Origin: Nocardia iowensis
Lineage (GTDB): Bacteria > Actinomycetota > Actinomycetes > Mycobacteriales > Mycobacteriaceae
Assembly: GCF_019222765.1 (NCBI RefSeq)
Contig: NZ_CP078145.1
Span: 3,224,001-3,288,000, forward strand
Reading direction: 5' to 3'
Length of the DNA: 64,000 bases
Part shown: positions 1 to 64,000 of the stretch, in pieces
Position numbering within the stretch: position 1 is the first letter of the stretch
Layout of the letters: every line of letters starts with the position of its first letter
Program-made: the position numbers and the translations under genes
Notes under the pieces: generated by a model
The model's database searches: none
Seen by the model: the letters and a program-made list of their open reading frames with translations, nothing else
What the model was told of the DNA's origin: nothing

Positions 1-40
1 TGGCCTTGTCCTGGTCGGTCAGGGTGATGGTGATCGACAT
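1..40 (-). CDS. N-terminus of an unidentified protein (cut by window edge)
   Basis: Only the first 13 codons lie in the window, reading MSITITLTDQDKA on the minus strand from an ATG at 38-40. The start is credible because the minus strand carries a GAGGAG Shine-Dalgarno sequence about 8 bases upstream of it. The product cannot be identified from so little sequence. The gene is divergent from the hemerythrin gene at 384, and four phased heptamers lie 93-132 bases upstream of its start. Confidence 0.6.
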   Translation of the reverse strand, partial: MSITITLTDQDKA

Positions 41-383
41 GTCGTGTACTCCTCGGAATCGGTTGTGGCAGTGACGGGAACCGTTGTGGGTGCCGGTCGC
101 TGTGTTCGATGTACACACTTTCGCCGGGCTGGCTGACACCGTGCTGACACACACCTGACCCGCCACTGACACCACTCGACCATCAACGCACCAGCAATCC
201 CGCTGCCGATCGGTCGGACCGCAACCCAGGATTCCCGACAAATTGACACCCATGGACGGTGCAGCGGACGCGGCCAGCAAGGGCGGTGCGTTATCGTCGA
301 TCCAAGGGACATGCCAGTTGCCCCAACGGGCAGTCTGTCTTGGCGTCCAGTACTGACCTGAAGTGCGGCATCAGGGAGGAATT
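41..383. promoter_or_regulatory. Divergent intergenic region
   Basis: This 343-base stretch separates the leftward gene starting at 40 from the rightward hemerythrin gene at 384. It holds the four heptamer repeats at 133-172 and the AGGGAGGA ribosome binding site of the hemerythrin gene at 373-380. I see no convincing coding sequence; the open frames here show no recognisable protein pattern. Confidence 0.5.
133..172. repeat. Four CTGACMC heptamers at exact 11-bp spacing
   Basis: CTGACAC occurs at 133-139, 144-150 and 166-172, and CTGACCC at 155-161. Start-to-start spacing is 11, 11 and 11 bases, so all copies lie on one helix face. Read on the minus strand, toward the gene at 1-40, the unit is GTGTCAG. 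Tandem 7-mers with 4-base spacers are the known architecture of SARP/AfsR boxes and of PhoP direct-repeat units in actinobacteria. Which family binds here is inference. Confidence 0.6.
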
Positions 384-953
384 GTGGACATTACCGAGCT
401 GATCCTCGACGACCACCGTGAGCAGCGGCGGCTGTTCGCGATCCTGGAGCAGATCGATCGCGCGGATACCGCCGTGCTTTCCGCGATCTGGGACAGGCTG
501 GCGGCCTTCCTCGAGCTACACGCGCTGGCGGAGGAGGAGATCTTCTACCCCGTCCTGCTGCAGGCGGGTATCGAGGCCCGCCGCGCGGCCCGGGTGGAGG
601 ACGAGACCCTCGACGCCATCCACGACCACAACGAGATCAGGGACGCGATCGCCGAGGTGGCGCGCCATAAGGTCGGCACCGATGACTGGTACGCCGCTGT
701 CGCAGCGGCAAACTTGGCCAACAGCGACCACATGGCCGAGGAAGAACGCGAGGGCCTAACCGACTTCCGCCGCCTGGCCGGGCTCTCGCAACGTCACCAG
801 CTGGCCGTCGCCTTCGCCGCCTACGAGGCGCGAAACTACGCCGGCGTAGAGCCCGTAGACAAGGACCCCGTCGACTACGTCCGCACGGCAGAAAAGAAGC
901 TGGGAACCGCCACGACCGGATCGCTCAGCGTCGGCAGCTTGAAGCGGAACTGA
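384..953 (+). CDS. Hemerythrin HHE-domain protein
   Basis: A 189-residue cytoplasmic protein built as a hemerythrin-like four-helix bundle, which in this family carries a non-heme di-iron centre used for O2, NO or redox sensing. Iron-ligand motifs follow in order: DDHREQRR near residue 11, ELHALAEEEIFYPVL, IHDHNEIRDAI and DHMAEEEREG. The start chosen is GTG at 384, 4 bases after AGGGAGGA; an upstream in-frame ATG at 363 has no such signal. The C-terminal 50 residues, past the bundle, are charged and probably flexible. The gene stands alone and its partner is unknown. Confidence 0.85.
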   Translation: MDITELILDDHREQRRLFAILEQIDRADTAVLSAIWDRLAAFLELHALAEEEIFYPVLLQAGIEARRAARVEDETLDAIHDHNEIRDAIAEVARHKVGTDDWYAAVAAANLANSDHMAEEEREGLTDFRRLAGLSQRHQLAVAFAAYEARNYAGVEPVDKDPVDYVRTAEKKLGTATTGSLSVGSLKRN

Positions 954-1138
954 CTCGGCCGCAGCAGTCGGTAACCAAAAGCGCCAGCACGCAAGGCCTC
1001 TCGCCGTGCCTCACGGTCGACCGCCGGGCCGCATGTTTCGGGTTCGTTGAGCGGAACGCTGTCTGGTCGAGGGCGTTGGCAGCTACGACACTTTGTTCAT
1101 CAGAGTTTCAAGGCTGTGAAGCCGAACAGGAGGACAGC

Positions 1139-1492
1139 ATGCAATCTACTCGTGGGAACTCGGTTGCGACGGTAGCGAGGGAGCAGGCTCCGCTGACAGC
1201 GGAGGTGTATGGAGCTGAGCGAAAGCAAGCGGGTCTCGGCGTGGCGGCCCGACCAACAGGGGCAACCTTTGGCTCGCTTGTGGCGACTCCGCCGAAGCAT
1301 CCAGCCATTGACCTCTCCGCACTGGAGCCAGCGCCGTTCGAAGAGCTGCTGCAAACAGTTCGAGAGTGGGTCGCGACGCCGACCGAAAATAGAGGTGAGC
1401 CGGACCGGAAACTCATGGCCTGCGCCACCTACTACCAGACCTACGTTTGGACCGGCACGACCTTGGATCCATGGGGCGCCGACTGTGACTGA
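1139..1492 (+). CDS. Probable graspetide (omega-ester/amide RiPP) precursor peptide
   Basis: A 117-residue peptide starting at ATG 1139 behind a GAACAGGAGGA ribosome binding site. Its role as a precursor is inferred from its position 28 bases before an MvdD-type ATP-grasp ligase gene and from its C-terminus. Residues 95-117 (CATYYQTYVWTGTTLDPWGADCD less the start) contain Thr97, 101, 105, 107 and 108 as possible hydroxyl donors and Asp110, 115 and 117 as possible carboxyl acceptors, the pairing that graspetide ligases join into macrolactones. Two cysteines (95, 116) bracket the segment and might form a disulfide. The long leader has a predicted helix, ALEPAPFEELLQTVREW, a plausible ligase recognition element. 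I match it to no named precursor family. An alternative is an unrelated small protein, but length, placement and composition favour a RiPP. Confidence 0.65.
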   Translation: MQSTRGNSVATVAREQAPLTAEVYGAERKQAGLGVAARPTGATFGSLVATPPKHPAIDLSALEPAPFEELLQTVREWVATPTENRGEPDRKLMACATYYQTYVWTGTTLDPWGADCD

Positions 1493-1520
1493 TTCATAAT
1501 TGCCGCGGGAAGGCGCTGAG

Positions 1521-2552
1521 ATGATTCTGATCATCAGTGATCGAAGGGACATCCACGCATATTTCGTCGTCGTTGAACTGGAGAAACTGGGCATCGAATA
1601 CGGGTTTCTCAACGGCGCGGACTTTCCAACAAGTATGACCATGTCGCAGTCGATTGGAGAAGGTGCAGATCTTTGCACCTTCTCCCTCGAAGACGGCTCG
1701 GTTGCGAAAAGTTCCGAGGTGCACGCGGTCTGGTACCGCAAGCCGGGCCTGCCCCGCCTCCATCCTGAGACTGGACCGCACGAACGAGAGTTTGCTTTCG
1801 GTGAATCTCGCGAGGGTCTGCGCGGGCTCTATGATGCACTTCGGCACGCGTATTGGATCAGTCCGCTGGACAATATCAACAAGGCGTCGAACAAGCTACG
1901 TCAGTTGCGCACGGCCGCTCGCTTGGGCTTCAACGTTCCCAGGACTGTTTACACAAATGATCCGACAACCGCGCGTGCGTTCATATCGAATATTGCGGGA
2001 GGTGTCATCTATAAGCCGGTGGGTGATGGGGCGCTGTTCGAGCGGGCGGGCAGGTGGGATCCAGGGACAGTCGTCGGCGAGATATATGCGTCACTGCTCG
2101 ATCAGTCGACCATCGAAGCAGGTATTTCCCGGTTCTCGGCGTGCCCGGCACTGTTTCAAGAGTACATCGAGAAAGACGTCGAGCTTCGCGTAACTGTTGT
2201 AGGCCGATCGGTCTTCGCGGCTGAATTGGATTCGCAATCACACCAGGACGCATCCGTCGACTGGAGACGTGGAGATGTGCTCGCCATAGAACATCGCGTG
2301 CACGAACTTCCCATCGAGGTGCGCCAAAAATGTGTGAGCCTGGTCGAGGAGCTAGATCTGGAGTTCGGCGCCATCGATATGATCAAATGCAAAGATGGAC
2401 GCTATGTATTTCTGGAAATAAATCCCAACGGCCAGTACCTGTGGATCGAAGATATGACCGGGCTCAAAATCAGCAGAGCGATTGCTGAGCAACTCCAGCG
2501 TGGCCACGAGGAGGCAATTCGTCGCGGTCGTGCGTGCCAGGTTCCGTGTTAG
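1521..2552 (+). CDS. ATP-grasp RiPP ligase (MvdD/TgmB-like)
   Basis: A 343-residue ATP-grasp enzyme of the group that uses ATP to activate Asp/Glu side chains of a precursor peptide and close ester or amide rings. The N-terminal pre-ATP-grasp domain carries WYRKPGLPRL near residues 71-80, matching the W-x-R-R/K-P signature of microviridin-type ligases. The C-terminal half has the nucleotide and Mg2+ binding features GDGALFERAG, LFQEYIEKDVELRVTVVG and FLEINPNGQYLW near 297-308. The start is ATG 1521 after GGGAAGG at 1507-1513. Its likely substrate is the peptide just upstream. The usual tgmC-type methyltransferase and a dedicated exporter are absent nearby. Codons such as AAA, ATA, TAT and AAT are commoner than in neighbouring genes, which hints at acquisition by transfer. 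Confidence 0.85.
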   Translation: MILIISDRRDIHAYFVVVELEKLGIEYGFLNGADFPTSMTMSQSIGEGADLCTFSLEDGSVAKSSEVHAVWYRKPGLPRLHPETGPHEREFAFGESREGLRGLYDALRHAYWISPLDNINKASNKLRQLRTAARLGFNVPRTVYTNDPTTARAFISNIAGGVIYKPVGDGALFERAGRWDPGTVVGEIYASLLDQSTIEAGISRFSACPALFQEYIEKDVELRVTVVGRSVFAAELDSQSHQDASVDWRRGDVLAIEHRVHELPIEVRQKCVSLVEELDLEFGAIDMIKCKDGRYVFLEINPNGQYLWIEDMTGLKISRAIAEQLQRGHEEAIRRGRACQVPC

Positions 2553-2581
2553 TTGCTGGTCCGCGGGGACCTCGCGTCGGC

Positions 2582-2615
2582 GGCGGGACGGTGTTGGTGG
2601 CGGGACGGTGTTGGT
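2582..2615 (+). repeat. Perfect 17-bp tandem duplication
   Basis: GGCGGGACGGTGTTGGT occurs at 2582-2598 and again, without a gap, at 2599-2615. It lies in the 267-base stretch between the ATP-grasp stop and the SodC-like gene, which otherwise shows no gene that I can support. It may simply be a replication-slippage product. Confidence 0.8.
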
Positions 2616-2819
2616 GGCCTGCCTACATCGTCCCGTCGGCGTTGGGCCAAGGACACGCGCGCAGGCCAGGGTACCAGCCGAGAGCGGGTTCGCGACCAAA
2701 TCCCCACTCGCGCAACGCCTATCGCAGGGGCCCGCTCCAGCAGGGGCTGCAGGTCTCCGGCGTTGAATTCCCCACATGACGCATTGACGTGGTTTGTGAC
2801 CTCGGCGGAGCCTGGTCGC

Positions 2820-3380
2820 ATGAATTGCAAGCCATTTTTCCTCGGCGCCATTGCCGCCGTTCTCCTGTTTCCCGCAGCACCAGCGAGCGCTGGTGGACCC
2901 ATCGTTTCCGCAGGGACCTTCGCGCCCTGGCGGGACGGTGCCGTCGCCGTCACGTACGACGAGACGCTCGCCCCCGCTGGCAGCCGTGCCATGATCGTCG
3001 CCGTCAATGACGACAAGAAGACCACGGCCGTCCTGACCGTCGCCGGACTCCTCCCGAACCGCGTCTACGGCTCACACGCGCACCTGAAGGCCTGTGGCCC
3101 GAAACCAGCCGACTCCGGCTTCCACTACCAGAACGTGGAAGACCCCAACGCCAAGGACAAGATGTCCATGGACGCGAGATATGCCAACCCGCAAAACGAG
3201 CTCTGGCTCGACTTCACCACCGACGAGCGCGGCAGGGCCACCCAGGTCTCCACCGTCGAGTGGATCTTCCGCAAGGGCCAACCCGGCTCGATCGTCCTGC
3301 ACGAGAAGAAGACCGACACCACAGACGGTAACGCCGGCATGGCAGGCGCCAGGGTCGCCTGCCTGAGCGTCCCGCGCTAG
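2820..3380 (+). CDS. Exported superoxide dismutase family (Cu/Zn SOD-like) protein
   Basis: A 186-residue exported protein. Residues 1-25 form a Sec signal (MNCKPFFLGAIAAVLLFPAA then PASA-G). The mature part has the Cu/Zn-SOD pattern: the SHAH pair, FHYQ, LHEKKTD and the closing GMAGARVACL, which corresponds to the G-x-G-A-R-x-A-C strand with the conserved disulfide cysteine. These place it in the SodC superfamily, which dismutates superoxide outside the membrane. Several actinobacterial members are divergent and enzymatic activity is not assured. The start is ATG 2820; an upstream GTG at 2791 would spoil the signal peptide. It is 267 bases from the RiPP ligase and probably independent of it. 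Confidence 0.75.
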   Translation: MNCKPFFLGAIAAVLLFPAAPASAGGPIVSAGTFAPWRDGAVAVTYDETLAPAGSRAMIVAVNDDKKTTAVLTVAGLLPNRVYGSHAHLKACGPKPADSGFHYQNVEDPNAKDKMSMDARYANPQNELWLDFTTDERGRATQVSTVEWIFRKGQPGSIVLHEKKTDTTDGNAGMAGARVACLSVPR

Positions 3381-3486
3381 TTCCTCCCTGGGTCGTCGCG
3401 CAATTGCGTTGCCGCCCACGGTGTTCGGTTGCAGACCCTATTCCTGGCGGCTGGCGTGCATGCCGTCCGGCGCATAGCCTCGGTGA

Positions 3487-4704
3487 GTGGATCGCGACCT
3501 TTTCGCCGAACGGCTCGCGGCCGCGGCTGCGGCCGCCTTGGAATTCGCCCGGAACAGGGCGATCGAGGAGCTACCGGCATCGCTGCTGTTCCGAGTCCGG
3601 CTGAATCAGTCTTACGATGGGAATCCGGCGCAACCGGGCGAGGTCAGATTTCCCGAGGACAGCTCCTACCACCGCGCTACGGCGTTGCGCCGATGCGACT
3701 TCGAGACCGCGGTCAGCGCATTGTGGCGTGATGGTCGCGTACCCGAGTGGGTGAACGTATCGGTCGCCGCCGTATTCGGCGGGTCGACGATCGTCAAGCT
3801 CGTATGCTGTGGCCGCTTCACCGCCGAAGAGAACAGGCTTTATGACGGCGACGGTATCGCACCGTTCCATGCGCCCGGGCTTTCCCCGCCCGGGATAGGG
3901 CTGCCCATGGCCTTCGACGGCCCCCGAGTCAGCATTCACACCGAAGTCGAATGCTGGGACCGCGACGATCTCGCCATGCTGACCGCGGCACCGGAGCGAG
4001 TGCGCTCTCTGGAGATCATGACCGACGAGTTCGACCGCCGATCATTGTCGGCGATCCCCGACCTGCCGAATGTGGAGCTCATCAAACACCACGCGTGTAC
4101 TACTGGCCTGGCTGCTTTCACCCGCTTTCCGAAACTACGGACATTGCAACTGCACCTGGCAGACTCCAGCGCTTTCCACGTCGGCGCCGAGGTCCGCCTC
4201 GATGCGCTCGAACATCTCTGGATTCGCAATCTGCCCGATCGCCAGTGGGCGCAGCCGGCCTTGCCCGCCAGTGTTCCCCATCTCATGTGGCTGGATCTCC
4301 AAGCCGACAATGCGTTGTGGTTGGACGGATGCTTCCCGCAGTCGTTCTGGTTCGTGACCCTCACCGCAACCAGGCTCGTCGGCTCGGTCCGGCTATCCGG
4401 CAGCGCCGATTATCTGATCGTCAGCCTCGCTGAGGGCACCGACCGAGACATCGTGACGCTACTCGAGGGAAACCCCCAGATCAGCTCGCTGTCCCTGCGA
4501 AACACGCCCGTCACCGATGCCGTCCTGTCGCACCTCGAGCGCCACCGGTTCAAGCACATCACCCTCGAGGACACCAACGTCACCGCTGCGGCCCTTGCCC
4601 GGTTCCAAGCCCGACACCCCGATACCCGCCTGCTACCGGCTCCCAATTCGGCACAGCCAAGCGACGTTTCACCGCCACCGGACGCAGTTGACCTCGACAC
4701 CTGA
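3487..4704 (+). CDS. Unrecognised protein with LRR-like C-terminal half
   Basis: A 405-residue soluble protein with no signal peptide or membrane segment. I do not recognise a named family. From about residue 165 it has a leucine-rich-repeat-like periodicity: VRSLEIMTDEF, LPNVELIKHH, FPKLRTLQLHLAD, LDALEHLWIRNLP, VPHLMWLDLQADN, ISSLSLRNTPVTDAVL and FKHITLEDTNVTAAAL. That suggests a solenoid used for protein binding. The first 160 residues show no clear motif. The GTG at 3487 is used; another GTG lies 4 bases upstream in a different frame. It has no obvious operon partner. Confidence 0.6.
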   Translation: MDRDLFAERLAAAAAAALEFARNRAIEELPASLLFRVRLNQSYDGNPAQPGEVRFPEDSSYHRATALRRCDFETAVSALWRDGRVPEWVNVSVAAVFGGSTIVKLVCCGRFTAEENRLYDGDGIAPFHAPGLSPPGIGLPMAFDGPRVSIHTEVECWDRDDLAMLTAAPERVRSLEIMTDEFDRRSLSAIPDLPNVELIKHHACTTGLAAFTRFPKLRTLQLHLADSSAFHVGAEVRLDALEHLWIRNLPDRQWAQPALPASVPHLMWLDLQADNALWLDGCFPQSFWFVTLTATRLVGSVRLSGSADYLIVSLAEGTDRDIVTLLEGNPQISSLSLRNTPVTDAVLSHLERHRFKHITLEDTNVTAAALARFQARHPDTRLLPAPNSAQPSDVSPPPDAVDLDT

Positions 4705-4992
4705 TCGACCACATCGCGCTCGCCACTCATCACGCCGACCTTCAGCAGAACCCACACATCCACCATGCCCTCGAGGTGCGCTCGTCGCGCTGTGCCGAAA
4801 GCTGTTGCTGCAGAGGGGATGGTGCGATCGGCAAAGGTGCGCCGTGTTACGCGGCGTCGATCGAGGGTGATCTGTTCACCGCCGTAGTCGATTTCGATGA
4901 TGCCGACGATCTGCGCGCGGTGTTCGGGGGCTGGCGAGTCCACATTCGAGCCCGTCAGCGGCGCACGGTGCCCGACCCCGTAGCAGGCTACT
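4705..4992. other. Intergenic stretch, no supported gene
   Basis: Short open frames exist on both strands (for example plus strand 4776-5036 and the minus strand across 4410-5177), but none has a ribosome binding site, a recognisable motif or a codon pattern like its neighbours. It may be decayed coding sequence; I cannot say of what. Confidence 0.4.
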
Positions 4993-5595
4993 GTGGCTGC
5001 CGTGTCCTCGTTAGTGCTGCAGCGAGCTCTGACTGATCGAGCTGATCCTGATCTTCGGCGGCTGCCGGGACGGGTGGAGCTCCTGCTTCGAAGTGTGGAT
5101 GCTCCGCCCAGGCTTGGGGCGCATTTGCGGGTTGTGCACGATGTGGCCTGCGAGTTGGTCGCCTGGGTCCGAACCAACTATGCGGCGGTGGCGGTCAACC
5201 CGGACGCGGTGCTGTTCGGGGCGGCGACACACGATATCGGCAAGGTCATCCATCCAGAAGAGTTGTCCGCGCCGGGGTCAGCACATGAGCAGGACGGATA
5301 CCGCCTTCTGCTCGAGCATGGTGTCGGCGCGGAACTCGCCAGGTTCGCGCGAACCCACGCGTCCTGGTCCGAGGTCGGCGTCGGCGTGGACGATCTGCTG
5401 GTCAGCCTTGCTGACAAGATCTGGAAGGGTAAGCGAGTTCCCGAACTCGAGCAGCTGATCGTGCAACGTCTCGCCGCCGCCGACGGCAGCGAGCCGTGGC
5501 AGGCATTCATGGTCCTGGACGACGAGCTCACCCGCATCGCCGCGGCTGCCGACCGGCGGCTCGCCTTCCAAGCCAACTACCCGACCACTACCTGA
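4993..5595 (+). CDS. HD-domain phosphohydrolase
   Basis: A 200-residue cytoplasmic protein of the metal-dependent HD phosphohydrolase superfamily. Metal-binding features are LGAHLRVVHD near 41-50, the catalytic doublet in THDIGK (H80, D81), AHEQDGY, FARTHASW and LADKIWKGKR. HD proteins of this size usually hydrolyse nucleotides or small phosphoesters, but the substrate cannot be read from the sequence. The start is GTG 4993 or GTG 5002; the first is kept. It converges with the secreted-protein gene ending at 5638. Confidence 0.75.
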   Translation: MAAVSSLVLQRALTDRADPDLRRLPGRVELLLRSVDAPPRLGAHLRVVHDVACELVAWVRTNYAAVAVNPDAVLFGAATHDIGKVIHPEELSAPGSAHEQDGYRLLLEHGVGAELARFARTHASWSEVGVGVDDLLVSLADKIWKGKRVPELEQLIVQRLAAADGSEPWQAFMVLDDELTRIAAAADRRLAFQANYPTTT

Positions 5596-5637
5596 CCAAC
5601 CCAGATCAGGCCAGGCGCAACACCATTGACGCTGTTC

Positions 5638-6132
5638 TCAGCCGAGCGTGAACGTCGCGCGGCCCGCCATGTGCTCCAACTCCAGGGGCTGCGGGTGGCT
5701 CATGTCGAGCGTCACGATCCAAGCTTCCACCCGGCCTGCGCCCGGCGCCGTGCCGAAGCCGGTGATCACGCCGTCCGGCGCGTCGATGACGCCGTTCCCG
5801 TCGACGCGGTGCATCTGTCCGTCGCTGTATCCGGAATCCAGGTTCCGGAAGCGCACCGCGACTCGATAAGGCTCGCACGACTGCCCGGTCTGGGTGATCT
5901 TCACTCGAACACCGAATGAACCGGACTGCGGCTGGGGCACGGTCTCGCCGTTGATGATCGCCGCGCAGTTACCACCCGGGACCCGCGACAGGGTGGGGGT
6001 GAACTGAACGACCGGATCGGAGGGGATGGCGCTGGCGGGTCCGGCGAACCCGACCACCGCAGCCGCGATCGTCGTGGCGATCGCACCGGCCCGAACCGGG
6101 AACTGTTGTACGGAACCACTTTTCAGACTCAT
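5638..6132 (-). CDS. Secreted protein of unknown function
   Basis: A 164-residue exported protein. After MSLKSGSVQQFPVRAGAI a hydrophobic core (IATTIAAAVVGFAGPASA) ends in a signal-peptidase site ASA-I. The mature protein of about 130 residues contains two cysteines that could form a disulfide and is rich in beta-strand-like stretches (VRVKITQTG, VAVRFRNLD, VEAWIVTLD). No family is recognised. The open frame continues upstream to 6666, but that part overlaps the rightward hydrolase gene and lacks coding character; ATG 6132 directly precedes the signal peptide. Confidence 0.7.
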   Translation of the reverse strand: MSLKSGSVQQFPVRAGAIATTIAAAVVGFAGPASAIPSDPVVQFTPTLSRVPGGNCAAIINGETVPQPQSGSFGVRVKITQTGQSCEPYRVAVRFRNLDSGYSDGQMHRVDGNGVIDAPDGVITGFGTAPGAGRVEAWIVTLDMSHPQPLELEHMAGRATFTLG

Positions 6133-6246
6133 GGCCGGTCTATCGGACTGAACTCGAGCGGCGTTACCGATGCGATGGCAGGAATGTACCCAAGGATGTC
6201 TTTCTGGACTCTCGGCAATGAGATCGGCTCCCGGCACAGTGGTCGG

Positions 6247-7080
6247 ATGAGTGAAACCACTGAAGCGCTGAGGACTTCGGTTCAGGTCGACGGTGAGATG
6301 GCCAGTTACCTGACCGTAGAACAGGATGGCCCCACCGTTTTGCTGCTGCACGGCACCTATTGGAGCCGGGTATGGCTTCCCGTGCTCGACCACCTCGCAG
6401 CGGCGGGTCTTCGCCCTATAGCGGTCGATTTCCCCGGGCTGGGGCGCTCGGGCGGCGAGCTCACTCCGGAGACGGCCACGGTCCCGGCTCTCGCGGAGTG
6501 GGTACGGCGATTCGCTTCCGCGTTGCGGATCTCTGGGCCGATCGCCGTGGCAGGTCATGACATCGGCGGCGCCGTCGCCCAGCATCTGCTGGCCCACGAT
6601 CGGCTGGATGTGTCCCGGCTGGCCCTGGTCAACTCCGTCGCCTACGACTCCTGGCCGTCGCCCCACGTGGCGCGGTTCCGAGACCCGGACCTCATCGCGG
6701 CGACCACCCCCGACGACCTACTCGCCGCCCGGCGGCAGGCCGTGACAACGGATCTGGCCGGTGCCGCTACCGAACAGCGAATCGCTGACTATCTGGATCC
6801 GTGGACCGACCCGAGGGTCCGCCGCTCCTGGCTGGCCATGGTGCGGGCGGCCGACAGTCGCTACACCCTTGATCTCGTTCCCGCGCTGCGGCGGTCCACG
6901 GCACCCAAGTTGCTGGTCTGGGGTGCGGACGACGCCTTCGAAAAGGTGGAGTACGCCGAGAAGTTCGTCACCGAGATCCCGCGAGCCAGGCTGCACCGTA
7001 TCCCGCAAGCAGCGCACATCCCCACCGAGAACGCCCCCGGCCAGGTCGCTCGCGCCCTCATCGATTTCTGCACGACGTAG
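6247..7080 (+). CDS. Alpha/beta hydrolase with Asp nucleophile (dehalogenase/epoxide hydrolase-like)
   Basis: A 277-residue cytoplasmic alpha/beta hydrolase. The oxyanion motif is LLLHGTYWS, the nucleophile elbow GHDIGG carries Asp instead of Ser, WGADDAFEKVEYAE supplies a later acid and PQAAHIPTENAP the catalytic His. An Asp nucleophile is typical of haloalkane dehalogenases and epoxide hydrolases, so hydrolysis of a C-X or epoxide bond is more likely than ester cleavage. The substrate is unknown. The start ATG 6247 lies 114 bases from the divergent secreted-protein gene. Confidence 0.75.
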   Translation: MSETTEALRTSVQVDGEMASYLTVEQDGPTVLLLHGTYWSRVWLPVLDHLAAAGLRPIAVDFPGLGRSGGELTPETATVPALAEWVRRFASALRISGPIAVAGHDIGGAVAQHLLAHDRLDVSRLALVNSVAYDSWPSPHVARFRDPDLIAATTPDDLLAARRQAVTTDLAGAATEQRIADYLDPWTDPRVRRSWLAMVRAADSRYTLDLVPALRRSTAPKLLVWGADDAFEKVEYAEKFVTEIPRARLHRIPQAAHIPTENAPGQVARALIDFCTT

Positions 7081-7092
7081 CGTCAAACCCGA

Positions 7093-7110
7093 GCACCGAA
7101 GGCGCGGTGC
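7093..7110. terminator. Small hairpin between convergent genes
   Basis: GCACCG at 7093-7098 pairs with CGGTGC at 7105-7110 around a 6-base loop, in the 86-base gap between the hydrolase stop at 7080 and the end of the leftward aldo/keto reductase at 7167. The stem is short and has no T-run, so this is a weak call. Confidence 0.3.
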
Positions 7111-7166
7111 GACTGAAGGATTGGGTGGACCGAATCTCCTACGCGGGTGTTCTGCGCCGGGACTTT

Positions 7167-8147
7167 TTACTGGTGCCCGAGCACGGCATGCGGCCGGTAC
7201 GGCGCCTGCAGCGTGGCCACCTCGTCCTCGCTCAGTCGTATTCGCACTGCGGCGACCGCGTCCTCCAGGTGTTTGGTCTTGGTCGCTCCGATGATCGGCG
7301 CGGTTACCCCGGGCTGGCCGAGTAGCCAAGCCAGCGCGATCTGGGCCGGCGGCAGATCACGCTCGGCGGCGACTGTGCGCACCGCGTCGACAACGTCGAA
7401 GTCGTCGTCGGTGTACATGGCGTCCGCGATGGGGTCGGAACCGGAACGCACGGTGGTCTGTTCTCCACCACGTTCGCGGGAGCCGGTCAGCAGTCCGCGT
7501 CCCAGCGGGCTCCACGGAATGATGCCGACACCCTGGTCGAGGCAGAGTGGGATCATCTCCCGTTCCTCCTCGCGGTAGGCGAGGTTGTAATGGTTCTGCA
7601 TGGAGACGAACTTGGTCCAGCCGTGTGTCTCGGCGACGTGCTGTGCCTTGGCGAACTGCCAGGCGAACATGCTCGACGCGCCGATGTATCTGGCCTTTCC
7701 GGCCGAGACCACGTCGTTGAGCGCGTTCATCGTCTCCTCGATCGGAGTCTCGTAGTCCCAGCGGTGGATTTGGTACAGGTCGACGTGGTCGACACCCAGC
7801 CGGTCGAGCGAGGCGTCGATGGCGGCCATGATGTGCTTGCGGGACAAGCCCTTGTCGTTCGGGCCGGACCCGGTCGGGAAGTAGACCTTGGTGGCCAGCA
7901 CGTAGTCGTCACGGCGGGGAAACAGCTTGGCGAGCAACCGCCCGGTGATCAACTCGCTGATCCCGTCGGAGTACATGTCCGCGGTGTCGAAGAATGTCAC
8001 CCCCGACTCGACGGCCTGCCGGACAATCGGCTCCGCGGCCTCCTCGCCGAGCATCCACTCCCGCGAGTCTGGACTGCCATAGCTCATCATGCCGAGGCAG
8101 ATCCGGGATACGGTGAGACCGGACATGCCCAACCGGATGTATTCCAT
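7167..8147 (-). CDS. Aldo/keto reductase
   Basis: A 326-residue NADPH-dependent oxidoreductase of the AKR superfamily, (beta/alpha)8 fold. The catalytic tetrad is visible: Asp54 and Tyr59 in FFDTADMYSDG, Lys87 in VLATKVYF and His128 in DLYQIHRWD. IIPWSPLGRGLLTG and a C-terminal cofactor segment, PIIGATKTKHLEDAV, are also typical. It probably reduces an aldehyde or ketone; the substrate is unknown. Its start, preceded by AAGGAG, overlaps the stop of the EamA exporter gene as TGATG, so the two are translationally coupled. Confidence 0.9.
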   Translation of the reverse strand: MEYIRLGMSGLTVSRICLGMMSYGSPDSREWMLGEEAAEPIVRQAVESGVTFFDTADMYSDGISELITGRLLAKLFPRRDDYVLATKVYFPTGSGPNDKGLSRKHIMAAIDASLDRLGVDHVDLYQIHRWDYETPIEETMNALNDVVSAGKARYIGASSMFAWQFAKAQHVAETHGWTKFVSMQNHYNLAYREEEREMIPLCLDQGVGIIPWSPLGRGLLTGSRERGGEQTTVRSGSDPIADAMYTDDDFDVVDAVRTVAAERDLPPAQIALAWLLGQPGVTAPIIGATKTKHLEDAVAAVRIRLSEDEVATLQAPYRPHAVLGHQ

Positions 8148-9037
8148 CAGTTCTCCTTGCTTTCCTGTATTTCCTGGTGGACCAAGACGCCCCCGGCGAT
8201 CAACGCGATGCCGAGCAGTTCCTGAACGGTGGGGACCTGGGTGAGCACCACGATCCCGATCACCGTCGCGACCGCGGGCAGGATGCTCAGCATCAGTGCG
8301 AAGGTGTCCCGGCGTAACCGGGCCATGGCGAGTTGGTCGGTCACGTAGGGGATGACCGACGAGCAGATGGCCACGCCCACTCCGGCCAGCAGCGTCGCCG
8401 GGCTGGTAAAGGCCGGGACCGCGGCGCCGAGGCAGAACGGTGTCGCGACCACCGCGGCGATCAGCATCGCGGCACCGAGTTGGTCGATTCCGGAGAGCCC
8501 GCCGCCGGTGTTGGCGATCCGGTGGCCGAGGACCACATAGAGCATGAACAGTGCGCAGTTGACGAACGCGAAGACGAACCCGAGCGGCTCACCGGCCAGT
8601 CGGATATCGACCAACGCGACCACCCCGCCCACGGCGAGCACGAGGGCGATCACGTTGCGGCGGTTCCGCACACCGATCGCGGCGAGCACGATCGTGCCGA
8701 GGAATTCGATCGCCCCGACGGTGGCCAGCGGGAGCCGCGCGATGGCCAGGTAGAACGTCGCGTTCATGGCAGCGAGCACCACACCGAGCCCGAGCAGCAC
8801 CCACCGCTGCTCTGGTGTGCGGCCTCGGAACAGTCGCCACGGGCCGCGCCACGCCGCGAATATTATTGCGGCACAGGCGATCCGCAGCCATGCCACGCCG
8901 AGCACGTCCACGCGGGCGAACAGCAACACGGCGAAGGCCGGACCCAAGTAGTGGAAGATCGCGCTGATGCCGAAGTACGCCGGTGCGGGCACCCGCGGCG
9001 CCGTTCGCCGTGGAGCGATCCCGGACGGTGTAGTCAT
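8147..9037 (-). CDS. EamA/RhtA-family membrane exporter
   Basis: A 296-residue inner-membrane protein with about ten hydrophobic helices in two similar halves, the drug/metabolite transporter architecture. Members such as RhtA export amino acids and related metabolites. ATG 9037 is chosen; an upstream in-frame ATG at 9079 would add 14 basic residues and intrude on the divergent promoter. It is the first gene of a two-gene leftward unit with the aldo/keto reductase and lies divergent to an Lrp-type regulator, the usual arrangement for an Lrp-controlled amino-acid exporter. That regulation is inferred. Confidence 0.85.
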   Translation of the reverse strand: MTTPSGIAPRRTAPRVPAPAYFGISAIFHYLGPAFAVLLFARVDVLGVAWLRIACAAIIFAAWRGPWRLFRGRTPEQRWVLLGLGVVLAAMNATFYLAIARLPLATVGAIEFLGTIVLAAIGVRNRRNVIALVLAVGGVVALVDIRLAGEPLGFVFAFVNCALFMLYVVLGHRIANTGGGLSGIDQLGAAMLIAAVVATPFCLGAAVPAFTSPATLLAGVGVAICSSVIPYVTDQLAMARLRRDTFALMLSILPAVATVIGIVVLTQVPTVQELLGIALIAGGVLVHQEIQESKEN

Positions 9038-9044
9038 GCGGAGT

Positions 9045-9092
9045 ATCTTCCAAAGAAATACGCGCAGCCGGAATGGCACTATCCAGGAAGAT
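9045..9092. promoter_or_regulatory. Divergent promoter with 7-bp inverted repeat
   Basis: ATCTTCC at 9045-9051 and GGAAGAT at 9086-9092 are perfect inverted copies, 34 bases apart, in the 63-base gap between the exporter start (9037) and the Lrp start (9101). Widely spaced half-sites suit an Lrp octamer, but the motif is too short to be certain. Confidence 0.35.
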
Positions 9093-9100
9093 GGCGTGAG

Positions 9101-9607
9101 TTGTCTGGAAAATTAAGGTCAAATGGCCAAGATTCCTTCACCGACCGATCGCGGCTGCTGGACGAGGTGAATGTGCGGCTGCTCAACGAGCTGCACGAGA
9201 ATCCGCGGCTGTCCATGTCCGAACTCGCTCGCCGAGTCGGCATGTCGGCACCGGCGGTCACCGAGCGGGTGCAGCGACTGGAGCAGAGCGGTGTGATCAC
9301 CGGCTTTCGGATGGAGGTCGACCCGGCCGCCTTCGGCATGCCCGTGACCGCGCTGGTCCGCATCCGCCCCGGCCCTGGCCAACTCCCCAAAATCGTTGCA
9401 GCGGCACAGGACACACCACAGGTGGTCGAGTGCTACCGCATCACCGGCGAGGACTGCTTCCTACTCAAGGTGCACGGTCCGTCGATCGCTCAGCTCGAGG
9501 AGGTGCTCGACGGATTCCTCATGTTCGGCCAAACCACCACCTCGATCGTCGTGTCCGAACCGGTACCCCGGCGACCCCTACCCGTTCCCGCCCCCAACAA
9601 GCGATAG
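9101..9607 (+). CDS. Lrp/AsnC-family transcriptional regulator
   Basis: A 168-residue regulator. An N-terminal winged HTH (LLDEVNVRLLNELHENPRLS then SELARRVGMSAPAVTERVQR) is followed by a RAM/ligand domain (ALVRIRPGPGQLPKIVAAAQ, VVECYRITGEDCFLLKVHG). Lrp proteins bind amino acids and act as dimers to octamers. The best available start in frame is TTG 9101; a GTG at 9167 would remove the first HTH helix. It is transcribed away from the EamA exporter and is its probable regulator. Confidence 0.8.
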   Translation: MSGKLRSNGQDSFTDRSRLLDEVNVRLLNELHENPRLSMSELARRVGMSAPAVTERVQRLEQSGVITGFRMEVDPAAFGMPVTALVRIRPGPGQLPKIVAAAQDTPQVVECYRITGEDCFLLKVHGPSIAQLEEVLDGFLMFGQTTTSIVVSEPVPRRPLPVPAPNKR

Positions 9608-9677
9608 CTCGCGCTGGCGACCGCATCTTGTTCTCTTGCCGGACGCGGGGATACACGATCCGGGACAATCGCGTGCT

Positions 9678-10316
9678 ATGAGCCAGGACTGGTCGAATGT
9701 CGCGGTTGCCGCGATGACTGTTGCGGGGACACTTGGCGGCGCGGTCGTGACACAGATCTTCGCAATCCGCGGTAAGCGGATCGACGCACGGCTGCAGCGT
9801 GCGCTGCGTACCGACGAGCTTCGGGAGCTTGCCCGCAAAGAGGCTACAGATGAGAAGCGCTCTGCGTATGCCGATCTGAACTCGGCAGCCCACTACTTCC
9901 GGACCGCTGCTCGGCGGTATCTCGCGGAAAGAAGGGGCACTGAGTCAGATCGGGAAAGGTTCGAAGCTGCCTGGGAGAAGCTTCGCGACAGCTACTCGCG
10001 TGCCCAAATGGTCTTGTCCGATCCGGCTCTTGCCGTCGCGTCCGAGGTCAGCCGGTGCATGGATGTAGGCCGCCAAGCGGTCCTCGATGTCGATCCATCC
10101 GAACCAGCGCAAGTCACTGCGGTTGATCATTATTTGGCAGAGACACTGGGTTATGCGGTCCGGCTGCTACGCCGCGCGCTTCGCGATGATCTCGGCATCG
10201 AGACGCCTTCTGGGGCCGAACTTCTCGACAACCGCCGCGCTGCCCTCCGGAACAGGCGTCGCCAGTTCGTAAGCAACGCACAGCAACCTCCGCTGCCGTT
10301 GCCGCACCATCCCTAG
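9678..10316 (+). CDS. Membrane-anchored coiled-coil-like hypothetical protein
   Basis: A 212-residue protein of unknown function. Residues 8-30 form one membrane helix (VAVAAMTVAGTLGGAVVTQI), followed by a strongly charged helical region rich in Arg, Glu and Ala from 31 to 190 and a proline-rich tail. Topology with a short outside N-terminus is likely. The layout (one N-terminal helix, then RxxARxEAxxEKRxAYADL) recurs in the gene at 40846, so both may belong to one loose actinobacterial family. It converges with the MerR gene, leaving only 2 bases between. Confidence 0.6.
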   Translation: MSQDWSNVAVAAMTVAGTLGGAVVTQIFAIRGKRIDARLQRALRTDELRELARKEATDEKRSAYADLNSAAHYFRTAARRYLAERRGTESDRERFEAAWEKLRDSYSRAQMVLSDPALAVASEVSRCMDVGRQAVLDVDPSEPAQVTAVDHYLAETLGYAVRLLRRALRDDLGIETPSGAELLDNRRAALRNRRRQFVSNAQQPPLPLPHHP

Positions 10317-10318
10317 CC

Positions 10319-11122
10319 CTACTGCCCTGGTCTTCGGGTTTCGGTCGCAATACCTGGCGGGTGCACGCGCTCGAGGTTGGTCCAGCCGTGCCAGCCTCGC
10401 TGGGTCAGGAGTTCGATCAGGCGGCGGGTTGGTGGGGCGGTGTCGAGAGCCAGCGTGTCGAGTAGTGCGATCAATGTTGGTTCGATGTTGCCGCTGACGT
10501 AGTCCTCGCCCTGGTCGTCGGCGAGCTGGGTGAGGTAGGTGGCTAGCTTGTCGACCAGCTCGGTGAGCATTGAGTCGTTGTCGGTCTGGTCGAGGGCCCG
10601 GCTGAGGGTGAGGTAGAAGTCGATGAGTTGGGGGTGGGTGATTTGGTGCCGCTTGCGGGTGATCAACTCCGGGACTCGTTCGGGGGTGTATGCGGCCAGT
10701 GGGATCCAGCCGTCGCGTTCGACCTGGACGATTCGTTCGTCGACGCCGAGTGCCCGTAATTGGTCGAGGAACTCGACTACCTCCGGTGGCAGCGCCAGAT
10801 TGTCGCCTGCGGCGAGGCGGGCGATCTGCTGGCGGTGCCGCTGCCGCTGGCGGATTTCCGCCCGTAGCCGCTTATCGATTTCGGCGACCGCCGCGGCGAA
10901 CTCCTCGGTGTCGGCTCGGAGTAGTTCGCGTACGCGCGCTAGCGGGACTCCGGCCTGGGCGAGGGTCCGGATCTTTATCAACTCGACCACGGCACCGGCG
11001 TCGTATCTGCGATAGCCGGAGTGGTCCCGTTCCGGCTCCGGCAATAGCCCTGTGGCGTGGTAGTGCCGCACCGCGCGCACGGTTACTCCGGCGTACGACG
11101 CCAGCTCGCCGATGGTCAGCAT
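10319..11122 (-). CDS. MerR-family transcriptional regulator
   Basis: A 267-residue regulator. The N-terminal MerR winged HTH is clear: MLTIGELASYAGVTVRAVRH, then HATGLLPEPERDHSGYRRYD and the wing/linker to about residue 75, followed by the dimerisation helix (DKRLRAEIRQRQRHRQQI). The C-terminal 150 residues are an unassigned effector domain without the metal-binding cysteines of MerR/CueR, so an organic ligand is likely. Its start overlaps the end of the upstream hydrolase gene by 7 bases, so they form one operon. The perfect operator at 12014-12036 ahead of that operon suggests autoregulation. Confidence 0.85.
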   Translation of the reverse strand: MLTIGELASYAGVTVRAVRHYHATGLLPEPERDHSGYRRYDAGAVVELIKIRTLAQAGVPLARVRELLRADTEEFAAAVAEIDKRLRAEIRQRQRHRQQIARLAAGDNLALPPEVVEFLDQLRALGVDERIVQVERDGWIPLAAYTPERVPELITRKRHQITHPQLIDFYLTLSRALDQTDNDSMLTELVDKLATYLTQLADDQGEDYVSGNIEPTLIALLDTLALDTAPPTRRLIELLTQRGWHGWTNLERVHPPGIATETRRPGQ

Positions 11123-11997
11123 CGGTCCAGTCTCCCGGACCTGGGAGCGGCTCGAGAACTCGGCTGGCCCGCCGGAGTTTGCACATCGCGGACGAGCTGG
11201 GCGATTGCCGGGGCGTGGGTGACGACCAGCGCGTGCGTGGCATCGAGCCAGGAGGTGGCGATGTGTGGCCGCTCGCGGACGAGCCGTTCGATGCCGGCCC
11301 GCCAGAGCCGATTGTGCCGCGGTGCACGCCCTTCGACGCTGTCCCCGGCCATCGTGGTCGCCACGATCAGGCGGATGGGACAGTCGATCTTGCGGTACCG
11401 GTCGATGATTCCGGACCCGACCACATCGATCTCGAGATCGATTCCGGACCGGATCACATCCAGCTCGAGATTGAGGTCGAGGATTTGCTGTGGTGTGAGC
11501 AGCACCTGACGCGGGGTGCCCCGAACGGTCTCCTGCCATGTCGCCAGGTTCTCCCACATTGCACGGAACTCCGGTAGGTCAGCCTCGGTGATGAACGGTG
11601 CGGGCACCGGGACCGCCCCGTCGATCACAATGAGCTCGCCAACGGTGTGGGGATACTCGGCGGCATAGTGCACGATCAGGTCCGCGCCGTACGAGTGGCC
11701 GGCGAGTATCGGTGCCGTGGGCAGGCCGCGGCGGGCCAGCTCCGCCATCACGGCGACGAGATCGCCGAGGAAGGCATCGAAGGAGTACCGGTCGGCAGCC
11801 GAGGAAAGGCCGTGGCCGCGCAGGTCGAAGGTCACCACGTCGAAGTCGCGCCGTAACAGCTCGATGAGTTCGTGCAGTTCGGTTCGAGTGGAAGTCAGAC
11901 CGGGGCACAGGACCAACGGTCGCCCTTCGCCGCCGCGAGAAATGGGGATCGTGACACCATCGTGGCGGACCGTGAATTGCTCGGCTTTCGTAGTCAT
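11116..11997 (-). CDS. Alpha/beta hydrolase
   Basis: A 293-residue cytoplasmic alpha/beta hydrolase with the LVLCPGLTSTRTE oxyanion region, DLRGHGLS, a Ser nucleophile in AGHSYGADL and a likely catalytic His in LDATHALVVTHAP. The substrate is unknown. ATG 11997 is used; GTG 12003 is two codons upstream. It is first in an operon with a MerR regulator. Both possible starts lie just downstream of a MerR-type operator, so the mRNA may have little or no leader. A duplicated-looking stretch (VIRSGIDLEIDVVGSGIIDR) is unusual for the family. Confidence 0.8.
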   Translation of the reverse strand: MTTKAEQFTVRHDGVTIPISRGGEGRPLVLCPGLTSTRTELHELIELLRRDFDVVTFDLRGHGLSSAADRYSFDAFLGDLVAVMAELARRGLPTAPILAGHSYGADLIVHYAAEYPHTVGELIVIDGAVPVPAPFITEADLPEFRAMWENLATWQETVRGTPRQVLLTPQQILDLNLELDVIRSGIDLEIDVVGSGIIDRYRKIDCPIRLIVATTMAGDSVEGRAPRHNRLWRAGIERLVRERPHIATSWLDATHALVVTHAPAIAQLVRDVQTPAGQPSSRAAPRSGRLDRC

Positions 11998-12013
11998 GCC
12001 CACATGCTGAAGG

Positions 12014-12036
12014 GTTGACCCTGCGTCAGGGTCAAC
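12014..12036. promoter_or_regulatory. MerR-type operator (perfect 10-bp dyad, 3-bp centre)
   Basis: GTTGACCCTG at 12014-12023 and CAGGGTCAAC at 12027-12036 are exact inverted copies. On the minus strand the dyad contains TTGACC, a -35-like hexamer, and lies 17 bases before the hydrolase ATG at 11997. MerR regulators bind long dyads between over-spaced -35 and -10 elements, so this is the probable site of the MerR protein encoded at 10319-11122. Confidence 0.75.
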
Positions 12037-12133
12037 TGTCGGCCTCCGCGGTCAGCGCCAAGCCGTTGGAAGGGACTCGAACCTGGGGCCAGTCGCCACT
12101 TTTCGCGCTCGAGCGATCCCGCCGAATGTAATG

Positions 12134-12153
12134 GCCCCAGGTCTTGGGGCTTT
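12134..12153 (+). terminator. Short GC hairpin followed by TTT
   Basis: GCCCCA at 12134-12139 pairs with TGGGGC at 12145-12150 and is followed by TTT. It lies between the hydrolase-MerR promoter and the lipase gene, where no rightward gene needs ending, so its role is unclear. Confidence 0.25.
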
Positions 12154-12254
12154 GCGACAGCCACTCCCGCTGGCAAAGTCGAAAATCATGATTTTCGGAT
12201 TTGTTGGGATGGCTTTATGAAGCACTTCAAACGGGTATATGGGCAGGGACCTCG

Positions 12255-13385
12255 ATGATTCGTACCCTGGTCCGGCTATTGCTCGTAGTCGGTATCGCCT
12301 CGTGCCTGCTGTCGGTAGCATGGCCGGTGGCGACCGCGGTGCCGGGTGAACTTGTTGACACGCAACGCTTTCCGGTCGGGTGGGGCGATGGCTACATCAT
12401 CACCTACCGCACCGAAGGCTCTGACGGTGCGCCGACGCTCGCCCGTGGACTGCTGATGCTGCCGGAAGGGCCTGCGCCCGCGGGTGGCTGGCCGATGATC
12501 TCCTTCGATCACGGGGCCGGGGGGCTCGGTCCGACCTGTGGTGCATCGTCCTCGGCCACCCTGCCGGTGGACGTGCCGTACTTCCGCAGACTCAATGACT
12601 TCGGCTACGCGGTCGTTTCCACCGACTACCTCGGGATGAGCCCGGTCACCGATCAGGTGCACCCGTATCTGAACTCGCGTACCGAGGCCACCGCCACCAT
12701 TGATATCGTCCGCGCCGCAAGGCAATTCACCGACACGGTGTCGAACAGCTGGGCGGTGTTCGGGGTGTCGCAGGGCGGCCATGCCGCGCTGGCGACCGCC
12801 CGTCTGGCATCGACGTACGCGCCCGAACTCGACTACCGCGGCGCGGCGGCATTGGCGCCAGGTTCTCAGCTCGAGTACTTGTTTCCGCTTGCCGGACCGC
12901 ACATCCCGCGTTCACCGCTGCTGGACAATTCGATAGCGGGCGCGGCGGTTCTCGTCAGTGCCTTCCTGGCCGGAATGTGGGCCACCGATCCGAGTTTCGA
13001 CCTGACCCCGTATTTGACACCGGTGGGCCGTCAGGTGCTGAGTGAGCTGAGAACCGCATGCCAGGACCGGTGGCCGACGGTTATCGGTGGGCGCGGGCTC
13101 GGCGAGTTGCTGGCGCGTCCGCTGTTCGACGAAGCCGCCAGGCAGGCGATCGGCAGATACGTCGCGATACCGGCCGATGGATATCGCCAGCCGATCTTTC
13201 TCGCTCAGGGCACCCGCGACACCGCGGTGCCGCCGATGCTGACACAGGCGTTGGCATTCGAATTCGACCTCGCCGGAACGGAATACGAGTACCGCGCCTT
13301 CGACACCGATCACCAGGGGATCATGGGTCCCGGGTTCGACGCCGGGGTGGAATTCCTGCGCCGGGTACTGCCGACCGGGCGGTAG
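12255..13385 (+). CDS. Secreted LIP-family lipase
   Basis: A 376-residue exported lipase/esterase of the secretory LIP family known from Nocardia, mycobacteria and Candida. The signal peptide is MIRTLVRLLLVVGIASCLLS through PVATA. The catalytic parts are the FDHGAGGLG oxyanion loop, the nucleophile Ser in FGVSQGGHAA, the Asp in AQGTRDTAVPP and the His in FDTDHQGI. It probably hydrolyses acyl esters or triacylglycerol outside the cell. Five cysteines, most beyond the signal, could form disulfides. The TAG stop falls in the loop of the terminator hairpin at 13365-13398. Confidence 0.9.
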   Translation: MIRTLVRLLLVVGIASCLLSVAWPVATAVPGELVDTQRFPVGWGDGYIITYRTEGSDGAPTLARGLLMLPEGPAPAGGWPMISFDHGAGGLGPTCGASSSATLPVDVPYFRRLNDFGYAVVSTDYLGMSPVTDQVHPYLNSRTEATATIDIVRAARQFTDTVSNSWAVFGVSQGGHAALATARLASTYAPELDYRGAAALAPGSQLEYLFPLAGPHIPRSPLLDNSIAGAAVLVSAFLAGMWATDPSFDLTPYLTPVGRQVLSELRTACQDRWPTVIGGRGLGELLARPLFDEAARQAIGRYVAIPADGYRQPIFLAQGTRDTAVPPMLTQALAFEFDLAGTEYEYRAFDTDHQGIMGPGFDAGVEFLRRVLPTGR

Positions 13386-13398
13386 CGGTCGGCAGTAC
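13365..13398. terminator. 13-bp perfect hairpin spanning the lipase stop codon
   Basis: GTACTGCCGACCG at 13365-13377 and CGGTCGGCAGTAC at 13386-13398 are exact inverted copies with an 8-base loop that holds the stop codon at 13383-13385. It sits between convergent genes and can work in either direction. No T-run follows. Confidence 0.75.
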
Positions 13399-13425
13399 GG
13401 GTTGTGGCAGTGCGGCATCGGATCG

Positions 13426-14814
13426 TTAGGCCGCCGCAGCGGTTTCCCGTTCCGCCGGGGTCGGCCATCGGCGGTGTTCGGCGTCGATGACATAGACGTG
13501 GGTGTGCCGGTAGTGGCGCTCATCCACGCGGTCGGCGTCGGACAGGCGGGCCGGGTCGAGGGTGTCGACGACATGCAGGTGAGTCAGCTGCTCCGGGTCG
13601 TGGCGAGGCCACATCCGCAGTGCCACAGTGATTCCCGCCCCCGCGAACGCCGCCAGCGTTATCCAGGTGGTGGTGAGACCGGCGGCGGTGGTCAGCCATC
13701 CGGCGATCGGATAGGTGATCAACCAAGCCAGGTGTGACAGCGAGAACTGCGCGGCGAAGAGTGCGGGACGGTCGGCGGGTTGCGAGGAGCGGCGCAACAC
13801 CTGACCGGTCGGCGTCAGCACCGCCGCGGTGCCCGAACCGATGATGGCCCACACCGCGATCGCGGCGCCCCAGCGCCAGTCGCCGCCATCGGCAACCGAG
13901 AGCGCGATGCCCGAGCCGAGTCCGACGATCAGTGTGGTCGCGCCCGCGACCATCACCGGCCGGGCACCGACGCGATCGAGGACCCGGGGCAGGGCAAGCG
14001 CGACGATCATGGTGCCGAACCCGTTGGCGGCCAGCAGCATTGCCACGCCGGACTGGGTGCCGCCGAGGGTATCGCGCACGTAGTTGACCGTATTGACCAT
14101 GATCACCGATCCGGCGGCGGCGACCACGAGATTCAATCCGAGCAGGCCGCGCAGTCGCGGTGTCGCGGCGAAGATCCGCATGCCCACCGAGATCCGTTCC
14201 CGGAAGGATCCCTGAGTAGCGGCACCCGCGTTCGGGATGCGGGTGATGATAACCAAGGCGGCCGAGACGGCGAATCCGATTGCGGTGCCGACGAAAAGCC
14301 AATGGAAGCTGATCACCGCAAGCGCTGCCGCGGCGAGCATCGGGCTCAGCAGAGTTTCCATCGTAGCGGCCAATTGCGCCGCCGAAAGTGCTCGGGTGTA
14401 CTCGCGCTCATCGGGCAGGATGTCGGGGATGATCGCCTGGTAGGTGGGAGTGAAAGCGGCCGAGGCGGTTTGCAGCACCGCGATCAGCAGGTAGATCTGC
14501 CACACCTGGTCGATGAGGGGTAGCGCCAGCACCACGGCGGCGCGAATCACGTTGAGCAGTACCAGGAATGGCCTACGGGGAAGTCGGTCGGCATAGGCCC
14601 CCACGATCGGCGCGACCGTCACGTAGACTAGCATTTTGATGGTCAGCGCGGTGCCGAGGACCGCGGCCGCGGCGCTCCCGGCGAGTTCGTAGGCGAGCAG
14701 CCCCAGCGCGACGGTGGTCAGTCCGGTGCCGAACAGAGCCGACACCTGGGCGATGAACAGTCGAAGGTAGTCACGGTGGTTGAACAGGGTGGCGAACATG
14801 GGGATGGAACGCAT
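13426..14814 (-). CDS. MFS efflux transporter with His-rich tail
   Basis: A 462-residue major facilitator with about 12 membrane helices and the motif GAYADRLPRRP in the 2-3 loop. The last 60 residues are cytoplasmic and unusually His-rich (LTHLHVVDTLD, VDERHYRHTHVYVIDAEHRR), which suggests metal binding and efflux, as in NreB-type nickel exporters. ATG 14814 is placed 8 bases after GAGGAAG; a GTG at 14823 would abut that site. It lies downstream of the His-rich gene and the CsoR-type operator, so copper or nickel control is likely. The actual ion is inferred. Confidence 0.8.
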   Translation of the reverse strand: MRSIPMFATLFNHRDYLRLFIAQVSALFGTGLTTVALGLLAYELAGSAAAAVLGTALTIKMLVYVTVAPIVGAYADRLPRRPFLVLLNVIRAAVVLALPLIDQVWQIYLLIAVLQTASAAFTPTYQAIIPDILPDEREYTRALSAAQLAATMETLLSPMLAAAALAVISFHWLFVGTAIGFAVSAALVIITRIPNAGAATQGSFRERISVGMRIFAATPRLRGLLGLNLVVAAAGSVIMVNTVNYVRDTLGGTQSGVAMLLAANGFGTMIVALALPRVLDRVGARPVMVAGATTLIVGLGSGIALSVADGGDWRWGAAIAVWAIIGSGTAAVLTPTGQVLRRSSQPADRPALFAAQFSLSHLAWLITYPIAGWLTTAAGLTTTWITLAAFAGAGITVALRMWPRHDPEQLTHLHVVDTLDPARLSDADRVDERHYRHTHVYVIDAEHRRWPTPAERETAAAA

Positions 14815-14934
14815 CGGAAACACTTCCTCGGTACGGGTGGTGGCGGGTCACGGGTGCTGGGACAGTGGCATGCGCACATAGGGACTCCTCTCCGAAAGGT
14901 GGCGAGCATGCGCCCGCTCAACAGGTTTCGCTGA

Positions 14935-15732
14935 TCAGGCGTTGACGGTGGGCAGGGTGAAGGCGACGGTGCGGACGACGTCACCGTGCTTGAAATCCAA
15001 GAACAGCCGGTAGGTTCCGGGCCCGGGCACGGCCGTATGGAAGGTGACGTCAGGACCGGGCGCGGTCACCCCGTCGCCGGGTTCGCCGTTCGGGTGGACG
15101 TGGACGTAGGCCAGATCGCCCGCACGGAGGATCACCAAGTGGCCGTAGGCCGCCAGGTACGGCTGCAGGTCGGTGACCGGTGCGCCGTCCTTGCCAACGG
15201 TGAGCGTGAGCAATCGACCCTCGCCCGGGACCAGTTCGCCGTCGAAGGTCACTTCGTATCCGTCCACGAGCGCGATGCGCGCGGCGTGCGGGGTGGGGCG
15301 CGGCTCGTATCGGCCTGCTACGGCGAGATCCGCGCCGAGGGTAATGGTCTTGCCGAGGGCGCGAGGGGCGATATCGGTGAAGACGCGATACGCGCCCGCG
15401 ACAGGGAGATTCAAGCGCACGACCCAGGTGCCGTCCGCGTCGAGCTGCGGGTGCACGTGCCAGAAGCCGGTCAGTTCGCGCTGCACCACGATCAGATGTA
15501 GCTCGCGATCGTGGATGGCGGTGTAGTCGGTGACCGGCTTGTCGTCCGGCCCGAGGATCCGGAACCGGAAGTCGATCTCACCTGGCTCGGTGATCGGCTC
15601 CGTGAGCTGCAAGGTGTAGCCGTCCTGGGTGATCAGGAGCCCGCCCGGCAGTCCACCGCCGTGCCCGGCATGGGCAGTGGGAGCCGCGTGTGCGGTGTGG
15701 TCGTGGTGATTGGTGTGGGTCTGCGTGGTCAT
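14935..15732 (-). CDS. His-rich probable heavy-metal-binding protein
   Basis: A 265-residue protein whose first 33 residues are a metal-binding His cluster (TQTHTNHHDHTAHAAPTAHA then GHGGG). Behind it are two beta-rich repeats with YVHVHPNGE and WHVHPQLDAD, and paired Asp/His patches that look like metal sites. No signal peptide is evident. ATG 15732 follows GGAAAGG at good spacing; an upstream ATG at 15753 has a weaker site. The perfect CsoR-type operator lies 45-61 bases upstream. It heads a unit with the MFS gene, so the pair is probably a copper-responsive detoxification module. Confidence 0.8.
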   Translation of the reverse strand: MTTQTHTNHHDHTAHAAPTAHAGHGGGLPGGLLITQDGYTLQLTEPITEPGEIDFRFRILGPDDKPVTDYTAIHDRELHLIVVQRELTGFWHVHPQLDADGTWVVRLNLPVAGAYRVFTDIAPRALGKTITLGADLAVAGRYEPRPTPHAARIALVDGYEVTFDGELVPGEGRLLTLTVGKDGAPVTDLQPYLAAYGHLVILRAGDLAYVHVHPNGEPGDGVTAPGPDVTFHTAVPGPGTYRLFLDFKHGDVVRTVAFTLPTVNA

Positions 15733-15776
15733 TGTCGCGGCCTTTCCGATCATGTTCTTTCTACGCTCAGAAACAT

Positions 15777-15793
15777 ATACCCCCTAGGGGTAT
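15777..15793. promoter_or_regulatory. CsoR/RicR-type operator
   Basis: ATACCCC at 15777-15783 and GGGGTAT at 15787-15793 are exact inverted copies around CTA. This matches the ATACCCCCNNNGGGGTAT pattern bound by copper sensors of the CsoR/RicR family. It precedes the leftward His-rich gene. The regulator itself is not in this window. Confidence 0.85.
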
Positions 15794-15972
15794 GCGCCAA
15801 GCAGATGTGGCGCGCCTCACCTGACGCCTGAATGAAGACTGTTGTCGCTGGGGTGACCGACATCCCGTGCCGCAGCCGCGGACGACCGACTGGGGTGAAA
15901 ATGTTTGCGGCTGAGTGTTATTGCTTGCCGGTGCGCGGCAGTATGGAAGGCGGGCTACACCTGGGGGTTGCC

Positions 15973-17298
15973 ATGAACCACAAATCGCCGGGACGGAAAA
16001 GGCTGGGTCGGTATGCGCTGAGCATGCTGGCAGCGGTCGTGGCGATACTTCTCGGCTGGGGTGCTGCGGTGGCCGCATTCTTCGGGGCAGGCTTTGTGAG
16101 TGCCGCGATACCGGTTCTTTTGGGGGCGGCGGTGTTCGGCTGCTTTGTCGTCTTTTGGGTGATGGTCCGGCTGATCGCGGGGTTCATGCGCTTTCCCCGC
16201 GCACGGTGGGTGGCCACGGGCGCTGCTGCCGTTGGTACTGCGGCGTTGCTGCTTGTCGCGTCGTTCACCGTTCTTCGTCCGCTGCCAAGTACGCCGGAGG
16301 CGCGACGGTCGATGGAGCCGCCGGCTCAGACCCAATACTGGACGCTGGCAACGGGGTCGACGGTTGCGGTGCTCGAGATTCCGACCGGTGGCCCGCCGCG
16401 CTCGGTCCCGATCGTCGTCGTCGGGGGCGGTCCGGGGGAGGGGAATGTCGCGGACCGGTCCCTCACCGGATTCTTCGAGCGGTTCGCGGCGCTCGGCTAC
16501 GACGTCTATTTCTACGATCAAGTCGGCAGCGGCTTGTCCGAACGATTGAGCAACCCAGCGGAATACACCGTCGCCCGACATGTCGCCGACCTCGAGGAAC
16601 TTCGGCAACGCATTGCCACCGACCGCATGATCCTGCTGGGTTCGTCGTGGGGCGGCAGCCTGGTGGCGAGCTATATGGCACGCCATCCAGCTCGGGTCGA
16701 TCGTGCGATCTTCACCTCGCCAGCCCCGATCGACTATGCGCAGTGGCGCGATGTCGATACCGGGTCGCCGTCGTCACGGCTACCACCGCAACGGCGACAG
16801 GAAGCCGACGCCCTGCTGCCCGGTTCGCCGCGGTTCATCCTCTGGTATCTCCTCGGCGGCATCAACCCACGGGCCGCATACAATCTCATCTCGGACCGAG
16901 AGGCCGACAGCTACTTCTCCACCTATCTGCACCTAGTTGCTCCCGCCATGGTCTGCGACCCGGCGAACGTGCCGACCGACTCCACGACCGGGTACGGCTT
17001 CTACGACAACGTTTTCACCGTCCGCGACGCCCGATCCGGCGAACAGGCCCAAGTCCGCGAGGCCCTCACCCACGACCCGACACCGTCGCTGATCCTCACC
17101 GGCCCATGCAATTACGTTCCATGGGAGGTGACCCGCCAATATCGGACCACCTTGTCCAATTCGACTCTGGTGTGCCTGCCGAATTCGGGTCACGTCATCT
17201 ATCTCGACCAGCCGACACCGTACTTCGACACCATCCGCTCATTCCTACTGGACCAACCGCTCCCCATCCCACCGTGGACTTCCACTCAGCCCTGCTGA
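15973..17298 (+). CDS. Membrane-anchored alpha/beta hydrolase (proline iminopeptidase-like)
   Basis: A 441-residue protein. Three hydrophobic helices in the first 100 residues (LSMLAAVVAILLGWGAAVAA, AIPVLLGAAVFGCFVVFWVM, AAAVGTAALLLVASFTVL) anchor a C-terminal alpha/beta hydrolase that should face outward. Active-site features are VVVGGGPGEGN (in place of HGGPG), the Ser nucleophile in LLGSSWGGS and the His in LPNSGHVIYLDQP. The fold suggests an aminopeptidase or esterase. ATG 15973 follows GGGGG. Long open frames in other phases overlap it but lack coding character. Confidence 0.8.
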   Translation: MNHKSPGRKRLGRYALSMLAAVVAILLGWGAAVAAFFGAGFVSAAIPVLLGAAVFGCFVVFWVMVRLIAGFMRFPRARWVATGAAAVGTAALLLVASFTVLRPLPSTPEARRSMEPPAQTQYWTLATGSTVAVLEIPTGGPPRSVPIVVVGGGPGEGNVADRSLTGFFERFAALGYDVYFYDQVGSGLSERLSNPAEYTVARHVADLEELRQRIATDRMILLGSSWGGSLVASYMARHPARVDRAIFTSPAPIDYAQWRDVDTGSPSSRLPPQRRQEADALLPGSPRFILWYLLGGINPRAAYNLISDREADSYFSTYLHLVAPAMVCDPANVPTDSTTGYGFYDNVFTVRDARSGEQAQVREALTHDPTPSLILTGPCNYVPWEVTRQYRTTLSNSTLVCLPNSGHVIYLDQPTPYFDTIRSFLLDQPLPIPPWTSTQPC

Positions 17299-17315
17299 AC
17301 AAGGCGGCCAGCAGC

Positions 17316-18473
17316 TCAGCTGTCGGACACCGTGGTTCGGCGCCGCAATCGTGCCGCGAGCCACAGCACGACGCCGTAACCGAAGGCCGCGTCGGCGGTG
17401 GATACGAGGGCGGCGGTGGGGAAGACGATGGCGTGCCGCAATCCTGCGTCGGCGAGAGTGCGAATGCGGGCCAAAATCTCTGGGGGAGTGCCGATTACGA
17501 GCCAGTGGTGGAGCACCTCGTCCGGGACTTCCGCGATTGCCTCCTGCACCTCGGTCTTGGTGAGCTGGTGCGGCATCAGATCGATCAGGCCGCGGAAGCC
17601 CTCTCCGAAGGGATGTTTCGCACCGTAGCGCACCCATACCGCGTCCGGTGCGAGCAAACCCAGGTAGCGCACGGCTGGGGCGCGCAGCAGTCGTCGGAGC
17701 CCGGCATGCGTGCGCGCGGTGAGCATTTGGATCATCTGGGCGGGGACGATCGCCTCGGGGTCGCGTCCGGCGGTGCGGGCGGATGCGTGGACCAGCTTCA
17801 GTCGTCGCTCGTACTCCTGCGGCGACATCGTCTCCCACGGATACCAGCCGTCGGCGTATCGCCCCGTCAGTTCGAGCATCCGGGGTCCGTGCGCACCGAT
17901 CCAAAGCTGCGGCATCCGGTCCGCCGGTGCCGCCAAATCCATTGGTGCCCGGTCGATTCGGTAATATCGTCCGGAGTAGTCGAGGTATTCCGCCGCGGAC
18001 AGTGACGCGCGAATCACCTGTAGTGCCTCCTCGAGCCGATCAACCGGCCGATTCCAGGTGAATCCGTACGGATCGAGGTTCTCGCGTTCGCCGGACCCGA
18101 TCCCCAGGATGGGCGGCACCTTCGTCATATGTGCCAGCGTGAGGAACGTCTGCGCCAACAGCACCGGATGTCTGCGATGCGGATCGGTCACCCCGACCCC
18201 CAACTGCACACGCCCCGCCCCGGCGGCCAGATGTGCCAGCAGCGGCGCATAATCGAACTGCTCGTCCGGACTGCGAACCGTTTTCGCCTGCGGGGTGAAA
18301 TCGGTGTCCCACATGGCCCGCGGAAACACACTGATCAAATGATCCGGCGCCAGTACCGAATCCAGCCGGCCCAGCCGAGCCATCCGCACCACGAAGCGCG
18401 CAGCGCCCAGCGGCGGATTGACCCCGGTGAGCGTGCCCACTGCGAACGACCGCGAATCGCGCGAGTCCGACAC
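17316..18473 (-). CDS. LLM-class flavin/F420-dependent oxidoreductase
   Basis: A 385-residue luciferase-like monooxygenase-fold enzyme. Typical elements are LDSVLAPDHLISVFPRAMW near the N-terminus, GVGVTDPHRRHPVLLAQTFL, ILGIGSGERENLDPYGF and QLWIGAHGPRMLELTGRYAD. Members use FMNH2 or, often in actinobacteria, coenzyme F420; the GSGExxNxxPYG pattern fits the F420 type. The start is GTG 18473 after AAGGAGA at about 9 bases. The C-terminus carries a hydrophobic, Arg-rich extension (YGVVLWLAARLRRRTTVSDS). The substrate is unknown and the gene stands alone. Confidence 0.8.
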   Translation of the reverse strand: MSDSRDSRSFAVGTLTGVNPPLGAARFVVRMARLGRLDSVLAPDHLISVFPRAMWDTDFTPQAKTVRSPDEQFDYAPLLAHLAAGAGRVQLGVGVTDPHRRHPVLLAQTFLTLAHMTKVPPILGIGSGERENLDPYGFTWNRPVDRLEEALQVIRASLSAAEYLDYSGRYYRIDRAPMDLAAPADRMPQLWIGAHGPRMLELTGRYADGWYPWETMSPQEYERRLKLVHASARTAGRDPEAIVPAQMIQMLTARTHAGLRRLLRAPAVRYLGLLAPDAVWVRYGAKHPFGEGFRGLIDLMPHQLTKTEVQEAIAEVPDEVLHHWLVIGTPPEILARIRTLADAGLRHAIVFPTAALVSTADAAFGYGVVLWLAARLRRRTTVSDS

Positions 18474-18916
18474 CGTGGTCTCCTTTCGACCGGCATGCCC
18501 GCATCGGGCACCCCACCGATTATCCCGTCGGCCCCCGCGTGCGTCCGGTGATTCCACCGGGCCGACCACATGCGCGGAACCTGTTGCGCGCGACTACGAG
18601 CCGAGCGGGGGTGCGCACGCGGTTTTCCACCTGCTCCGAGTTTTGTCTGATCGCAGCCGCCGCGGCTTGGCGCGTCTGCCGGATCATCGGTGTCGACGGA
18701 TTCGACTCGAAACTCCGGTCCGGCGGACTGGCAACGTAAACGCTGCGGCGGAGGTGAACTCGATCACCAGGTGCAGGCCGATTCAGAGTCGCGCGGGGTG
18801 CTGTGCAGCACCCCGCGCGACTCTGGGGCTCATCTATCAAGGACTAGCGCAGTGAGCTGAACGTGAGCGTGTCGATCGCGGCAGCGGCAGGACCACGTTC
18901 GCTCGGAACAGGCTGG
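18474..18916. other. Intergenic region with a strong terminator
   Basis: 443 bases between the start of the LLM oxidoreductase and the end of the monooxygenase, both leftward. It holds the hairpin at 18784-18825 and presumably the promoter of the LLM gene next to 18480-18560. I see no supported coding sequence. Confidence 0.5.
18784..18825. terminator. Exceptionally long perfect hairpin (about 19-20 bp stem)
   Basis: CAGAGTCGCGCGGGGTGCTG at 18784-18803 and its exact inverted copy at 18806-18825 leave only 2 central bases, so a 19-bp stem with a GTGC-type loop can form. It lies 92 bases past the stop of the leftward monooxygenase gene. It has no T-run, in line with the I-shaped terminators common in actinobacteria. 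Confidence 0.8.
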
Positions 18917-20473
18917 TCAATCTACTGGCGGCACTGTCGTTTCCAGCGGGGCGCCGAACCAGCGGGAGAGTGCTTCGCGCAGGGCGGGTGCGGCGGTGTC
19001 GATGGGTTGGTCGATGGTTGCGGCCCAGGCGATGTGGGCGTCCGGGCGGATCAGGAGGAGGTCGGCTGGTCGATGATCGGTTTTGGCCGTGTGGATCTCG
19101 ATGCGAGGCTGCCAGTCTCGGGCGATCTCGCGCAGGTCTGGGCGGTCGGCGAGGTCGAGGAGGATGGGCCGTGCGGTGTGCATGAGTTCCGCGACGCTGG
19201 TGATGCCCTGGTCGGTGTGCAGGGTGGGGTCGGGTACGAAGGTGCCCGCCAAGGGATGGTGGTCGGAGCCGGGCATCGGGTAACGGATGTCGGTGGCACC
19301 GACCAGGGCTCCCATGCGACGCAAGGCCGGCTCGTCGCCGAGCAGTTCCTGGAAGACTTCCCGAAGTGCTTCGGCGGCGGGGTCCTGTCCGCGCCGCAGT
19401 GCCACCTGGGCTCGGGTCTGTAGCCGTGCGCGTGCGCCGGCGAAGTGGCGTTCCTCGTGATAGGTGTCGAGCAAACCCTCCGGTGCCCAGCCGTGGATGT
19501 CGGCGCCGAGTTTCCAGGCTAGGTTGACCGTGTCGGTCATGCCGACGTTGAGCGCGGTGCCGGTGGCGGGGAACAGGTGGGCCGCGTCACCGGCCAGCAT
19601 GATCCGCCCGTCACGGTAGCGTTCGGCCTGCCGATCCTTGAAGGTGTAGCGCGTCAGCCGAGTAGGTTCTCCCAAGGGAAGATTCGCGCCGAGGACGCGG
19701 CGAGCACTGTCCGCGAGCTCGGTCAGGGTCAGCGGCTCGTCGTCGTCGTATTCGGTGGACTCGTCTTCGGTGGTTTGCAGGAACATCACCCCGGAGTTGA
19801 CCGCGAACGCGAACACACCGCGCTCTGTTCGCGTGAAACCGGAATGGATCGTTCCCAGGCCGGGGACGTCGATATCCCCGTTGTCGAGCACGGTCACCGA
19901 ATCATGCACGGTGACTTGCGCAAGCCTGTTGACCTCCGGATATGTGGTGCCGGAGAACGCGATTCCGGCCAGGTCACGAATTCGGCTGCGCCCGCCGTCG
20001 CAGCCGACCAGGTATCGGGCGGTCACCCGGTACGAGCCGTCCGGGCCGCGCACGTCCGCGGTCACCGTGGCATCGTCCTGGCTCACCCCGGTCACCTCGT
20101 GTCCGCGGCGGATGTCGGCGTCGAGTTCGCGCGCGTGTTCGCCGAGCAGTCGCTCGATTTCCAGCTGCGGGAGCGGCAACGCCCGCATCGGCGGATCTTC
20201 CAGGTGTGTGAAGTCCAAATAAATATTGCCGAACGGGAATCGAGGAGCCAGGTGGGGGTCGCTGCTGGCCGCCTCGAATCGGTCCAGCAGGCCTCGGTAG
20301 CGCAGCAAGTCCAGGATCCGCCCGCCGAGGCCGCTGGCCTTCGGGGTGTCTCGGGGCTGCGGCTGGCGCTCGAGTACCAGCGTCTGCACCCCCGCCAGGC
20401 GCAGCTCACCGGCCAGCATCAGACCGGACGGGCCTGCGCCCACGATGATCACGTCGGTGTCAGTTACTCGCAA
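18917..20473 (-). CDS. FAD-dependent aromatic monooxygenase, Rox/TetX-like
   Basis: A 518-residue class A flavin monooxygenase. Residues 11-17 form the FAD dinucleotide motif VGAGPSG, followed by VLERQPQPRDTPKASGLGGR, the DG motif in VGCDGGRSRIRDLAG and the GD motif in MLAGDAAHLFPATGTALNVG. The 120-residue C-terminal thioredoxin-like domain is present. Length and pattern fit rifamycin monooxygenase (Rox) and antibiotic-modifying relatives. The start is TTG 20473, preceded by GGGAG; no ATG or GTG fits better. The RAE-like site 60-78 bases upstream supports a rifamycin-induced role, but other aromatic substrates remain possible. Confidence 0.8.
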   Translation of the reverse strand: MRVTDTDVIIVGAGPSGLMLAGELRLAGVQTLVLERQPQPRDTPKASGLGGRILDLLRYRGLLDRFEAASSDPHLAPRFPFGNIYLDFTHLEDPPMRALPLPQLEIERLLGEHARELDADIRRGHEVTGVSQDDATVTADVRGPDGSYRVTARYLVGCDGGRSRIRDLAGIAFSGTTYPEVNRLAQVTVHDSVTVLDNGDIDVPGLGTIHSGFTRTERGVFAFAVNSGVMFLQTTEDESTEYDDDEPLTLTELADSARRVLGANLPLGEPTRLTRYTFKDRQAERYRDGRIMLAGDAAHLFPATGTALNVGMTDTVNLAWKLGADIHGWAPEGLLDTYHEERHFAGARARLQTRAQVALRRGQDPAAEALREVFQELLGDEPALRRMGALVGATDIRYPMPGSDHHPLAGTFVPDPTLHTDQGITSVAELMHTARPILLDLADRPDLREIARDWQPRIEIHTAKTDHRPADLLLIRPDAHIAWAATIDQPIDTAAPALREALSRWFGAPLETTVPPVD

Positions 20474-20532
20474 TTCGGTACTCCCATTTCCACAGGTTCT
20501 AGCTTCAGCCGGGCAATTCTGCGGCACGGCCC

Positions 20533-20551
20533 GGGTCTTGCCGCAAGCCCC
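20533..20551 (-). promoter_or_regulatory. Rifamycin-associated element (RAE)-like 19-mer
   Basis: On the minus strand the sequence reads GGGGCTTGCGGCAAGACCC, an inverted repeat (CTTG-CGG-CAAG with G/C flanks). From memory it closely matches the RAE reported upstream of rifamycin-resistance genes (rox, arr, rph, helR) in actinobacteria. It lies in the promoter region of the Rox-like gene, with TTATAG further upstream on the same strand as a possible -10. The exact published consensus should be compared. Confidence 0.7.
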
Positions 20552-20648
20552 CCGGTGCGCTATAAGTTGAGAGTGGAGAGGAGTAAAGTGCTCTCCTTTC
20601 ACTTATGGTTCGTTATCCACCGTCTGGGCCGCGTCCCTGGGAGCGGGG

Positions 20649-21677
20649 TCATCCATCGAGGAAGTGCAGCAGCTCCGCAGTGACGAACTCGGGGTTCTCC
20701 TCGACGAGCCAGTGGCCCGCATTCGGCACGTCCACCGCGCGCACGATGTTGGTCATGCGCGGGGCGGCGGTGGCCCGCACCGGGTCGAGCTGGCCCTGGG
20801 CGGTCATGAGCAAGGTTGGAACAGATGTCGGTGCTGCTGCGACGGTGTCGCCGACGTCCTTGTCGAGGGCGCGGTAGAGCTCGAAGCCGCCCGACAGGAC
20901 CTCTGGCCGTCGGTAGGTCCGTGCGTACTCGTCGATCTCGGCGTCGGTGAACGGAGATCGATCCGAGGTGCCACCAAAAGCGGTCCCGCCGAACGAGACT
21001 TGGGGATAGAACAGCGCCAGGTACTCGCGGACGTCGTCGCTGACCACGGTCTCCGGGACTCGGCGTTGGGAGTGGAAAGCGATGTGCCAGCTCATCGAGC
21101 GGTAGGTGGACGCGTCGATCGCGGGCCCTGGTAGCGGCAGGTCGAGGTAGCCGAGGCGGGCGGTGTCGGCGGGGAATTGGCTGGCGTACTGGAAGGCCAC
21201 CGCGGCGCCGAAGTCGTGCCCGATGACGCGGGCGTCGCGCACCCCGAGCCGATCGGCGATCAGGGTGTGCACATACCGCGCCAGCGTGGCTTTGTCGTAG
21301 CCGGTCGGCGAACCGGTGCTGTCGCCGAGGCCGGGAAGATCGATGGCGTAGACGGTGTGGTTCCGCACGAGCTCCGGCATGATCGGCCACCAGCCGAACC
21401 AGGTCTGCGGCCAGCCGTGTATCAGCACGACCGGCGGGCCACTGCCGCCGGTCACATAGTGCATCCGGACGCCGTCGACGTCGGCGAACTCGTGCCGGAA
21501 GGTGTTCTCGAACTGCGGGTCGCCCTGGGTAGCGGCCGCGTACGGGAGAACGTCGTCGGCGGCCGGGGTGGCGCAAGCCGCGGTGCCGATGGTGAGTAGG
21601 ACGGTGAGCGCGGCGGTTGCCAGCGTCCGCGCGGATCGGCGGGAGCGGCGCGACAGCGGCCGTGGTGCGGTGATCAT
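20649..21677 (-). CDS. Exported lipoprotein alpha/beta hydrolase, epoxide hydrolase-like
   Basis: A 342-residue protein with a twin-arginine-rich N-terminus and hydrophobic stretch ending in a lipobox (IGTAAC), so it is probably an outer-face lipoprotein. The enzyme part has LIHGWPQTWFGW, the nucleophile Asp in GHDFGAAV and the His in VPNAGHWLVEENP, the pattern of epoxide hydrolases and fluoroacetate dehalogenases. It is the last gene of a leftward unit with the DinB and methyltransferase genes (27- and 24-base gaps). The substrate is unknown. Confidence 0.8.
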   Translation of the reverse strand: MITAPRPLSRRSRRSARTLATAALTVLLTIGTAACATPAADDVLPYAAATQGDPQFENTFRHEFADVDGVRMHYVTGGSGPPVVLIHGWPQTWFGWWPIMPELVRNHTVYAIDLPGLGDSTGSPTGYDKATLARYVHTLIADRLGVRDARVIGHDFGAAVAFQYASQFPADTARLGYLDLPLPGPAIDASTYRSMSWHIAFHSQRRVPETVVSDDVREYLALFYPQVSFGGTAFGGTSDRSPFTDAEIDEYARTYRRPEVLSGGFELYRALDKDVGDTVAAAPTSVPTLLMTAQGQLDPVRATAAPRMTNIVRAVDVPNAGHWLVEENPEFVTAELLHFLDG

Positions 21678-21704
21678 TCGTTCCTGTCCTGGGAGGTGTT
21701 GGAG

Positions 21705-22193
21705 TCAGCGCCCGGTCGCGCCATCGATCAGTTCGCGGAGGATGTCTGCGTGACCGGCGTGGCGGCCGGTCTCTTCGATCATGTGGGTGAGCGCCCAGCG
21801 AACGCTGGGAGCCGGGCGGTCCGGACGCGGGCGGGGGACCGGTGCGCCGAGGTCGGTGCACCCATCGAGGATGTGGTTCGCGCGCTCGACCGTCGTGCGG
21901 TAGCGGGCGACGACGTCGGCCACGCTGTCCGCCGGTGCGGCCTGGAACGTCGCCTGCCAGTTGGTGACTCTGTCCCCGAGGAATGTCGAGCGCTCGACGA
22001 AGGTCAGGTGGTTGAGCAGGCCGAGCAGGTTCGTGCCCGACGGCACTCCGGCCGTTCGGACTTGTGGTTCGGGAGCATCGTCGACCTTCGCGACGATCGA
22101 ATTCCGGAGGTAGTCGAGGAATCCGCGCAGGATTTCGGTCTCGCTGCTTCCGAGTCGAGGCGGTGGGATGTCGCGGCGGCGGGCGGTGGGCAT
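21705..22193 (-). CDS. DinB-superfamily protein (DUF664)
   Basis: A 162-residue protein of the DinB four-helix family, DUF664 group. Typical features are ETEILRGFLDYLRNSIVAKV, a first His in LLGLLNHLTFVERSTF and the closing ALTHMIEETGRHAGHADILR, whose His residues form the metal site. Actinobacterial members include mycothiol-dependent transferases and hydrolases. It sits between a methyltransferase and an epoxide hydrolase-like gene on one strand. A relative, broken by a frameshift, lies at 27283-27794. Confidence 0.85.
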   Translation of the reverse strand: MPTARRRDIPPPRLGSSETEILRGFLDYLRNSIVAKVDDAPEPQVRTAGVPSGTNLLGLLNHLTFVERSTFLGDRVTNWQATFQAAPADSVADVVARYRTTVERANHILDGCTDLGAPVPRPRPDRPAPSVRWALTHMIEETGRHAGHADILRELIDGATGR

Positions 22194-22217
22194 GGAGTCT
22201 CCTTCGTCGGGAGCGGG

Positions 22218-22844
22218 TCAGGCGGTGCGGCGGATGAGCAGGACGTGATCGGTGACCTCGGCGGTCTGTCCGCCTGGGCCGGTCGCGATCCGGCGGGGCG
22301 CGTCAGCTCGCTCGACCTGCCATATCGCCGGGTCCAGGTCGATACCGGCGGCGACTTCGTGCGGGGTGGGGTACCGGACGTTCGGATCTTGGTCCCACGA
22401 CCACGGTGCGGTGGAGCCGTGGTCGACGACCAGCAGTAGTCCGCCCGAGCGCAGTGCGTGCGCGGCCGTACGCAGGACGGTTGCTCGGTCCAGGTCGAAC
22501 GAGGTGTGCAGGTAATGGGCGCAGATCAGGTCGAATTGGCCCCGCGGGAAGGACGTGCGCAGGTCATGCCGCTCGGCGACGACCCGGTCGGGCACGCCGC
22601 CGGAGCGGGCCAGGTCTGCGAGTCGCTCGACCGCCACGACCGAGATGTCGACGGCGGTGACGTGCCACCCCCGGCGGGCGAGCCACAGGGCGTCGCCACC
22701 ATCGCCGCATCCAAGATCCAACACTCTGCCGGGCGGCAGGTCCGTGACCGTCTCGGTGAGACGGTCGTTCGGCTGCGGGTCGGTGGCGGCTGGGCGGGTC
22801 GCGTAGACGTCGTCCCAGAACGCGACCGCGTCGGTGGTACTCAT
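22218..22844 (-). CDS. Class I SAM-dependent methyltransferase
   Basis: A 208-residue cytoplasmic methyltransferase. The SAM-binding motif I is VLDLGCGDGGDALWLARRGW, motif II is VTAVDISVVAVERL, and FDLICAHYLH and HALRSGGLLLVVDHG follow. These small enzymes often act on thiols, chalcogens or small molecules (TehB/TPMT-like). The start is ATG 22844 after GAAGGAG. It is first in a unit with the DinB and hydrolase genes and divergent from the XRE-cupin regulator, which probably controls it. Confidence 0.85.
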   Translation of the reverse strand: MSTTDAVAFWDDVYATRPAATDPQPNDRLTETVTDLPPGRVLDLGCGDGGDALWLARRGWHVTAVDISVVAVERLADLARSGGVPDRVVAERHDLRTSFPRGQFDLICAHYLHTSFDLDRATVLRTAAHALRSGGLLLVVDHGSTAPWSWDQDPNVRYPTPHEVAAGIDLDPAIWQVERADAPRRIATGPGGQTAEVTDHVLLIRRTA

Positions 22845-22931
22845 CGAGGCTCCTTCTGTCGAGACATGTTCAGTCTCGCCAGGCTCGCCACGATTTGGCA
22901 CGGAAACTTGCGGTTCTGGCAAGCTGGTCGC

Positions 22932-23516
22932 GTGGATCGCGAAACGGAAGACGTGCTCGACGTGGTGGGGCCGCGGCTGCGTGCGCTGCGTCGCGACCGC
23001 GGCATCACCCTCGCCGACCTCGCGGCGACGACCGGGGTATCGGAGAGCACGCTGTCCCGGCTGGAGAGCGGTCAGCGCCGGGCGACCCTCGAGTTGCTGC
23101 TGCCGCTGGCCCGCACCTACGACGTCCCCTTGGACGACCTCGTCGGTGCCCCGCGCACCGGCGACCCCCGGATCCATCTCAAGCCGATCCGGCGGTTCGG
23201 CATGATCTTCGTTCCGCTGTCCCGGCGACCGGGTGGGGTGCAGGCATTCAAAATGATCATCCCCGCTCGGCCGGAACCGCTGGAACCGACTCCGCAGACG
23301 CACGAAGGCTTCGAATGGTTGTACGTGCTCAACGGTCGCCTGCGGCTGGTGGTCGGCGAGCGTGACCTGACCTTGCCAGCCGGTGAAGCAGCCGAATTCG
23401 ATACGTCCCTGCCGCATTGGCTGGGCAGCGCCGACGGCGGCGCGGTCGAACTTCTCATCCTGTTCGGCCTGCAAGGGGTGCGCTCGCACGTGCGCCCCGG
23501 CGCGGCGCCGCGGTGA
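22932..23516 (+). CDS. XRE-family HTH regulator with C-terminal cupin
   Basis: A 194-residue regulator. Residues 10-65 are an XRE HTH (RLRALRRDRGITLADLAATT, GVSESTLSRLESGQRRATLE). Residues 90-190 form a cupin sensor domain (HEGFEWLYVLNGRLRLVVGE, LTLPAGEAAEFDTSLPHWLG). Such regulators sense small metabolites. The start is GTG 22932. It is divergent from the methyltransferase operon, with 87 bases between, and is the likely regulator of that operon. Confidence 0.85.
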   Translation: MDRETEDVLDVVGPRLRALRRDRGITLADLAATTGVSESTLSRLESGQRRATLELLLPLARTYDVPLDDLVGAPRTGDPRIHLKPIRRFGMIFVPLSRRPGGVQAFKMIIPARPEPLEPTPQTHEGFEWLYVLNGRLRLVVGERDLTLPAGEAAEFDTSLPHWLGSADGGAVELLILFGLQGVRSHVRPGAAPR

Positions 23517-23859
23517 CGGAATGCGAAACAGGCGCCGCCAGCCTCAGCCAAGAGCCTCGTCGCCAGAGCTTCCCCGCGGGCAACGCGCTACTGTCCATCT
23601 CGAGCAACCATTTTCGGGCCTGACCGCACCCGTGGGGCGGCCTTCGCCGGTGCGCCCTCCCGTATTTGGCGGCCTGAGGAATTGCCCGATTACCTGAATC
23701 GCCTTCGAGCAATTCGGTTTTCAGCAGACTGGGCGTGGCCCGCAACGCCCGGCCACATAGCCCACATCGAGCAGCCTGAAAAGTGCTTATCCGCCCCCGA
23801 ACGGTTCTTCGGCTGACCGCGGGCGCACCACGCCACCGGCGGCGATCCGCCGCCGAATG
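23517..23859. other. Intergenic region, no gene supported
   Basis: 343 bases between the XRE-cupin stop and the end of the leftward RibD-type gene. Open frames on both strands are short, without ribosome binding sites or familiar motifs. I see nothing else of note in it. Confidence 0.4.
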
Positions 23860-24504
23860 TCACCGCCGCCAGAAGAAGTGGTGTACCACGCCGCTCGGGC
23901 TCGGGATCTGCTCCAAATGGAAGCGGTCGACAAGTTCGTCGGGACTCGTCCACAATCTTTCGCCGCGACCGAGCTCGACCGGCGCGACGGCGATGTGCAT
24001 CGTGTCGATCAGGTCGGCCTCGAGGAACTCCCGGACCGTGGCGACCCCGCCGCCGATGCGCACGTCCTTGCCGTCGGCGGCGTCGAATGCCCGCGCCAGC
24101 GCGTCCTTCGGCGACGCGTCGAGGAAATGAAACGTCGTGTCTCCCAAGGTAATCGAGGGCCGTTCATGATGTGTGAGGACGAAGACCGGTGTGTGGAACG
24201 GAGGTTCGTCGCCCCACCATCCTTGCCAGTCATAGTTCTGCCATGGACCCCGCTGCGGGCCGAATTTGTTGCGCCCCATGATTTCAGCGCCGATGTTGTT
24301 GGTGAAGTCGCGAGTGCAGTAGTCGTCGAGGCCGTAGGTTCCGCCGGGGTCGGTCCGGTTGGGCCAGTGGGCAGTAGCGCCCGCCCAGAAGAAGAGCGCA
24401 CCCGGATCGGCATGGCCGAACGGGCGCTCGGGGCTTTGCCCCTCCCCGGCACCGTATCCATCGCTGGACACACTGAAGTTCTGAACGCGGACCAACTGTG
24501 TCAT
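23860..24504 (-). CDS. Dihydrofolate reductase family protein (RibD C-terminal type)
   Basis: A 214-residue cytoplasmic oxidoreductase-like protein with the DHFR/RibD-C fold. Features are VQNFSVSSDGYGAGEGQ at the N-terminus, FTNNIGAEIMGRNKFGP, TPVFVLTHHERP, KDVRIGGGVATVREFLEADL and DTMHIAVAPVELGRGERLW. The RIGGGxxxxREFL segment is the NADPH site typical of the family. The substrate is unknown and probably not folate. The start is ATG 24504 after AAGGAG. It is divergent from the TetR gene, whose operators lie about 100 bases away. Confidence 0.85.
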   Translation of the reverse strand: MTQLVRVQNFSVSSDGYGAGEGQSPERPFGHADPGALFFWAGATAHWPNRTDPGGTYGLDDYCTRDFTNNIGAEIMGRNKFGPQRGPWQNYDWQGWWGDEPPFHTPVFVLTHHERPSITLGDTTFHFLDASPKDALARAFDAADGKDVRIGGGVATVREFLEADLIDTMHIAVAPVELGRGERLWTSPDELVDRFHLEQIPSPSGVVHHFFWRR

Positions 24505-24601
24505 CGAGACTCCTTCTGGTTGCACTATGCAATCAGTTTGGCACCTTACCCAGACTGATCTCGTGGTGCAACCAGTCGTCTCGCCAGCGCGCTTGCGCAG
24601 C

Positions 24602-24639
24602 GTTACTTGGATGAGTAATTTGTTACTTGTGCGAGTAAC
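24602..24639. promoter_or_regulatory. Two tandem TetR-type operators
   Basis: Site 1 at 24602-24619 is GTTACT-N6-AGTAAT; site 2 at 24622-24639 is GTTACT-N6-AGTAAC, a perfect 6-bp dyad. Their centres are 20 bases apart. They overlap the proposed start of the TetR gene (ATG 24611, alternative GTG 24629), as expected for an autoregulated, leaderless or short-leader transcript. Confidence 0.75.
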
Positions 24640-25252
24640 AACGGAACCCGCGCCGCTGTCTCCGGCGGCCGAGGAGCGGCGCAGGCAGATCGTTGCCGCG
24701 ACGATCGAGGTATTGGCCGAGTCCGGTTACGCACAAACATCATTCGCGAAGATCGCGAAGCACGCGGGCCTCAGCAGTACGAGGCTGATCTCCTATCACT
24801 TCAGCGGCAAGGAAGAGTTGATGCGGGCTGTCGTGGTGGCGGCGAAAGACGCTGCGGTGGAGTTCATTCGGCCGCGCGTTCTGGCCGCGCCCGGTCGTCG
24901 GGCATGGCTGGCGGCGTATATCGCCGCTAACATGGACTTCATGCGGGAGCGGACCGCTGTCCTGCGCGCCCTGATCGAGCTCAACAGCAACGCGCGGGCC
25001 GCCATCGGGGAACCATTCCTCGACGATACGGGCCTCGACTCGCCGCTGCCCCCGCTCGAGGAAGCCCTGCGTGACGGTCAGAGCGCCGGTGAGTTCAGGG
25101 ATTTCGAGCCGCACGTGATGGCAGTGGCGCTGCGTGCCGCCATCGACACCATCGCGATCCGATACGCCGAAGATCCGGCGATCGATGTGGATTTCTATGC
25201 GGTCCAACTGGCAACGCTGTTCGACCGCGCGACCGCTGCCGAAAGTGATTGA
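24611..25252 (+). CDS. TetR-family transcriptional regulator
   Basis: A 213-residue repressor. The N-terminal HTH is RRRQIVAATIEVLAESGYAQ then TSFAKIAKHAGLSSTRLISY and HFSGKEELMRAVV; the rest is the helical ligand and dimer domain. The start is uncertain: ATG 24611 and GTG 24629 are in frame and both lie inside the operators, so translation may begin on a leaderless mRNA. It is followed after 52 bases by a short-chain dehydrogenase gene on the same strand, its probable partner and target. Confidence 0.85.
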   Translation: MSNLLLVRVTTEPAPLSPAAEERRRQIVAATIEVLAESGYAQTSFAKIAKHAGLSSTRLISYHFSGKEELMRAVVVAAKDAAVEFIRPRVLAAPGRRAWLAAYIAANMDFMRERTAVLRALIELNSNARAAIGEPFLDDTGLDSPLPPLEEALRDGQSAGEFRDFEPHVMAVALRAAIDTIAIRYAEDPAIDVDFYAVQLATLFDRATAAESD

Positions 25253-25304
25253 AACACTCACTCATTCGATAACGATCCGAATATCGTCAACCGAAGGAAT
25301 GGAT

Positions 25305-26174
25305 ATGGAACTGCACTCCGGACAGGTCGCAGTGGTGACCGGTGCCGCCAGTGGGATCGGCCGAGCGGTGGCGCAGGCACTATGCACGCGCGGGATACGA
25401 GTAGTTCTCGCCGACATCGACGGCGACGCGGTAGCGAAAGTCGCCGCCGAGATCGGGCCCGACACCATCGCGGTACCAACGGATGTCGCCGATCCGGCCC
25501 AGGTGCAGCGGCTGGCCGAGGCCACTCTGGAGCACTTCGGCCGGGTCGATCTGGTGTTCAACAACGCCGGAATGGGCGTGGGTGGGCCGATCTGGCTGGT
25601 GGAACCTGAAGACTGGCAACGGGTCTGGTCGGTCAATGTGCAGGGTGTGGTCAACGGGATGCGCGCCTTCGTCCCGCACCTTATCGCGGCAGGGCGGGGC
25701 CACGTCGTCAACACTTCATCCCTAGCGGGCGTCACCACCGGCATGTTCAACGGGCCGTACACCGCGAGTAAGCACGCGGTGGTCTCGTTGACGGAGGCGC
25801 TCCACGGCGAACTGAGCGTATTGGCGCCCGGGATCGGCGTCACCGTGGTGTGTCCGGGGCCGGTCGATACGCCGATGCTGCGCGGCGCTATCGATGGCAT
25901 CGGATCAGTACTCGGCGAAGCCGATTCCGTTCCGCCGCAGCCCGACGAGGGCTGGTTCGGCTCGCTCACCGCCGAACAATGGGAGCGGTTCGCCCCCGCG
26001 CTCGGCGCGATCACCCAGTTGGCGGACGAGGCCATGCCAGCCGACCGTGCCGCGGAGATCATTCTGTCCGCGGTCGAGGCGGACCGGCTCTACGTCACCA
26101 CCCATCCGCACTGGGCGACCCACGCCAGCGATCGAGTCGCGAAGATCGTGGCCGACATGCAGGCATCCGAATAG
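25305..26174 (+). CDS. Short-chain dehydrogenase/reductase (SDR)
   Basis: A 289-residue NAD(P)-dependent oxidoreductase of the classical SDR family. The cofactor motif is TGAASGIG near residues 13-20, Asp near 38 in VVLADIDGD suggests NAD(H) preference, NNAG is near 89, and the active site is the Ser of NTSSLAG with YTASK. The C-terminal 100 residues form the substrate lid. ATG 25305 has a GAAGGA site 6 bases upstream; ATG 25299 is too close to it. It follows a TetR gene, probably as one transcript. Confidence 0.9.
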   Translation: MELHSGQVAVVTGAASGIGRAVAQALCTRGIRVVLADIDGDAVAKVAAEIGPDTIAVPTDVADPAQVQRLAEATLEHFGRVDLVFNNAGMGVGGPIWLVEPEDWQRVWSVNVQGVVNGMRAFVPHLIAAGRGHVVNTSSLAGVTTGMFNGPYTASKHAVVSLTEALHGELSVLAPGIGVTVVCPGPVDTPMLRGAIDGIGSVLGEADSVPPQPDEGWFGSLTAEQWERFAPALGAITQLADEAMPADRAAEIILSAVEADRLYVTTHPHWATHASDRVAKIVADMQASE

Positions 26175-26180
26175 CCGGGG

Positions 26181-26429
26181 TTATTGCGCATCCACGGCGA
26201 GTGTCCCGAACCGAGTGACATTCGCGTGGTTGTGCCCGTCGGCGCTGGTGATCACGACCTCGGAGGGATTGGTAAGGGCAATGCAACAGTAGTTGTCACG
26301 ATCTTGCTGAACACTGATGGACAGCAGGCGCCGATCAGTGGCCTGCTGCCACTCTTCCATGCAGTCGTACAACCCGCGCATGGAGGGATTTTCGAAGTAG
26401 ACGAGATTGCGCTTGTTCATGTCCGACAT
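26181..26429 (-). CDS. Small unrecognised protein
   Basis: An 82-residue protein starting at ATG 26429 behind GGAGACC. Sequence features are MKR-type start residues (MSDMNKRNLVYFENPSM), a DCMEEWQQATDRR helix and a short beta-rich C-terminal half with paired cysteines (NYCCIAL). No family is recognised. It has no signal peptide. It ends 6 bases from the convergent SDR gene. Confidence 0.5.
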   Translation of the reverse strand: MSDMNKRNLVYFENPSMRGLYDCMEEWQQATDRRLLSISVQQDRDNYCCIALTNPSEVVITSADGHNHANVTRFGTLAVDAQ

Positions 26430-26726
26430 GAGACCGGTCTCCATTCGTGTCATGGGGGAGGCCGCGACGCCAACCCTTATGTCCATCGTAGACGACCCGA
26501 AAGTCGCTCTAACGCAATACGTTTCGGACGTTTGGTCGGATGGCGCACGCGCGAGGGACCCACTTCGGACCAAGGTCGGCCCGATGCACACAGCGGAAGT
26601 CGACCCGCTCCCCCGATCTCGTGTGGCCGTGTGATCGAGTGTGTCCGGTGATGCCAGAATCAGTGGGCTGTGGTAATGATGGCAGGAAGCGGCCCTCGAT
26701 GGGCGGGCCATGAGTTCGGGGGAGCT

Positions 26727-27104
26727 ATGACAGCGATAGCCAAGTTCGGTGCGATTTCGCTCGACAGCAAGGATCCGCACCACCTCAGCCAGTTCTACCG
26801 TGCGTTGCTGGATTTCGAGGTTCGGTACGAATCCGAGGAACTGGTTATGCTTCAGGGCTCGGGGGTGATGCTGACGGTCGAGCGAGTGGTCGACCACAGG
26901 CCCCCGGATTGGCCCGGCAACGAGGTGCCCAAGCAGATGCATCTCGATCTCTTCGTCACCGATCTGGATATCGCCGAGCGAGCGGCGATCGAGTGCGGCG
27001 CGACCAAGGCCGAATTTCAGCCGTCCCCCGATCGCTGGCGGGTGCTCATCGACCCTTCAGGGCACCCCTTCTGCCTGACTCACTCACCTGATACGTATGA
27101 GTGA
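26727..27104 (+). CDS. VOC-family (glyoxalase/bleomycin resistance-fold) protein
   Basis: A 125-residue protein of the vicinal oxygen chelate superfamily. The betaalphabetabetabeta repeats show KFGAISLDSKDPHHLSQFYR, VMLQGSGVMLTVERV, QMHLDLFVTDLDIAERAAIE and RVLIDPSGHPFCLTH, with His and Glu positions that could bind a metal. Function ranges from dioxygenases to resistance proteins, and the substrate is unknown. The start is ATG 26727. Confidence 0.85.
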   Translation: MTAIAKFGAISLDSKDPHHLSQFYRALLDFEVRYESEELVMLQGSGVMLTVERVVDHRPPDWPGNEVPKQMHLDLFVTDLDIAERAAIECGATKAEFQPSPDRWRVLIDPSGHPFCLTHSPDTYE

Positions 27105-27282
27105 GTCGCTGTTCGCCCATCGCGCAGTCCCGCCGTCACCCCTCATAGGCTGAATCGCGCTGGCGGCCAACACGTTACGCGGTCCGGCATGCTGCTGCCT
27201 GGGAACCGATCGACCGAATGTTCGACAGACGAGGCAGATCCTCGGCCAAGCGTGAGCCGTACCGGCCCGGCATGATTGCCGC

Positions 27283-27794
27283 ATGGAGTCCAGCCAGCGA
27301 AGCGAACCACCCCAAGTGGCCGGCGAGCGCGAGACGCTCACCGGCTTTCTCCAATTCCAGCGAGACACGTTGGCCTGGAAGTGTTCGGGCTCACCGCGGA
27401 ACAGCTGCGGCGGCAGGCCGTGCCGCCTTCGAAGCTCTCGCTCCTCGGGTTGGTCCGCCATCTGACCGATGTAGAACGCACCTGGTTCACCCGTGTCTTC
27501 GAAGGTGTGGAAGCGCCGGCACTGTACTGGCGGGAGGACCCCGCTGAAGACACCGACTTCATTGTCGGGAATGCCGACCCCGACGAGTCGATGCGGTTGT
27601 GGCGCAACGAATGTGCGCACTCCAGGAAGATCGTGGATGCTGGCAAGTCGCTCGACAGCGTCGGCGTCCGGCACCCGAGTGGCGAGACCTACACCCTTCG
27701 GTGGATCCTCACGCACATGGTCGAGGAGTACGCCCGCCACAACGGACACGCGGATCTGCTTCGTGAGAGCATCGACGGCCGAACCGGCGAATAG
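27283..27794 (+). pseudogene. DUF664/DinB-family gene with a -1 frameshift
   Basis: Two overlapping frames add up to one DUF664 protein. From ATG 27283 the frame reads through GERETLTGFLQFQRDTLAWK; the family then continues as GLTAEQLRRQAVPPSKLSLL, but that segment lies in another frame from about 27390 on, reaching LTHMVEEYARHNGHADLLRE and a stop at 27792. The join needs one extra base near 27388-27394 (probably a C lost from GGGCTC). A sequencing error, real decay or a programmed shift are all possible; decay or error is likeliest. Confidence 0.75.
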
Positions 27795-27866
27795 GCGCGG
27801 GCCGACCAGACTTGACCTCGAGTGCCGTTGAGCTTCGACAATGAGGCGACAGCGGAAGGAATGGTC

Positions 27867-28784
27867 ATGACACAACCGAAAATCGGTGTCGCGCTGCCCA
27901 CCATGGACGACATCACCCCGTTGGGCCCGACCGGCGTCGCACGAGCCGCGCGGTACGCCGAAGCAATCGGAGTCGACGCCCTAGGCGTGGCGGATGTCCT
28001 TCTCGGCGACGGCTCCGTTTCCCTCGAACCCGTCGTCGTACTGGCCACCGCCGCGGCGGTTACCGAACGGGTGGCACTCGACTTCGGCGTGCTCTCGGTG
28101 CCGACCCGGCCGTTGGCGATGCTCGCCGCGCAGGTGCACACATTGCAGTACCTGTCCGGCAACAGGATTCGACTCGGCCTCGGCATCGGCGGTTTCCCCG
28201 GCTCGCCGTTCTGGCAGGCGCTGGACGCACCCGAGCGCGGTCGCGGACGGCTCCTCGACACCGCGTTGGACCTGCTGCCGTCGCTGCTCGCAGGCAAACC
28301 CACAGCATTACCCGACGCGGCCGCCCTCACCTTCGCCCCCGCCGTGGCGGTGCCGCCCCTTCTGGTCGGCTGCGGCACTGGCGAGCCGCTGCTGCGACGC
28401 ATCGCCACCCGCGCGGACGGCTGGCTGGCGTCGGCCCTTACCCCGGACGAGCTCCGAACCGTGGTGACTCGACTGCGTGAACTCGCCGCCGAGGCCGGAC
28501 GCCCAGCGCCGCGTATCCACGTCGGCCTGCACTCCGTCCTCGGTACTCAGCCGGAAGACGACGAGGATCGCACCGAAATGAACCGCGTGGTCGGCGAATT
28601 CTTCGGCATGCCCGAGAAACACGTCGAAGCCGTCACCATCACAGGCACCCCCGAGCAAGCCGCCGCCCGCCTCACCGAATACGCACAAGCGGGCGCGGAC
28701 CAGATCGCGCTCGGCTTCAACAGCCGCGACTACTTCTGCCAACTAGATCTCCTCGGCGACGCCCTCGCACTACTCCCGCACTGA
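27867..28784 (+). CDS. LLM-class flavin-dependent oxidoreductase
   Basis: A 305-residue luciferase-like oxidoreductase. Typical parts are KIGVALPTMDDITPLGPTG, a TTERVALDFGVLSVPTRPLA-type barrel strand, RIRLGLGIGGFPGSPFW, a VPPLLVGCGTGEPLLRRI strand and DGWLASALTPDELR. The cofactor may be FMN or F420. ATG 27867 is chosen because GGAAGGA precedes it by 6 bases. It is independent of the LLM gene at 17316 and only distantly similar to it. Confidence 0.8.
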   Translation: MTQPKIGVALPTMDDITPLGPTGVARAARYAEAIGVDALGVADVLLGDGSVSLEPVVVLATAAAVTERVALDFGVLSVPTRPLAMLAAQVHTLQYLSGNRIRLGLGIGGFPGSPFWQALDAPERGRGRLLDTALDLLPSLLAGKPTALPDAAALTFAPAVAVPPLLVGCGTGEPLLRRIATRADGWLASALTPDELRTVVTRLRELAAEAGRPAPRIHVGLHSVLGTQPEDDEDRTEMNRVVGEFFGMPEKHVEAVTITGTPEQAAARLTEYAQAGADQIALGFNSRDYFCQLDLLGDALALLPH

Positions 28785-28964
28785 CTCGGACGCGCACTTC
28801 GCCTGGTGCGGAACGGATCTGGAACCAGACAAATCCGCAAGTGCCCCTGATGCACGTGGATGCCAGCCATCTGTCAGACGGCAAAGCAATGGTCCGGAAC
28901 AACACGTTGTTGGACGTTGGTGCTATCGGCGTCACCCACGGCTATCCGTATGGAGCAGCCCGCC

Positions 28965-29606
28965 TCAACGACGGCTCTTCGATTTCGGTTGACGGGGGTT
29001 CTGTTGTGCCGGTTCGGTTCCGAGCGCGAGGTGGAGCTGGCGGGCCCACCAGTGCACGTGCGTGGTCGAGTCGTTTGCCGCGGTGCCGGTGAGGCCGGCG
29101 CTGCGCCGGAAGTCGCTGCCGTAGAGGGCTTCTGTTGCCATCGCTTGGTGGAGGGCGGCGACCGCGTGTCGCGTTTCGTCGATGGAGCTACCTGGTGGCC
29201 GAAGGCGGTGGAGGGCGTCGACGACGGGATCGAGCATGCCGCTGCCCGGGTCGTGCCAACCCGCGGCTCGCAATGCCACTGCTAGTTCTCCGTAGCCGCG
29301 CCGGTACAAGGCCTCTAGAGACTCGACGAGCTCGAGGAGGTCGGCGCCGTGGTCCAGCCACGCTGCGAGGACGTCTTGCAGCGCGGTTCGGAGCTGGCGT
29401 CCGCCGTGTCGAAGGAGTTCCGCGAGCAGCTTCTCGCGATTGCCGAAATGGTGCGTGACGCCGGCGTCGGTCATGCCGACCCGCGCGGCCACCGCGCGGA
29501 CCTGCACCGCGGCGACACCGCCCTCGGCAAGCAGCGAAGCGGCAGCGTCGAGGATCAACCGGCGTGCCTCGTCCGGCGGCCTTCGCACTCTCGGGGTGGT
29601 CATCAT
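28965..29606 (-). CDS. TetR-family transcriptional regulator
   Basis: A 212- or 213-residue regulator with the HTH ARRLILDAAASLLAEGGVAA, RAVAARVGMTDAGVTHHFGN and REKLLAELLRHGG. ATG 29603 and ATG 29606 are adjacent and either could start it. The product has a long helical sensor domain and a basic tail. It is preceded by two palindromes, 29615-29633 and 29648-29667, that are probably its operators. Across them lies only a region without an intact gene, so its target is unclear. Confidence 0.85.
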   Translation of the reverse strand: MMTTPRVRRPPDEARRLILDAAASLLAEGGVAAVQVRAVAARVGMTDAGVTHHFGNREKLLAELLRHGGRQLRTALQDVLAAWLDHGADLLELVESLEALYRRGYGELAVALRAAGWHDPGSGMLDPVVDALHRLRPPGSSIDETRHAVAALHQAMATEALYGSDFRRSAGLTGTAANDSTTHVHWWARQLHLALGTEPAQQNPRQPKSKSRR

Positions 29607-29614
29607 CGGTATCC

Positions 29615-29667
29615 TACCTTGACACACCAAGGTCACTCTCCGTAATCTACCTTGGCAGGCCAAGGTA
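29615..29667. promoter_or_regulatory. Two palindromic TetR operators
   Basis: Site A: ACCTTG at 29616-29621 and CAAGGT at 29628-29633. Site B: TACCTTGG at 29648-29655 and CCAAGGTA at 29660-29667, a perfect 8-bp dyad with a 4-base centre. Both share the ACCTTG half-site and lie 10-64 bases upstream of the TetR start. Confidence 0.8.
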
Positions 29668-30033
29668 GAGCGAAGTGCGAACGTCCCAGGTCGAAATCAC
29701 AGTGTCGTGGGGGAAGTTCGCCGAGCGGGAGTTGGAGCACCTTGCCTCCCAGCAGTCCAACATCCTGCATTGCCGCTGCCGTTAACAGGAAAGACCGCCG
29801 CCTGTCGTATGGGAGGTGGGTGACCGGCTCACTGGAGGGGAGAGCCGGTCATCCGCCCTCCTGCGAAATTTCCGAATTGCGCTGTCTCCCAAAGCCCGTC
29901 GATGTCGCCGCGGCGCTAGCGGTGAGATGCGCGACCGTCGAGCGCTACCGCGGACGGTTCTGCTTCAGTGGCAAGCCACCTGTCACGGCCTGCGGCTGAA
30001 CCCCGAGCGAGAAGCGTTGCGGTGCAGGGGATT
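29668..30033. other. Gene-poor stretch next to a decayed gene
   Basis: 366 bases between the TetR operators and the phosphotransferase remnant. The only possible coding trace is a 27-codon frame from GTG 29703 (WGKFAERELEHLASQQ), too short to assign. It may be what is left of a TetR-controlled gene. Confidence 0.35.
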
Positions 30034-30397
30034 CTAGGGATCGCCGTGCAGCAGAGCGTTGCTCGGAGTTCGAATCAGACGGTCCACCAGGCTGTTCAGC
30101 TCGTTTCGCACGCCGGACGGCAGTGCTGTAGCACCAGCACGCGCGAGCCAGGATCGGTATCGAGAAGCATCGGCGCCACGGGCGGATCGACCCTGGACGC
30201 GAGCTGCAGGGCAGCCACCTCGGGGCATACCCATCGCTGTCTTCCGGGCCGCCGACGAGCTGCTTGACCACCACAGGCGTACCGGACAGCTCGGCCCGCC
30301 ATACTCGTGATCGCGGACTGCTGCCCAGTCCGCGAACCCGTCGTGGCGTACCCAGTTCAGCCCTGAGTTTTTCCCCGAACGGCAACGGTGACCACAC
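30034..30397 (-). pseudogene. Remnant of an aminoglycoside phosphotransferase-like gene
   Basis: Pieces of one kinase-like protein appear in order on the minus strand but in different frames: SRVWRAELSGTPVVVKQLVG (the Lys of the ATP site), then PEVAALQLASRVDPPVAPML and DTDPGSRVLVLQH, then NELNSLVDRLIRTPSNALLH with GDP before a stop at 30034. The last piece matches the start of the catalytic HGD loop and breaks off there, so the C-terminal half is missing. At least two frameshifts and a truncation make it non-functional. Confidence 0.65.
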
Positions 30398-30533
30398 GGG
30401 CTGATCCTTCCATGCGCGTGAACGCTATTGTCGGCGAAGCCAGTTGGTGGCCGGTCGCTGTTGGTCAGCGAGGGCCCCGAGGCGTTGGCCCTGTCAGGCG
30501 CGCTCGATTTCGCCAGCAGCAGGAGGAGGTGGA

Positions 30534-31238
30534 ATGCGATCGATAATGGTGCGGGCCGATGACGGAACCTTGCTGCATGTCGGTGTCACCGGCCATGGCC
30601 CGGACGTCGTCGTTCTGTCCGGTGGACCCGGCTGTGTCCATTACCTCGAGGATGACGGGCTGGCGCCTCGCGGGATGCGGGCGTGGTACCCGGAGCCCAG
30701 GGGTGTCGGACGCTCGGCGGGCGGGCCACACGACCTCGGTCAGGCAGTCGCCGATCTCGAATCGGTGCGGCGAGCCGGAGGTATCGACAGCTGGGTAGTG
30801 CTCGGCCATTCCTGGGGCTCCGACCTCGCGGTGCGTTACGCGCTCGATCATCCCGACCGTGTCGGATCCGTGGTCGGTGTCGCCGGGCACGGACTGCACA
30901 AGGACTGCACGTGGTCTCAGACGTATGAGTCCTTGCGGCATCTGGAAGCCGACATCGAGATCCGCTGGGAACCGGACGTGCACGCCGCACTGGGCGCGTC
31001 GTTCGTCCAGTGGATTCACGAACCCGACGTGCTCCGCCGACTGGCCGACTCCACTGTCGTAATGAGATTCATTGCGCCGCAAGACGACATCCGCCCGTCC
31101 TGGCCACTGCGGCAACTCGCCGCCTTGGTCCCGCACGGCACGTTCGAGGAGCTGCCCGGCGTTGCCCACAACCTGTGGTCAACCGATCCGGACGTGTGGG
31201 TCGATCTCGTCACCAGAGCTTGTCGCGCACACACATGA
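30534..31238 (+). CDS. Alpha/beta hydrolase (proline iminopeptidase-like)
   Basis: A 234-residue cytoplasmic hydrolase: VVVLSGGPGCVHYLED oxyanion loop, PRGVGRSAG, the nucleophile Ser in VLGHSWGSDLAVRYAL and His in LPGVAHNLWSTDP. The GGPG and GHSWG motifs resemble proline iminopeptidases, but the cap domain is short. The start is ATG 30534 behind GGAGGAGGTGG. It converges with a TetR gene, with 9 bases between. Confidence 0.8.
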   Translation: MRSIMVRADDGTLLHVGVTGHGPDVVVLSGGPGCVHYLEDDGLAPRGMRAWYPEPRGVGRSAGGPHDLGQAVADLESVRRAGGIDSWVVLGHSWGSDLAVRYALDHPDRVGSVVGVAGHGLHKDCTWSQTYESLRHLEADIEIRWEPDVHAALGASFVQWIHEPDVLRRLADSTVVMRFIAPQDDIRPSWPLRQLAALVPHGTFEELPGVAHNLWSTDPDVWVDLVTRACRAHT

Positions 31239-31247
31239 TCAGCGCCG

Positions 31248-31892
31248 TCAGTGCGTCAGCAGGGTGTTCACTTCGTCGGCGAACAGCAGGGCAGGATCGA
31301 ACTTCATTCCGGTGAAGTGGCCGGCGAGTTCGAGGGAGAGGACGCCGTGGACTCGGGTCCAGAAGGACACGGCGCGGTGCAGGGTCGCGGCGGGCACTGT
31401 GTGGCCCTGAGCCCAGTTGCGGTGTTCTTCCAGGTGCGTGTCGAACGGCGTCGGCGGCTGGTTCACGGGCAGCGCGGAGAACGCCTCGATCAGCACCGTC
31501 ATGATTTCCGATGAGATCTCAGTGGTGTCGTCGGGTGCTTGGTAGCCGGGGACGGGTGTGCCGTAGATGAGGAAGTATCGCTGGGGGTCGTGCAGTGCCC
31601 ACTCCCGCACGGTGTAGGCCAGGCCGGTCACGTCGGCACCGGAGTCGACCGCGGCCCGGACGGCGTCGGCGAGACTGCGGTAGGCGTCGCGGATGAGTTC
31701 GGTGATCAGCTCGTCGCGACTGGCGAAGTACCAGTACAGCGCTGGGCCGCTCATGCCAACGCGTTTGGCGATCTTATTGAGCGACAACGCGGACACTCCC
31801 GCCGTGGCGATCTGCTCCCAGGCGTGCTGCTTGATCTCCGCGCGTACTTGGGCCCGATAGCGCTCCCGCGAACCTGTGCCGCCGGTGCTCAT
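31248..31892 (-). CDS. TetR-family transcriptional regulator
   Basis: A 214-residue regulator. The HTH is QHAWEQIATAGVSALSLNKI, AKRVGMSGPALYWYFASRDE and LITELIRDA; the C-terminal domain carries PQRYFLIYGTPVPGYQAP and VSFWTRVHGVLSLELAGHF, the WHG-type sensor of actinobacterial TetR proteins. The start is ATG 31892 after AAGGAGG. It is divergent from a lipoprotein-membrane protein pair at 32044-33087, its likely targets. Confidence 0.85.
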   Translation of the reverse strand: MSTGGTGSRERYRAQVRAEIKQHAWEQIATAGVSALSLNKIAKRVGMSGPALYWYFASRDELITELIRDAYRSLADAVRAAVDSGADVTGLAYTVREWALHDPQRYFLIYGTPVPGYQAPDDTTEISSEIMTVLIEAFSALPVNQPPTPFDTHLEEHRNWAQGHTVPAATLHRAVSFWTRVHGVLSLELAGHFTGMKFDPALLFADEVNTLLTH

Positions 31893-31967
31893 CGTCAATC
31901 GCCTCCTTCCAGGCTCTGGGAAATGTTTAGAGCCTATCACTATCTCTAGTGGCCCTCAGAATCTCTA

Positions 31968-31996
31968 TTGACACTCAAGCGAGTCAGTTATAGGTT
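31968..31996 (+). promoter_or_regulatory. Probable sigma-70-type promoter
   Basis: TTGACA at 31968-31973 and TAGGTT at 31991-31996 are 17 bases apart, 48 bases before the lipoprotein ATG. The surrounding AT-rich region repeats TAGAGCC/GGCTCTA half-sites (for example 31929 and 32013), candidate binding sites for the divergent TetR protein. Confidence 0.5.
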
Positions 31997-32043
31997 CTAA
32001 ATAAATCGAATGGCTCTAGTTCGAGCCAAGAAGGAGAGCAAAG

Positions 32044-32700
32044 ATGTCCAACCCGCAGATCCGCCGCCAAACTCGCGTCCGCACCGCCCTGTTCCTGGTC
32101 CCGCTGGCAGCCGCATTCGCATTGACTGCCTGTAGCAGCGACGAGAGCGACACCGGCAGGGCAGAGCCAAGTCAGCAGACAGCGGCTCACCCCGCTTCGC
32201 TGACCTGCGGCGGTCTCGGCATCGACGACGCCAAGATCCGGTACCGCACCGAAACGTTGATCAAGGCGCCGCTGCGCGCTATCTGGGAATTGCAGACCGG
32301 CGTGGAGCGCTGGCCCGCGTGGCAGCAGCCCGTTACCAGCATCAAGCGCCTGGATCAGGGTCCACTGCGGGAAGGCTCGCGGTTTCAATGGACGACGCCG
32401 GCGCCCGCTACTGCCACAACCCCCGCCACCACCCTGGTGATCACTTCCTCCGTCCAGCAAGTACAGCCCGACAACTGCATTCGCTGGAGCGGGCCCGCGG
32501 TCGGCGACGGACTCGGCATCGACAACGGCGTCCACGTGTGGACCTTCACCGAGGTCGACGGCGGTGTGCTGGTGCGCACCGAGGAGAACTGGTCCGGCGC
32601 ACAGGTCGAAGCGGACGTACCCACCTCCACCGCGTTCCTCGGAGCGGGACTCGAGGCCTGGCTGAAGGACCTGAAGGCCGCCGCCGAAGCCCGCCCCTGA
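32044..32700 (+). CDS. Lipoprotein with SRPBCC/START-like domain
   Basis: A 218-residue exported lipoprotein. The signal ends in a lipobox, LTACSSDESD, with Cys at about residue 30. From residue 65 it has the SRPBCC pattern (RYRTETLIKAPLRAIWELQT, GVERWPAWQQPVTSI, EGSRFQWTT, HVWTFTEVDGGVLVRTEENW), a fold that binds hydrophobic ligands. Lipoproteins of this type are uncommon, since most SRPBCC proteins are cytoplasmic. It is followed after 33 bases by a small membrane protein and divergent from a TetR gene. Confidence 0.75.
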   Translation: MSNPQIRRQTRVRTALFLVPLAAAFALTACSSDESDTGRAEPSQQTAAHPASLTCGGLGIDDAKIRYRTETLIKAPLRAIWELQTGVERWPAWQQPVTSIKRLDQGPLREGSRFQWTTPAPATATTPATTLVITSSVQQVQPDNCIRWSGPAVGDGLGIDNGVHVWTFTEVDGGVLVRTEENWSGAQVEADVPTSTAFLGAGLEAWLKDLKAAAEARP

Positions 32701-32733
32701 AGCCCTGCGACAACAACCTCAGGAAGAGGAAAC

Positions 32734-33087
32734 GTGTCCGACACGACGCCGCACCGCAGCGCCCGAACCATTTCGCTGCCCGTCACCGTCTCGGCTTGGG
32801 CTATGCCCGTGCTCATCATCGGGCAGTCCGCCATGGTGGCCATCGTTCCGGTGGTCATCACGCTGATCGGCACCCTGCGCGGCACTCGCCGGCGCGCACT
32901 GCGCTGGTGGGCCGTCGCCCTTGCCGCGGCCTACGCCATTCCACTCATCCTCTGGGCAATCGGACCCGAGCGCGCTCCCAGTCTCTCGAAGGACATGCAC
33001 CCGCTCCTCGCCGCGCTCATCGTCGCCGTCGCCATCGGCTACCAGGTCGTGCGCTTGCGTTCCCGAGCTTCGCAAGCCCGTGGATAG
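32734..33087 (+). CDS. Small three-helix membrane protein
   Basis: A 117-residue integral membrane protein with about three hydrophobic segments (AWAMPVLIIGQSAMVAIVPV, ALRWWAVALAAAYAIPLILW, LLAALIVAVAIGYQVVRL). No family is recognised. It probably forms an operon with the SRPBCC lipoprotein gene under control of the TetR regulator at 31248. Confidence 0.65.
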   Translation: MSDTTPHRSARTISLPVTVSAWAMPVLIIGQSAMVAIVPVVITLIGTLRGTRRRALRWWAVALAAAYAIPLILWAIGPERAPSLSKDMHPLLAALIVAVAIGYQVVRLRSRASQARG

Positions 33088-33135
33088 TCAACGACCACAG
33101 CGAGATTCGTGCCGCCCCGCCACCACAACCTCCGC

Positions 33136-33220
33136 CGCGCCGACATGGCGGCCGCGCGCCGACATGACGGCCGCCGCGCCGACATGACGGCCGCCGCGCC
33201 GACATAACCGCCACCGCGCC
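33136..33220 (+). repeat. Tandem repeat of about 20 bp, four copies
   Basis: The unit centred on GCCGACATGACGGCCGC recurs with GACAT at 33142, 33161, 33181 and 33201, so periods are 19, 20 and 20 bases; the last copy is diverged. It lies in the 274-base gap after the small membrane protein gene and encodes nothing recognisable. Confidence 0.75.
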
Positions 33221-33361
33221 GCCCCGCACGTCCCCTGCCGCCCCCCACGACCGCCGTGGTGACCACGGGTCTGGTCATCGGATAGGCGAAAACTACCGAT
33301 GCGACCCATCCGCCCCACCGCGACGCTGGTGTCCGGCCGATCACTACCGAAGGAGACAACA

Positions 33362-34273
33362 GTGTCCGCCATCCACCCCGACCGTCAGTCCGCCGCCGAA
33401 AGGCAGGACGATGAGCTGCCGAGCAACTGGGGAAGGTGGGGCAACGACGACGAATTGGGCACTTTGAACCTGATCACGGACGAGGTACGCGAGCGGGCCG
33501 CGCGCGAGGTACGCACCGGTCGTTCGGTGTCGTTGGCCGTACCTGTCCACCCGGCGCCGGTGTTCAGCGGCCCCTTCGCGCCGCAGACTGCTGAGGTGTC
33601 GCCGGTTCAGCAGATCATGGCGTACACCGGAAACCCGCCGCTCGCGAACGCGGACGTCATGCTGGTCACCAATCACCACACCATGTCGACGCACCTGGAC
33701 GCGTTGGCGCACATCACCGTTGACGGGCGGGTGTATCCGGGGCGCCCGGCGAACGAGAGCGTCACCATGGGCGGAGTCCAGCACGGTTCGACCACGGCTT
33801 TCGCTGCCGGGATCGTGACCAGGGGTGTGTTGCTCGATCTCGCGGTCGACGGCCCGGTGCCCGTGGATCACGCGGTCACGTCGCAGGATCTCGACGCCGC
33901 GGAGAAACGCCACGGCGTCCGGGTCGAGTCCGGCGACGCACTGGTCGCGCGGTTCGGCTGGGTGGCGACGCGTTATCGCGGTAACCCGATGCCGGGCATG
34001 AGCATTGACGCGCTGCGCTGGATGCACGATCGCGGCGTATCGGTGTACGCCGGTGATCTCGCGGATGCCCATCCGCCGCAGCCGGGCGGTCCTCCGGCTA
34101 TGCACGGGGTGGGTCTGCCGCGGCTGGGCATGCCGCTGATCGACGCCGTGGACGCCGACGAACTCGCCGCCGCCTGCGCGGAGCTCGGTCGCTACAGCTT
34201 CTTGTTCGTGGCCGCGCCACCCCGCATTCATGGCATGACTGGAGTTCCGGTCAACCCGGTGGCGATCTTCTGA
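33362..34273 (+). CDS. Cyclase/kynurenine formamidase-family protein
   Basis: A 303-residue metal-dependent amidohydrolase-like protein of the cyclase family, to which bacterial kynurenine formamidase and polyketide cyclase-like proteins belong. The metal site is in HHTMSTHLDALAHI, the H-x-D-x-x-x-H signature, with more His/Asp in VSVYAGDLADAHPP and GLPRLGMPLIDAVD. The start is GTG 33362 after AAGGAGAC. The substrate is unknown. It converges with the serine hydrolase gene, 16 bases between. Confidence 0.8.
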   Translation: MSAIHPDRQSAAERQDDELPSNWGRWGNDDELGTLNLITDEVRERAAREVRTGRSVSLAVPVHPAPVFSGPFAPQTAEVSPVQQIMAYTGNPPLANADVMLVTNHHTMSTHLDALAHITVDGRVYPGRPANESVTMGGVQHGSTTAFAAGIVTRGVLLDLAVDGPVPVDHAVTSQDLDAAEKRHGVRVESGDALVARFGWVATRYRGNPMPGMSIDALRWMHDRGVSVYAGDLADAHPPQPGGPPAMHGVGLPRLGMPLIDAVDADELAAACAELGRYSFLFVAAPPRIHGMTGVPVNPVAIF

Positions 34274-34289
34274 TCGGACTAACCGATGT

Positions 34290-35474
34290 TCAGGTCGTTG
34301 AGCAGAGGGCGACGTCGACGACTTTCATGACATCGTCTGCGGCCCTGTCGGTCTTGGGGACCTGATTGACGCTCACCGTGACCGAGCGGCCGTCGCTGGT
34401 GACGTCGCCGCGGGTCTGGAAACCGTCGATGTCGCCACCGTGGCCCCAACTGTCTTTGCCGCACGGCAGTCGGCGGTGGATCAGCCCGAGCCCGTAGCCG
34501 ACCGGCGGTCCCGGATCCGCTGTGGGGACAGTACGTTTCATCTCCGTCAGCTGCGCGGGCGGCAGCAGCTTTCCGTCCAGGAGCGCGATGAAGAAGCGGT
34601 TGAGGTCCGCGCCGGTACCGACCATCGCTCCCGCCGCACCAGCCGAGGACACGTTCTGGCTGGTGTAGTCGACCCGTTTGCCGCCGATCTCGCTGTAGCC
34701 GAGGGGATGTGGACCGCGGATGTCGGTTTCGTCGGGGCCGGGATAGTAGGTGTCGCGTAAGCCGAGCGGTTCGATGATGCGGCGGGTGATCTCCGCGCCG
34801 ACCGAGCTTGCGGTGATATTTTCGATCACCATTCCCGCGAGGGCGTAGTTGGTGTTGGAATATGCCCACTGGGTTCCGGGTTCGAAATCGGCGGGTGCGG
34901 TCATGGCATTGCGCACTACTTCGGTCATATTCACGGTCTGCCACCGCGCAGGTTCGCTCGTGTAGTCGATTTGACCCGCTTGGGGTGGCGCCCCGAGCTC
35001 TGCCGCGTAGTCCGGCAGTCCGCTGGTGTGCTGCAACAGATTTCGGATAGTGATCCGGTTTCCGTCGATGCTCGGCCCACGAACTACGCCCGGCAGATAC
35101 CGTTCCACCGGTGCATCCAATTCGACCTTGCCCTCGGCCGTCAACTGCAGCATGACCGTCGCCACAAAGGTCTTGGTGTTGCTGGCAATCCGGACTCGGG
35201 CGTCGTCCGGGAAGGGAGTGCCGCGTTCGAGGTCGCCTACTCCCGCGGATGCGGTCCAGACCCGGCCGTGATCGGTGACAACGACTTGCGCGCCGGGCAA
35301 TTGGTGCTCTGAGATCAACTGGCTAAGGGCCTCAGTGACTTTCGCGCGTCCGGCTTCGGCGGCGCTCGGCTCGGTCCGATCGGTTCCTGTGGAACTACAA
35401 GACGCCGCCATGATGGTTATCAATGCTCCGCTTACCACCGCGGCCAACAATCGATCGAAATGTGGCAACGCCAT
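34290..35474 (-). CDS. Lipoprotein serine hydrolase (class C beta-lactamase/DD-peptidase fold)
   Basis: A 394-residue exported enzyme with lipobox IMAASC near residue 26. Penicillin-recognising motifs are all visible: S-x-x-K in IASNTKTF, Y-x-N in YSNTNYALAG and HGGDIDGF for the KTG position. The family covers D,D-carboxypeptidases, esterases and EstB-like enzymes; beta-lactam hydrolysis cannot be assumed. Lipid anchoring puts it outside the membrane. The gene stands alone. Confidence 0.9.
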   Translation of the reverse strand: MALPHFDRLLAAVVSGALITIMAASCSSTGTDRTEPSAAEAGRAKVTEALSQLISEHQLPGAQVVVTDHGRVWTASAGVGDLERGTPFPDDARVRIASNTKTFVATVMLQLTAEGKVELDAPVERYLPGVVRGPSIDGNRITIRNLLQHTSGLPDYAAELGAPPQAGQIDYTSEPARWQTVNMTEVVRNAMTAPADFEPGTQWAYSNTNYALAGMVIENITASSVGAEITRRIIEPLGLRDTYYPGPDETDIRGPHPLGYSEIGGKRVDYTSQNVSSAGAAGAMVGTGADLNRFFIALLDGKLLPPAQLTEMKRTVPTADPGPPVGYGLGLIHRRLPCGKDSWGHGGDIDGFQTRGDVTSDGRSVTVSVNQVPKTDRAADDVMKVVDVALCSTT

Positions 35475-36471
35475 GTCGGTCCTTCCGGTCAGTGAGTGCG
35501 TCGTTCAGAGCGCCTGCGGGCCTGCCCGGTTCGGCTGAAGGCCGATAGACGGTGGTTCCGCATCGCCGGGATCGGCTGTGTGGCAACCGAGTTGGCCCGC
35601 CGACCTCGAGACCAGGGGAGGGGAGTTGCAGCCTGGCGGGCAAGAACCGAGACCGGCGGACCTATTCGGCGATCAACCGATCCAACCCGAGGCAGGGGTG
35701 GCCGTCCCGTCCGGTAATCGCCTGTCTCCGACGGTAGGGGGCAGCGAGGGATCAGGGATATCCCCCAACGAGCTGATCTTTTCAGCTGATCGGCTGGACT
35801 CGAAGCCGCCGGGCTGCCGGTGCTGCGCTCACCGCCTGACGGGCTGAACGTGGTCGGCCAGCTGGCGAGAACGCAACGCGCGCAAGGACTGGGGATCACC
35901 AGTTTCGAAGCCTGGGCGCAAAAGAATATGCGCGTCAGCATCACCCGGCTGCGGACATCCGCCCGCGCTGACCTCGGTGATGCCGTCCTGGCGGCCCGGT
36001 ATCGCGGCCCGGTAGATAAATGTTACAAGCATATCGAATTCGTTGGTCGGTTATTGGTTGCATAGTAATCAGCGCTAAAAGGGGGTATGCTGAGTTCACT
36101 GCTCAGTCTAGGCAACATCATCAGTGTTTCCATTGCTGGCAGATGAGTCAAAGCAAGGGTGACTATTCACGAACCGCAGACGATCGCCGCTGTAGGAACT
36201 CCGTAAGTGCTTCGGCAGCAACGGATTTCGTAGATAGCCCAGACGTCACCGGTGATAACACCCACCCCTGAATCTCATTCCCCATCGCTGACGAAAACGG
36301 CGAAGTAATTGACTTGTCGATTAATCGACGAGCCGGTGAATACGCCGTGGCGCGAGGCGTACTCACATTCCTCTGTGTCGAATCGGAGGCATAACATCGC
36401 GCGCCGTCTCGGCCGGTGCCGATACATCGGCCTCAGCGCATCAGCGCTTCAGCCAAAAATGGAGTACGACC
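35475..36471. other. Long intergenic region, AT-richer toward 36 kb
   Basis: About 1 kb without a supported gene. The first 500 bases hold frames on both strands that look like decayed or non-coding sequence (for example a frame at 35820-36065 with SITRLRTSARADLGDAVLAA). From about 36010 the DNA is clearly poorer in G+C than its surroundings and contains the dyad at 36316-36329, and 36417-36430 has another short one (GCCGAT-AC-ATCGGC). It is probably the promoter region of the PGRS-like gene, possibly with foreign DNA. Confidence 0.5.
36316..36329. promoter_or_regulatory. 14-bp perfect palindrome upstream of the PGRS-like gene
   Basis: GTCGATTAATCGAC is its own inverse complement. It begins just after TTGACT (36309-36314), a possible -35, and lies 142 bases before the ATG at 36472. 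A binding protein is not known. Confidence 0.45.
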
Positions 36472-37191
36472 ATGAATACAACTCTCACTACACGCACACG
36501 CATCGCGGCCCTCCTGGGCGGCCTGGTCTTGACCACCGGCACGATGGTCGCCATGACGCCACCGGCATTCGCGGCCGCCTGCGTCACTGTCCACGGCTCC
36601 AACGGCGCCCCGGGTACCCCAACCGTCCCGGCAGGCGGCGCAGGCGGCAACGGGAGCCCCGGCGCCAAGAACTGTCCCGGCGGCAACGGTGGTAACGGCG
36701 GCGCCGGCTACGGCGGCGGAGCCGGTGGCGCGGGCGGTAACGGCGGCGCCGGCGGGCTCGGCGTCTCGGGCGCAGGCGGCGCCGGTGGCACCGGCGGGGT
36801 CGGCGGACCGGTCGGTGGCTCAGGCGGAGCCGGTGGCGCGGGCGGTAACGGCGGCAACGGCGCTACCAACGGCTCAGGCACTGCGGGCGCTCCCGGCGGG
36901 GCGGGCGGACTCGGCGGTAACGCTATCGCCGTCGATACCGGCGGTGCGGGCGGGCGTGCGGGCAACGGCGGCAACGCCTCCGGCGCTCACAACAACGGTG
37001 GCGCGGGCGCACGCGGCGGCAACGGCGGCAGCGGATCCGTCGGGACCGGCGGCGCGGGCGGCAACGGCGGCAACGGCGGTGCCAAGACCGGTAACGGCGT
37101 TATCGGTGCTTGCGGCCCCGGCGGCATCGGCGGACCGGGCCTGGTCGCAGGCGCTCCCGGCAGCGGCGGCACCGGCACCGGCACCTGCTGA
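36472..37191 (+). CDS. Secreted glycine-rich PGRS-like protein without PE domain
   Basis: A 239-residue protein. Residues 1-34 are a Sec signal (TRIAALLGGLVLTTGTMVAM through PPAFA). Residues 55-230 are dominated by GGxGGN and GGAGG repeats, like the PGRS part of mycobacterial PE_PGRS proteins, but the PE domain is absent. Four cysteines (residue 37, 68, near 217 and the last residue) are placed at the ends, outside most of the repeats, and could pair. The repeats probably fold as polyglycine-II-like or beta-roll structure at the cell surface. No gene partner is visible, and function is unknown. Confidence 0.8.
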   Translation: MNTTLTTRTRIAALLGGLVLTTGTMVAMTPPAFAAACVTVHGSNGAPGTPTVPAGGAGGNGSPGAKNCPGGNGGNGGAGYGGGAGGAGGNGGAGGLGVSGAGGAGGTGGVGGPVGGSGGAGGAGGNGGNGATNGSGTAGAPGGAGGLGGNAIAVDTGGAGGRAGNGGNASGAHNNGGAGARGGNGGSGSVGTGGAGGNGGNGGAKTGNGVIGACGPGGIGGPGLVAGAPGSGGTGTGTC

Positions 37192-37214
37192 GAAGGGTTC
37201 CCGCAACTGAATAC

Positions 37215-37252
37215 AGCGAGCCACACAGCGCGATTGCGCCGTGTGGCTCGCT
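37215..37252. terminator. Bidirectional 12-bp terminator hairpin
   Basis: AGCGAGCCACAC at 37215-37226 and GTGTGGCTCGCT at 37241-37252 are exact inverted copies, with GCGC-GATT-GCGC extending the stem inward after one mismatch. It lies between the convergent PGRS-like and hydrolase genes. Confidence 0.8.
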
Positions 37253-37261
37253 CAACGACGT

Positions 37262-38080
37262 TCAGGCCTTGATGAACTCGAGCAGGTCGGCGTTCAACTG
37301 GGCCGCGTGCGTGATCATGATGCCGTGCCCGGTGGCCGGATACTCCTTGTAGACGCAGTCCGCGAGCAGATCTTTGGTGACGCGTCCGCAGAGCTCGATG
37401 GGCGCCGAGGCGTCGGCATCGCCGTGAATCACCAGTGTCGGCAACGTGATCGCGCATAGCTCATCGCGCAGATCGGCGGTGTAGACGGTGTTCATGATCT
37501 CGTCGGCCGCCAACAGCGAACAGTCCATGCATTTCTGGACCATCCACGCGATGCGCGCCGAGGACACCTGGTTACCGAGGTGAGTGGCGAAGAATGCCTG
37601 TGCGTTCTGTTCCATCCACAATGGTCGATCGGCTGCCCTCGCCACATTCACGGCCTCGAAGACCGGCTGCGGAATGCCATTCGGATTGTCCTCGGCGTGG
37701 GCGAGATACGGCGCGGTCGCCGAAACCAGCGCAATGCGCGCGATCCGATCATTGCCGTGGCGAGTCAGATAGCGAATGAGTTCGCCACCGGCCATCGAGT
37801 GCGCGACCACGGTGACCCCGCGCAAGTCGAGATGGGTCAGGAACGCGGCCAAGTCGTCGGCCAGCGAATCGTAGTCGTAGCCGTGCCCTACCCAGTCCGA
37901 TTTGCCGTGCCCGCGCCGGTCGTAGGATAAGCAGCGCAGTCCGGCGCGGGTCAGCGGGAGCATCTGCAGTTCCCACGAGGTACTGCTCAGCCACCCGCCG
38001 GCCAGGAACAGCACCGGCTTCCCGCTACCCCAATCCTGATAGTGCAGCGTGGTGCCGTCGTGCGAGCTGAAGTATGGCAT
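37262..38080 (-). CDS. Alpha/beta hydrolase (non-heme chloroperoxidase-like)
   Basis: A 272-residue hydrolase resembling cofactor-free haloperoxidases and arylesterases: VLFLAGGWLSSTSWE, YDRRGHGKSDWVGHGYDYDS, the nucleophile Ser in VVAHSMAGGELIRYL, the Asp in VIHGDADASAPIE and the His in EYPATGHGIMITHA. ATG 38080 follows GGAGAG. The dyad 38141-38155 in its promoter suggests repression by an unlinked regulator, possibly of the HxlR/MarR type. Confidence 0.85.
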   Translation of the reverse strand: MPYFSSHDGTTLHYQDWGSGKPVLFLAGGWLSSTSWELQMLPLTRAGLRCLSYDRRGHGKSDWVGHGYDYDSLADDLAAFLTHLDLRGVTVVAHSMAGGELIRYLTRHGNDRIARIALVSATAPYLAHAEDNPNGIPQPVFEAVNVARAADRPLWMEQNAQAFFATHLGNQVSSARIAWMVQKCMDCSLLAADEIMNTVYTADLRDELCAITLPTLVIHGDADASAPIELCGRVTKDLLADCVYKEYPATGHGIMITHAAQLNADLLEFIKA

Positions 38081-38140
38081 CTGATCTCTCCAATCATCCT
38101 GTGCCTGACCATCATCGAAGATGCACGATCATGAAGTCGA

Positions 38141-38155
38141 TTACCTGACAGGTAA
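38141..38155. promoter_or_regulatory. Perfect dyad TTACCTG-A-CAGGTAA
   Basis: TTACCTG at 38141-38147 and CAGGTAA at 38149-38155 are exact inverted copies around one base, 61 bases before the start of the hydrolase gene. The size and TTACCTG half-site are typical of HxlR or MarR operators. No such regulator lies nearby. Confidence 0.65.
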
Positions 38156-38232
38156 GGAGACATGTTCGATGCAACCAGGATTCGACAGATATTGCAGACG
38201 TGCGGACGGCGCAGAGCGATTGCTTCCCTGGG

Positions 38233-39201
38233 TCAGCGCAGGAGGTGGCCTAGGCGTTTGAACGTGCGTAGGACGGGTGTCGTTTCCAGGTGGGTGATGG
38301 CGGGTAGGGCGGCGACCTGGTTGGTGAGGTAGCGGTAGATCTCGTGGGAGTCCTTGCAGACCAAGGTCGCTGTCAGGTTGGTGGTGCCGGAGGTGGCGGC
38401 GACGAAGACGATGCCGGGGTGGGCGGCCAGTGCTGTTCCTGTCGCCTCGAGTTGGGCGGGCGAGACTGCGGCCCACAGTCGGGTTTCGGCTGTGTAGCCG
38501 AGGTAGGCGAGGTCGAACTCGGTGTAGAAGTGCAGGGCGCCGGTGGCGCGCAGCTGGTCGATCCGGCGGCGGACCGTGGACACCGACCACCCGGTGGCGG
38601 TGGCCAGGTCGGCGAGGCCGATTCGGCCGTCGGTCGCGAGTACGTCGAGCAGGCGCTGGTCGTCGGGGTCGCAGTGCGGGAGGTCGGCGCCGGTGATGTT
38701 GGGGTCCGAGCCGAGTAGTTGTGCGTTGGCCCGCGGCAGAGCGTCGAGTAGGCGGATCCGCCCGGGCGAACCGTAGAAGGTGTGCAGTAGGGAGTAGGCG
38801 GCGACGTCGAGTACCCGGCCGGTGCGTGGCAGGCGATCCAGGAGTAGTTCGGTGCTTTCCTCGGCCGCGCGTGCGCGGGTAATGCATTGCACCTCGGTGC
38901 CATTGGAGACGATCTGCACCCAGGCGGTGTCCGGGCGGCGCGCGAGTGCGGTGGCGACGGTAGGTGCGGCACCGGGGGCACAGCGCAGCCGCAGCACCCA
39001 ACGGCCATGACCGTAATGGTTGGCGGGCGGCACGCCGACGACGCGTACCCGGTCGGCCGAACGGAGTCTTCGGTATCGACGCGCCACGGTCTGGTCCGAG
39101 ACGCCGAGTACCTCGGCGAGCCGGCTGAACGAGGCACGGCCGTCGAGTTGCAGCGCCTGTATCAGCTGCTGGTCGAGCTGATCGGCGACGTCGATTTCCA
39201 C
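38233..39201 (-). CDS. Duplicated Lrp/AsnC-family regulator
   Basis: A 322-residue protein made of two Lrp-type units. The first HTH is QLDQQLIQALQLDGRASFSR with LAEVLGVSDQTVARRYRRL near 8-48; the second is DDQRLLDVLATDGRIGLADL and ATATGWSVSTVRRRIDQL near 178-215, each followed by a RAM-like region. Single-chain duplicated Lrp proteins are common in actinobacteria. GTG 39201 is the start. It is divergent from the MFS transporter gene, its probable target. Confidence 0.8.
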   Translation of the reverse strand: MEIDVADQLDQQLIQALQLDGRASFSRLAEVLGVSDQTVARRYRRLRSADRVRVVGVPPANHYGHGRWVLRLRCAPGAAPTVATALARRPDTAWVQIVSNGTEVQCITRARAAEESTELLLDRLPRTGRVLDVAAYSLLHTFYGSPGRIRLLDALPRANAQLLGSDPNITGADLPHCDPDDQRLLDVLATDGRIGLADLATATGWSVSTVRRRIDQLRATGALHFYTEFDLAYLGYTAETRLWAAVSPAQLEATGTALAAHPGIVFVAATSGTTNLTATLVCKDSHEIYRYLTNQVAALPAITHLETTPVLRTFKRLGHLLR

Positions 39202-39318
39202 TCAGAGAAACCTAGTCCATGTCGAATCAGCGTCACAGATCGCTCGCTGAAGTGCCAGACCGCCTCGATCAGCCGGAAGGTCATCGAGAACTGATCACTG
39301 ATGTCGGAAGGAATCGCG

Positions 39319-40761
39319 ATGATGGGACGATGGCGACCGCTCACAGCGGTCTGCCTGGGCACATTCATGCTGCTCGTGGACGTGAACATCGTGACGGTCG
39401 CGCTGCCGGATATGGCGCGCGATCTCGACGTGTCGTTCGGCGGATTGCAGTGGGTGATGAACGTCTATGCCCTGGCACTGGCGTCGCTGCTGATGGGTGC
39501 CGGAGCGGTCGCCGATCGAATCGGTCGGCGTCGGCTTTACCTCATCGGCACGGCGGTCTTCGCGCTGGCGTCGCTAGCTTGCGCGCTTGCCGGAAATCCG
39601 GAGCTGCTTATTATCGCGCGCGCCGTGCAGGGGAGTGGCGCGGCGGCGATGTTCGCCACCACGGTGGCGCTGGTGAACTCCTCCTATCAGGGCCGGGATC
39701 GCAGCGTGGCGTTAGGTGTGTGGGCTGCGGTCAGTGGCGCCGCGTCCGGGATCGGACCGATTCTGGGCGGGTTGATCACCGAGCAGGCCGGATGGCGGTG
39801 GATCTTTCTGGTCAACCTGCCCGTCAGTGCGGTCGCGATAGCGATGACACTGCGCTCGGTGCACGATTCGCGCGACACTTCGGCACGTCCGGTAGACCTC
39901 CCGGGAGTGGCGCTGTTCGCTGTCGCCGCAGCCGCGCTGACCTACGGTCTGACCCGGGGTGCCGAGGACGGCTGGACAGACGCCGTGACGATGGGCGCTT
40001 TCGCGGCGGCTGTTGCGGCACTTGCCGCTTTCGCGGTCGTTCAGCTCCGCAGTGCCCACCCGCTGTTGGATGTCGAACTACTCCGGCAGCGAGCGTTTGT
40101 CGGTGTGCTCATCGCATCACTCACGCTATCCGGCGCGGCGTTCGCTTCCCTGCTGCTCACCTCCCTGTGGTTGCAGACCGTTCTCGACCTGTCCGCGATG
40201 GCGGCCGGACTGGTGATCCTGCCGCTGCCCGCGGCCGTGTTCATCACGTCGCTACTGGGCGGACGGCTGCTGCACCGAGTGCCCGCGCGATGGGCGATCG
40301 GAATCGGCCTGGCGCTGATCGGTATTGGCGGCCTGGCGCAAACAGCCCTCGACGCCGACTCGCATTGGACCGTCCTGCTGCCGGGATTGGTGATCACCGG
40401 GATCGGTGCCGGGTTGGCCATGCCCGCCGTAACCGGCGCCGCGCTGGCGGCGGTCCCCGCCGAACGCGGCGGAATGGCCTCGGGAACGGTCAACGCGTTA
40501 CGCCAACTCGGCTACGCCCTCACCGTGGCGGTGCTGGGCGCGGTATTCCACGCCACCTCCACAGACACCCCCACGCACCCAGGTTTCGCCGCCGGATTGG
40601 ACGCGGTTTACTCCACTGCCGCGAGCATCGCCTTGGCCGGAGCCGCCGCCGTTATCGTCATGACCCGCCTCCGACGCACCCCGGCGGCCCCGACCGGTCT
40701 AATCGCGCGAGTCGACGAATCGGGGGCCACCATACTGGCGGCGGCACGCGAGCCGATCTAG
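39319..40761 (+). CDS. MFS drug transporter (DHA2, 14-helix type)
   Basis: A 480-residue proton-coupled exporter with about 14 membrane helices. Signature motifs are LDVNIVTVALPDMARDL-like start residues, the loop GAVADRIGRRRLYLIG and the antiporter motif GVWAAVSGAASGIGPILGG. The start ATG 39319 (or 39322) has GGAAGGA 6 bases upstream; an earlier ATG at 39301 overlaps that site. It lies opposite the Lrp-like regulator. The substrate is unknown, as is usual for the group. Confidence 0.85.
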   Translation: MMGRWRPLTAVCLGTFMLLVDVNIVTVALPDMARDLDVSFGGLQWVMNVYALALASLLMGAGAVADRIGRRRLYLIGTAVFALASLACALAGNPELLIIARAVQGSGAAAMFATTVALVNSSYQGRDRSVALGVWAAVSGAASGIGPILGGLITEQAGWRWIFLVNLPVSAVAIAMTLRSVHDSRDTSARPVDLPGVALFAVAAAALTYGLTRGAEDGWTDAVTMGAFAAAVAALAAFAVVQLRSAHPLLDVELLRQRAFVGVLIASLTLSGAAFASLLLTSLWLQTVLDLSAMAAGLVILPLPAAVFITSLLGGRLLHRVPARWAIGIGLALIGIGGLAQTALDADSHWTVLLPGLVITGIGAGLAMPAVTGAALAAVPAERGGMASGTVNALRQLGYALTVAVLGAVFHATSTDTPTHPGFAAGLDAVYSTAASIALAGAAAVIVMTRLRRTPAAPTGLIARVDESGATILAAAREPI

Positions 40762-40845
40762 TGGGAACGCTATGTAATACATTGTGGTGCAGCCCATCTC
40801 GGTCGCTAATTGCCGACGACGGGGTAGGCCTAGGGGCATACTGTA

Positions 40846-41370
40846 GTGGTGTCAGTGGTTCTCGCGGCTGCCGCGATCGTAGTTTCACTCATTACGGTCG
40901 CTTACCAAGTTCGAAGCAATCGCAAGCAGGCACGGGAAAGTCATCGCGCGGAGCTGATCGCTTCGGCATTTTTCGACCTTCTCGGCGGTTGGGCGCTCAA
41001 TCGCAGAGCCCAGATCGAGCCTGCCGATCTCGAGCTCCTACGTACCAGCGCAGCGCAGTTCTACACGGCGGCGTTTCGGTTGAGCGCGTTGATAGAAGGC
41101 GAAACCCTGGAAGCACTCAAACGTTTCATGCGTGGTGGCCTGGACGAAAAATCGGAAGGCGGGGACTCGATGCAGGCATTGTGGTCGCTGCACTGCACGG
41201 TCACCGAGTGTTTGGGCTACCGATCGGTGTCTCAGCGTGACGAGCTTGTCGAGATGTTCTGGCGCAGCAGCCGCAACGTTCCTTCGACGCTCCTCGGTTC
41301 GATCGAGCCGACCTCCTTCGCGGATCTGTTGGCCGCCAGACCGGAACCGGTTGCCGACTCGGAATCGTGA
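40846..41370 (+). CDS. Membrane-anchored hypothetical protein
   Basis: A 174-residue protein with one N-terminal membrane helix (VVLAAAAIVVSLITVAYQVR) followed by a charged helical domain. The arrangement matches the protein at 9678: helix, RSNRKQARESHRAELI, and a conserved-looking helical part with few aromatic residues. Function is unknown. GTG 40846 or 40849 may start it. It has no clear partner. Confidence 0.55.
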   Translation: MVSVVLAAAAIVVSLITVAYQVRSNRKQARESHRAELIASAFFDLLGGWALNRRAQIEPADLELLRTSAAQFYTAAFRLSALIEGETLEALKRFMRGGLDEKSEGGDSMQALWSLHCTVTECLGYRSVSQRDELVEMFWRSSRNVPSTLLGSIEPTSFADLLAARPEPVADSES

Positions 41371-41627
41371 GACATCGACCTGAGTCCTGCGGGTTCCGGT
41401 CTGCACCGGGTTCGCCCGCAGGAGGTCCCGGTGGCGGATTCGACCCGACTCACCGAGGCGGGGAGGAACTAAACGCGGTCGGGTTAATTCCTCGAAATCC
41501 CGCCCTACTGCAAGAGTTGAACCTTGTACCGTCAGGGCATAGACACATGGCTGGACGCAGTGCGGCGTTGTTGGTGTGTGCTGCGGACGTTGTCATGGAA
41601 CCGATCACTGTCGGAGGAGTCCCCATC

Positions 41628-42425
41628 ATGTCCGAGAAGCACAACCCAGAGATTCGCACCGATATCCCCGCCTCGGCGCGCATCTGGAACTACTGGATGG
41701 GAGGCACGGACAATTTCGAGATCGACCGGGTCATCGGCGACCAGAGCGCACAGATCTATCCCGACATTCGCACGATGGCGGTGCAGTCCCGGCAGTTCCT
41801 CATCCGGGCCGTGAGCTGGGCCGCGCGCGAGGCGGGCATCCGCCAATTCCTCGACATCGGTACCGGATTGCCCACGATGCAAAATACCCATCAGGTCGCC
41901 CAGAGCATCGCGCCGGAGTCCAAGGTCGTCTACGTCGACCACGACCCGCTGGTGCTCACCCACGCCCGCGCCATGCTGACCAACACCACCAGCGAAGGCG
42001 TCACGACCTATATCGATGCCGATTTCCGCAAACCCGAGATCATCATCGCCGACGCGCAGAACATCCTGAACTTCGAAGTGCCCATCAGCGTCATGTTCAT
42101 GGGCGTGCTCGGCCACATCGAATCGCACGACGAAATGCATCGCATCGTGCGGACGGTGATGGCCGCGGTGCCCGCCGGCAGCTACCTCACCCTGTGGGAC
42201 ACCTCCGACGAGAACAAAGAGTTCGTGCACCTCTGCGACGAATACGCGAAAACCGGTGCCCTGCCGTACAACCCGCGTCCAACCGAACAGATCAAAGCCG
42301 CATTCGACGGCCTGGAGATGGTGGAGCCCGGTTTCGTGGAAATCACCGAGTGGCGCCCCGATAAGCCCGACACCGAAGCCGGACCCTCGGTGTACGCGTA
42401 CGGAGCCGTCGCTCGCAAACCATGA
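41628..42425 (+). CDS. SAM-dependent methyltransferase, SAV2177/DUF574 family
   Basis: A 265-residue methyltransferase-like protein of the family expanded in Streptomyces and Nocardia. Diagnostic segments are PASARIWNYWMGGTDNFEID, REAGIRQFLDIGTGLPTMQN and VVYVDHDPLVLTHARAML; the acidic VDHD residue binds SAM. The substrate is unknown. The start is ATG 41628 after CGGAGGAG. It converges with the response regulator gene, 19 bases between. Confidence 0.85.
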   Translation: MSEKHNPEIRTDIPASARIWNYWMGGTDNFEIDRVIGDQSAQIYPDIRTMAVQSRQFLIRAVSWAAREAGIRQFLDIGTGLPTMQNTHQVAQSIAPESKVVYVDHDPLVLTHARAMLTNTTSEGVTTYIDADFRKPEIIIADAQNILNFEVPISVMFMGVLGHIESHDEMHRIVRTVMAAVPAGSYLTLWDTSDENKEFVHLCDEYAKTGALPYNPRPTEQIKAAFDGLEMVEPGFVEITEWRPDKPDTEAGPSVYAYGAVARKP

Positions 42426-42444
42426 TCTCGCCGTCGGCCGGGCA

Positions 42445-43086
42445 CTACCCGTCGGTGGAACGGAACAGCAGGCCGCGGTTCATGGCGACGACGACGGCAT
42501 GAGTGCGGTCGCTGACATCGAGTTTGGCGAAGATGCGCAGGAGGTGGGTTTTCACCGTGGCCTCGGCGATGGTGAGGCGCTTGCCGATGTCGGGATTCGA
42601 GAGGCCGTCGGCTACCGCGTGCAGTACGTCGATTTCCCTGGCGGTCAGTGCGATCGGTTCGGGACGGCGGATGCGGGCGACCAGGCGCTCGGCGATTCGG
42701 GGAGCCAAGACGGTGCGGCCGAGGGCCGCGGCCTGAATGGCTTCGACGAGTTGCTCGCGGGTGGTGTCTTTGAGCAGATAGCCGATGGCGCCCGCTTCGA
42801 CCGCGCGTTCGATGTCGGAATCGGTGTCGTAGGTGGTGAGAATCAGCACGCGGGTTGCGCTGCGCCCGACGATCTCTCGGGTGGCGGCCACCCCGTCCAG
42901 CACCGGCATCCGCAGATCGAGCAGCGCCACGTCCGGCGCCAGCCGCTCGACGAGTTCGATCGCCTCGCTGCCATCCGCCGCTTCGCCGACGATCTCGATG
43001 GTCGGCTCGGCGGCCAGCAGGGCGGCAATGCCCGCCCGCATCACCATGTGGTCGTCGGCGAGGATCAAGCGCAGGGGTACGGCCAT
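42445..43086 (-). CDS. NarL/LuxR-type response regulator
   Basis: A 213-residue regulator. Asp57 in VALLDLRMPVLDG is the phosphorylation site and the DD pair is in ILADDHMVMRAG. The LuxR HTH is LTAREIDVLHAVADGLSNPD, IGKRLTIAEATVKTHLLRIF. ATG 43086 gives the usual N-terminus; an alternative ATG at 43098 would overlap the kinase gene by 11 bases. It is the last gene of the MMPL-kinase-regulator operon and the partner of the kinase at 43088. Confidence 0.85.
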   Translation of the reverse strand: MAVPLRLILADDHMVMRAGIAALLAAEPTIEIVGEAADGSEAIELVERLAPDVALLDLRMPVLDGVAATREIVGRSATRVLILTTYDTDSDIERAVEAGAIGYLLKDTTREQLVEAIQAAALGRTVLAPRIAERLVARIRRPEPIALTAREIDVLHAVADGLSNPDIGKRLTIAEATVKTHLLRIFAKLDVSDRTHAVVVAMNRGLLFRSTDG

Positions 43087-43087
43087 G

Positions 43088-44248
43088 TCAGATCCCATCG
43101 TTCGCGGGTAGCAGGGCGAAGATTCGGGTGCCCTCGCCGGGCGAGCTGGTCACGGTGAGGTCGCCGCCGAGCTCGGCGATGCGGTTGCGCATGCCGTTCA
43201 AGCCGAATCCGCGTGCCGCATGCGGGGTGAATCCGTTTCCGTCATCGGTGATTTCGAGTTCGAGTCCGGCGACGCCGCGGGCAAGGACAACGCTCACCGT
43301 GTTGGCCCCCGCGTGTTTGCGCACATTGGCCAGCGATTCCTGGGCGCAGCGCAACAGCGCGATCCGGGTGAGCTGGTCACAGTCGACGTCCTGCAATTCC
43401 GCGTGCACGATCAGCCCGGTGTCCTCGACGAACCGATCCAGCACGCGCCGCAGCGACTGCGCGATCGCACCGCCCGCCGACGCGCTGCCGACGAGAATGC
43501 GTGCCTCCGTGAGGTTTTCGCGGGCGGTCCGCTCGATCGAGAGCAACTGCTTGGCACTCGTCCCCGGATCGGTGTCGATACCGCCCCGGGCCGCCTCCGC
43601 CAGCACGATGATGGAGGCGAAACCCTGGGCGAGGGTGTCGTGGATTTCGCGGGCGAGCCGTTCACGTTCCTCGGCCGCGCCTTGGCGCTGGTGCGCCGCG
43701 GCCAACTCGGACTGCGTGCGTTCCAGTTCCGCGCTCAGGGCGCGGGCGCGTTCGCCGCCCTGCCTGACCACCCGGTCCATCCACAGTCCGAGCAGGGTGC
43801 CGCCGGCTAAGCCGAGCAGGGTGAACACAGCATTGCCCGGTGAAAAATGTGGCCCGGTGATGTTCCCGATCAACGTCGCCACCGCGCCGGCGCCGGTCCA
43901 GCCGATCGCGCGCTGCGGGTTGGCGGTGTACATCCAGAACAGCGGCAGCGACACGATGAAGAACGCCGCGCCGCCGTCCAGCAGGATGGCCGACCCCCCG
44001 AGTACCAGGATCAGCAGAGCGAGGAAGCCGCCCGGCCGCACGACGGGATTGCGGGGGTACGCCTGCATGAGCAGATAGCCTGCGGCGAGCGAGGCCACCA
44101 GCGCCCACGTTCCGTACTTGGTGGCGTCGGTCCGGTCGTGTACCGCGATCACCGGCGGACACAGACCGAACAGCACCCAGCAGCCGATGTACCACCGGCG
44201 CAGTGCCCGTATTCGGAACCGGTCGTCGGTACGCGGCGGCTGATCCAT
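43088..44248 (-). CDS. NarL-system sensor histidine kinase (HisKA_3)
   Basis: A 386-residue membrane kinase. About five or six hydrophobic helices cover residues 18-155 with little external loop, so it senses within the membrane. A coiled segment leads to the phosphoacceptor His203 in ERLAREIHDTLAQGF. The HATPase has AQESLANVRKHAGA, ITDDGNGFTP and GFGLNGMRNRIAELGG. It starts 5 bases after the MMPL stop and ends beside the regulator gene, so all three are probably cotranscribed. The inducing signal is unknown; envelope or antibiotic stress is the usual guess. Confidence 0.85.
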   Translation of the reverse strand: MDQPPRTDDRFRIRALRRWYIGCWVLFGLCPPVIAVHDRTDATKYGTWALVASLAAGYLLMQAYPRNPVVRPGGFLALLILVLGGSAILLDGGAAFFIVSLPLFWMYTANPQRAIGWTGAGAVATLIGNITGPHFSPGNAVFTLLGLAGGTLLGLWMDRVVRQGGERARALSAELERTQSELAAAHQRQGAAEERERLAREIHDTLAQGFASIIVLAEAARGGIDTDPGTSAKQLLSIERTARENLTEARILVGSASAGGAIAQSLRRVLDRFVEDTGLIVHAELQDVDCDQLTRIALLRCAQESLANVRKHAGANTVSVVLARGVAGLELEITDDGNGFTPHAARGFGLNGMRNRIAELGGDLTVTSSPGEGTRIFALLPANDGI

Positions 44249-44253
44249 TCCGA

Positions 44254-46422
44254 TCAGCCTACTTTCATCGGCACGCGGCCCGCGCTGGCGACGGCGGGCC
44301 GGGCTGGCCACCAGGTTCGATCACCGAGCAGGAGCAGCAGCGCGGGCAGCAGCACGATCCGGATGACGAAGGCGTCGAGCAGCACGGCCGCCGCGAGCGC
44401 GAACCCCATCTGCTTCATCTCCATGATGTGCAGCGGTACGAAGCTGGCGAAGACGGTGACCATGACGAACGCGGCACTGGTCACCACGCCCGCCGAGCCG
44501 CCGACACCGGTGAGCACAGCCTGGCGGGTCGGCACACCGGCCAGCGCGATCTCCCGGATCCGGCTGATCACGAAAACCTGATAGTCCATCGACAACCCGA
44601 ACAGGATCACGAACAGCAGCAGCGGTATCCGGGAACCGATCGTGCCCGTCGAATCGAAATCGAGCAGACCTTCGGCCCACGTCCGCTGGAACACCAGAGT
44701 CAGCAAGCCGAGCGACGCGCCCGCCGAGAGCAGGTTCAGCACGACACCGACCAGGCCGAGGACGACGGAGCGGAAGGCCGCGACGGTCAGGGCGAAGGTC
44801 ACCAGCAGCAGCGTCGCGATGATCAGCGGCAGCTTCCGCTTCTGGTGCTCCGGGTAGTCGGCGTAGCGGGCGACATCGCCGGTCACCGCGAATTCCACAT
44901 CGGGCAGCGTGCCGATCGTGGCGGGCAGGTAGTCCGCGCGAAGTCGTTCGAGCGACTGCTGGGCGGCCCGGTCGCTGACGTAGTGTGGCACCGCTAATTC
45001 CAGCAGGCTAACCCGTTCGTCGGCGGAGGTGCGTAGCTCGGCGGTGCCCGCGAACGCTGGGTCGGTCGTCGCCCGTTCGGCTACCGCGCGCAGCGCCCCG
45101 GCCACATCGTCGGCCCGTGCCGGGTCGGCAGTGACGACCACCTGGTGCATCGACTTCAGTTCCGGGAAGGCGGCATTCAGCCGATCGAAGGTTTGCATGG
45201 CTGGGACGACACGCGGGTGCGTCTCCCGCCCCATGTCGGACAGCTGAAGGCCGAGGAGTGGAGCCGTGAGCGCGAGCAGGGCGAACACCGAGATAGCCAG
45301 TGCGGCAACCGGATTCGCCGACGTCCGGCGCAGCAGGAAACCGGTGATGCGGCCACCCTTCGTTGGCTCACGGTGCGTGGGCGCTGGCCGCCCGGCGGCT
45401 TTGCGCGCCGCGCGCCGCTCGGCCCGATCGGTGAGCACCGTCAGCAGTGCGGGCAGCGCGGTGAGCGAGCTGACCACCGAGACCAGGGTGACGAGGATGG
45501 CGGCGGTCGCGATCGGCGAGAAGATCACATCATCGGCGAGATACATCGTCGCGGTGGAAACAGCGACGGCGAGCCCCGAAACCACAACGGCCCGGCCGGA
45601 AGTCGCCGCGGCCAGTTCGACCAGCGCCCGCGAACCGAGCAACCCACCGCCACGAGCACGCTCCTCGCGCGCACGCTTCAGATAGAACAGGGTGTAGTCG
45701 ACGCCGACCGCCAACCCGATCAGCAGGATGATATTGGTACCGATCCCGTTGTCGGGGAAAACATGTGAGGCGGGCATCGACAAGCCGATGGCCGCGACTA
45801 TCGACGAGATGGCCAGCAGCAGCGGCACCAGCGCCATCGCCACCGAGCGGAAGACCACCAGCAGGGTGATCAGTGTTACCGGCAGCGCGATCATTTCGGT
45901 GCGGGCCAGGTCGCGACCGCGTAGCTCGTCCACACCACTACTGATGGACGGACTGCCGGTTTGCTCGATCCGGAGGCCCGGGTTGGTCCGCTGCACCTCT
46001 TCGGTCTGCGCGCGCAGTGGCGCGACATGTTTCTTGCCGTCGAGTTCCGCACCCGTCATGGTCACATCGACCCGGAGCGCCGTGCCGTCGGCCGAATACA
46101 CCGGTGCGGCTACGGATGCCACCTCGGGTAACGCTCGAATCCGATCCGTGATGTCGCGCGCGGCACGGTCGGCGGTGGCATCCAACTGCCCCGCGCCGCT
46201 GATGAGCACCCGTTCCATCGGCCGCTGCTGTAGGCCACCGGCCGCGGCGATCGCCTCACCGCGGCCCGCCTCCCCGATCCGGAAATCCTCAGTGGCAGCG
46301 GGCTTCCCGCCGATTCCGGTCCCGGCTCCGAGGCACAGCGCCACGAACAAGAACCACCCGACAATGGCCCGCCACGGATGATGAGCGCTCCAACCAGCTA
46401 TGGCGACCACACGATTTCGCAT
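44254..46422 (-). CDS. MMPL/RND-family transporter
   Basis: A 722-residue inner-membrane transporter with two repeats of six helices and large outward loops. Indicative stretches are LLIGLAVGVDYTLFYLKRAR and LFVILFGLSMDYQVFVISRI, the conserved G-x-x-x-D-Y/F motif in both repeats. MMPL proteins move lipids or siderophores to the cell surface, and others provide drug efflux. ATG 46422 is the start, after an upstream in-frame extension without coding character. A 26-bp palindrome lies 56-81 bases upstream. It heads the operon with the two-component system. Confidence 0.9.
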   Translation of the reverse strand: MRNRVVAIAGWSAHHPWRAIVGWFLFVALCLGAGTGIGGKPAATEDFRIGEAGRGEAIAAAGGLQQRPMERVLISGAGQLDATADRAARDITDRIRALPEVASVAAPVYSADGTALRVDVTMTGAELDGKKHVAPLRAQTEEVQRTNPGLRIEQTGSPSISSGVDELRGRDLARTEMIALPVTLITLLVVFRSVAMALVPLLLAISSIVAAIGLSMPASHVFPDNGIGTNIILLIGLAVGVDYTLFYLKRAREERARGGGLLGSRALVELAAATSGRAVVVSGLAVAVSTATMYLADDVIFSPIATAAILVTLVSVVSSLTALPALLTVLTDRAERRAARKAAGRPAPTHREPTKGGRITGFLLRRTSANPVAALAISVFALLALTAPLLGLQLSDMGRETHPRVVPAMQTFDRLNAAFPELKSMHQVVVTADPARADDVAGALRAVAERATTDPAFAGTAELRTSADERVSLLELAVPHYVSDRAAQQSLERLRADYLPATIGTLPDVEFAVTGDVARYADYPEHQKRKLPLIIATLLLVTFALTVAAFRSVVLGLVGVVLNLLSAGASLGLLTLVFQRTWAEGLLDFDSTGTIGSRIPLLLFVILFGLSMDYQVFVISRIREIALAGVPTRQAVLTGVGGSAGVVTSAAFVMVTVFASFVPLHIMEMKQMGFALAAAVLLDAFVIRIVLLPALLLLLGDRTWWPARPAVASAGRVPMKVG

Positions 46423-46477
46423 GCCGAGAATGCTGCTCGGTGACCAGGCCACGGCAACAGCCTCGACCGGTCGAACT

Positions 46478-46503
46478 TCGTGTCCACCGATCGGTGGACA
46501 CGA
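46478..46503. promoter_or_regulatory. Perfect 26-bp palindrome upstream of the MMPL operon
   Basis: TCGTGTCCACCGA at 46478-46490 is followed directly by its exact inverse copy TCGGTGGACACGA at 46491-46503. It lies 11 bases past the stop of the small secreted-protein gene and 55 bases before the MMPL start, both leftward. It can be a terminator, an operator of the MMPL operon, or both. Confidence 0.7.
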
Positions 46504-46514
46504 GCGCTCGTCTA

Positions 46515-46763
46515 CTAGCCGCCGGTCTTGGCGCCCGAGATCGATGCCGACAGACTCGCCAAACAGGCAGCGAGGTTGATGCCCGGGTTCATGGGGTTGG
46601 TGTCGAGGCAATACTGCGGCCCCGCGACGGGTGCCGGCTCCGCGGCAGTGTGGGCCTCGAGCGGGATCTGCGCGCTGGCGGGGCCGAGTCCGGCCACGAT
46701 CGCGGCGGCGACCACAGCGGTGCCGGTGCCGACGCGCAAGGTTGTTCGAAGGGTGTGTCGCAT
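46515..46763 (-). CDS. Small secreted protein with two cysteines
   Basis: An 82-residue exported protein. The signal is RTTLRVGTGTAVVAAAIVAG and ends LGPASA. The mature part, about 50 residues, has PQYCLDTNPMNPGINLAACL, where two cysteines could make one disulfide, and a small-residue tail (SLSASISGAKTGG). No family is recognised. ATG 46763 follows AAAGGAA. It lies just upstream of the MMPL operon on the same strand and could be processed with it. Confidence 0.6.
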   Translation of the reverse strand: MRHTLRTTLRVGTGTAVVAAAIVAGLGPASAQIPLEAHTAAEPAPVAGPQYCLDTNPMNPGINLAACLASLSASISGAKTGG

Positions 46764-46832
46764 CTGTTCCTTTCGGCTTCGGAGCTTCCGAAGGCTGACA
46801 GAAATCTAGAACCACGATCGGTTGCCCGGTAA

Positions 46833-46848
46833 CCCCGAAACTTCGGGG
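46833..46848. promoter_or_regulatory. Dyad CCCCGAA-AC-TTCGGGG
   Basis: CCCCGAA at 46833-46839 and TTCGGGG at 46842-46848 are exact inverted copies, 70 bases upstream of the small secreted-protein gene. A closely similar site lies at 47249-47264 on the other side of the region. Confidence 0.6.
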
Positions 46849-47248
46849 TGAGAGTCGTTGTGCCACTGCAAATATGGGCTTCGGAGACGGTCCGGGCACA
46901 CTGGCTTCGCGCAGCGCTGAGCCCGGACCGGCGGCGGATGGCTCAGCGGGTGCACCGTCGGCTGCGATCCGGGTTGACCCCCACCTGCGGTGCTACCGAG
47001 CGAGTTTCACGGAAGACACCACTTCCATCCGATGCCATCGCAGCCAGAACTCCGTAACTTCTTAGATGTCCAGTTAGGGCGGCGCACGGTATGACCGCGA
47101 AAAGAGGTTCGGAATCGGTGTACGACTGCCGGGCAAGCCAAATGCATACCGCACGGTCGATAGTTTTACACCGACCGGACATCGGTACTGACAACAACTA
47201 CTATGGCCCGTCCGTATTTCAGATTTGCCGCATTCTGCTGGGCCGTAC

Positions 47249-47264
47249 CCCCGAAAGATCGGGG
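47249..47264. promoter_or_regulatory. Dyad CCCCGA-N4-TCGGGG
   Basis: CCCCGA at 47249-47254 and TCGGGG at 47259-47264, 122 bases before the transporter start. It shares ACCCC-CGAAA-TCGGGG layout with the site at 46833-46848, so one regulator could bind both. Confidence 0.55.
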
Positions 47265-47385
47265 CTCGACGGCGAGCACCCGCGCCGCCTAGCATTACCG
47301 AGGGGGAATAGAAGGCCGTACTGCAGACGGTCTTGTTGCGGTGCTTCTACCATTGATCGATAGATTACTCCCGGGGGGAGAACCT

Positions 47386-48354
47386 ATGACGACCAATCGC
47401 ATCGATTTGTCGGCATTACCACCAGCAACTTTTGGCCCGGCGATGGGCATTCAAGGATTTGCGCTCGTCATCTACTTCGCATCCGATGCCTTCTATGGGA
47501 TCGCCACGGCGATGTCGCTGTTTTCGCTGATACTACTTCTCGCGGTTTCCCTGTTGCACGGGACCAAATATGTGCGATATCCACGGAACGTGTTGCAGGA
47601 CCTGCGAACACCCGCGCTTATGTCGTTCTACGCGCAACCGGCGGTAACGATTCTCTTGGCGGCAGAGGTCTTTCACACCTCCGCCTCGCGACTCGCCGCG
47701 GTGCTGACGCTCGCTGGTACCGGCCTCGCGGTGCTCACCGCGGCCGGACTGACGGTGGCGCAGACTCGAGCGCCGGACACGCCGGTGACGCCGCCGCAGC
47801 TCATCCCGTGGATCGCCGTCCTGATGGTCCCCATCACCGCACACTCCTATGTAGACGCGCGGTTGTGTTGGCTGATAATCGGTCTCGCCGTTGCGGGCAT
47901 GGCGCAGTCGCACCTGGTTTCACGTTCGGCCGGTGCAGTCCTTTCGCCGCAGTTGGCGCCGACAACCACGATCGACCTCGCGGTGCCTGCGGTGCTGTGT
48001 ATCGACATAGTCGTGCTCGCCCCGGGAAACCCGCTCGCCGGGATCATTCTCGGTGGCGCCTGCTATGTGCTGGTGCGGCAGTTGGCCCGGATCGACCGGT
48101 TGGTGTCGAGCCCCTTCGGTTTGTCCTGGTGGGCTTTCACCATGCCGTTCTCGGCACTGGTCCTGGCGCTGGCCGCCGTGCTCCGGCCGGGCGGGCCGTG
48201 GTGGTTCATCGTGTATTTCGGCGCGGTGGTGAACGGACTCATCGTTGCCTGGGTGAGTTTCCGGACCGTCGCCGGTCTGTTTGCCGGACAGCTGATTCCG
48301 ATGAAACAGGAACCGCTGCTGCTGCCTCGGAAACAAGCCGACGCTGCCGCATAA
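47386..48354 (+). CDS. TDT/SLAC1-like membrane transporter
   Basis: A 322-residue integral membrane protein with about ten helices (for example GFALVIYFASDAFYGIATAM, SLILLLAVSLLHG, LLAAEVFHTSASRLAAVLTL, LVLALAAVLRPGGPWWFIVY). Architecture and length fit the tellurite-resistance/dicarboxylate transporter (TDT, TehA/SLAC1) family, which carries anions or organic acids. ATG 47386 follows GGGGGGAGAA. It is the first gene of the rightward DJ-1 cluster, 88 bases before the next, and may move that cluster's substrate or product. Confidence 0.65.
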   Translation: MTTNRIDLSALPPATFGPAMGIQGFALVIYFASDAFYGIATAMSLFSLILLLAVSLLHGTKYVRYPRNVLQDLRTPALMSFYAQPAVTILLAAEVFHTSASRLAAVLTLAGTGLAVLTAAGLTVAQTRAPDTPVTPPQLIPWIAVLMVPITAHSYVDARLCWLIIGLAVAGMAQSHLVSRSAGAVLSPQLAPTTTIDLAVPAVLCIDIVVLAPGNPLAGIILGGACYVLVRQLARIDRLVSSPFGLSWWAFTMPFSALVLALAAVLRPGGPWWFIVYFGAVVNGLIVAWVSFRTVAGLFAGQLIPMKQEPLLLPRKQADAAA

Positions 48355-48442
48355 CAACACCCACGCGTGTCCGTCCAGAAATGCTTACAGCAATGCCTGC
48401 AGCGCGCCCTGTGCCGCTGAGTTTATTCGAGAAGGAAACATC

Positions 48443-49126
48443 GTGCGTAGTGCACTATTCGTCGTCACCAATGTGGAGCGGGTTCCTGGCTTCCCAAAAC
48501 CCACGGGATTCGATATCCGTGAAGCCGCGGCCGTGTGGTCCGTCCTGCAGGACTTCGACTACCAGGTCTCGTTCGCGTCGCTACTCGGCGGCACCGCCAA
48601 CGGTGTCCTGAAGGGCGAAATCACCGATCCCATCAATTCTTTCATCCATAGTTTCAGCGAAAACCTCGCTGTCCCGACGTCGACCGTGCGGTCGCACTTC
48701 GAACACTATTACGACCTGGTGTATTTCGTCGGCGGGCTCGGGTGCATGTGGGACTTTCCGTACAAGACCGACCTGCACACGCTGATTCATTACTCCCTGG
48801 TCCGGGGCGCCAGGATCGCCTCGATCTGCCACGGGCCCGCGGCGTTTCTCGGTCTGACCGACACGCTGGGCACCGCGTTCACCGCCCGCCGACACCTCAC
48901 CGCGTTCTCCGACGCCGAGGAGATCAGCCGCGGCGTGCTGGACCTGCTGCCCTTTTCCCTACAGCAAGCGTTGATCGCCACCGGTGCCTACTACTCCCGC
49001 GCGGGCGACGGGGAGTCCCACGTCGTGGTCGACGGCCCGTTGATCTCCGCCCAGAACCCCGCCTCCCTCCCTGAATTCAGCGCCATTTTGGCCACGCACG
49101 CCGCCCTGGAAAGGACCATGCAATGA
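48443..49126 (+). CDS. DJ-1/PfpI-superfamily protein, Hsp31-like (first of three)
   Basis: A 227-residue protein of the DJ-1/PfpI fold. The N-terminal Glu site is GFDIREAAAVW, the nucleophile Cys is in RIASICHGPAAFLGL, and the loop VYFVGGLGCMWDFPY corresponds to GGHGTMFDFPG in the third copy. There the conserved His is replaced by Leu, so activity is probably altered. GTG 48443 has AGAAGGAAA upstream. Its stop overlaps the cupin start by 4 bases (ATGA). The family includes chaperone/deglycase-type and isonitrile hydratase enzymes; which applies is unknown. Confidence 0.75.
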   Translation: MRSALFVVTNVERVPGFPKPTGFDIREAAAVWSVLQDFDYQVSFASLLGGTANGVLKGEITDPINSFIHSFSENLAVPTSTVRSHFEHYYDLVYFVGGLGCMWDFPYKTDLHTLIHYSLVRGARIASICHGPAAFLGLTDTLGTAFTARRHLTAFSDAEEISRGVLDLLPFSLQQALIATGAYYSRAGDGESHVVVDGPLISAQNPASLPEFSAILATHAALERTMQ

Positions 49127-49875
49127 CCACCGCCCTGGCACCACATCCGCTGCAGGCCAGACATATCGTCGTCGGCGCCAAGGCCGCCGATTTCGCCGCC
49201 ATCCGCGATCTGGTCACCAGCGAGACCCCGATCCTGCACGAGTCGCACAGCGACGACCTGTCCCAGGTCGTCGTGAAGCCGTGGGGCCATGAGTCCCGCG
49301 TCTACGCCGATCCGGTCTACGACCTGTGGCATCTGTGCATCGTCGACGGCGCCGAAACGTCCATGCACGCGCACCTGCGCAAGACCACCGAGCTGTTGTG
49401 CCTGTCCGGTAGCGGCGTGTTCGACACCTTGGGTGGGTCCTACGAGGTCACGGCGGGGACGGTGATGACGATCGGGCCGGGAGCGTTCCACCGAACCCGT
49501 TCCACGTCTGCGGAATTGCATCTGATCGAGGTCGAGCACCCGCGCAACAAGTTCGATCTGCTCCGGCTCGGCGACCGATACGACCGATCGAAGACCACCT
49601 ACGAGTCCAAGGTCACCAGCGCCGGGGAATCGAAACTGAAAGAGCTCCGCCAGGTTCCGCACACCCAGCTGCGCCGGATCAGTACCGCGGGGAAGTTCGA
49701 GTTCACCCTGCGCACCGGCATGGACATCTTCTACACCCCACGACCGAACGAATTGTTCTACGTCCCCACCGGATTCGAGGCGTTCATTTCCCGCCATCCG
49801 GTGCTGCCCGTGGTGCCCGGAGTCAAGACGCCGGTGCTCACCGACCAAACGTACCTGGCGATCTCCGCCCGGTAA
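49123..49875 (+). CDS. Cupin-domain protein (sugar isomerase-like)
   Basis: A 250-residue protein with a central cupin near residues 70-150: VDGAETSMHAHLRKTTELLC, GSYEVTAGTVMTIGPGAFHR and STSAELHLIEVEHP. The metal-ligand pattern (H-x-H ... E ... H) is present. It resembles the cupin half of mannose-6-phosphate isomerase-type enzymes, with the C-terminal part unassigned. It is translationally coupled to the DJ-1 gene and followed after 42 bases by another. Catalysis on a sugar or phosphorylated metabolite is plausible. Confidence 0.75.
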   Translation: MTTALAPHPLQARHIVVGAKAADFAAIRDLVTSETPILHESHSDDLSQVVVKPWGHESRVYADPVYDLWHLCIVDGAETSMHAHLRKTTELLCLSGSGVFDTLGGSYEVTAGTVMTIGPGAFHRTRSTSAELHLIEVEHPRNKFDLLRLGDRYDRSKTTYESKVTSAGESKLKELRQVPHTQLRRISTAGKFEFTLRTGMDIFYTPRPNELFYVPTGFEAFISRHPVLPVVPGVKTPVLTDQTYLAISAR

Positions 49876-49917
49876 CCCCTTCTGTTTCAACGAAATACGA
49901 AAGTAGGACCGATAACG

Positions 49918-50457
49918 ATGCCACGCGCAGTCATCATCACCGCCCAGGGGTTCCAGGACCACGACGTCATCTACACCTGGTATCGCTGCCGAGAAGAGAA
50001 CTGGGACGTCGACATTGCCACCAAGGACGGCCGACCCGTCATCGGCAAGTACGGCACGCCCCTGCCGATGGACAAGACCGCCGGACCGCTGGTGTCCTTC
50101 GACGACCTCGATGTCGACGAATACGACGCGGTGCTGCTCACCGGCGGCCACGAAGCCCCCGACCGGGTGCGGCAGGACAAGCGCGCGACCGGGTTCGTCG
50201 CCGACATGGCCGCGACGGGCAAGGTGGTCGCCGGGCTGTGCCATGGGCCCTGGATCATGGTGAGCGCGGGAGTCCTGCACGGCCGCAGGGCCTGCGCCTA
50301 CATCGGATTGCGGGATGACGTGATCAATGCGGGCGCCGATGTCGTCGATGCCGACGTCATTGTCGACGGCAACATCATCACCTGCTCGTACTACGCCTAC
50401 GTCGGCAGGTTCATGCAGGCGGTGTTCGAGACCACCAAGAAATTGGCGGCCGCGTGA
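49918..50457 (+). CDS. DJ-1/PfpI-family protein (second of three)
   Basis: A 179-residue protein of the PfpI/YhbO group, smaller than the flanking ones. Features are RAVIITAQGFQDHDVIYTWY, VLLTGGHEAPDRVRQDKRA and the nucleophile Cys in VVAGLCHGPWIMVSAG, with DGNIITC at the end. Its start follows a small AAGTAGGA site. Its stop overlaps the HAD gene by 4 bases. Related proteins act as deglycases, proteases or amidotransferase-like enzymes. Confidence 0.8.
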   Translation: MPRAVIITAQGFQDHDVIYTWYRCREENWDVDIATKDGRPVIGKYGTPLPMDKTAGPLVSFDDLDVDEYDAVLLTGGHEAPDRVRQDKRATGFVADMAATGKVVAGLCHGPWIMVSAGVLHGRRACAYIGLRDDVINAGADVVDADVIVDGNIITCSYYAYVGRFMQAVFETTKKLAAA

Positions 50458-51185
50458 ACCCCGCGCCGCGCCTGTTGCTGCTGGACTTCGACGGAGTCAT
50501 CGCTGACTCGGTCGACGAATGTGCCGCCGTCACCTGGTTCGCGGACCAGGAGCCGTCACAGCTGTCGCTGCGGCAGCAATTCGAGGCCATCCCGCCGACG
50601 TTCGTCGACCGGTTCCACCAGCTACGCCCGTTCAGCCGGACCTTGGACGACTTCTTCGTCGCCAAGGCCGCGCCGGACGAGCCGGTCACCAGTCAGGCGG
50701 AGTTCGACCGCTTGAAGACCGCGATTTCGGATGCCGAGCGCAGTGACTTCGTCGCCGCGGCCACCGCGGTGCGGCACCGTTGGCGAGCTACCCGCCGTGG
50801 CGAGTGGCTCGGCGCGCACACCGTCTTCGACGGCGTCGCGAGCACGTTGCGGCGCTACTCCGGCAACGTGTACGTCATCACGGCCAAGGACGCCGAATCG
50901 AGCATCGAGATTCTCGAGTATTTCGGCTTGGACAAACATGTCGCCGGCGTCATCGGCGACGTCAGCGACAAGGCGCTCGCGGCGCGGTGCCTGTGCCTGG
51001 GCCGTGGTGTGTCGACGGAGGAGGCGTTGTTCATCGACGACAACCTGACCAATGTCGCCCGGGTTCAGTCGGCAGGTGTGCCGAGCCGGTGGGCCCGGTG
51101 GGGCTGGACCACCGCCGAGCACGAATCCGCCGCGGTCGCACAGGGACTCGTTGCGATGGAGCTGGCGGAATTGGCCACGCTATGA
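50454..51185 (+). CDS. HAD-family phosphatase-like hydrolase
   Basis: A 243-residue HAD hydrolase. Motif I is LLLLDFDGVIADSV with nucleophile Asp11 and Asp13; motif II is VYVITAKDAES; motif III/IV is TEEALFIDDNLTNVARV. It resembles phosphoglycolate-phosphatase-type HADs with a helical cap. It is coupled to the PfpI gene by the ATGA-type overlap and is the last enzyme gene before the LysR gene. Its substrate, likely a phosphorylated small molecule, is unknown. Confidence 0.85.
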   Translation: MNPAPRLLLLDFDGVIADSVDECAAVTWFADQEPSQLSLRQQFEAIPPTFVDRFHQLRPFSRTLDDFFVAKAAPDEPVTSQAEFDRLKTAISDAERSDFVAAATAVRHRWRATRRGEWLGAHTVFDGVASTLRRYSGNVYVITAKDAESSIEILEYFGLDKHVAGVIGDVSDKALAARCLCLGRGVSTEEALFIDDNLTNVARVQSAGVPSRWARWGWTTAEHESAAVAQGLVAMELAELATL

Positions 51186-51231
51186 GGTGAAGTCGGTGAG
51201 TCAGGCGGCGTCGGTCGGCGAGACTGGGGGC

Positions 51232-52188
51232 ATGACAGTGGACAAGCCACCGGCCTTGGATGTGCTGCGGACGTTCCTCGCGGTCTACCGGACCGGAACG
51301 TTCACCGGCGCCGCCAAACTCCTCGCGGTTACCCAGCCCACCGTCACCAACCACATCGGTGCGCTCGAACGCCAGCTCGGAAGGGAGCTGTTCGAACGCA
51401 CCGCCGTCGGCGTGACCCCCACCGCCTACGCGCACGAGATGGCCGCCGCGTTCGGTGACCAGCTCGACCAGATCGACCGGTTCTTCCTCGACGAGATCGC
51501 CGAGGCCGGAATCGTACGGACGATTCATCTCGGCGGACCCGCCGAGTTCACCACGAGTTGCCTGATCCCGGCGCTGGCGCCGTACGGCGACCAGCTGCCC
51601 CGCATCGAGATGGAATTCGGCGATTTCGCCGAGCTCATCGCCGCCCTCACCAGCGGTCGGCTCGACCTGGTGGTCTCGACGCTTCGTCCGCGCGACGAGG
51701 CCGTGCTGGCCCGGCCGATCGCCGATGAGGAATTCTGGCTGGTGTGCGCCCCGCAACTGGCGCCGGCCATCCTGGATCTGGACAGTATCCGGCAGCTGCC
51801 GGTGGTGACCTACCATCGCAGTCTGCCGATTGTGCGCCGCTATTGGACGACCATTTTCGGTGAGCTGCCGGATCTGCGGTTGCGGGCTGTCCTGCCGAAC
51901 CTTTTCGCGTTGCAGGCCGCGGTCGTGCACGGCCTCGGAATGAGTGTGCTGCCGAGCTATCTGGTGCACGACCAGGTGGCCGCCGGAAATCTGGTCCGGC
52001 TCGACACCACCGACATCGCACCGTTGAACACGTTGTACCTCGCCGCCCGGACGGCCGATCTCAACCGGAGATCCGGACTGCGCAACGCGGCGGCGCTGAT
52101 CGTCGAGGCCGTGAAGAAGCACCAGAACGCCATTACCCCGAAGTCGGTCGGTTACGGCGACAATCGGGGGAACCGAAGCGGTCGATGA
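51232..52188 (+). CDS. LysR-family transcriptional regulator
   Basis: A 318-residue regulator. The winged HTH is LDVLRTFLAVYRTGTFTGAA with KLLAVTQPTVTNHIGALERQ; the C-terminal periplasmic-binding-like domain includes IHLGGPAEFTTSCLIPALAP and LGMSVLPSYLV. ATG 51232 is used after CTGGGGG. It is 46 bases from the HAD gene and 103 before the third DJ-1 gene, on the same strand. It is the probable regulator of this cluster. Confidence 0.85.
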   Translation: MTVDKPPALDVLRTFLAVYRTGTFTGAAKLLAVTQPTVTNHIGALERQLGRELFERTAVGVTPTAYAHEMAAAFGDQLDQIDRFFLDEIAEAGIVRTIHLGGPAEFTTSCLIPALAPYGDQLPRIEMEFGDFAELIAALTSGRLDLVVSTLRPRDEAVLARPIADEEFWLVCAPQLAPAILDLDSIRQLPVVTYHRSLPIVRRYWTTIFGELPDLRLRAVLPNLFALQAAVVHGLGMSVLPSYLVHDQVAAGNLVRLDTTDIAPLNTLYLAARTADLNRRSGLRNAAALIVEAVKKHQNAITPKSVGYGDNRGNRSGR

Positions 52189-52291
52189 GGGCCATAAACA
52201 ATCTGATCGGCCGCCACGCCCACTCGTCGCTACAGTCGGATTTTGCGGGCTAGAACCGCATTCCACCAACTCCATCCGGGGGCCATCAGCA

Positions 52292-52969
52292 ATGAGCACC
52301 AAACGCGTTCTGTTCTTCCTGACCAGCCACGACGATCTCGGCGGAATTCGCAAGACCGGCTTCTACGTCCACGAGGCCGCGCGCCCGTGGAAGATACTGA
52401 CCGAAGCCGGATATACCGTCGACCTCGCCTCGGTGCAGGGCGGGGTGCCGCCGCAGGACGGTCGCGACCCCGACGATCCCGGCCAGGAGGAATTCTTCGC
52501 CGACCCGCGCATCGCGGCACAACTCGCCGACACGAAGACCCCTGCCGACTACGACCCGGCCGACTACGAGGCCGTCGTCTACGTCGGCGGCCACGGCACC
52601 ATGTTCGACTTCCCGGGCAACGCGGCGCTGGCCGAGTTCTCGGCCAAGGTTTATGAAAACGGTGGTGTTGTCGCCGCGGTGTGTCACGGTCCCGCCGGAC
52701 TGCTCGACATCAAGCTTTCCGAAGGTGACTACCTCGTCTCGGGTAAGAAGCTGACCAGCTTCACCAACGAGGAGGAAGCCGCCGTCGGCCTGACCGATGT
52801 CGTTCCGCTCCTGTTGGAAACCGCACTCACCGAGCGCGGCGCCATCCACCAGCCGGCCGCCAACTTCACCGACAACGTCGTCGTGGACGGCCGCCTGGTA
52901 ACCGGTCAGAATCCCGCCTCCGCCAATAGTTTCGGTGAGGCGATCGTCAAGGCGCTGGCGAATCGCTGA
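52292..52969 (+). CDS. DJ-1/PfpI-superfamily protein, Hsp31-like (third of three)
   Basis: A 225-residue protein with all the usual Hsp31/class-I-amidotransferase features: Glu in TGFYVHEAARPWKIL, VVYVGGHGTMFDFPGNAALA and the nucleophile Cys in VVAAVCHGPAGLLDI. It keeps the His that the first copy lacks. ATG 52292 follows CCGGGGG. It is separated from the other two by the LysR gene and converges with the ABC importer operon, 16 bases between. Confidence 0.85.
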   Translation: MSTKRVLFFLTSHDDLGGIRKTGFYVHEAARPWKILTEAGYTVDLASVQGGVPPQDGRDPDDPGQEEFFADPRIAAQLADTKTPADYDPADYEAVVYVGGHGTMFDFPGNAALAEFSAKVYENGGVVAAVCHGPAGLLDIKLSEGDYLVSGKKLTSFTNEEEAAVGLTDVVPLLLETALTERGAIHQPAANFTDNVVVDGRLVTGQNPASANSFGEAIVKALANR

Positions 52970-52986
52970 CCGGTCGTGAAAACCGC

Positions 52987-53973
52987 CTACTCGATGAGCT
53001 TTTCGCTCTTCAGCCAGTCGTAGGCGACATCGGCGGGGTCCTCGCCATCGATGTCGACGCGACCGTTGAGGTCCTGCATCAGCTCATCGGTGAGGTGGTC
53101 GGAGATAGTCCCGAGCAGCGGCCGTATCGAGGGGTGGCGGTCGATGACGGCGCCGCGTACGACCGCCGTGCCGCTGTAGGGCAGGAAGAATTTCTTGTCG
53201 TCATCGAGGACGACGAGGTTCAGGTTTTTGACTCGACCGTCGGTGGTGTAGATCATGCCGAAATTACAGGGGGCGCCCTTGGCCGTCGCGGTATAGACGA
53301 CCCCGGCATCCATTCGAGTGACGTTACCGGAGGGGACGCCATTCGGATCGTTGTAGGGGATCCCATATTTCAGCAGCATCGGAATGAAACCATCGGAGCG
53401 GCTGAAGAATTCGTCGTCGACGCAGAATGTCCGGTCGGGGACCGGCAGCGCCGCCACGTCGGAGAGTGAGCGCACGCGCAGGCGTTCGGCATTCGGCGTC
53501 GACGCGCCGAATGCGTAGGTGTCGTTGAAGTTGGCGGGCGGCAGCCACTCCAGATTGTGGTCGCGCTGTTCGAGGTCGTGGACGCGCTGCCAGAGTTCGG
53601 TCGGGTCCGTGATCGTCTCGGTCTGGTTGTGGTAGTTGACCCAGCCGGTGCCGGTGTACTCCCAGAGCACGTCGGCGTCGCCGTTGAGTTGGGCCTGTCG
53701 AGACGATGCGGAACCCGGTGCGCCGGTCAGGTCTTTCACCTCGGCGCCTGCCGCGGCCAGGTACGTTGCGGTGATCTTGCCAAGCAGCACGCCCTCGGTG
53801 AAGCTCTTCGAGGTGACGACCAGCTTCGCGCCGTCCAGTGGCTGTGCACCATCCGGCAGACGCGCGTCGTGAAATGTTCCGGATGAGCTGACCAGACCGC
53901 ACCCGGCCAGCGTCGGCATTGTCACGACGAGGGCGCACAGCAGCGTGACCAGTTGGACGCGTGACGTTTTCAT
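52987..53973 (-). CDS. Substrate-binding lipoprotein of an OpuC/ProU-type importer
   Basis: A 328-residue lipoprotein with lipobox LAGC near residue 25. It has the glycine-betaine/choline-binding fold: LVVTSKSFTEGVLLGKITAT, GDADVLWEYTGTGWVNY, WLPPANFNDTYAFGAS and FCVDDEFFSRSDGF. Aromatic residues such as those in the ligand box are present. It ends a four-gene leftward operon and overlaps the permease gene by 4 bases. The substrate could be betaine, choline, carnitine or ergothioneine. Confidence 0.85.
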   Translation of the reverse strand: MKTSRVQLVTLLCALVVTMPTLAGCGLVSSSGTFHDARLPDGAQPLDGAKLVVTSKSFTEGVLLGKITATYLAAAGAEVKDLTGAPGSASSRQAQLNGDADVLWEYTGTGWVNYHNQTETITDPTELWQRVHDLEQRDHNLEWLPPANFNDTYAFGASTPNAERLRVRSLSDVAALPVPDRTFCVDDEFFSRSDGFIPMLLKYGIPYNDPNGVPSGNVTRMDAGVVYTATAKGAPCNFGMIYTTDGRVKNLNLVVLDDDKKFFLPYSGTAVVRGAVIDRHPSIRPLLGTISDHLTDELMQDLNGRVDIDGEDPADVAYDWLKSEKLIE

Positions 53974-54707
53974 GAGATGCCTCGCGGCGTCGCGGCGAGT
54001 TCGACGAGCCTGCCGAGCCAGTCGATGATCAATGCGAGCAGCCCGACGAGGATCGCACCGGAGATGAGCAGCTTGGGCAGGAAGAGGGTGACACCGGTGG
54101 TGATCAGCGTGCCGAGGCTGGTCGCGCCGATGAAGGTGCTCAGCGTCGCGGTACCCACCAGAATGACCAGCGCGGTGCGCACGCCGTTGAGGATCACCGG
54201 CACCGCGAGCGGCAGCTCGACCTGGAACAGCGTTCTGGCACCGGAGAAGCCGATGCCGCGCGACGCCTCGATCGTGCGCTGATCCACCTGACGCAGCCCG
54301 ACGATGGTGTTCTGCAGGATCGGCAGGATCGCGTACACGACGAGACCGACGATCGCCGTGCGGAATCCGGTGCCCAACCAGAAGGTGAACAGCACGAGCA
54401 GGCCGACGGCGGGCGCGGCCTGGCCGATATTGGCGAAATTGACGGCGATCGGCTCGAGCCGCTTCAACGCGGGACGGGTGAGTGCGATGCCGAGCGGAAT
54501 AGCGACGACGACCACGATCAGCGTGGCCACCACGGTCAGCTTGACGTGTTCGAGGATCGTGGTCTGCAAGTTGGCCCAACCCAGCGACGCCTGCTCGGTG
54601 GGCGTGAACGTCGCCGACCGATACCAGAGGGCGTATCCGACACCCAGGACACCGATGATGATCGGCTCGAACCACACGTCGATCGGGATGCGGCGCAGCC
54701 GATTCAC
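53970..54707 (-). CDS. Osmoprotectant-type ABC permease
   Basis: A 245-residue permease with about six helices and the EAA-like loop (IEASRGIGFSGARTLFQVEL, PLAVPVILNGV). The start GTG 54707 overlaps the stop of the ATPase gene. It belongs to the BPD_transp_1 family and pairs with the second permease at 55975 around one ATPase, as in OpuC systems. A long N-terminal region before the first helix is absent. Confidence 0.85.
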   Translation of the reverse strand: MNRLRRIPIDVWFEPIIIGVLGVGYALWYRSATFTPTEQASLGWANLQTTILEHVKLTVVATLIVVVVAIPLGIALTRPALKRLEPIAVNFANIGQAAPAVGLLVLFTFWLGTGFRTAIVGLVVYAILPILQNTIVGLRQVDQRTIEASRGIGFSGARTLFQVELPLAVPVILNGVRTALVILVGTATLSTFIGATSLGTLITTGVTLFLPKLLISGAILVGLLALIIDWLGRLVELAATPRGIS

Positions 54708-55978
54708 GACGGCCCGGCCGATCCGGGTTCGTCGTCGGCGGCGACCACCGGCGTCGGTGCCGGATCGGTGCCGTCGACGTACGTTTCGTACGACAGGTCC
54801 GCCTCTTCGGAGCGCACGTCGGCGAGCTTGGTCTGGATCGTCTCGGTCACCGAACCGATGCTGAGCGAGCCGACGACCGCGCCGCGGCCATCGGTGACGA
54901 GGGCGGCGCCTTGGCTGGCCGCGAGCATGGCGTCGAGCGCGTCGTTGAGGGTGGAGGACCGCGCGACGACGGGCAATCGCCGATCGAGGAAGTCCGAGAC
55001 CTCCGGTTTGGTCGCCACTTCCGCGAGGGAGGGCCACGATCGCGGCCGCCCGGCCTCGTCTACGACGACGACCCAGGTGTGTCCGGCGGCCTTCGCACGT
55101 TCGATCACCGGCCGCGCCGGCTCACCGACCCGCGCGGTGATCACCTTGTCGTAAGCGACGTCACGCACCCGTGACACGGTCAGATACGCCAGCTTCGCGC
55201 CGGAACCGACGAACTCCTCCACGAACGGCGTTGCCGGGTCGGTGAGGATTTCCTCCGGGCGCGCGTACTGCTCGACGTGACCGCCCTCGGACAGGATGAG
55301 CACCTTGTCGCCGAGCTTGGTGGCCTCCTCGAAGTCGTGCGTGACGATGACGATGGTCTTGCCGAGTTCGTGCTGGATCGCGATCAGGCTGTCCTGCAAC
55401 CGAACCCGGGTGATCGGATCGACCGCGCCGAACGGCTCGTCCATCAGCAGCACCGGCGGGTCCGCCGCGAGCGCGCGGGCGACGCCGACCCGCTGCTGTT
55501 GTCCACCGGACATGTCCTTCGGCAGTCGGTCGGCGAAGGTTGCCGGGTCCAGGCCGACCAGGTCGAGCAGGTACTCGGTGCGGTCGGCGATCCGCTTCTT
55601 GTCCCACCCGAGCACTCGGGGAATGGCACCGACGTTCTTGGCAACCGACCAGTGCGGGAAAAGTCCGCCGGACTGGATGACGTACCCGATCGACTGCCGC
55701 AGCTTGTCGGGATCCTCCCTGGTGACGTCGCGACCGCCGATGAAGATCCGGCCTTCGGTCGGCTCGATCAGCCGGTTGATCATTTTCAGGGTGGTCGTCT
55801 TGCCGCAGCCGGACGGGCCGACGAACGCGACGATATCGCCTGCTTCGATCTCCAGGTCGAGACGCTCGACGGCGGGCTTGTCCTGGCCCCGATAGCGTTT
55901 GACGACCGAATCCAGGTGGATAGGCGCACCGGTCACATTGCGCTCCGGAGCGGGCTGACTGGTCACAGCATCGGTCAT
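54704..55978 (-). CDS. Osmoprotectant-type ABC ATPase with CBS domains
   Basis: A 424-residue ATPase. Walker A is FVGPSGCGKTTTLKMINRLI, the signature MSGGQQQRVGVARALAADPP and Walker B LLMDEPFGAVDP. Residues 290-400 are two CBS domains (HTWVVVVDEAGRPRSWPSLA, TLNDALDAMLAASQGAALVT), typical of OpuA/ProV, where they sense ionic strength. It drives both permeases. Its start ATG 55978 overlaps the end of the second permease gene by 4 bases. Confidence 0.9.
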   Translation of the reverse strand: MTDAVTSQPAPERNVTGAPIHLDSVVKRYRGQDKPAVERLDLEIEAGDIVAFVGPSGCGKTTTLKMINRLIEPTEGRIFIGGRDVTREDPDKLRQSIGYVIQSGGLFPHWSVAKNVGAIPRVLGWDKKRIADRTEYLLDLVGLDPATFADRLPKDMSGGQQQRVGVARALAADPPVLLMDEPFGAVDPITRVRLQDSLIAIQHELGKTIVIVTHDFEEATKLGDKVLILSEGGHVEQYARPEEILTDPATPFVEEFVGSGAKLAYLTVSRVRDVAYDKVITARVGEPARPVIERAKAAGHTWVVVVDEAGRPRSWPSLAEVATKPEVSDFLDRRLPVVARSSTLNDALDAMLAASQGAALVTDGRGAVVGSLSIGSVTETIQTKLADVRSEEADLSYETYVDGTDPAPTPVVAADDEPGSAGPS

Positions 55979-56619
55979 GACAGTCCCTTTGCGATCGTGA
56001 GCCGGCCGAGCAGTACGAGCAGCGCGTCGAACACCAACGCGATGAGGACGATGAGGATGGTGCCGGTCAGCGCCATTTCGAGGGCGTTGGCGCCACCGAG
56101 TCGGGAAAGACCGTTGAAGATCAGCGATCCGAGACCGGGGCCGAGCACATAGGCGACGATGGCGCCGACGCCGACAATCATCTGCGTGGACACCCGGATG
56201 CCGGTGAGGATCACCGGCCAGGCAATCGGCAATTCGACGGTGAGCAGAATGCGCCATCGGGAAAAGCCGATGCCGCGGGCGGATTCGACAATCGAGGCGG
56301 GCACCGACCGCAACCCGACGATCGCGTTGCCGATCACCGGCAACGCCGCGAAGAACGCCAGCATGATGAAGGACGGGACCACGCCGAGTCCGAAGGGGAC
56401 CAGCAGCAACGCCAACAGCGCCAGCGAGGGAATCGTCAGCGCGACCCGGCTCGAGGTCAGCGAGAGTGCGGCCAACAGCGGGAGCCTATATACCGCGACG
56501 GCGATGAGGACAGCGGCAACAGTTCCGACCAAGACCGTCTGAAACGCCAGGGAGGCATGTTGATACGTGAGAAACGCCAGAAATTCTCCACGTCCACGGA
56601 TGTAGCTCCATAAGTTCAC
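55975..56619 (-). CDS. Osmoprotectant-type ABC permease, second subunit
   Basis: A 214-residue permease with about five or six helices (LAALSLTSSRVALTIPSLAL, LALLLVPFGLGVVPSFIMLA) and the EAA loop ESARGIGFSRWRILLTVELP. It is the first gene of the four-gene operon, whose order is permease, ATPase, permease, binding protein. Its ATG 56619 lies 145 bases downstream of the end of the leftward TauD gene, so they may share a transcript. Confidence 0.85.
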   Translation of the reverse strand: MNLWSYIRGRGEFLAFLTYQHASLAFQTVLVGTVAAVLIAVAVYRLPLLAALSLTSSRVALTIPSLALLALLLVPFGLGVVPSFIMLAFFAALPVIGNAIVGLRSVPASIVESARGIGFSRWRILLTVELPIAWPVILTGIRVSTQMIVGVGAIVAYVLGPGLGSLIFNGLSRLGGANALEMALTGTILIVLIALVFDALLVLLGRLTIAKGLS

Positions 56620-56764
56620 GCGATTCCCATCGTCAGGCGTACCTGTATGCGCGTAGTAACCGGGCGCGAGCCGTCAAAGATTAATCGATACGGCGCGTTC
56701 GGCGGCGGAGGGCGCGCGGCGGGCGAATCGTCGGATTGTCGCGCTCATTTCGCGCGGCGGAACG

Positions 56765-57703
56765 TTATGCCGCTCGCGTCCGGGTGTCGACAGGCGAGTA
56801 GTACTCGGCGTTGCCCGCGATCACGGTGCTCGACGCGCCGTCGACGCCGACCGGAACGTTGCCGGCCAGCGTGATGCGGGTCAGCCTGCGGTGCTCGCTG
56901 CCGTCGTAGTCATCGATGGCGTAGTGCTGCGTGGCGTGGTTGTCCCAGATGGCGACGTCACCGAGGGACCAATTCCAGCGGGTGGTGTGTTCCAAGCGCG
57001 TCACCCGGTCCTGGAACAGCCGGAACAGCGCCTGCGACTCGTTGCTCGGCAGGCCGACGATCTGCTTCACGAAGCACCCCAGCAACAGGGCACGCTCGCC
57101 GGTCTCCGGGTGCACATGGACCACAGGGTGTTCGGTCTCGAAATACTTGGACTCGAACTCACGACGGTAGGCCCTGGTGTTCTCGTCTGGGTGGTCCTCC
57201 GCGTCGGCGGCGTAGTCGTACTGGTTGGTGTGGCGCGCGCGCAGACTCTCGGCCAGCCGCTGCAGCGGTTCCGGCAGCGAGTTGTACGCGGCGACGGTCG
57301 AGGCCCAGGTGGTCGAGCCGCCGTAGCTGGGCAGCGCGACCGCGCGCAGGATCGATGCCTTCGGAACCCGATCGACGAAGGTGACATCGGTGTGCCACGT
57401 ATTGGCCCGACTGTGCCGGGAATCGATCGCCAAGCTCTTCACCCCCGCCGAGGTGACAGTCGGGTGCGGGGTAGTCGGACTGCCGAGCAGCTGCGCGAAT
57501 TCGTACTGCCCGTCCTCCGTCAACTGATGCTGCCCGCGAAAAAAGATCACCTTGTGCTCGTGCAGTGCCGCACGGATGGCGGCAACAGTCTCCCCGTCCA
57601 ACTCCCCACCCAGCCGGACCCCCTCGATCCGCGCACCAATGTGCGCCCCGAGCTTGACCACCCGCACACCGGCCCCGCTCTCACCTGTGTAATCGACAGA
57701 CAT
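56765..57703 (-). CDS. TauD/TfdA-family Fe(II)/2-oxoglutarate dioxygenase
   Basis: A 312-residue dioxygenase. The iron facial triad is in NTWHTDVTF (His and Asp) and a later His in [12 protein letters not shown], and the 2-oxoglutarate Arg is in [10 protein letters not shown]. Members hydroxylate taurine, alkylsulfonates, carnitine precursors or peptidyl amino acids. It lies just upstream of the OpuC-type importer on the same strand, so it could oxidise the imported quaternary amine. That link is inference. Confidence 0.85.
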
Positions 57704-57813
57704 ACAAGGCCTTTCGCTCCACCCTGACAGTTGCTTCAGACGAAACCACTCCCGGCTCCGGTACGACCACCATTACGGTCACCCAGATCCGAACGGGCGG
57801 GGTGGAAGTCCGT

Positions 57814-58743
57814 TCAGGCTGGTTCGGGATTGGGGCGGTAGAGGTCGGGCTCGAGGTAGATGACGTTTGCGGTGGGGACGGCGGCGCGGACGCGGGCTTC
57901 GGCGGCGTCGATGGCGGTGGCGAGGTTGTTGATGGTGAGGTCGGGGCGGATGGCGACCTTGGCGGCGATGAGCAGTTCGTCGGGGGCGAGATATTCGGTG
58001 CGCAGGTGGATTACGCGGTCGATGTGGGTGCCGTCGACGAGGTTTGCGCGGATCGCGCGGTCTTCGTCGGGGGTGGCGCCCTCGCCGATGAGCAGGCTTT
58101 TCATCTCCACGATGAGGATTACGGCGATGGCGCCGAGCAGGATGCCGATCGCCAGCGTGCCGACGCCGTCCCAGCGTGGGTCCCCGGTCAGCACGGTCAA
58201 TCCGACACCGGTGAAGGCGAACGCGAGACCGACCAGCGCCCCGCTGTCTTCCAGCAGCACCACCGGCAGTTCGGGATTGCGCGAGGTACGGATGAACTGC
58301 CACCAGCTCCCGCGTCCCTTGAGCGGCTGGGATTCGCGCCGCGCGGTGAGCAGACTGAAGGTCTCCAACACCATCGCGATGAGCAGAATGGCGATCGCGA
58401 CCACCGGTGAGCTGAGCTCCTCGGGGCGGCGGATCTTGGTGATGCCCTCATCGATGGCGAACAGCGAGCCCATGGTGAACAGCACCAACGCGACCACAAA
58501 CGAGTAGAAGTAGCGATTGCGGCCGTAACCGAACTGGTGCACCGCGTCCGGGGGATGCGCGGCACGGCGCTTACCCAACAGCAACAGACCTTCGTTCGCG
58601 GTGTCGGCCAGCGAATGCATGGCCTCGGCCAGCATGGACGACGACCCCGTCAGCGCCGCGCCGACGAATTTCGCGAGCGTGATCCCGGCGTTGGCCGCCA
58701 ATGCGGCGAGGATTGCTGTGGTACTGCTGCCACCCGTGGACAT
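57814..58743 (-). CDS. Cation diffusion facilitator transporter
   Basis: A 309-residue CDF exporter with six helices and a C-terminal cytoplasmic domain. The metal-site motif is SMLAEAMHSLADTANEGLLL and LLEDSGALVGLAFAF carries the second site; FGYGRNRYFYSF follows the first pair. It should export Zn2+, Co2+ or a similar ion. ATG 58743 is chosen; the frame extends much further upstream, but across the divergent nitronate monooxygenase gene. No metal operator was seen. Confidence 0.85.
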   Translation of the reverse strand: MSTGGSSTTAILAALAANAGITLAKFVGAALTGSSSMLAEAMHSLADTANEGLLLLGKRRAAHPPDAVHQFGYGRNRYFYSFVVALVLFTMGSLFAIDEGITKIRRPEELSSPVVAIAILLIAMVLETFSLLTARRESQPLKGRGSWWQFIRTSRNPELPVVLLEDSGALVGLAFAFTGVGLTVLTGDPRWDGVGTLAIGILLGAIAVILIVEMKSLLIGEGATPDEDRAIRANLVDGTHIDRVIHLRTEYLAPDELLIAAKVAIRPDLTINNLATAIDAAEARVRAAVPTANVIYLEPDLYRPNPEPA

Positions 58744-58849
58744 GGACGCCAACGCTACCGGCGGCAGCGCGCCATCCCGCGCCGACACGGACCGGCGCCA
58801 CCAGTTCGCCACTGGCGGTGGCACGGCGCACTGTGTTGCCATAGTCGGC

Positions 58850-59839
58850 ATGACGTCGACTGGAGTGGAATCGCTCGGCGGGCTCGCCACTGCCTGGTCG
58901 AGGGGCATGGGACTGCGGGTGCCGTTGGTGAATGCCCCGATGGGCGGAGTCGCCGGTGGCCGGTTCGCCGCCGCGGTGACGGCCGCGGGCGGGTTGGGGA
59001 TGATCGGCATGGGCAGCGCCGGGTCGGCGCGGGCATTGGAGCGGGAGCTCCATCATTTGCGGGGTGTGCGTGGTCCATTCGGGATCGGACTGGTGGATTG
59101 GGTGGTCGCTGCCGAACCGGAACTGTTCGAGCTCGCCATGGCCGCCGCCCCGGCGTTGATCTCGGTGAGCTTCGGAACCGACCTGTCCTGGGTGGATCGT
59201 GTGCGGGATGCCGGAATTCGCACGGCCACACAGGTATACAACGTCGATGAGGCTCGGCGGGCCGAGGACGCTGGCATCGATGTCGTCGTCGCTCGCGGCG
59301 CCGAGGGTGGTGGGCACGGCGCGGCGGAGATGGCGACCTTACCGTTGCTGGATGCGGTCATCGGTGCCGTGTCGATTCCGGTACTGGCCGCGGGCGGTAT
59401 CGCGTCGCCGGCGAGCCTGGCCGGGATACTCGTCGCGGGTGCCAGTGGGGCGTGGCTCGGTACCAGTCTGGCCGCGTGTTCGGAATCGTTGCTGACCGAT
59501 GACGCCCGCCGGGCTCTGCTCGCGGCCGAGGGGACCGAAACGATCGTGACGCGAGCCTTCGACGTCGGCATGGAGTTGCCGTGGCCGGCCAGGTACTCCG
59601 CCCGGGTGCTGCGCAATGAGTTCGCCGACCGATGGACCGGCCGGGAACGGCGGCTGTCCGGCGACCGGCAGGCGAAACAAGCCCTGGCCACCGCGCTGGC
59701 CGCGGCGGACCCGAAGGTTGTTCCGGTCGACGCCGGAGAAGGGGTAGGGCTGGTCACCCGGGTGCAACCGGTAGGGGAGGCGATCGAGGAGTTGTGTGTC
59801 GGTGCCGCACGATTGCTCGACGACCGGAAACCGCGCTGA
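58850..59839 (+). CDS. Nitronate monooxygenase-like flavoprotein
   Basis: A 329-residue (beta/alpha)8 FMN enzyme of the NMO/2-nitropropane dioxygenase family. Diagnostic segments are LVNAPMGGVAGGRFAAAVTA, AAGGLGMIG, VVARGAEGGGHGAAEMATLP and PVLAAGGIASPASLAGIL. It probably oxidises nitronates, which detoxifies nitroalkanes. ATG 58850 is used. It is divergent from the CDF gene (106 bases) and lies 334 bases before narG. Confidence 0.85.
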   Translation: MTSTGVESLGGLATAWSRGMGLRVPLVNAPMGGVAGGRFAAAVTAAGGLGMIGMGSAGSARALERELHHLRGVRGPFGIGLVDWVVAAEPELFELAMAAAPALISVSFGTDLSWVDRVRDAGIRTATQVYNVDEARRAEDAGIDVVVARGAEGGGHGAAEMATLPLLDAVIGAVSIPVLAAGGIASPASLAGILVAGASGAWLGTSLAACSESLLTDDARRALLAAEGTETIVTRAFDVGMELPWPARYSARVLRNEFADRWTGRERRLSGDRQAKQALATALAAADPKVVPVDAGEGVGLVTRVQPVGEAIEELCVGAARLLDDRKPR

Positions 59840-60173
59840 CCGATGGACCGCTGACGTGACGCGCGATCCGCGAAGCCGAATGCCAGCGTGTTAACAAATG
59901 TAAATCACCCGAGAACCCGCGGTTTCCAAGCGATCACAGGCAATGCGTCGAAAACTGTATACCGGCCGGTATTTCGGCTGGTCCGCGGCCTTTCGTGCAG
60001 GTCGGGCTGCTGCGAGAGATCATTCGTGATCGGCGCACGATGACCGGCATATTGCCGCGGCCTCACAGCGCACAACCGGGCATCGCGGGGTGTGAGGGAA
60101 TGGTTTGGCGGCAGGTCCCAACCTCTTTACAGTCGGAGCACCAGCCCGATTTTCACAGCTCGAAGGGGGCGTC
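59840..60173 (+). promoter_or_regulatory. narG upstream region
   Basis: 334 bases without a gene before narG. A possible -35/-10 is not clear. GTTAACAAATGTAAATCAC at 59888-59906 resembles a GlnR or Fnr-like half-site array but does not fit either consensus well. A perfect 14-bp palindrome, 59959-59972, is the most distinct feature. Confidence 0.5.
59959..59972. promoter_or_regulatory. 14-bp palindrome ATACCGGCCGGTAT
   Basis: The sequence is its own exact inverse complement, with no spacer. It lies about 200 bases before the narG start. It could be an operator for the nar operon; a binding protein is not known. Confidence 0.5.
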
Positions 60174-63100
60174 GTGGCGCATTCACGGACCGACCGACCA
60201 TCCGCCGACGCCGGTGACGCACTCCTGCGATTGGGCAAGTATTTCCACCGCGGCGAGATGTCGGCCGACCAGCGCACCTTGCACAAGACCGGCGGACGCG
60301 GTGCCGACGAGTTCTACCGGGACCGCTGGTCGCACGACAAGGTCGTGCGTTCCACGCATGGGGTGAACTGCACCGGGTCGTGTTCCTGGAAGATTTATGT
60401 CAAAGACGGTGTGATCACCTGGGAGTCGCAGCAGACCGACTATCCCTCAGTGGGCGCGGACAAGCCCGAGTACGAGCCGCGGGGTTGCCCGCGCGGTGCT
60501 TCGTTCTCCTGGTACACCTACTCACCCGCCCGAGTTCGCTACCCCTACGTCCGTGGCGTGCTGCTGGAGATGTACCGGGAGGCCAAGTCTCGGCTCAAGG
60601 ATCCGGTACTGGCCTGGGGTGAGATCGTCGAAGATGCCGCGAAGGCCAAGCGCTACAAGTCATCTCGGGGCAAAGGCGGATTCGTCCGCGCCGAGTGGTG
60701 GGAAGCGGCCGAGATCGCTGCCGCGGCGCACGTCTATACGATCAAGCAGTACGGCCCGGACCGGGTGGCCGGCTTCTCGCCGATCCCCGCCATGTCCATG
60801 GTCAGCCACGCCGTCGGCGCGCGCTTCATTTCGCTGCTCGGCGGCTCGATGCTGTCGTTCTACGACTGGTACGCCGACTTGCCGGTGGCCTCGCCACAGG
60901 TTTTCGGCGACCAGACCGACGTCCCGGAGTCCGCCGACTGGTTCGATGCGGGCTACCTCATCATGTGGGGTTCGAATGTGCCGGTGACCAGGACACCGGA
61001 CGCGCACTACATGACCGAGGCCAGGTATCGCGGCCAGAAGGTGGTCGTGGTTTCCCCCGACTACGCCGACAACACCAAGTTCGCCGACGAGTGGGTGGCG
61101 GCGCGGCCGGGAACCGATGCGGCCCTTGCCATGTCGATGGGGCACGTGATGCTCAAGGAGTTCTTCGTCGACAAGACCACCGCCCGCTTCACCGGCTATG
61201 TCAAGCGCTACACCGATCTGCCGTTCCTGATCACCCTCGACGAGCGCGACGGCGCTCACGTTCCCGGGAAGTTCCTCACCGCAGCCGATCTCGCGGCGGC
61301 CGGTTCGGTTGCGCAGGGGGCGGCCGAACCGCGAACCCAGGGGGCCGAGGGCGACGAGTTCCGCACCGTATTGCTGGATTCGGACGGGAATCCGGTGGTG
61401 CCCAACGGGTCCCTGGGCGACCGGTTCGGCGCGTCCGGTACCGGACGGTGGAATCTCGATCTGGCCGACGTCGACCCGCTGCTGACGCTGCACGGCCGCA
61501 CCGAAGACACCGCGGCCGTTCAGGTTCCACGCTTCGACACCGATGTGCCGGGTGTGCTCACCCGCGGGGTGCCGACGATTACCGTTGCGGGAAAACGGGT
61601 TACCACCGTGTTCGACCTGCTGCTCGCGCAATACGGTGTCGCGCGCGAAGGGCTACCCGGCAACTGGCCGACGGGCTACGACGATGCCGCCGAGCCGTAT
61701 ACCCCGGCCTGGCAGGAGGCCATCACCGGTGTCCCGGCCGCGCAGGCGACGCGGATCGCCCGCGAATTCGCCGACAATGCCGATCGTTCCGGCGGCCGCT
61801 CGATGATCCTGATGGGAGCGGGCACCAACCACTGGTTCCACTCCGACCAGATCTACCGCGCGTTCTTCACACTGACCCTGCTCACCGGCTGTCAGGGCGT
61901 CAACGGCGGCGGCTGGGCCCACTACGTCGGTCAGGAGAAGTGCCGCCCGGTAACCGGTTGGTCCACGCTGGCTTTCGGCCTGGACTGGCAGCGGCCGCCG
62001 CGGCAGATGCAGGGCACCGTCTTCTGGTACCTGACCAATGACCAGTGGCGCTACGATCCGTTCACCGCCCAGACCTTCGCCTCGCCGTTGGGGGACGGCC
62101 GGTTCGCCGGCCGCACCGCCGCCGACAATATCGCGCTGGCGAGCAGGCTCGGCTGGATGCCCAGCTACCCGACATTCGACCGCAATCCATTGGATTTGGC
62201 GGACGAGGCCGAGCGGGCGGGCAAGTCGGCACCGGAGCACATCGTGGACGAGTTGAAGTCCGGCGACCTGCGATTCGCCTGTGAAGATCCGGACGCGCCG
62301 GAGAACTTCCCGCGCTGCCTGACGGTGTGGCGCGCGAACCTGCTCGGCTCCTCGGGCAAGGGCAACGAGTATTTCCACAAGCACCTGCTCGGCGCGGACT
62401 CCAATGTGCAGACCACCGATGTCACCGGAGTCCGGCCGCAGGAGCTGGTCTGGCGCGAGCAGGCGCCGACCGGAAAACTGGATCTGCTGCTGTCCCTGGA
62501 TTTCCGGATGACCAGCACCACGCTGTTCTCCGATATCGTGCTGCCCGCCGCCACCTGGTACGAGAAGCACGATCTGTCCTCCACCGACATGCATCCGTTC
62601 GTGCACGCCTTCTCCCCGGCGATCTCACCGCCGTGGGAGGCCAAGACCGACTTCGATGCCTTCCATCGGATCGCGCGCGGCTTCTCCTGGATGGCGGAAA
62701 AGCATCTCGGTGTCCGTAAAGACATTGTCGCGGTGCCGTTGCAACACGATTCACCGGATGCCATGGCGCAGGCGGGCGGTCGGGTGCTGGACTGGAAAGC
62801 CGGTGAATGCGAACCGATTCCGGGGCAGACGATGCCCAAACTGGTACTGGTGGAACGGGATTACCCGAAGATCGCGGAGAAGATGGCAGCCCTCGGGCCG
62901 CTGATCGATACCCTCGGACTGACCACCAAGGGCGTCACGACGTATCCCGACGAGGAAGTGAAGTACCTCGCGGGCGTCAACGGCACCGTCGTTTCCGGTG
63001 TGGCCCAGGGTCGTCCGTCACTGGCCAAGGACACCCACGCCGCGGAGACGATCCTCGCGCTGTCCGGCACCACCAACGGCAGGCTGGCGGTACAGGGCTT

Positions 63101-63911
63101 CGAGGCGCTGGAGCGGCGTACCGGCACCGAGCTGGCCGACCTGGCCGCCGAACACGAAGGCAAACGAATCACCTTCGCCGACACCCAGGCTCGCCCGGTG
63201 CCGGTGATCACCTCGCCGGAGTGGTCCGGCAGTGAGACCGGCGGGCGACGGTACTCACCGTTCACCATCAACACCGAACGGTTGAAGCCGTGGCACACCC
63301 TCACCGGCCGCCAGCACTTCTACCTGGACCACGACTGGATGCTCGAACTCGGTGAGCAGCTGCCGATTTTCCGTCCGCCGCTGGACATGACCGCGCTGTT
63401 CAGTGAACCCGGAGTCGGCGCCGTGACCGAAAAGGGCGTGACCGTCCGCTACCTGACGCCGCACTCGAAGTGGTCGATTCACTCGGCGTACCAAGACAAC
63501 CTGCACATGCTCACCTTGTCTCGCGGCGGGCAGTCGATCTGGATGTCGGAAAAGGATGCGGCGAAAATCGGTGTCGCCGATAACGATTGGATCGAGGCGG
63601 TCAACCGCAACGGTGTCGTCGTCGCGCGGGCCATCGTGTCGCACCGGATGCCCGAGGGCACCGTGTTCATGTATCACGCGCAGGACCGGGCGGTGGACGT
63701 GCCACGCATCGAGGACCGGCCCGAGGTCAACGACGCGCGCGGCAAACGCGGCGGCATCCACAATGCGCTGACCCGAATCATGATCAAACCCTCGCACCTC
63801 ATCGGCGGCTACGCGCAACAGTCCTTCGCGCTGAACTACCACGGCCCCACCGGAAACCAGCGCGACGAAGTCACCACGATTCGGCGGCGCTCGCAGGAAG
63901 TGGAGTACTGA
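60174..63911 (+). CDS. narG: Respiratory nitrate reductase alpha subunit
   Basis: A 1245-residue molybdoenzyme that reduces nitrate to nitrite at the cytoplasmic face of the NarGHI complex, fed by quinol. The FS0 [4Fe-4S] site is in RSTHGVNCTGSCSW and EPRGCPRGAS; the molybdopterin region includes NVPVTRTPDAHY, FLTLLTGCQGVNGGGWAHYV-like sequence near 570, and WSIHSAYQDNLHMLTLSRGG near the end. Length matches NarG of mycobacteria and E. coli. The start is GTG 60174 after CGAAGGGGG. It is followed after 1 base by narH. Confidence 0.97.
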   Translation: MAHSRTDRPSADAGDALLRLGKYFHRGEMSADQRTLHKTGGRGADEFYRDRWSHDKVVRSTHGVNCTGSCSWKIYVKDGVITWESQQTDYPSVGADKPEYEPRGCPRGASFSWYTYSPARVRYPYVRGVLLEMYREAKSRLKDPVLAWGEIVEDAAKAKRYKSSRGKGGFVRAEWWEAAEIAAAAHVYTIKQYGPDRVAGFSPIPAMSMVSHAVGARFISLLGGSMLSFYDWYADLPVASPQVFGDQTDVPESADWFDAGYLIMWGSNVPVTRTPDAHYMTEARYRGQKVVVVSPDYADNTKFADEWVAARPGTDAALAMSMGHVMLKEFFVDKTTARFTGYVKRYTDLPFLITLDERDGAHVPGKFLTAADLAAAGSVAQGAAEPRTQGAEGDEFRTVLLDSDGNPVVPNGSLGDRFGASGTGRWNLDLADVDPLLTLHGRTEDTAAVQVPRFDTDVPGVLTRGVPTITVAGKRVTTVFDLLLAQYGVAREGLPGNWPTGYDDAAEPYTPAWQEAITGVPAAQATRIAREFADNADRSGGRSMILMGAGTNHWFHSDQIYRAFFTLTLLTGCQGVNGGGWAHYVGQEKCRPVTGWSTLAFGLDWQRPPRQMQGTVFWYLTNDQWRYDPFTAQTFASPLGDGRFAGRTAADNIALASRLGWMPSYPTFDRNPLDLADEAERAGKSAPEHIVDELKSGDLRFACEDPDAPENFPRCLTVWRANLLGSSGKGNEYFHKHLLGADSNVQTTDVTGVRPQELVWREQAPTGKLDLLLSLDFRMTSTTLFSDIVLPAATWYEKHDLSSTDMHPFVHAFSPAISPPWEAKTDFDAFHRIARGFSWMAEKHLGVRKDIVAVPLQHDSPDAMAQAGGRVLDWKAGECEPIPGQTMPKLVLVERDYPKIAEKMAALGPLIDTLGLTTKGVTTYPDEEVKYLAGVNGTVVSGVAQGRPSLAKDTHAAETILALSGTTNGRLAVQGFEALERRTGTELADLAAEHEGKRITFADTQARPVPVITSPEWSGSETGGRRYSPFTINTERLKPWHTLTGRQHFYLDHDWMLELGEQLPIFRPPLDMTALFSEPGVGAVTEKGVTVRYLTPHSKWSIHSAYQDNLHMLTLSRGGQSIWMSEKDAAKIGVADNDWIEAVNRNGVVVARAIVSHRMPEGTVFMYHAQDRAVDVPRIEDRPEVNDARGKRGGIHNALTRIMIKPSHLIGGYAQQSFALNYHGPTGNQRDEVTTIRRRSQEVEY

Positions 63912-63912
63912 C

Positions 63913-64000
63913 ATGCGCGTCATGGCCCAGCTCGCCATGGTGATGAACCTGGACAAGTGCATCGGCTGTCACACCTGCAGCGTCACCTGCAAGCAAGCGT
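63913..64000 (+). CDS. narH: Nitrate reductase beta subunit, N-terminus only
   Basis: The first 29 codons: ATG 63913, MRVMAQLAMVMNLDKCIGCH then TCSVTCKQA. The CIGCHTCSVTC motif ligates the first [4Fe-4S] cluster of NarH, which passes electrons from NarI to NarG. The window ends within the gene. Confidence 0.95.
   Translation, partial: MRVMAQLAMVMNLDKCIGCHTCSVTCKQA

What the first reader, a model, noticed from the sequence alone, without database searches (positions are those of the whole stretch)
1139..2552. Compact two-gene graspetide-type RiPP locus with an unfamiliar core
A 117-residue peptide whose last 23 residues hold five Thr and three Asp between two Cys precedes an MvdD-like ATP-grasp ligase by 28 bases. 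Known from families: such ligases join Thr/Ser hydroxyls or Lys to Asp/Glu. Seen: the ATP-grasp motifs and operon spacing. Inferred: that the peptide is the substrate, with Thr-Asp esters. The tgmC-type methyltransferase common in actinobacterial relatives is absent, the leader is unusually long, and I match the core to no named group.
Basis: partly seen in the sequence, partly recalled or inferred. Interest (0 to 1): 0.75.

Follow-up and report, generated by a model that had tools for sequence, protein, structure and literature searches.

The report
New family of ring-forming graspetide genes
A rare two-gene cassette in a Nocardia bacterium encodes a peptide and the enzyme that probably ties its tail into rings; the tail carries an eight-residue signature (DPWGADCD) kept in distant relatives, which points to an apparently undescribed family within a known class of cyclised peptides.

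Summary
Observation confirmed: a 117-aa ORF (1139-1492, AGGAGG site) lies 28 bases before a 343-aa ATP-grasp ligase (1521-2552). The ligase belongs to the graspetide (MvdC/MvdD) superfamily by profile and predicted fold (best solved matches AMdnB, MdnC, CdnC, PruB). The precursor matches no Pfam or NCBIfam model above cut-off, and not TIGR04186. Of 150 Nocardia genomes searched, only the own and one other hold the pair, with cores differing at one residue; flanks differ, so the unit is these two genes. All four share VATPP in the leader and the core C-x-[ST]-x2-Q-[ST]-Y-x2-[ST]-x(4-9)-DPWGADCD: three hydroxyl donors and three Asp acceptors, no Lys. I infer three Thr/Ser-Asp esters, perhaps with a Cys-Cys disulfide. 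Thr107 and Thr108 are not conserved. The remote precursors have 68-69 more residues before VATPP, so the 'long leader' is a shortened form. New variant of a known kind; chemistry untested, and an earlier listing in supplements that I could not read is not excluded.

The parts
1116..2529 (+). two-gene cassette: extent of DNA homology with the Nocardia transvalensis copy; flanks unrelated
   Evidence: alignment and blastn (1116-1187 at 87.5%, 1243-2529 at 90.3%; nothing adjoining on either side)
1128..1133 (+). ribosome-binding site AGGAGG of the precursor, kept in the second copy
1139..1492 (+). precursor gene, 117 aa
   Evidence: homologues; no Pfam, NCBIfam (above cut-off) or PHROG family
1280..1294 (+). 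leader motif VATPP (residues 48-52), invariant in all four precursors
   Evidence: alignment
1328..1351 (+). leader segment PAPFEELL (residues 64-71); E69 L70 invariant in four; resembles, but does not exactly fit, the Phhx(1,2)h leader motif of graspetides
   Evidence: motif from PMC8939145 section 5
1421..1489 (+). core region C95-D117: C-x-[ST]-x2-Q-[ST]-Y-x2-[ST]-x(4-9)-DPWGADCD
1466..1489 (+). acceptor block DPWGADCD (D110, D115, D117, C116), invariant in all four
1521..2552 (+). graspetide-type ATP-grasp ligase, 343 aa

Best explanation
A two-gene graspetide unit. The ribosome makes a 117-aa precursor; the ATP-grasp ligase recognises its leader (around VATPP and the following EL segment), phosphorylates Asp side chains of the C-terminal DPWGADCD block and joins them to side-chain hydroxyls of the upstream Thr/Ser at positions 97, 101 and 105, giving up to three omega-ester macrocycles (-54.03 Da); the two invariant Cys probably form a disulfide. 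An unlinked host protease and exporter would release the product. Shown: gene pair, ligase family and predicted fold, conservation of core and leader motif, pairing of precursor and ligase in distant hosts. Inferred: substrate relation, ester chemistry, ring number and connectivity, disulfide, leader recognition, cleavage.
For: Ligase is an MvdC/D-type enzyme by HMM and its AlphaFold model (pLDDT 93) matches graspetide macrocyclases before RimK. In the alignment of 24 ligases K125, K165, R223, D286, E299 and N301 are invariant. The precursor is under purifying selection, strongest in the last 26 codons: dN/dS 0.04 versus 0.55 in the leader and 0.09 in the ligase (one pair). Remote precursors: P0122 (E 6.9e-8) is DMB42_35570, the ligase P0006 (60% identical) DMB42_35565, both Nonomuraea sp. 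WAC 01424 with a 330,975-base contig; P0123 (E 0.26, weak alone; 31% to P0122) has one contig, of 8,715 bases, the length and sources given for ligase P0039. Three S/T and three D kept in 4 of 4, no Lys in any of the four cores. Motif DNA found in 2 of 83 Nocardia genomes sampled, the two that hold this ligase, and in 0 of 30 Streptosporangiaceae genomes that hold the best-scoring outside ligases.
Against: No chemistry is shown. Only two close and two remote precursors are known; the motif was read from these same four, so its fit to them is no test. P0123's link to P0039 rests on equal contig length and sources, P0122's on locus tags. NCBIfam does not set the ligase apart: outside ligases and clade members alike score best, and below cut-off, on TIGR04187. 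Surplus Ser/Thr (T107, T108; others in P0122) could also be donors. The conserved Cys could mean other chemistry. No promoter-like site, and no protease or dedicated exporter, was seen beside the genes.
Confidence: 0.75

Rival explanations
1. Same enzyme class and substrate but a different outcome: one or two esters, or thioesters using the invariant Cys, with the remaining conserved residues serving recognition or folding.
For: Cys95 and Cys116 are invariant in four; the PMC13097080 introduction says some synthetases can form non-native thioesters; P0122 and the window carry surplus hydroxyl residues.
Against: Equal count, 3 and 3, of conserved hydroxyls and Asp in the four precursors.
Confidence: 0.35
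2. The modified object is a protein tail, not a released peptide: in the 193-201-aa forms the ligase cyclises the C-terminus of a larger protein that stays attached.
For: P0122 and P0123 share an N-terminal region (31% identity over 180 columns that include it); no GG site in the window precursor, and no protease or dedicated exporter among the flanking ORFs scanned.
Against: Both Nocardia copies lack most of that region, so it is dispensable there; leader peptidases are not typically encoded in these loci (PMC8939145, section 5). The AlphaFold model of P0122 is too poor to show a domain (pLDDT 37).
Confidence: 0.2
3. RimK/glutamyl-ligase-like activity: the enzyme adds amino acids to a C-terminus rather than cyclising.
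For: RimK ATP-grasp domain over cut-off.
Against: Graspetide models and folds score far above RimK; the MvdD pre-ATP-grasp domain is present; the extreme C-terminus is not conserved (DCD end versus DCDNLQV/DCDRLQV).
Confidence: 0.04
4. The small ORF is spurious or an unrelated small protein next to an orphan ligase.
For: No family match above cut-off; the transvalensis copy did not appear in the protein searches, so it may not be annotated.
Against: SD site, purifying selection, homologues tied to related ligases.
Confidence: 0.01

Closest known systems
Microviridins (MdnA/MdnB/MdnC, AMdnB) and the Chryseobacterium ligase CdnC
   Same: MvdD pre-ATP-grasp plus RimK-type ligase, nearest solved structures; precursor gene next to ligase; Thr/Ser donors upstream of acidic acceptors (recalled for microviridins)
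   Different: single ligase, no Lys in core so no lactam from the core, no PFFARFL leader, core DPWGADCD with two Cys
Actinobacterial tgmA/tgmB/tgmC (TIGR04186/TIGR04187/methyltransferase; group 13 graspetides)
   Same: ligase scores best against TIGR04187 (250 bits)
   Different: below that model's cut-off (350), no TIGR04186 match, no methyltransferase seen nearby, ligase outside the other actinobacterial branches sampled
Plesiocin ligase PsnB
   Same: ligase fold; nested Thr-acid rings are a possible connectivity here
   Different: 22% identity; single core, Asp acceptors, Cys
RODEO groups 27, 28 and 35 (only synthetase plus precursor; PMC13097080 section 7)
   Same: two-gene architecture

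Membership tests
Graspetide (omega-ester-containing peptide) biosynthetic unit | ATP-grasp ligase of the MvdC/MvdD/TgmB superfamily | tested here: met
   (full-length matches; equivalog cut-offs not reached)
Graspetide (omega-ester-containing peptide) biosynthetic unit | adjacent precursor gene conserved with the ligase | tested here: met
   adjacency seen in two Nocardia, read from locus tags in Nonomuraea, from contig length for P0123
Graspetide (omega-ester-containing peptide) biosynthetic unit | C-terminal core with conserved Thr/Ser/Lys donors and Asp/Glu acceptors | tested here: met
Graspetide (omega-ester-containing peptide) biosynthetic unit | Phhx(1,2)h leader motif | tested here: inconclusive
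   PFEELL in the window misses the second hydrophobic, PYAEL in L001 fits if Ala counts; the Pro is not kept in P0122/P0123; PMC8939145 finds the motif in about half of precursors
Graspetide (omega-ester-containing peptide) biosynthetic unit | side-chain ester or amide macrocycle in the product | not testable with these tools
   needs mass spectrometry/NMR
tgmABC system (TIGR04186/04187 + methyltransferase) | precursor matches TIGR04186 | tested here: not met
   (E up to 10); also not for P0122, P0123
tgmABC system (TIGR04186/04187 + methyltransferase) | ligase over the TIGR04187 cut-off | tested here: not met
   250 of 350 bits
tgmABC system (TIGR04186/04187 + methyltransferase) | adjacent methyltransferase | tested here: not met
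   none among the ORFs scanned
Microviridin | ligases over MvdC/MvdD cut-offs and a Lys-containing core (core pattern recalled) | tested here: not met
   scores below cut-offs; no Lys in core

The most novel reading that the evidence does not exclude
A new graspetide family whose ancestral precursor was a 190-200-aa protein with its own N-terminal region and a C-terminal tail cyclised by three Ser/Thr-Asp esters and clamped by a disulfide; Nocardia stripped that region in steps (117 aa, 100 aa), showing a protein-tail modification turning into an ordinary leader/core peptide.
Probability: 0.2. Interest if true: 0.7.

Novelty: new variant of a known kind. Interest (0 to 1): 0.5.

Why it matters
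It adds a minimal, two-gene graspetide system with a sharply defined core signature and a pair of invariant cysteines, small enough to test directly by co-expression. It also gives a search motif (VATPP ... C-x-S/T ... DPWGADCD) that may help to find the unknown substrates of related orphan ligases, for example those of Sphingomonas and Desulfobacter seen, whose neighbours I could not read.

Tried and rejected
Precursor search with the single sequence found only itself (8 candidates, E <= 1); the two-sequence profile (169 candidates, 3 with E <= 10) found P0122 and P0123. Attempts to reach DNA of clade ligases failed: the genome-contig scan gave 8 loci, one over 40% identical; viral contigs none, then one 30% relative; plasmids best 39%; phages 2 records, 31-34%; precursors against plasmids none. 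394 Actinomycetia, 54 Nonomuraea, 341 Streptosporangiaceae and 397 Mycobacteriales genomes showed no further clade member among the candidates scored (in only the best 5-6 candidates per genome were scored). (rpoB, to find the Nonomuraea genus) left 80 of 394 genomes unscored and was used only to pick a handle.

Considered and rejected: homology of this precursor to the Nocardia-wide paralogue precursors (hhalign E 0.17 and 0.045, probabilities 0.4% and 1.2%). A clean empty insertion site: in the rows no other genome has the two flanking genes side by side, but only two candidate stretches per genome were scored there. AlphaFold of P0122: pLDDT 37, unusable. In one search loci on minus strands were read in the wrong orientation; one search repeated them.

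Literature: PMC8939145 (abstract, section 5, section 6 parts 1-2 of 3, passages), PMC13097080 (abstract, sections 5 and 7), PMC10787088 (passages). Searches 'graspetide+ATP-grasp+precursor' (15 papers), 'Nocardia+graspetide' (1), 'Nocardia+microviridin' (4), 'prunipeptin' (3), 'DPWGADCD' (0): listings only except for the three papers named. What I read does not describe this pair; 'Nocardia' does not occur in the main text of PMC8939145 or PMC10787088. Supplements, where precursor clusters are listed, could not be read, so an earlier listing is not excluded.

Full report
Observation. The ORF at 1139-1492 (117 aa) and the ATP-grasp gene at 1521-2552 (343 aa) are present as described, 28 bases apart. 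The precursor start has AGGAGG five bases upstream of its ATG, kept in the second copy. The tail has five Thr, three Asp and two Cys; D117 follows the second Cys. Only 1 of 226 ATG ORFs in the window has such a tail.

The ligase. Pfam finds the MvdD pre-ATP-grasp and RimK domains. NCBIfam gives TIGR04187 250 bits, MvdD 222, MvdC 220, each below its cut-off; four other members of its group, a Nonomuraea ligase outside it and the Nocardia paralogue likewise score best and below cut-off on TIGR04187, so these models do not separate the group. The nearest solved sequences are 5ig8 (MdnB), 7m4s (AMdnB), 5ig9 (MdnC) and 7mgv (CdnC). The AlphaFold model (24 rows, pLDDT 93) matches AMdnB, MdnC, CdnC, PruB and PsnB ahead of ArgX, LysX and RimK. 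A search of 5.8 billion proteins gave 2526 relatives at E <= 1e-30, of which 120 were listed. In a tree of those 120 plus 30 rows that I chose from fetched loci (quick method, SH-aLRT only, 48 of 147 inner branches open) the window ligase lies in a 20-row group (99) with Nonomuraea sp. WAC 01424 (60%), Sphingomonas sp. RHCKR7 (52%) and mostly sequences from jgi, ena and lgn sources, beside a 22-row group (98) with Desulfobacter hydrogenophilus and P0039. The other actinobacterial rows and the Nocardia paralogues fall elsewhere.

A rare two-gene cassette. Among 150 Nocardia genomes only the own genome and G136 hold a ligase over 40% identical; G136's contig has the length of the Nocardia transvalensis BJ06-0148 contig of L001 (265,844 bases), which is also why I call the host Nocardia. 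A third, shortened copy is annotated in a Nocardia brasiliensis strain (P0004). DNA homology covers window 1116-2529 at 87-90% and stops at both ends, so the shared unit is the two genes. G+C is 56-63% in the two genes against 64-67% in three neighbours, GC3 0.62-0.66 against 0.76-0.87: consistent with horizontal arrival. Of the flanking ORFs examined and the eight around the second copy, none is a methyltransferase, peptidase or dedicated peptide exporter; an EamA-family transporter lies 5.6 kb away, LtrA is next to and ThrE 5.4 kb from the second copy.

Selection. Between the two Nocardia copies dN/dS is 0.128/0.233 for 74 leader codons, 0.016/0.383 for the last 26 codons and 0.032/0.353 for 335 ligase codons. 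One pair and 26 codons is little data, but the direction is clear: the tail is the constrained part. The transvalensis precursor lacks 17 leader residues in frame.

Remote precursors. A profile of the two precursors found P0122 (193 aa, E 6.9e-8) and P0123 (201 aa, E 0.26). P0122 is DMB42_35570 of Nonomuraea sp. WAC 01424; the ligase P0006 is DMB42_35565 and its contig has the same 330,975 bases (I read locus numbers five apart as neighbours). P0123's own E-value is weak, but it is 31% identical to P0122 over 180 columns (pairwise E 3e-22) and ends in DPWGADCDRLQV against DPWGADCDNLQV. The three precursors scanned (window, P0122, P0123) match no Pfam or NCBIfam model above cut-off; the L001 precursor was not scanned.

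Anatomy. Invariant in all four: V48 A49 T50 P51 P52, E69 L70, C95, Q100, Y102 and D110-D117 (DPWGADCD). Positions 97, 101 and 105 are Thr or Ser in all four; 107 and 108 are not kept. Thus three hydroxyls spaced by four and three Asp, no Lys. VATPP starts at residue 116-117 in the remote precursors, 48 in the window and 31 in the transvalensis copy: the remote forms carry 68-69 more residues before it than the window. The window keeps a remnant (PLTAEVYGAERKQAGLG against PLVAEIIETIAKKVNLG), most of which the transvalensis copy lacks. So VATPP to core is the likely minimal leader.

Specificity. The DNA pattern for DPWGADCD occurs in 2 of 83 Nocardia genomes, the two with this ligase; in 0 of 30 Streptosporangiaceae genomes holding the best-scoring outside ligases; in no viral contig; once in the window; and in 7 of the 132 loci then held, all of them copies of the two known sites.

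Mechanism. By the chemistry of graspetide synthetases (carboxylate phosphorylation by ATP, then attack by a side-chain nucleophile; PMC13097080 introduction) the ligase most likely forms up to three omega-esters between residues 97/101/105 and 110/115/117. Ring order is not predictable from sequence; nested rings are my guess. The invariant Cys pair suggests a disulfide. None of this is shown.

Place among known systems. It works like a graspetide and meets the sequence-level criteria of that class. It fails the tests for the tgmABC system and for microviridins. Whether it equals one of the numbered groups or clusters in PMC13097080 or PMC8939145 could not be tested because core lists are in supplements.

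Noticed in passing
own genome G000:C1:5861098-5862533 (L130 3499-4934); loci L010, L012-L039: A second graspetide-like pair, nearly genus-wide in Nocardia: an ATP-grasp ligase (relatives at E<=1e-10 in 145 of 150 genomes) behind a precursor of about 139-160 aa. In all 29 loci inspected (own plus the 28 best-scoring others fetched) it ends in CDSLD: 19 end GAT[FY]TYCQTK...SDDGI[NS]CDSLD, 9 GATFTFRDGINCDSLD, 1 another form. The own copy has no Pfam match. Worth its own study.
   Followed up: partly
P0004 (Nocardia brasiliensis, 8.75-Mb contig): A 93% identical ligase annotated at only 218 aa, lacking about the N-terminal third: truncated, broken or misannotated in that strain.
   Followed up: no
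Nonomuraea loci L040, L089, L111, L115: A separate two-gene type with 50-53-aa GG-leader precursors ending CY-x-T-x-G...WVSDY beside 39-42% identical ligases.
   Followed up: no
L003 7522-7851; L046 (reverse strand): Cys-rich putative precursors (Leifsonia and G206) before related ligases, another type of core.
   Followed up: no
G136:C4 201178-201783 and 216296-217656: A relative of the hemerythrin gene that flanks the cassette in the window lies 15 kb from the cassette in G136 too, in a different arrangement.
   Followed up: partly
G000:C1:8163409 and 8801393: Two rpoB-type genes in the own genome; a duplicated rpoB linked to rifampicin tolerance is known in Nocardia (recalled).
   Followed up: no
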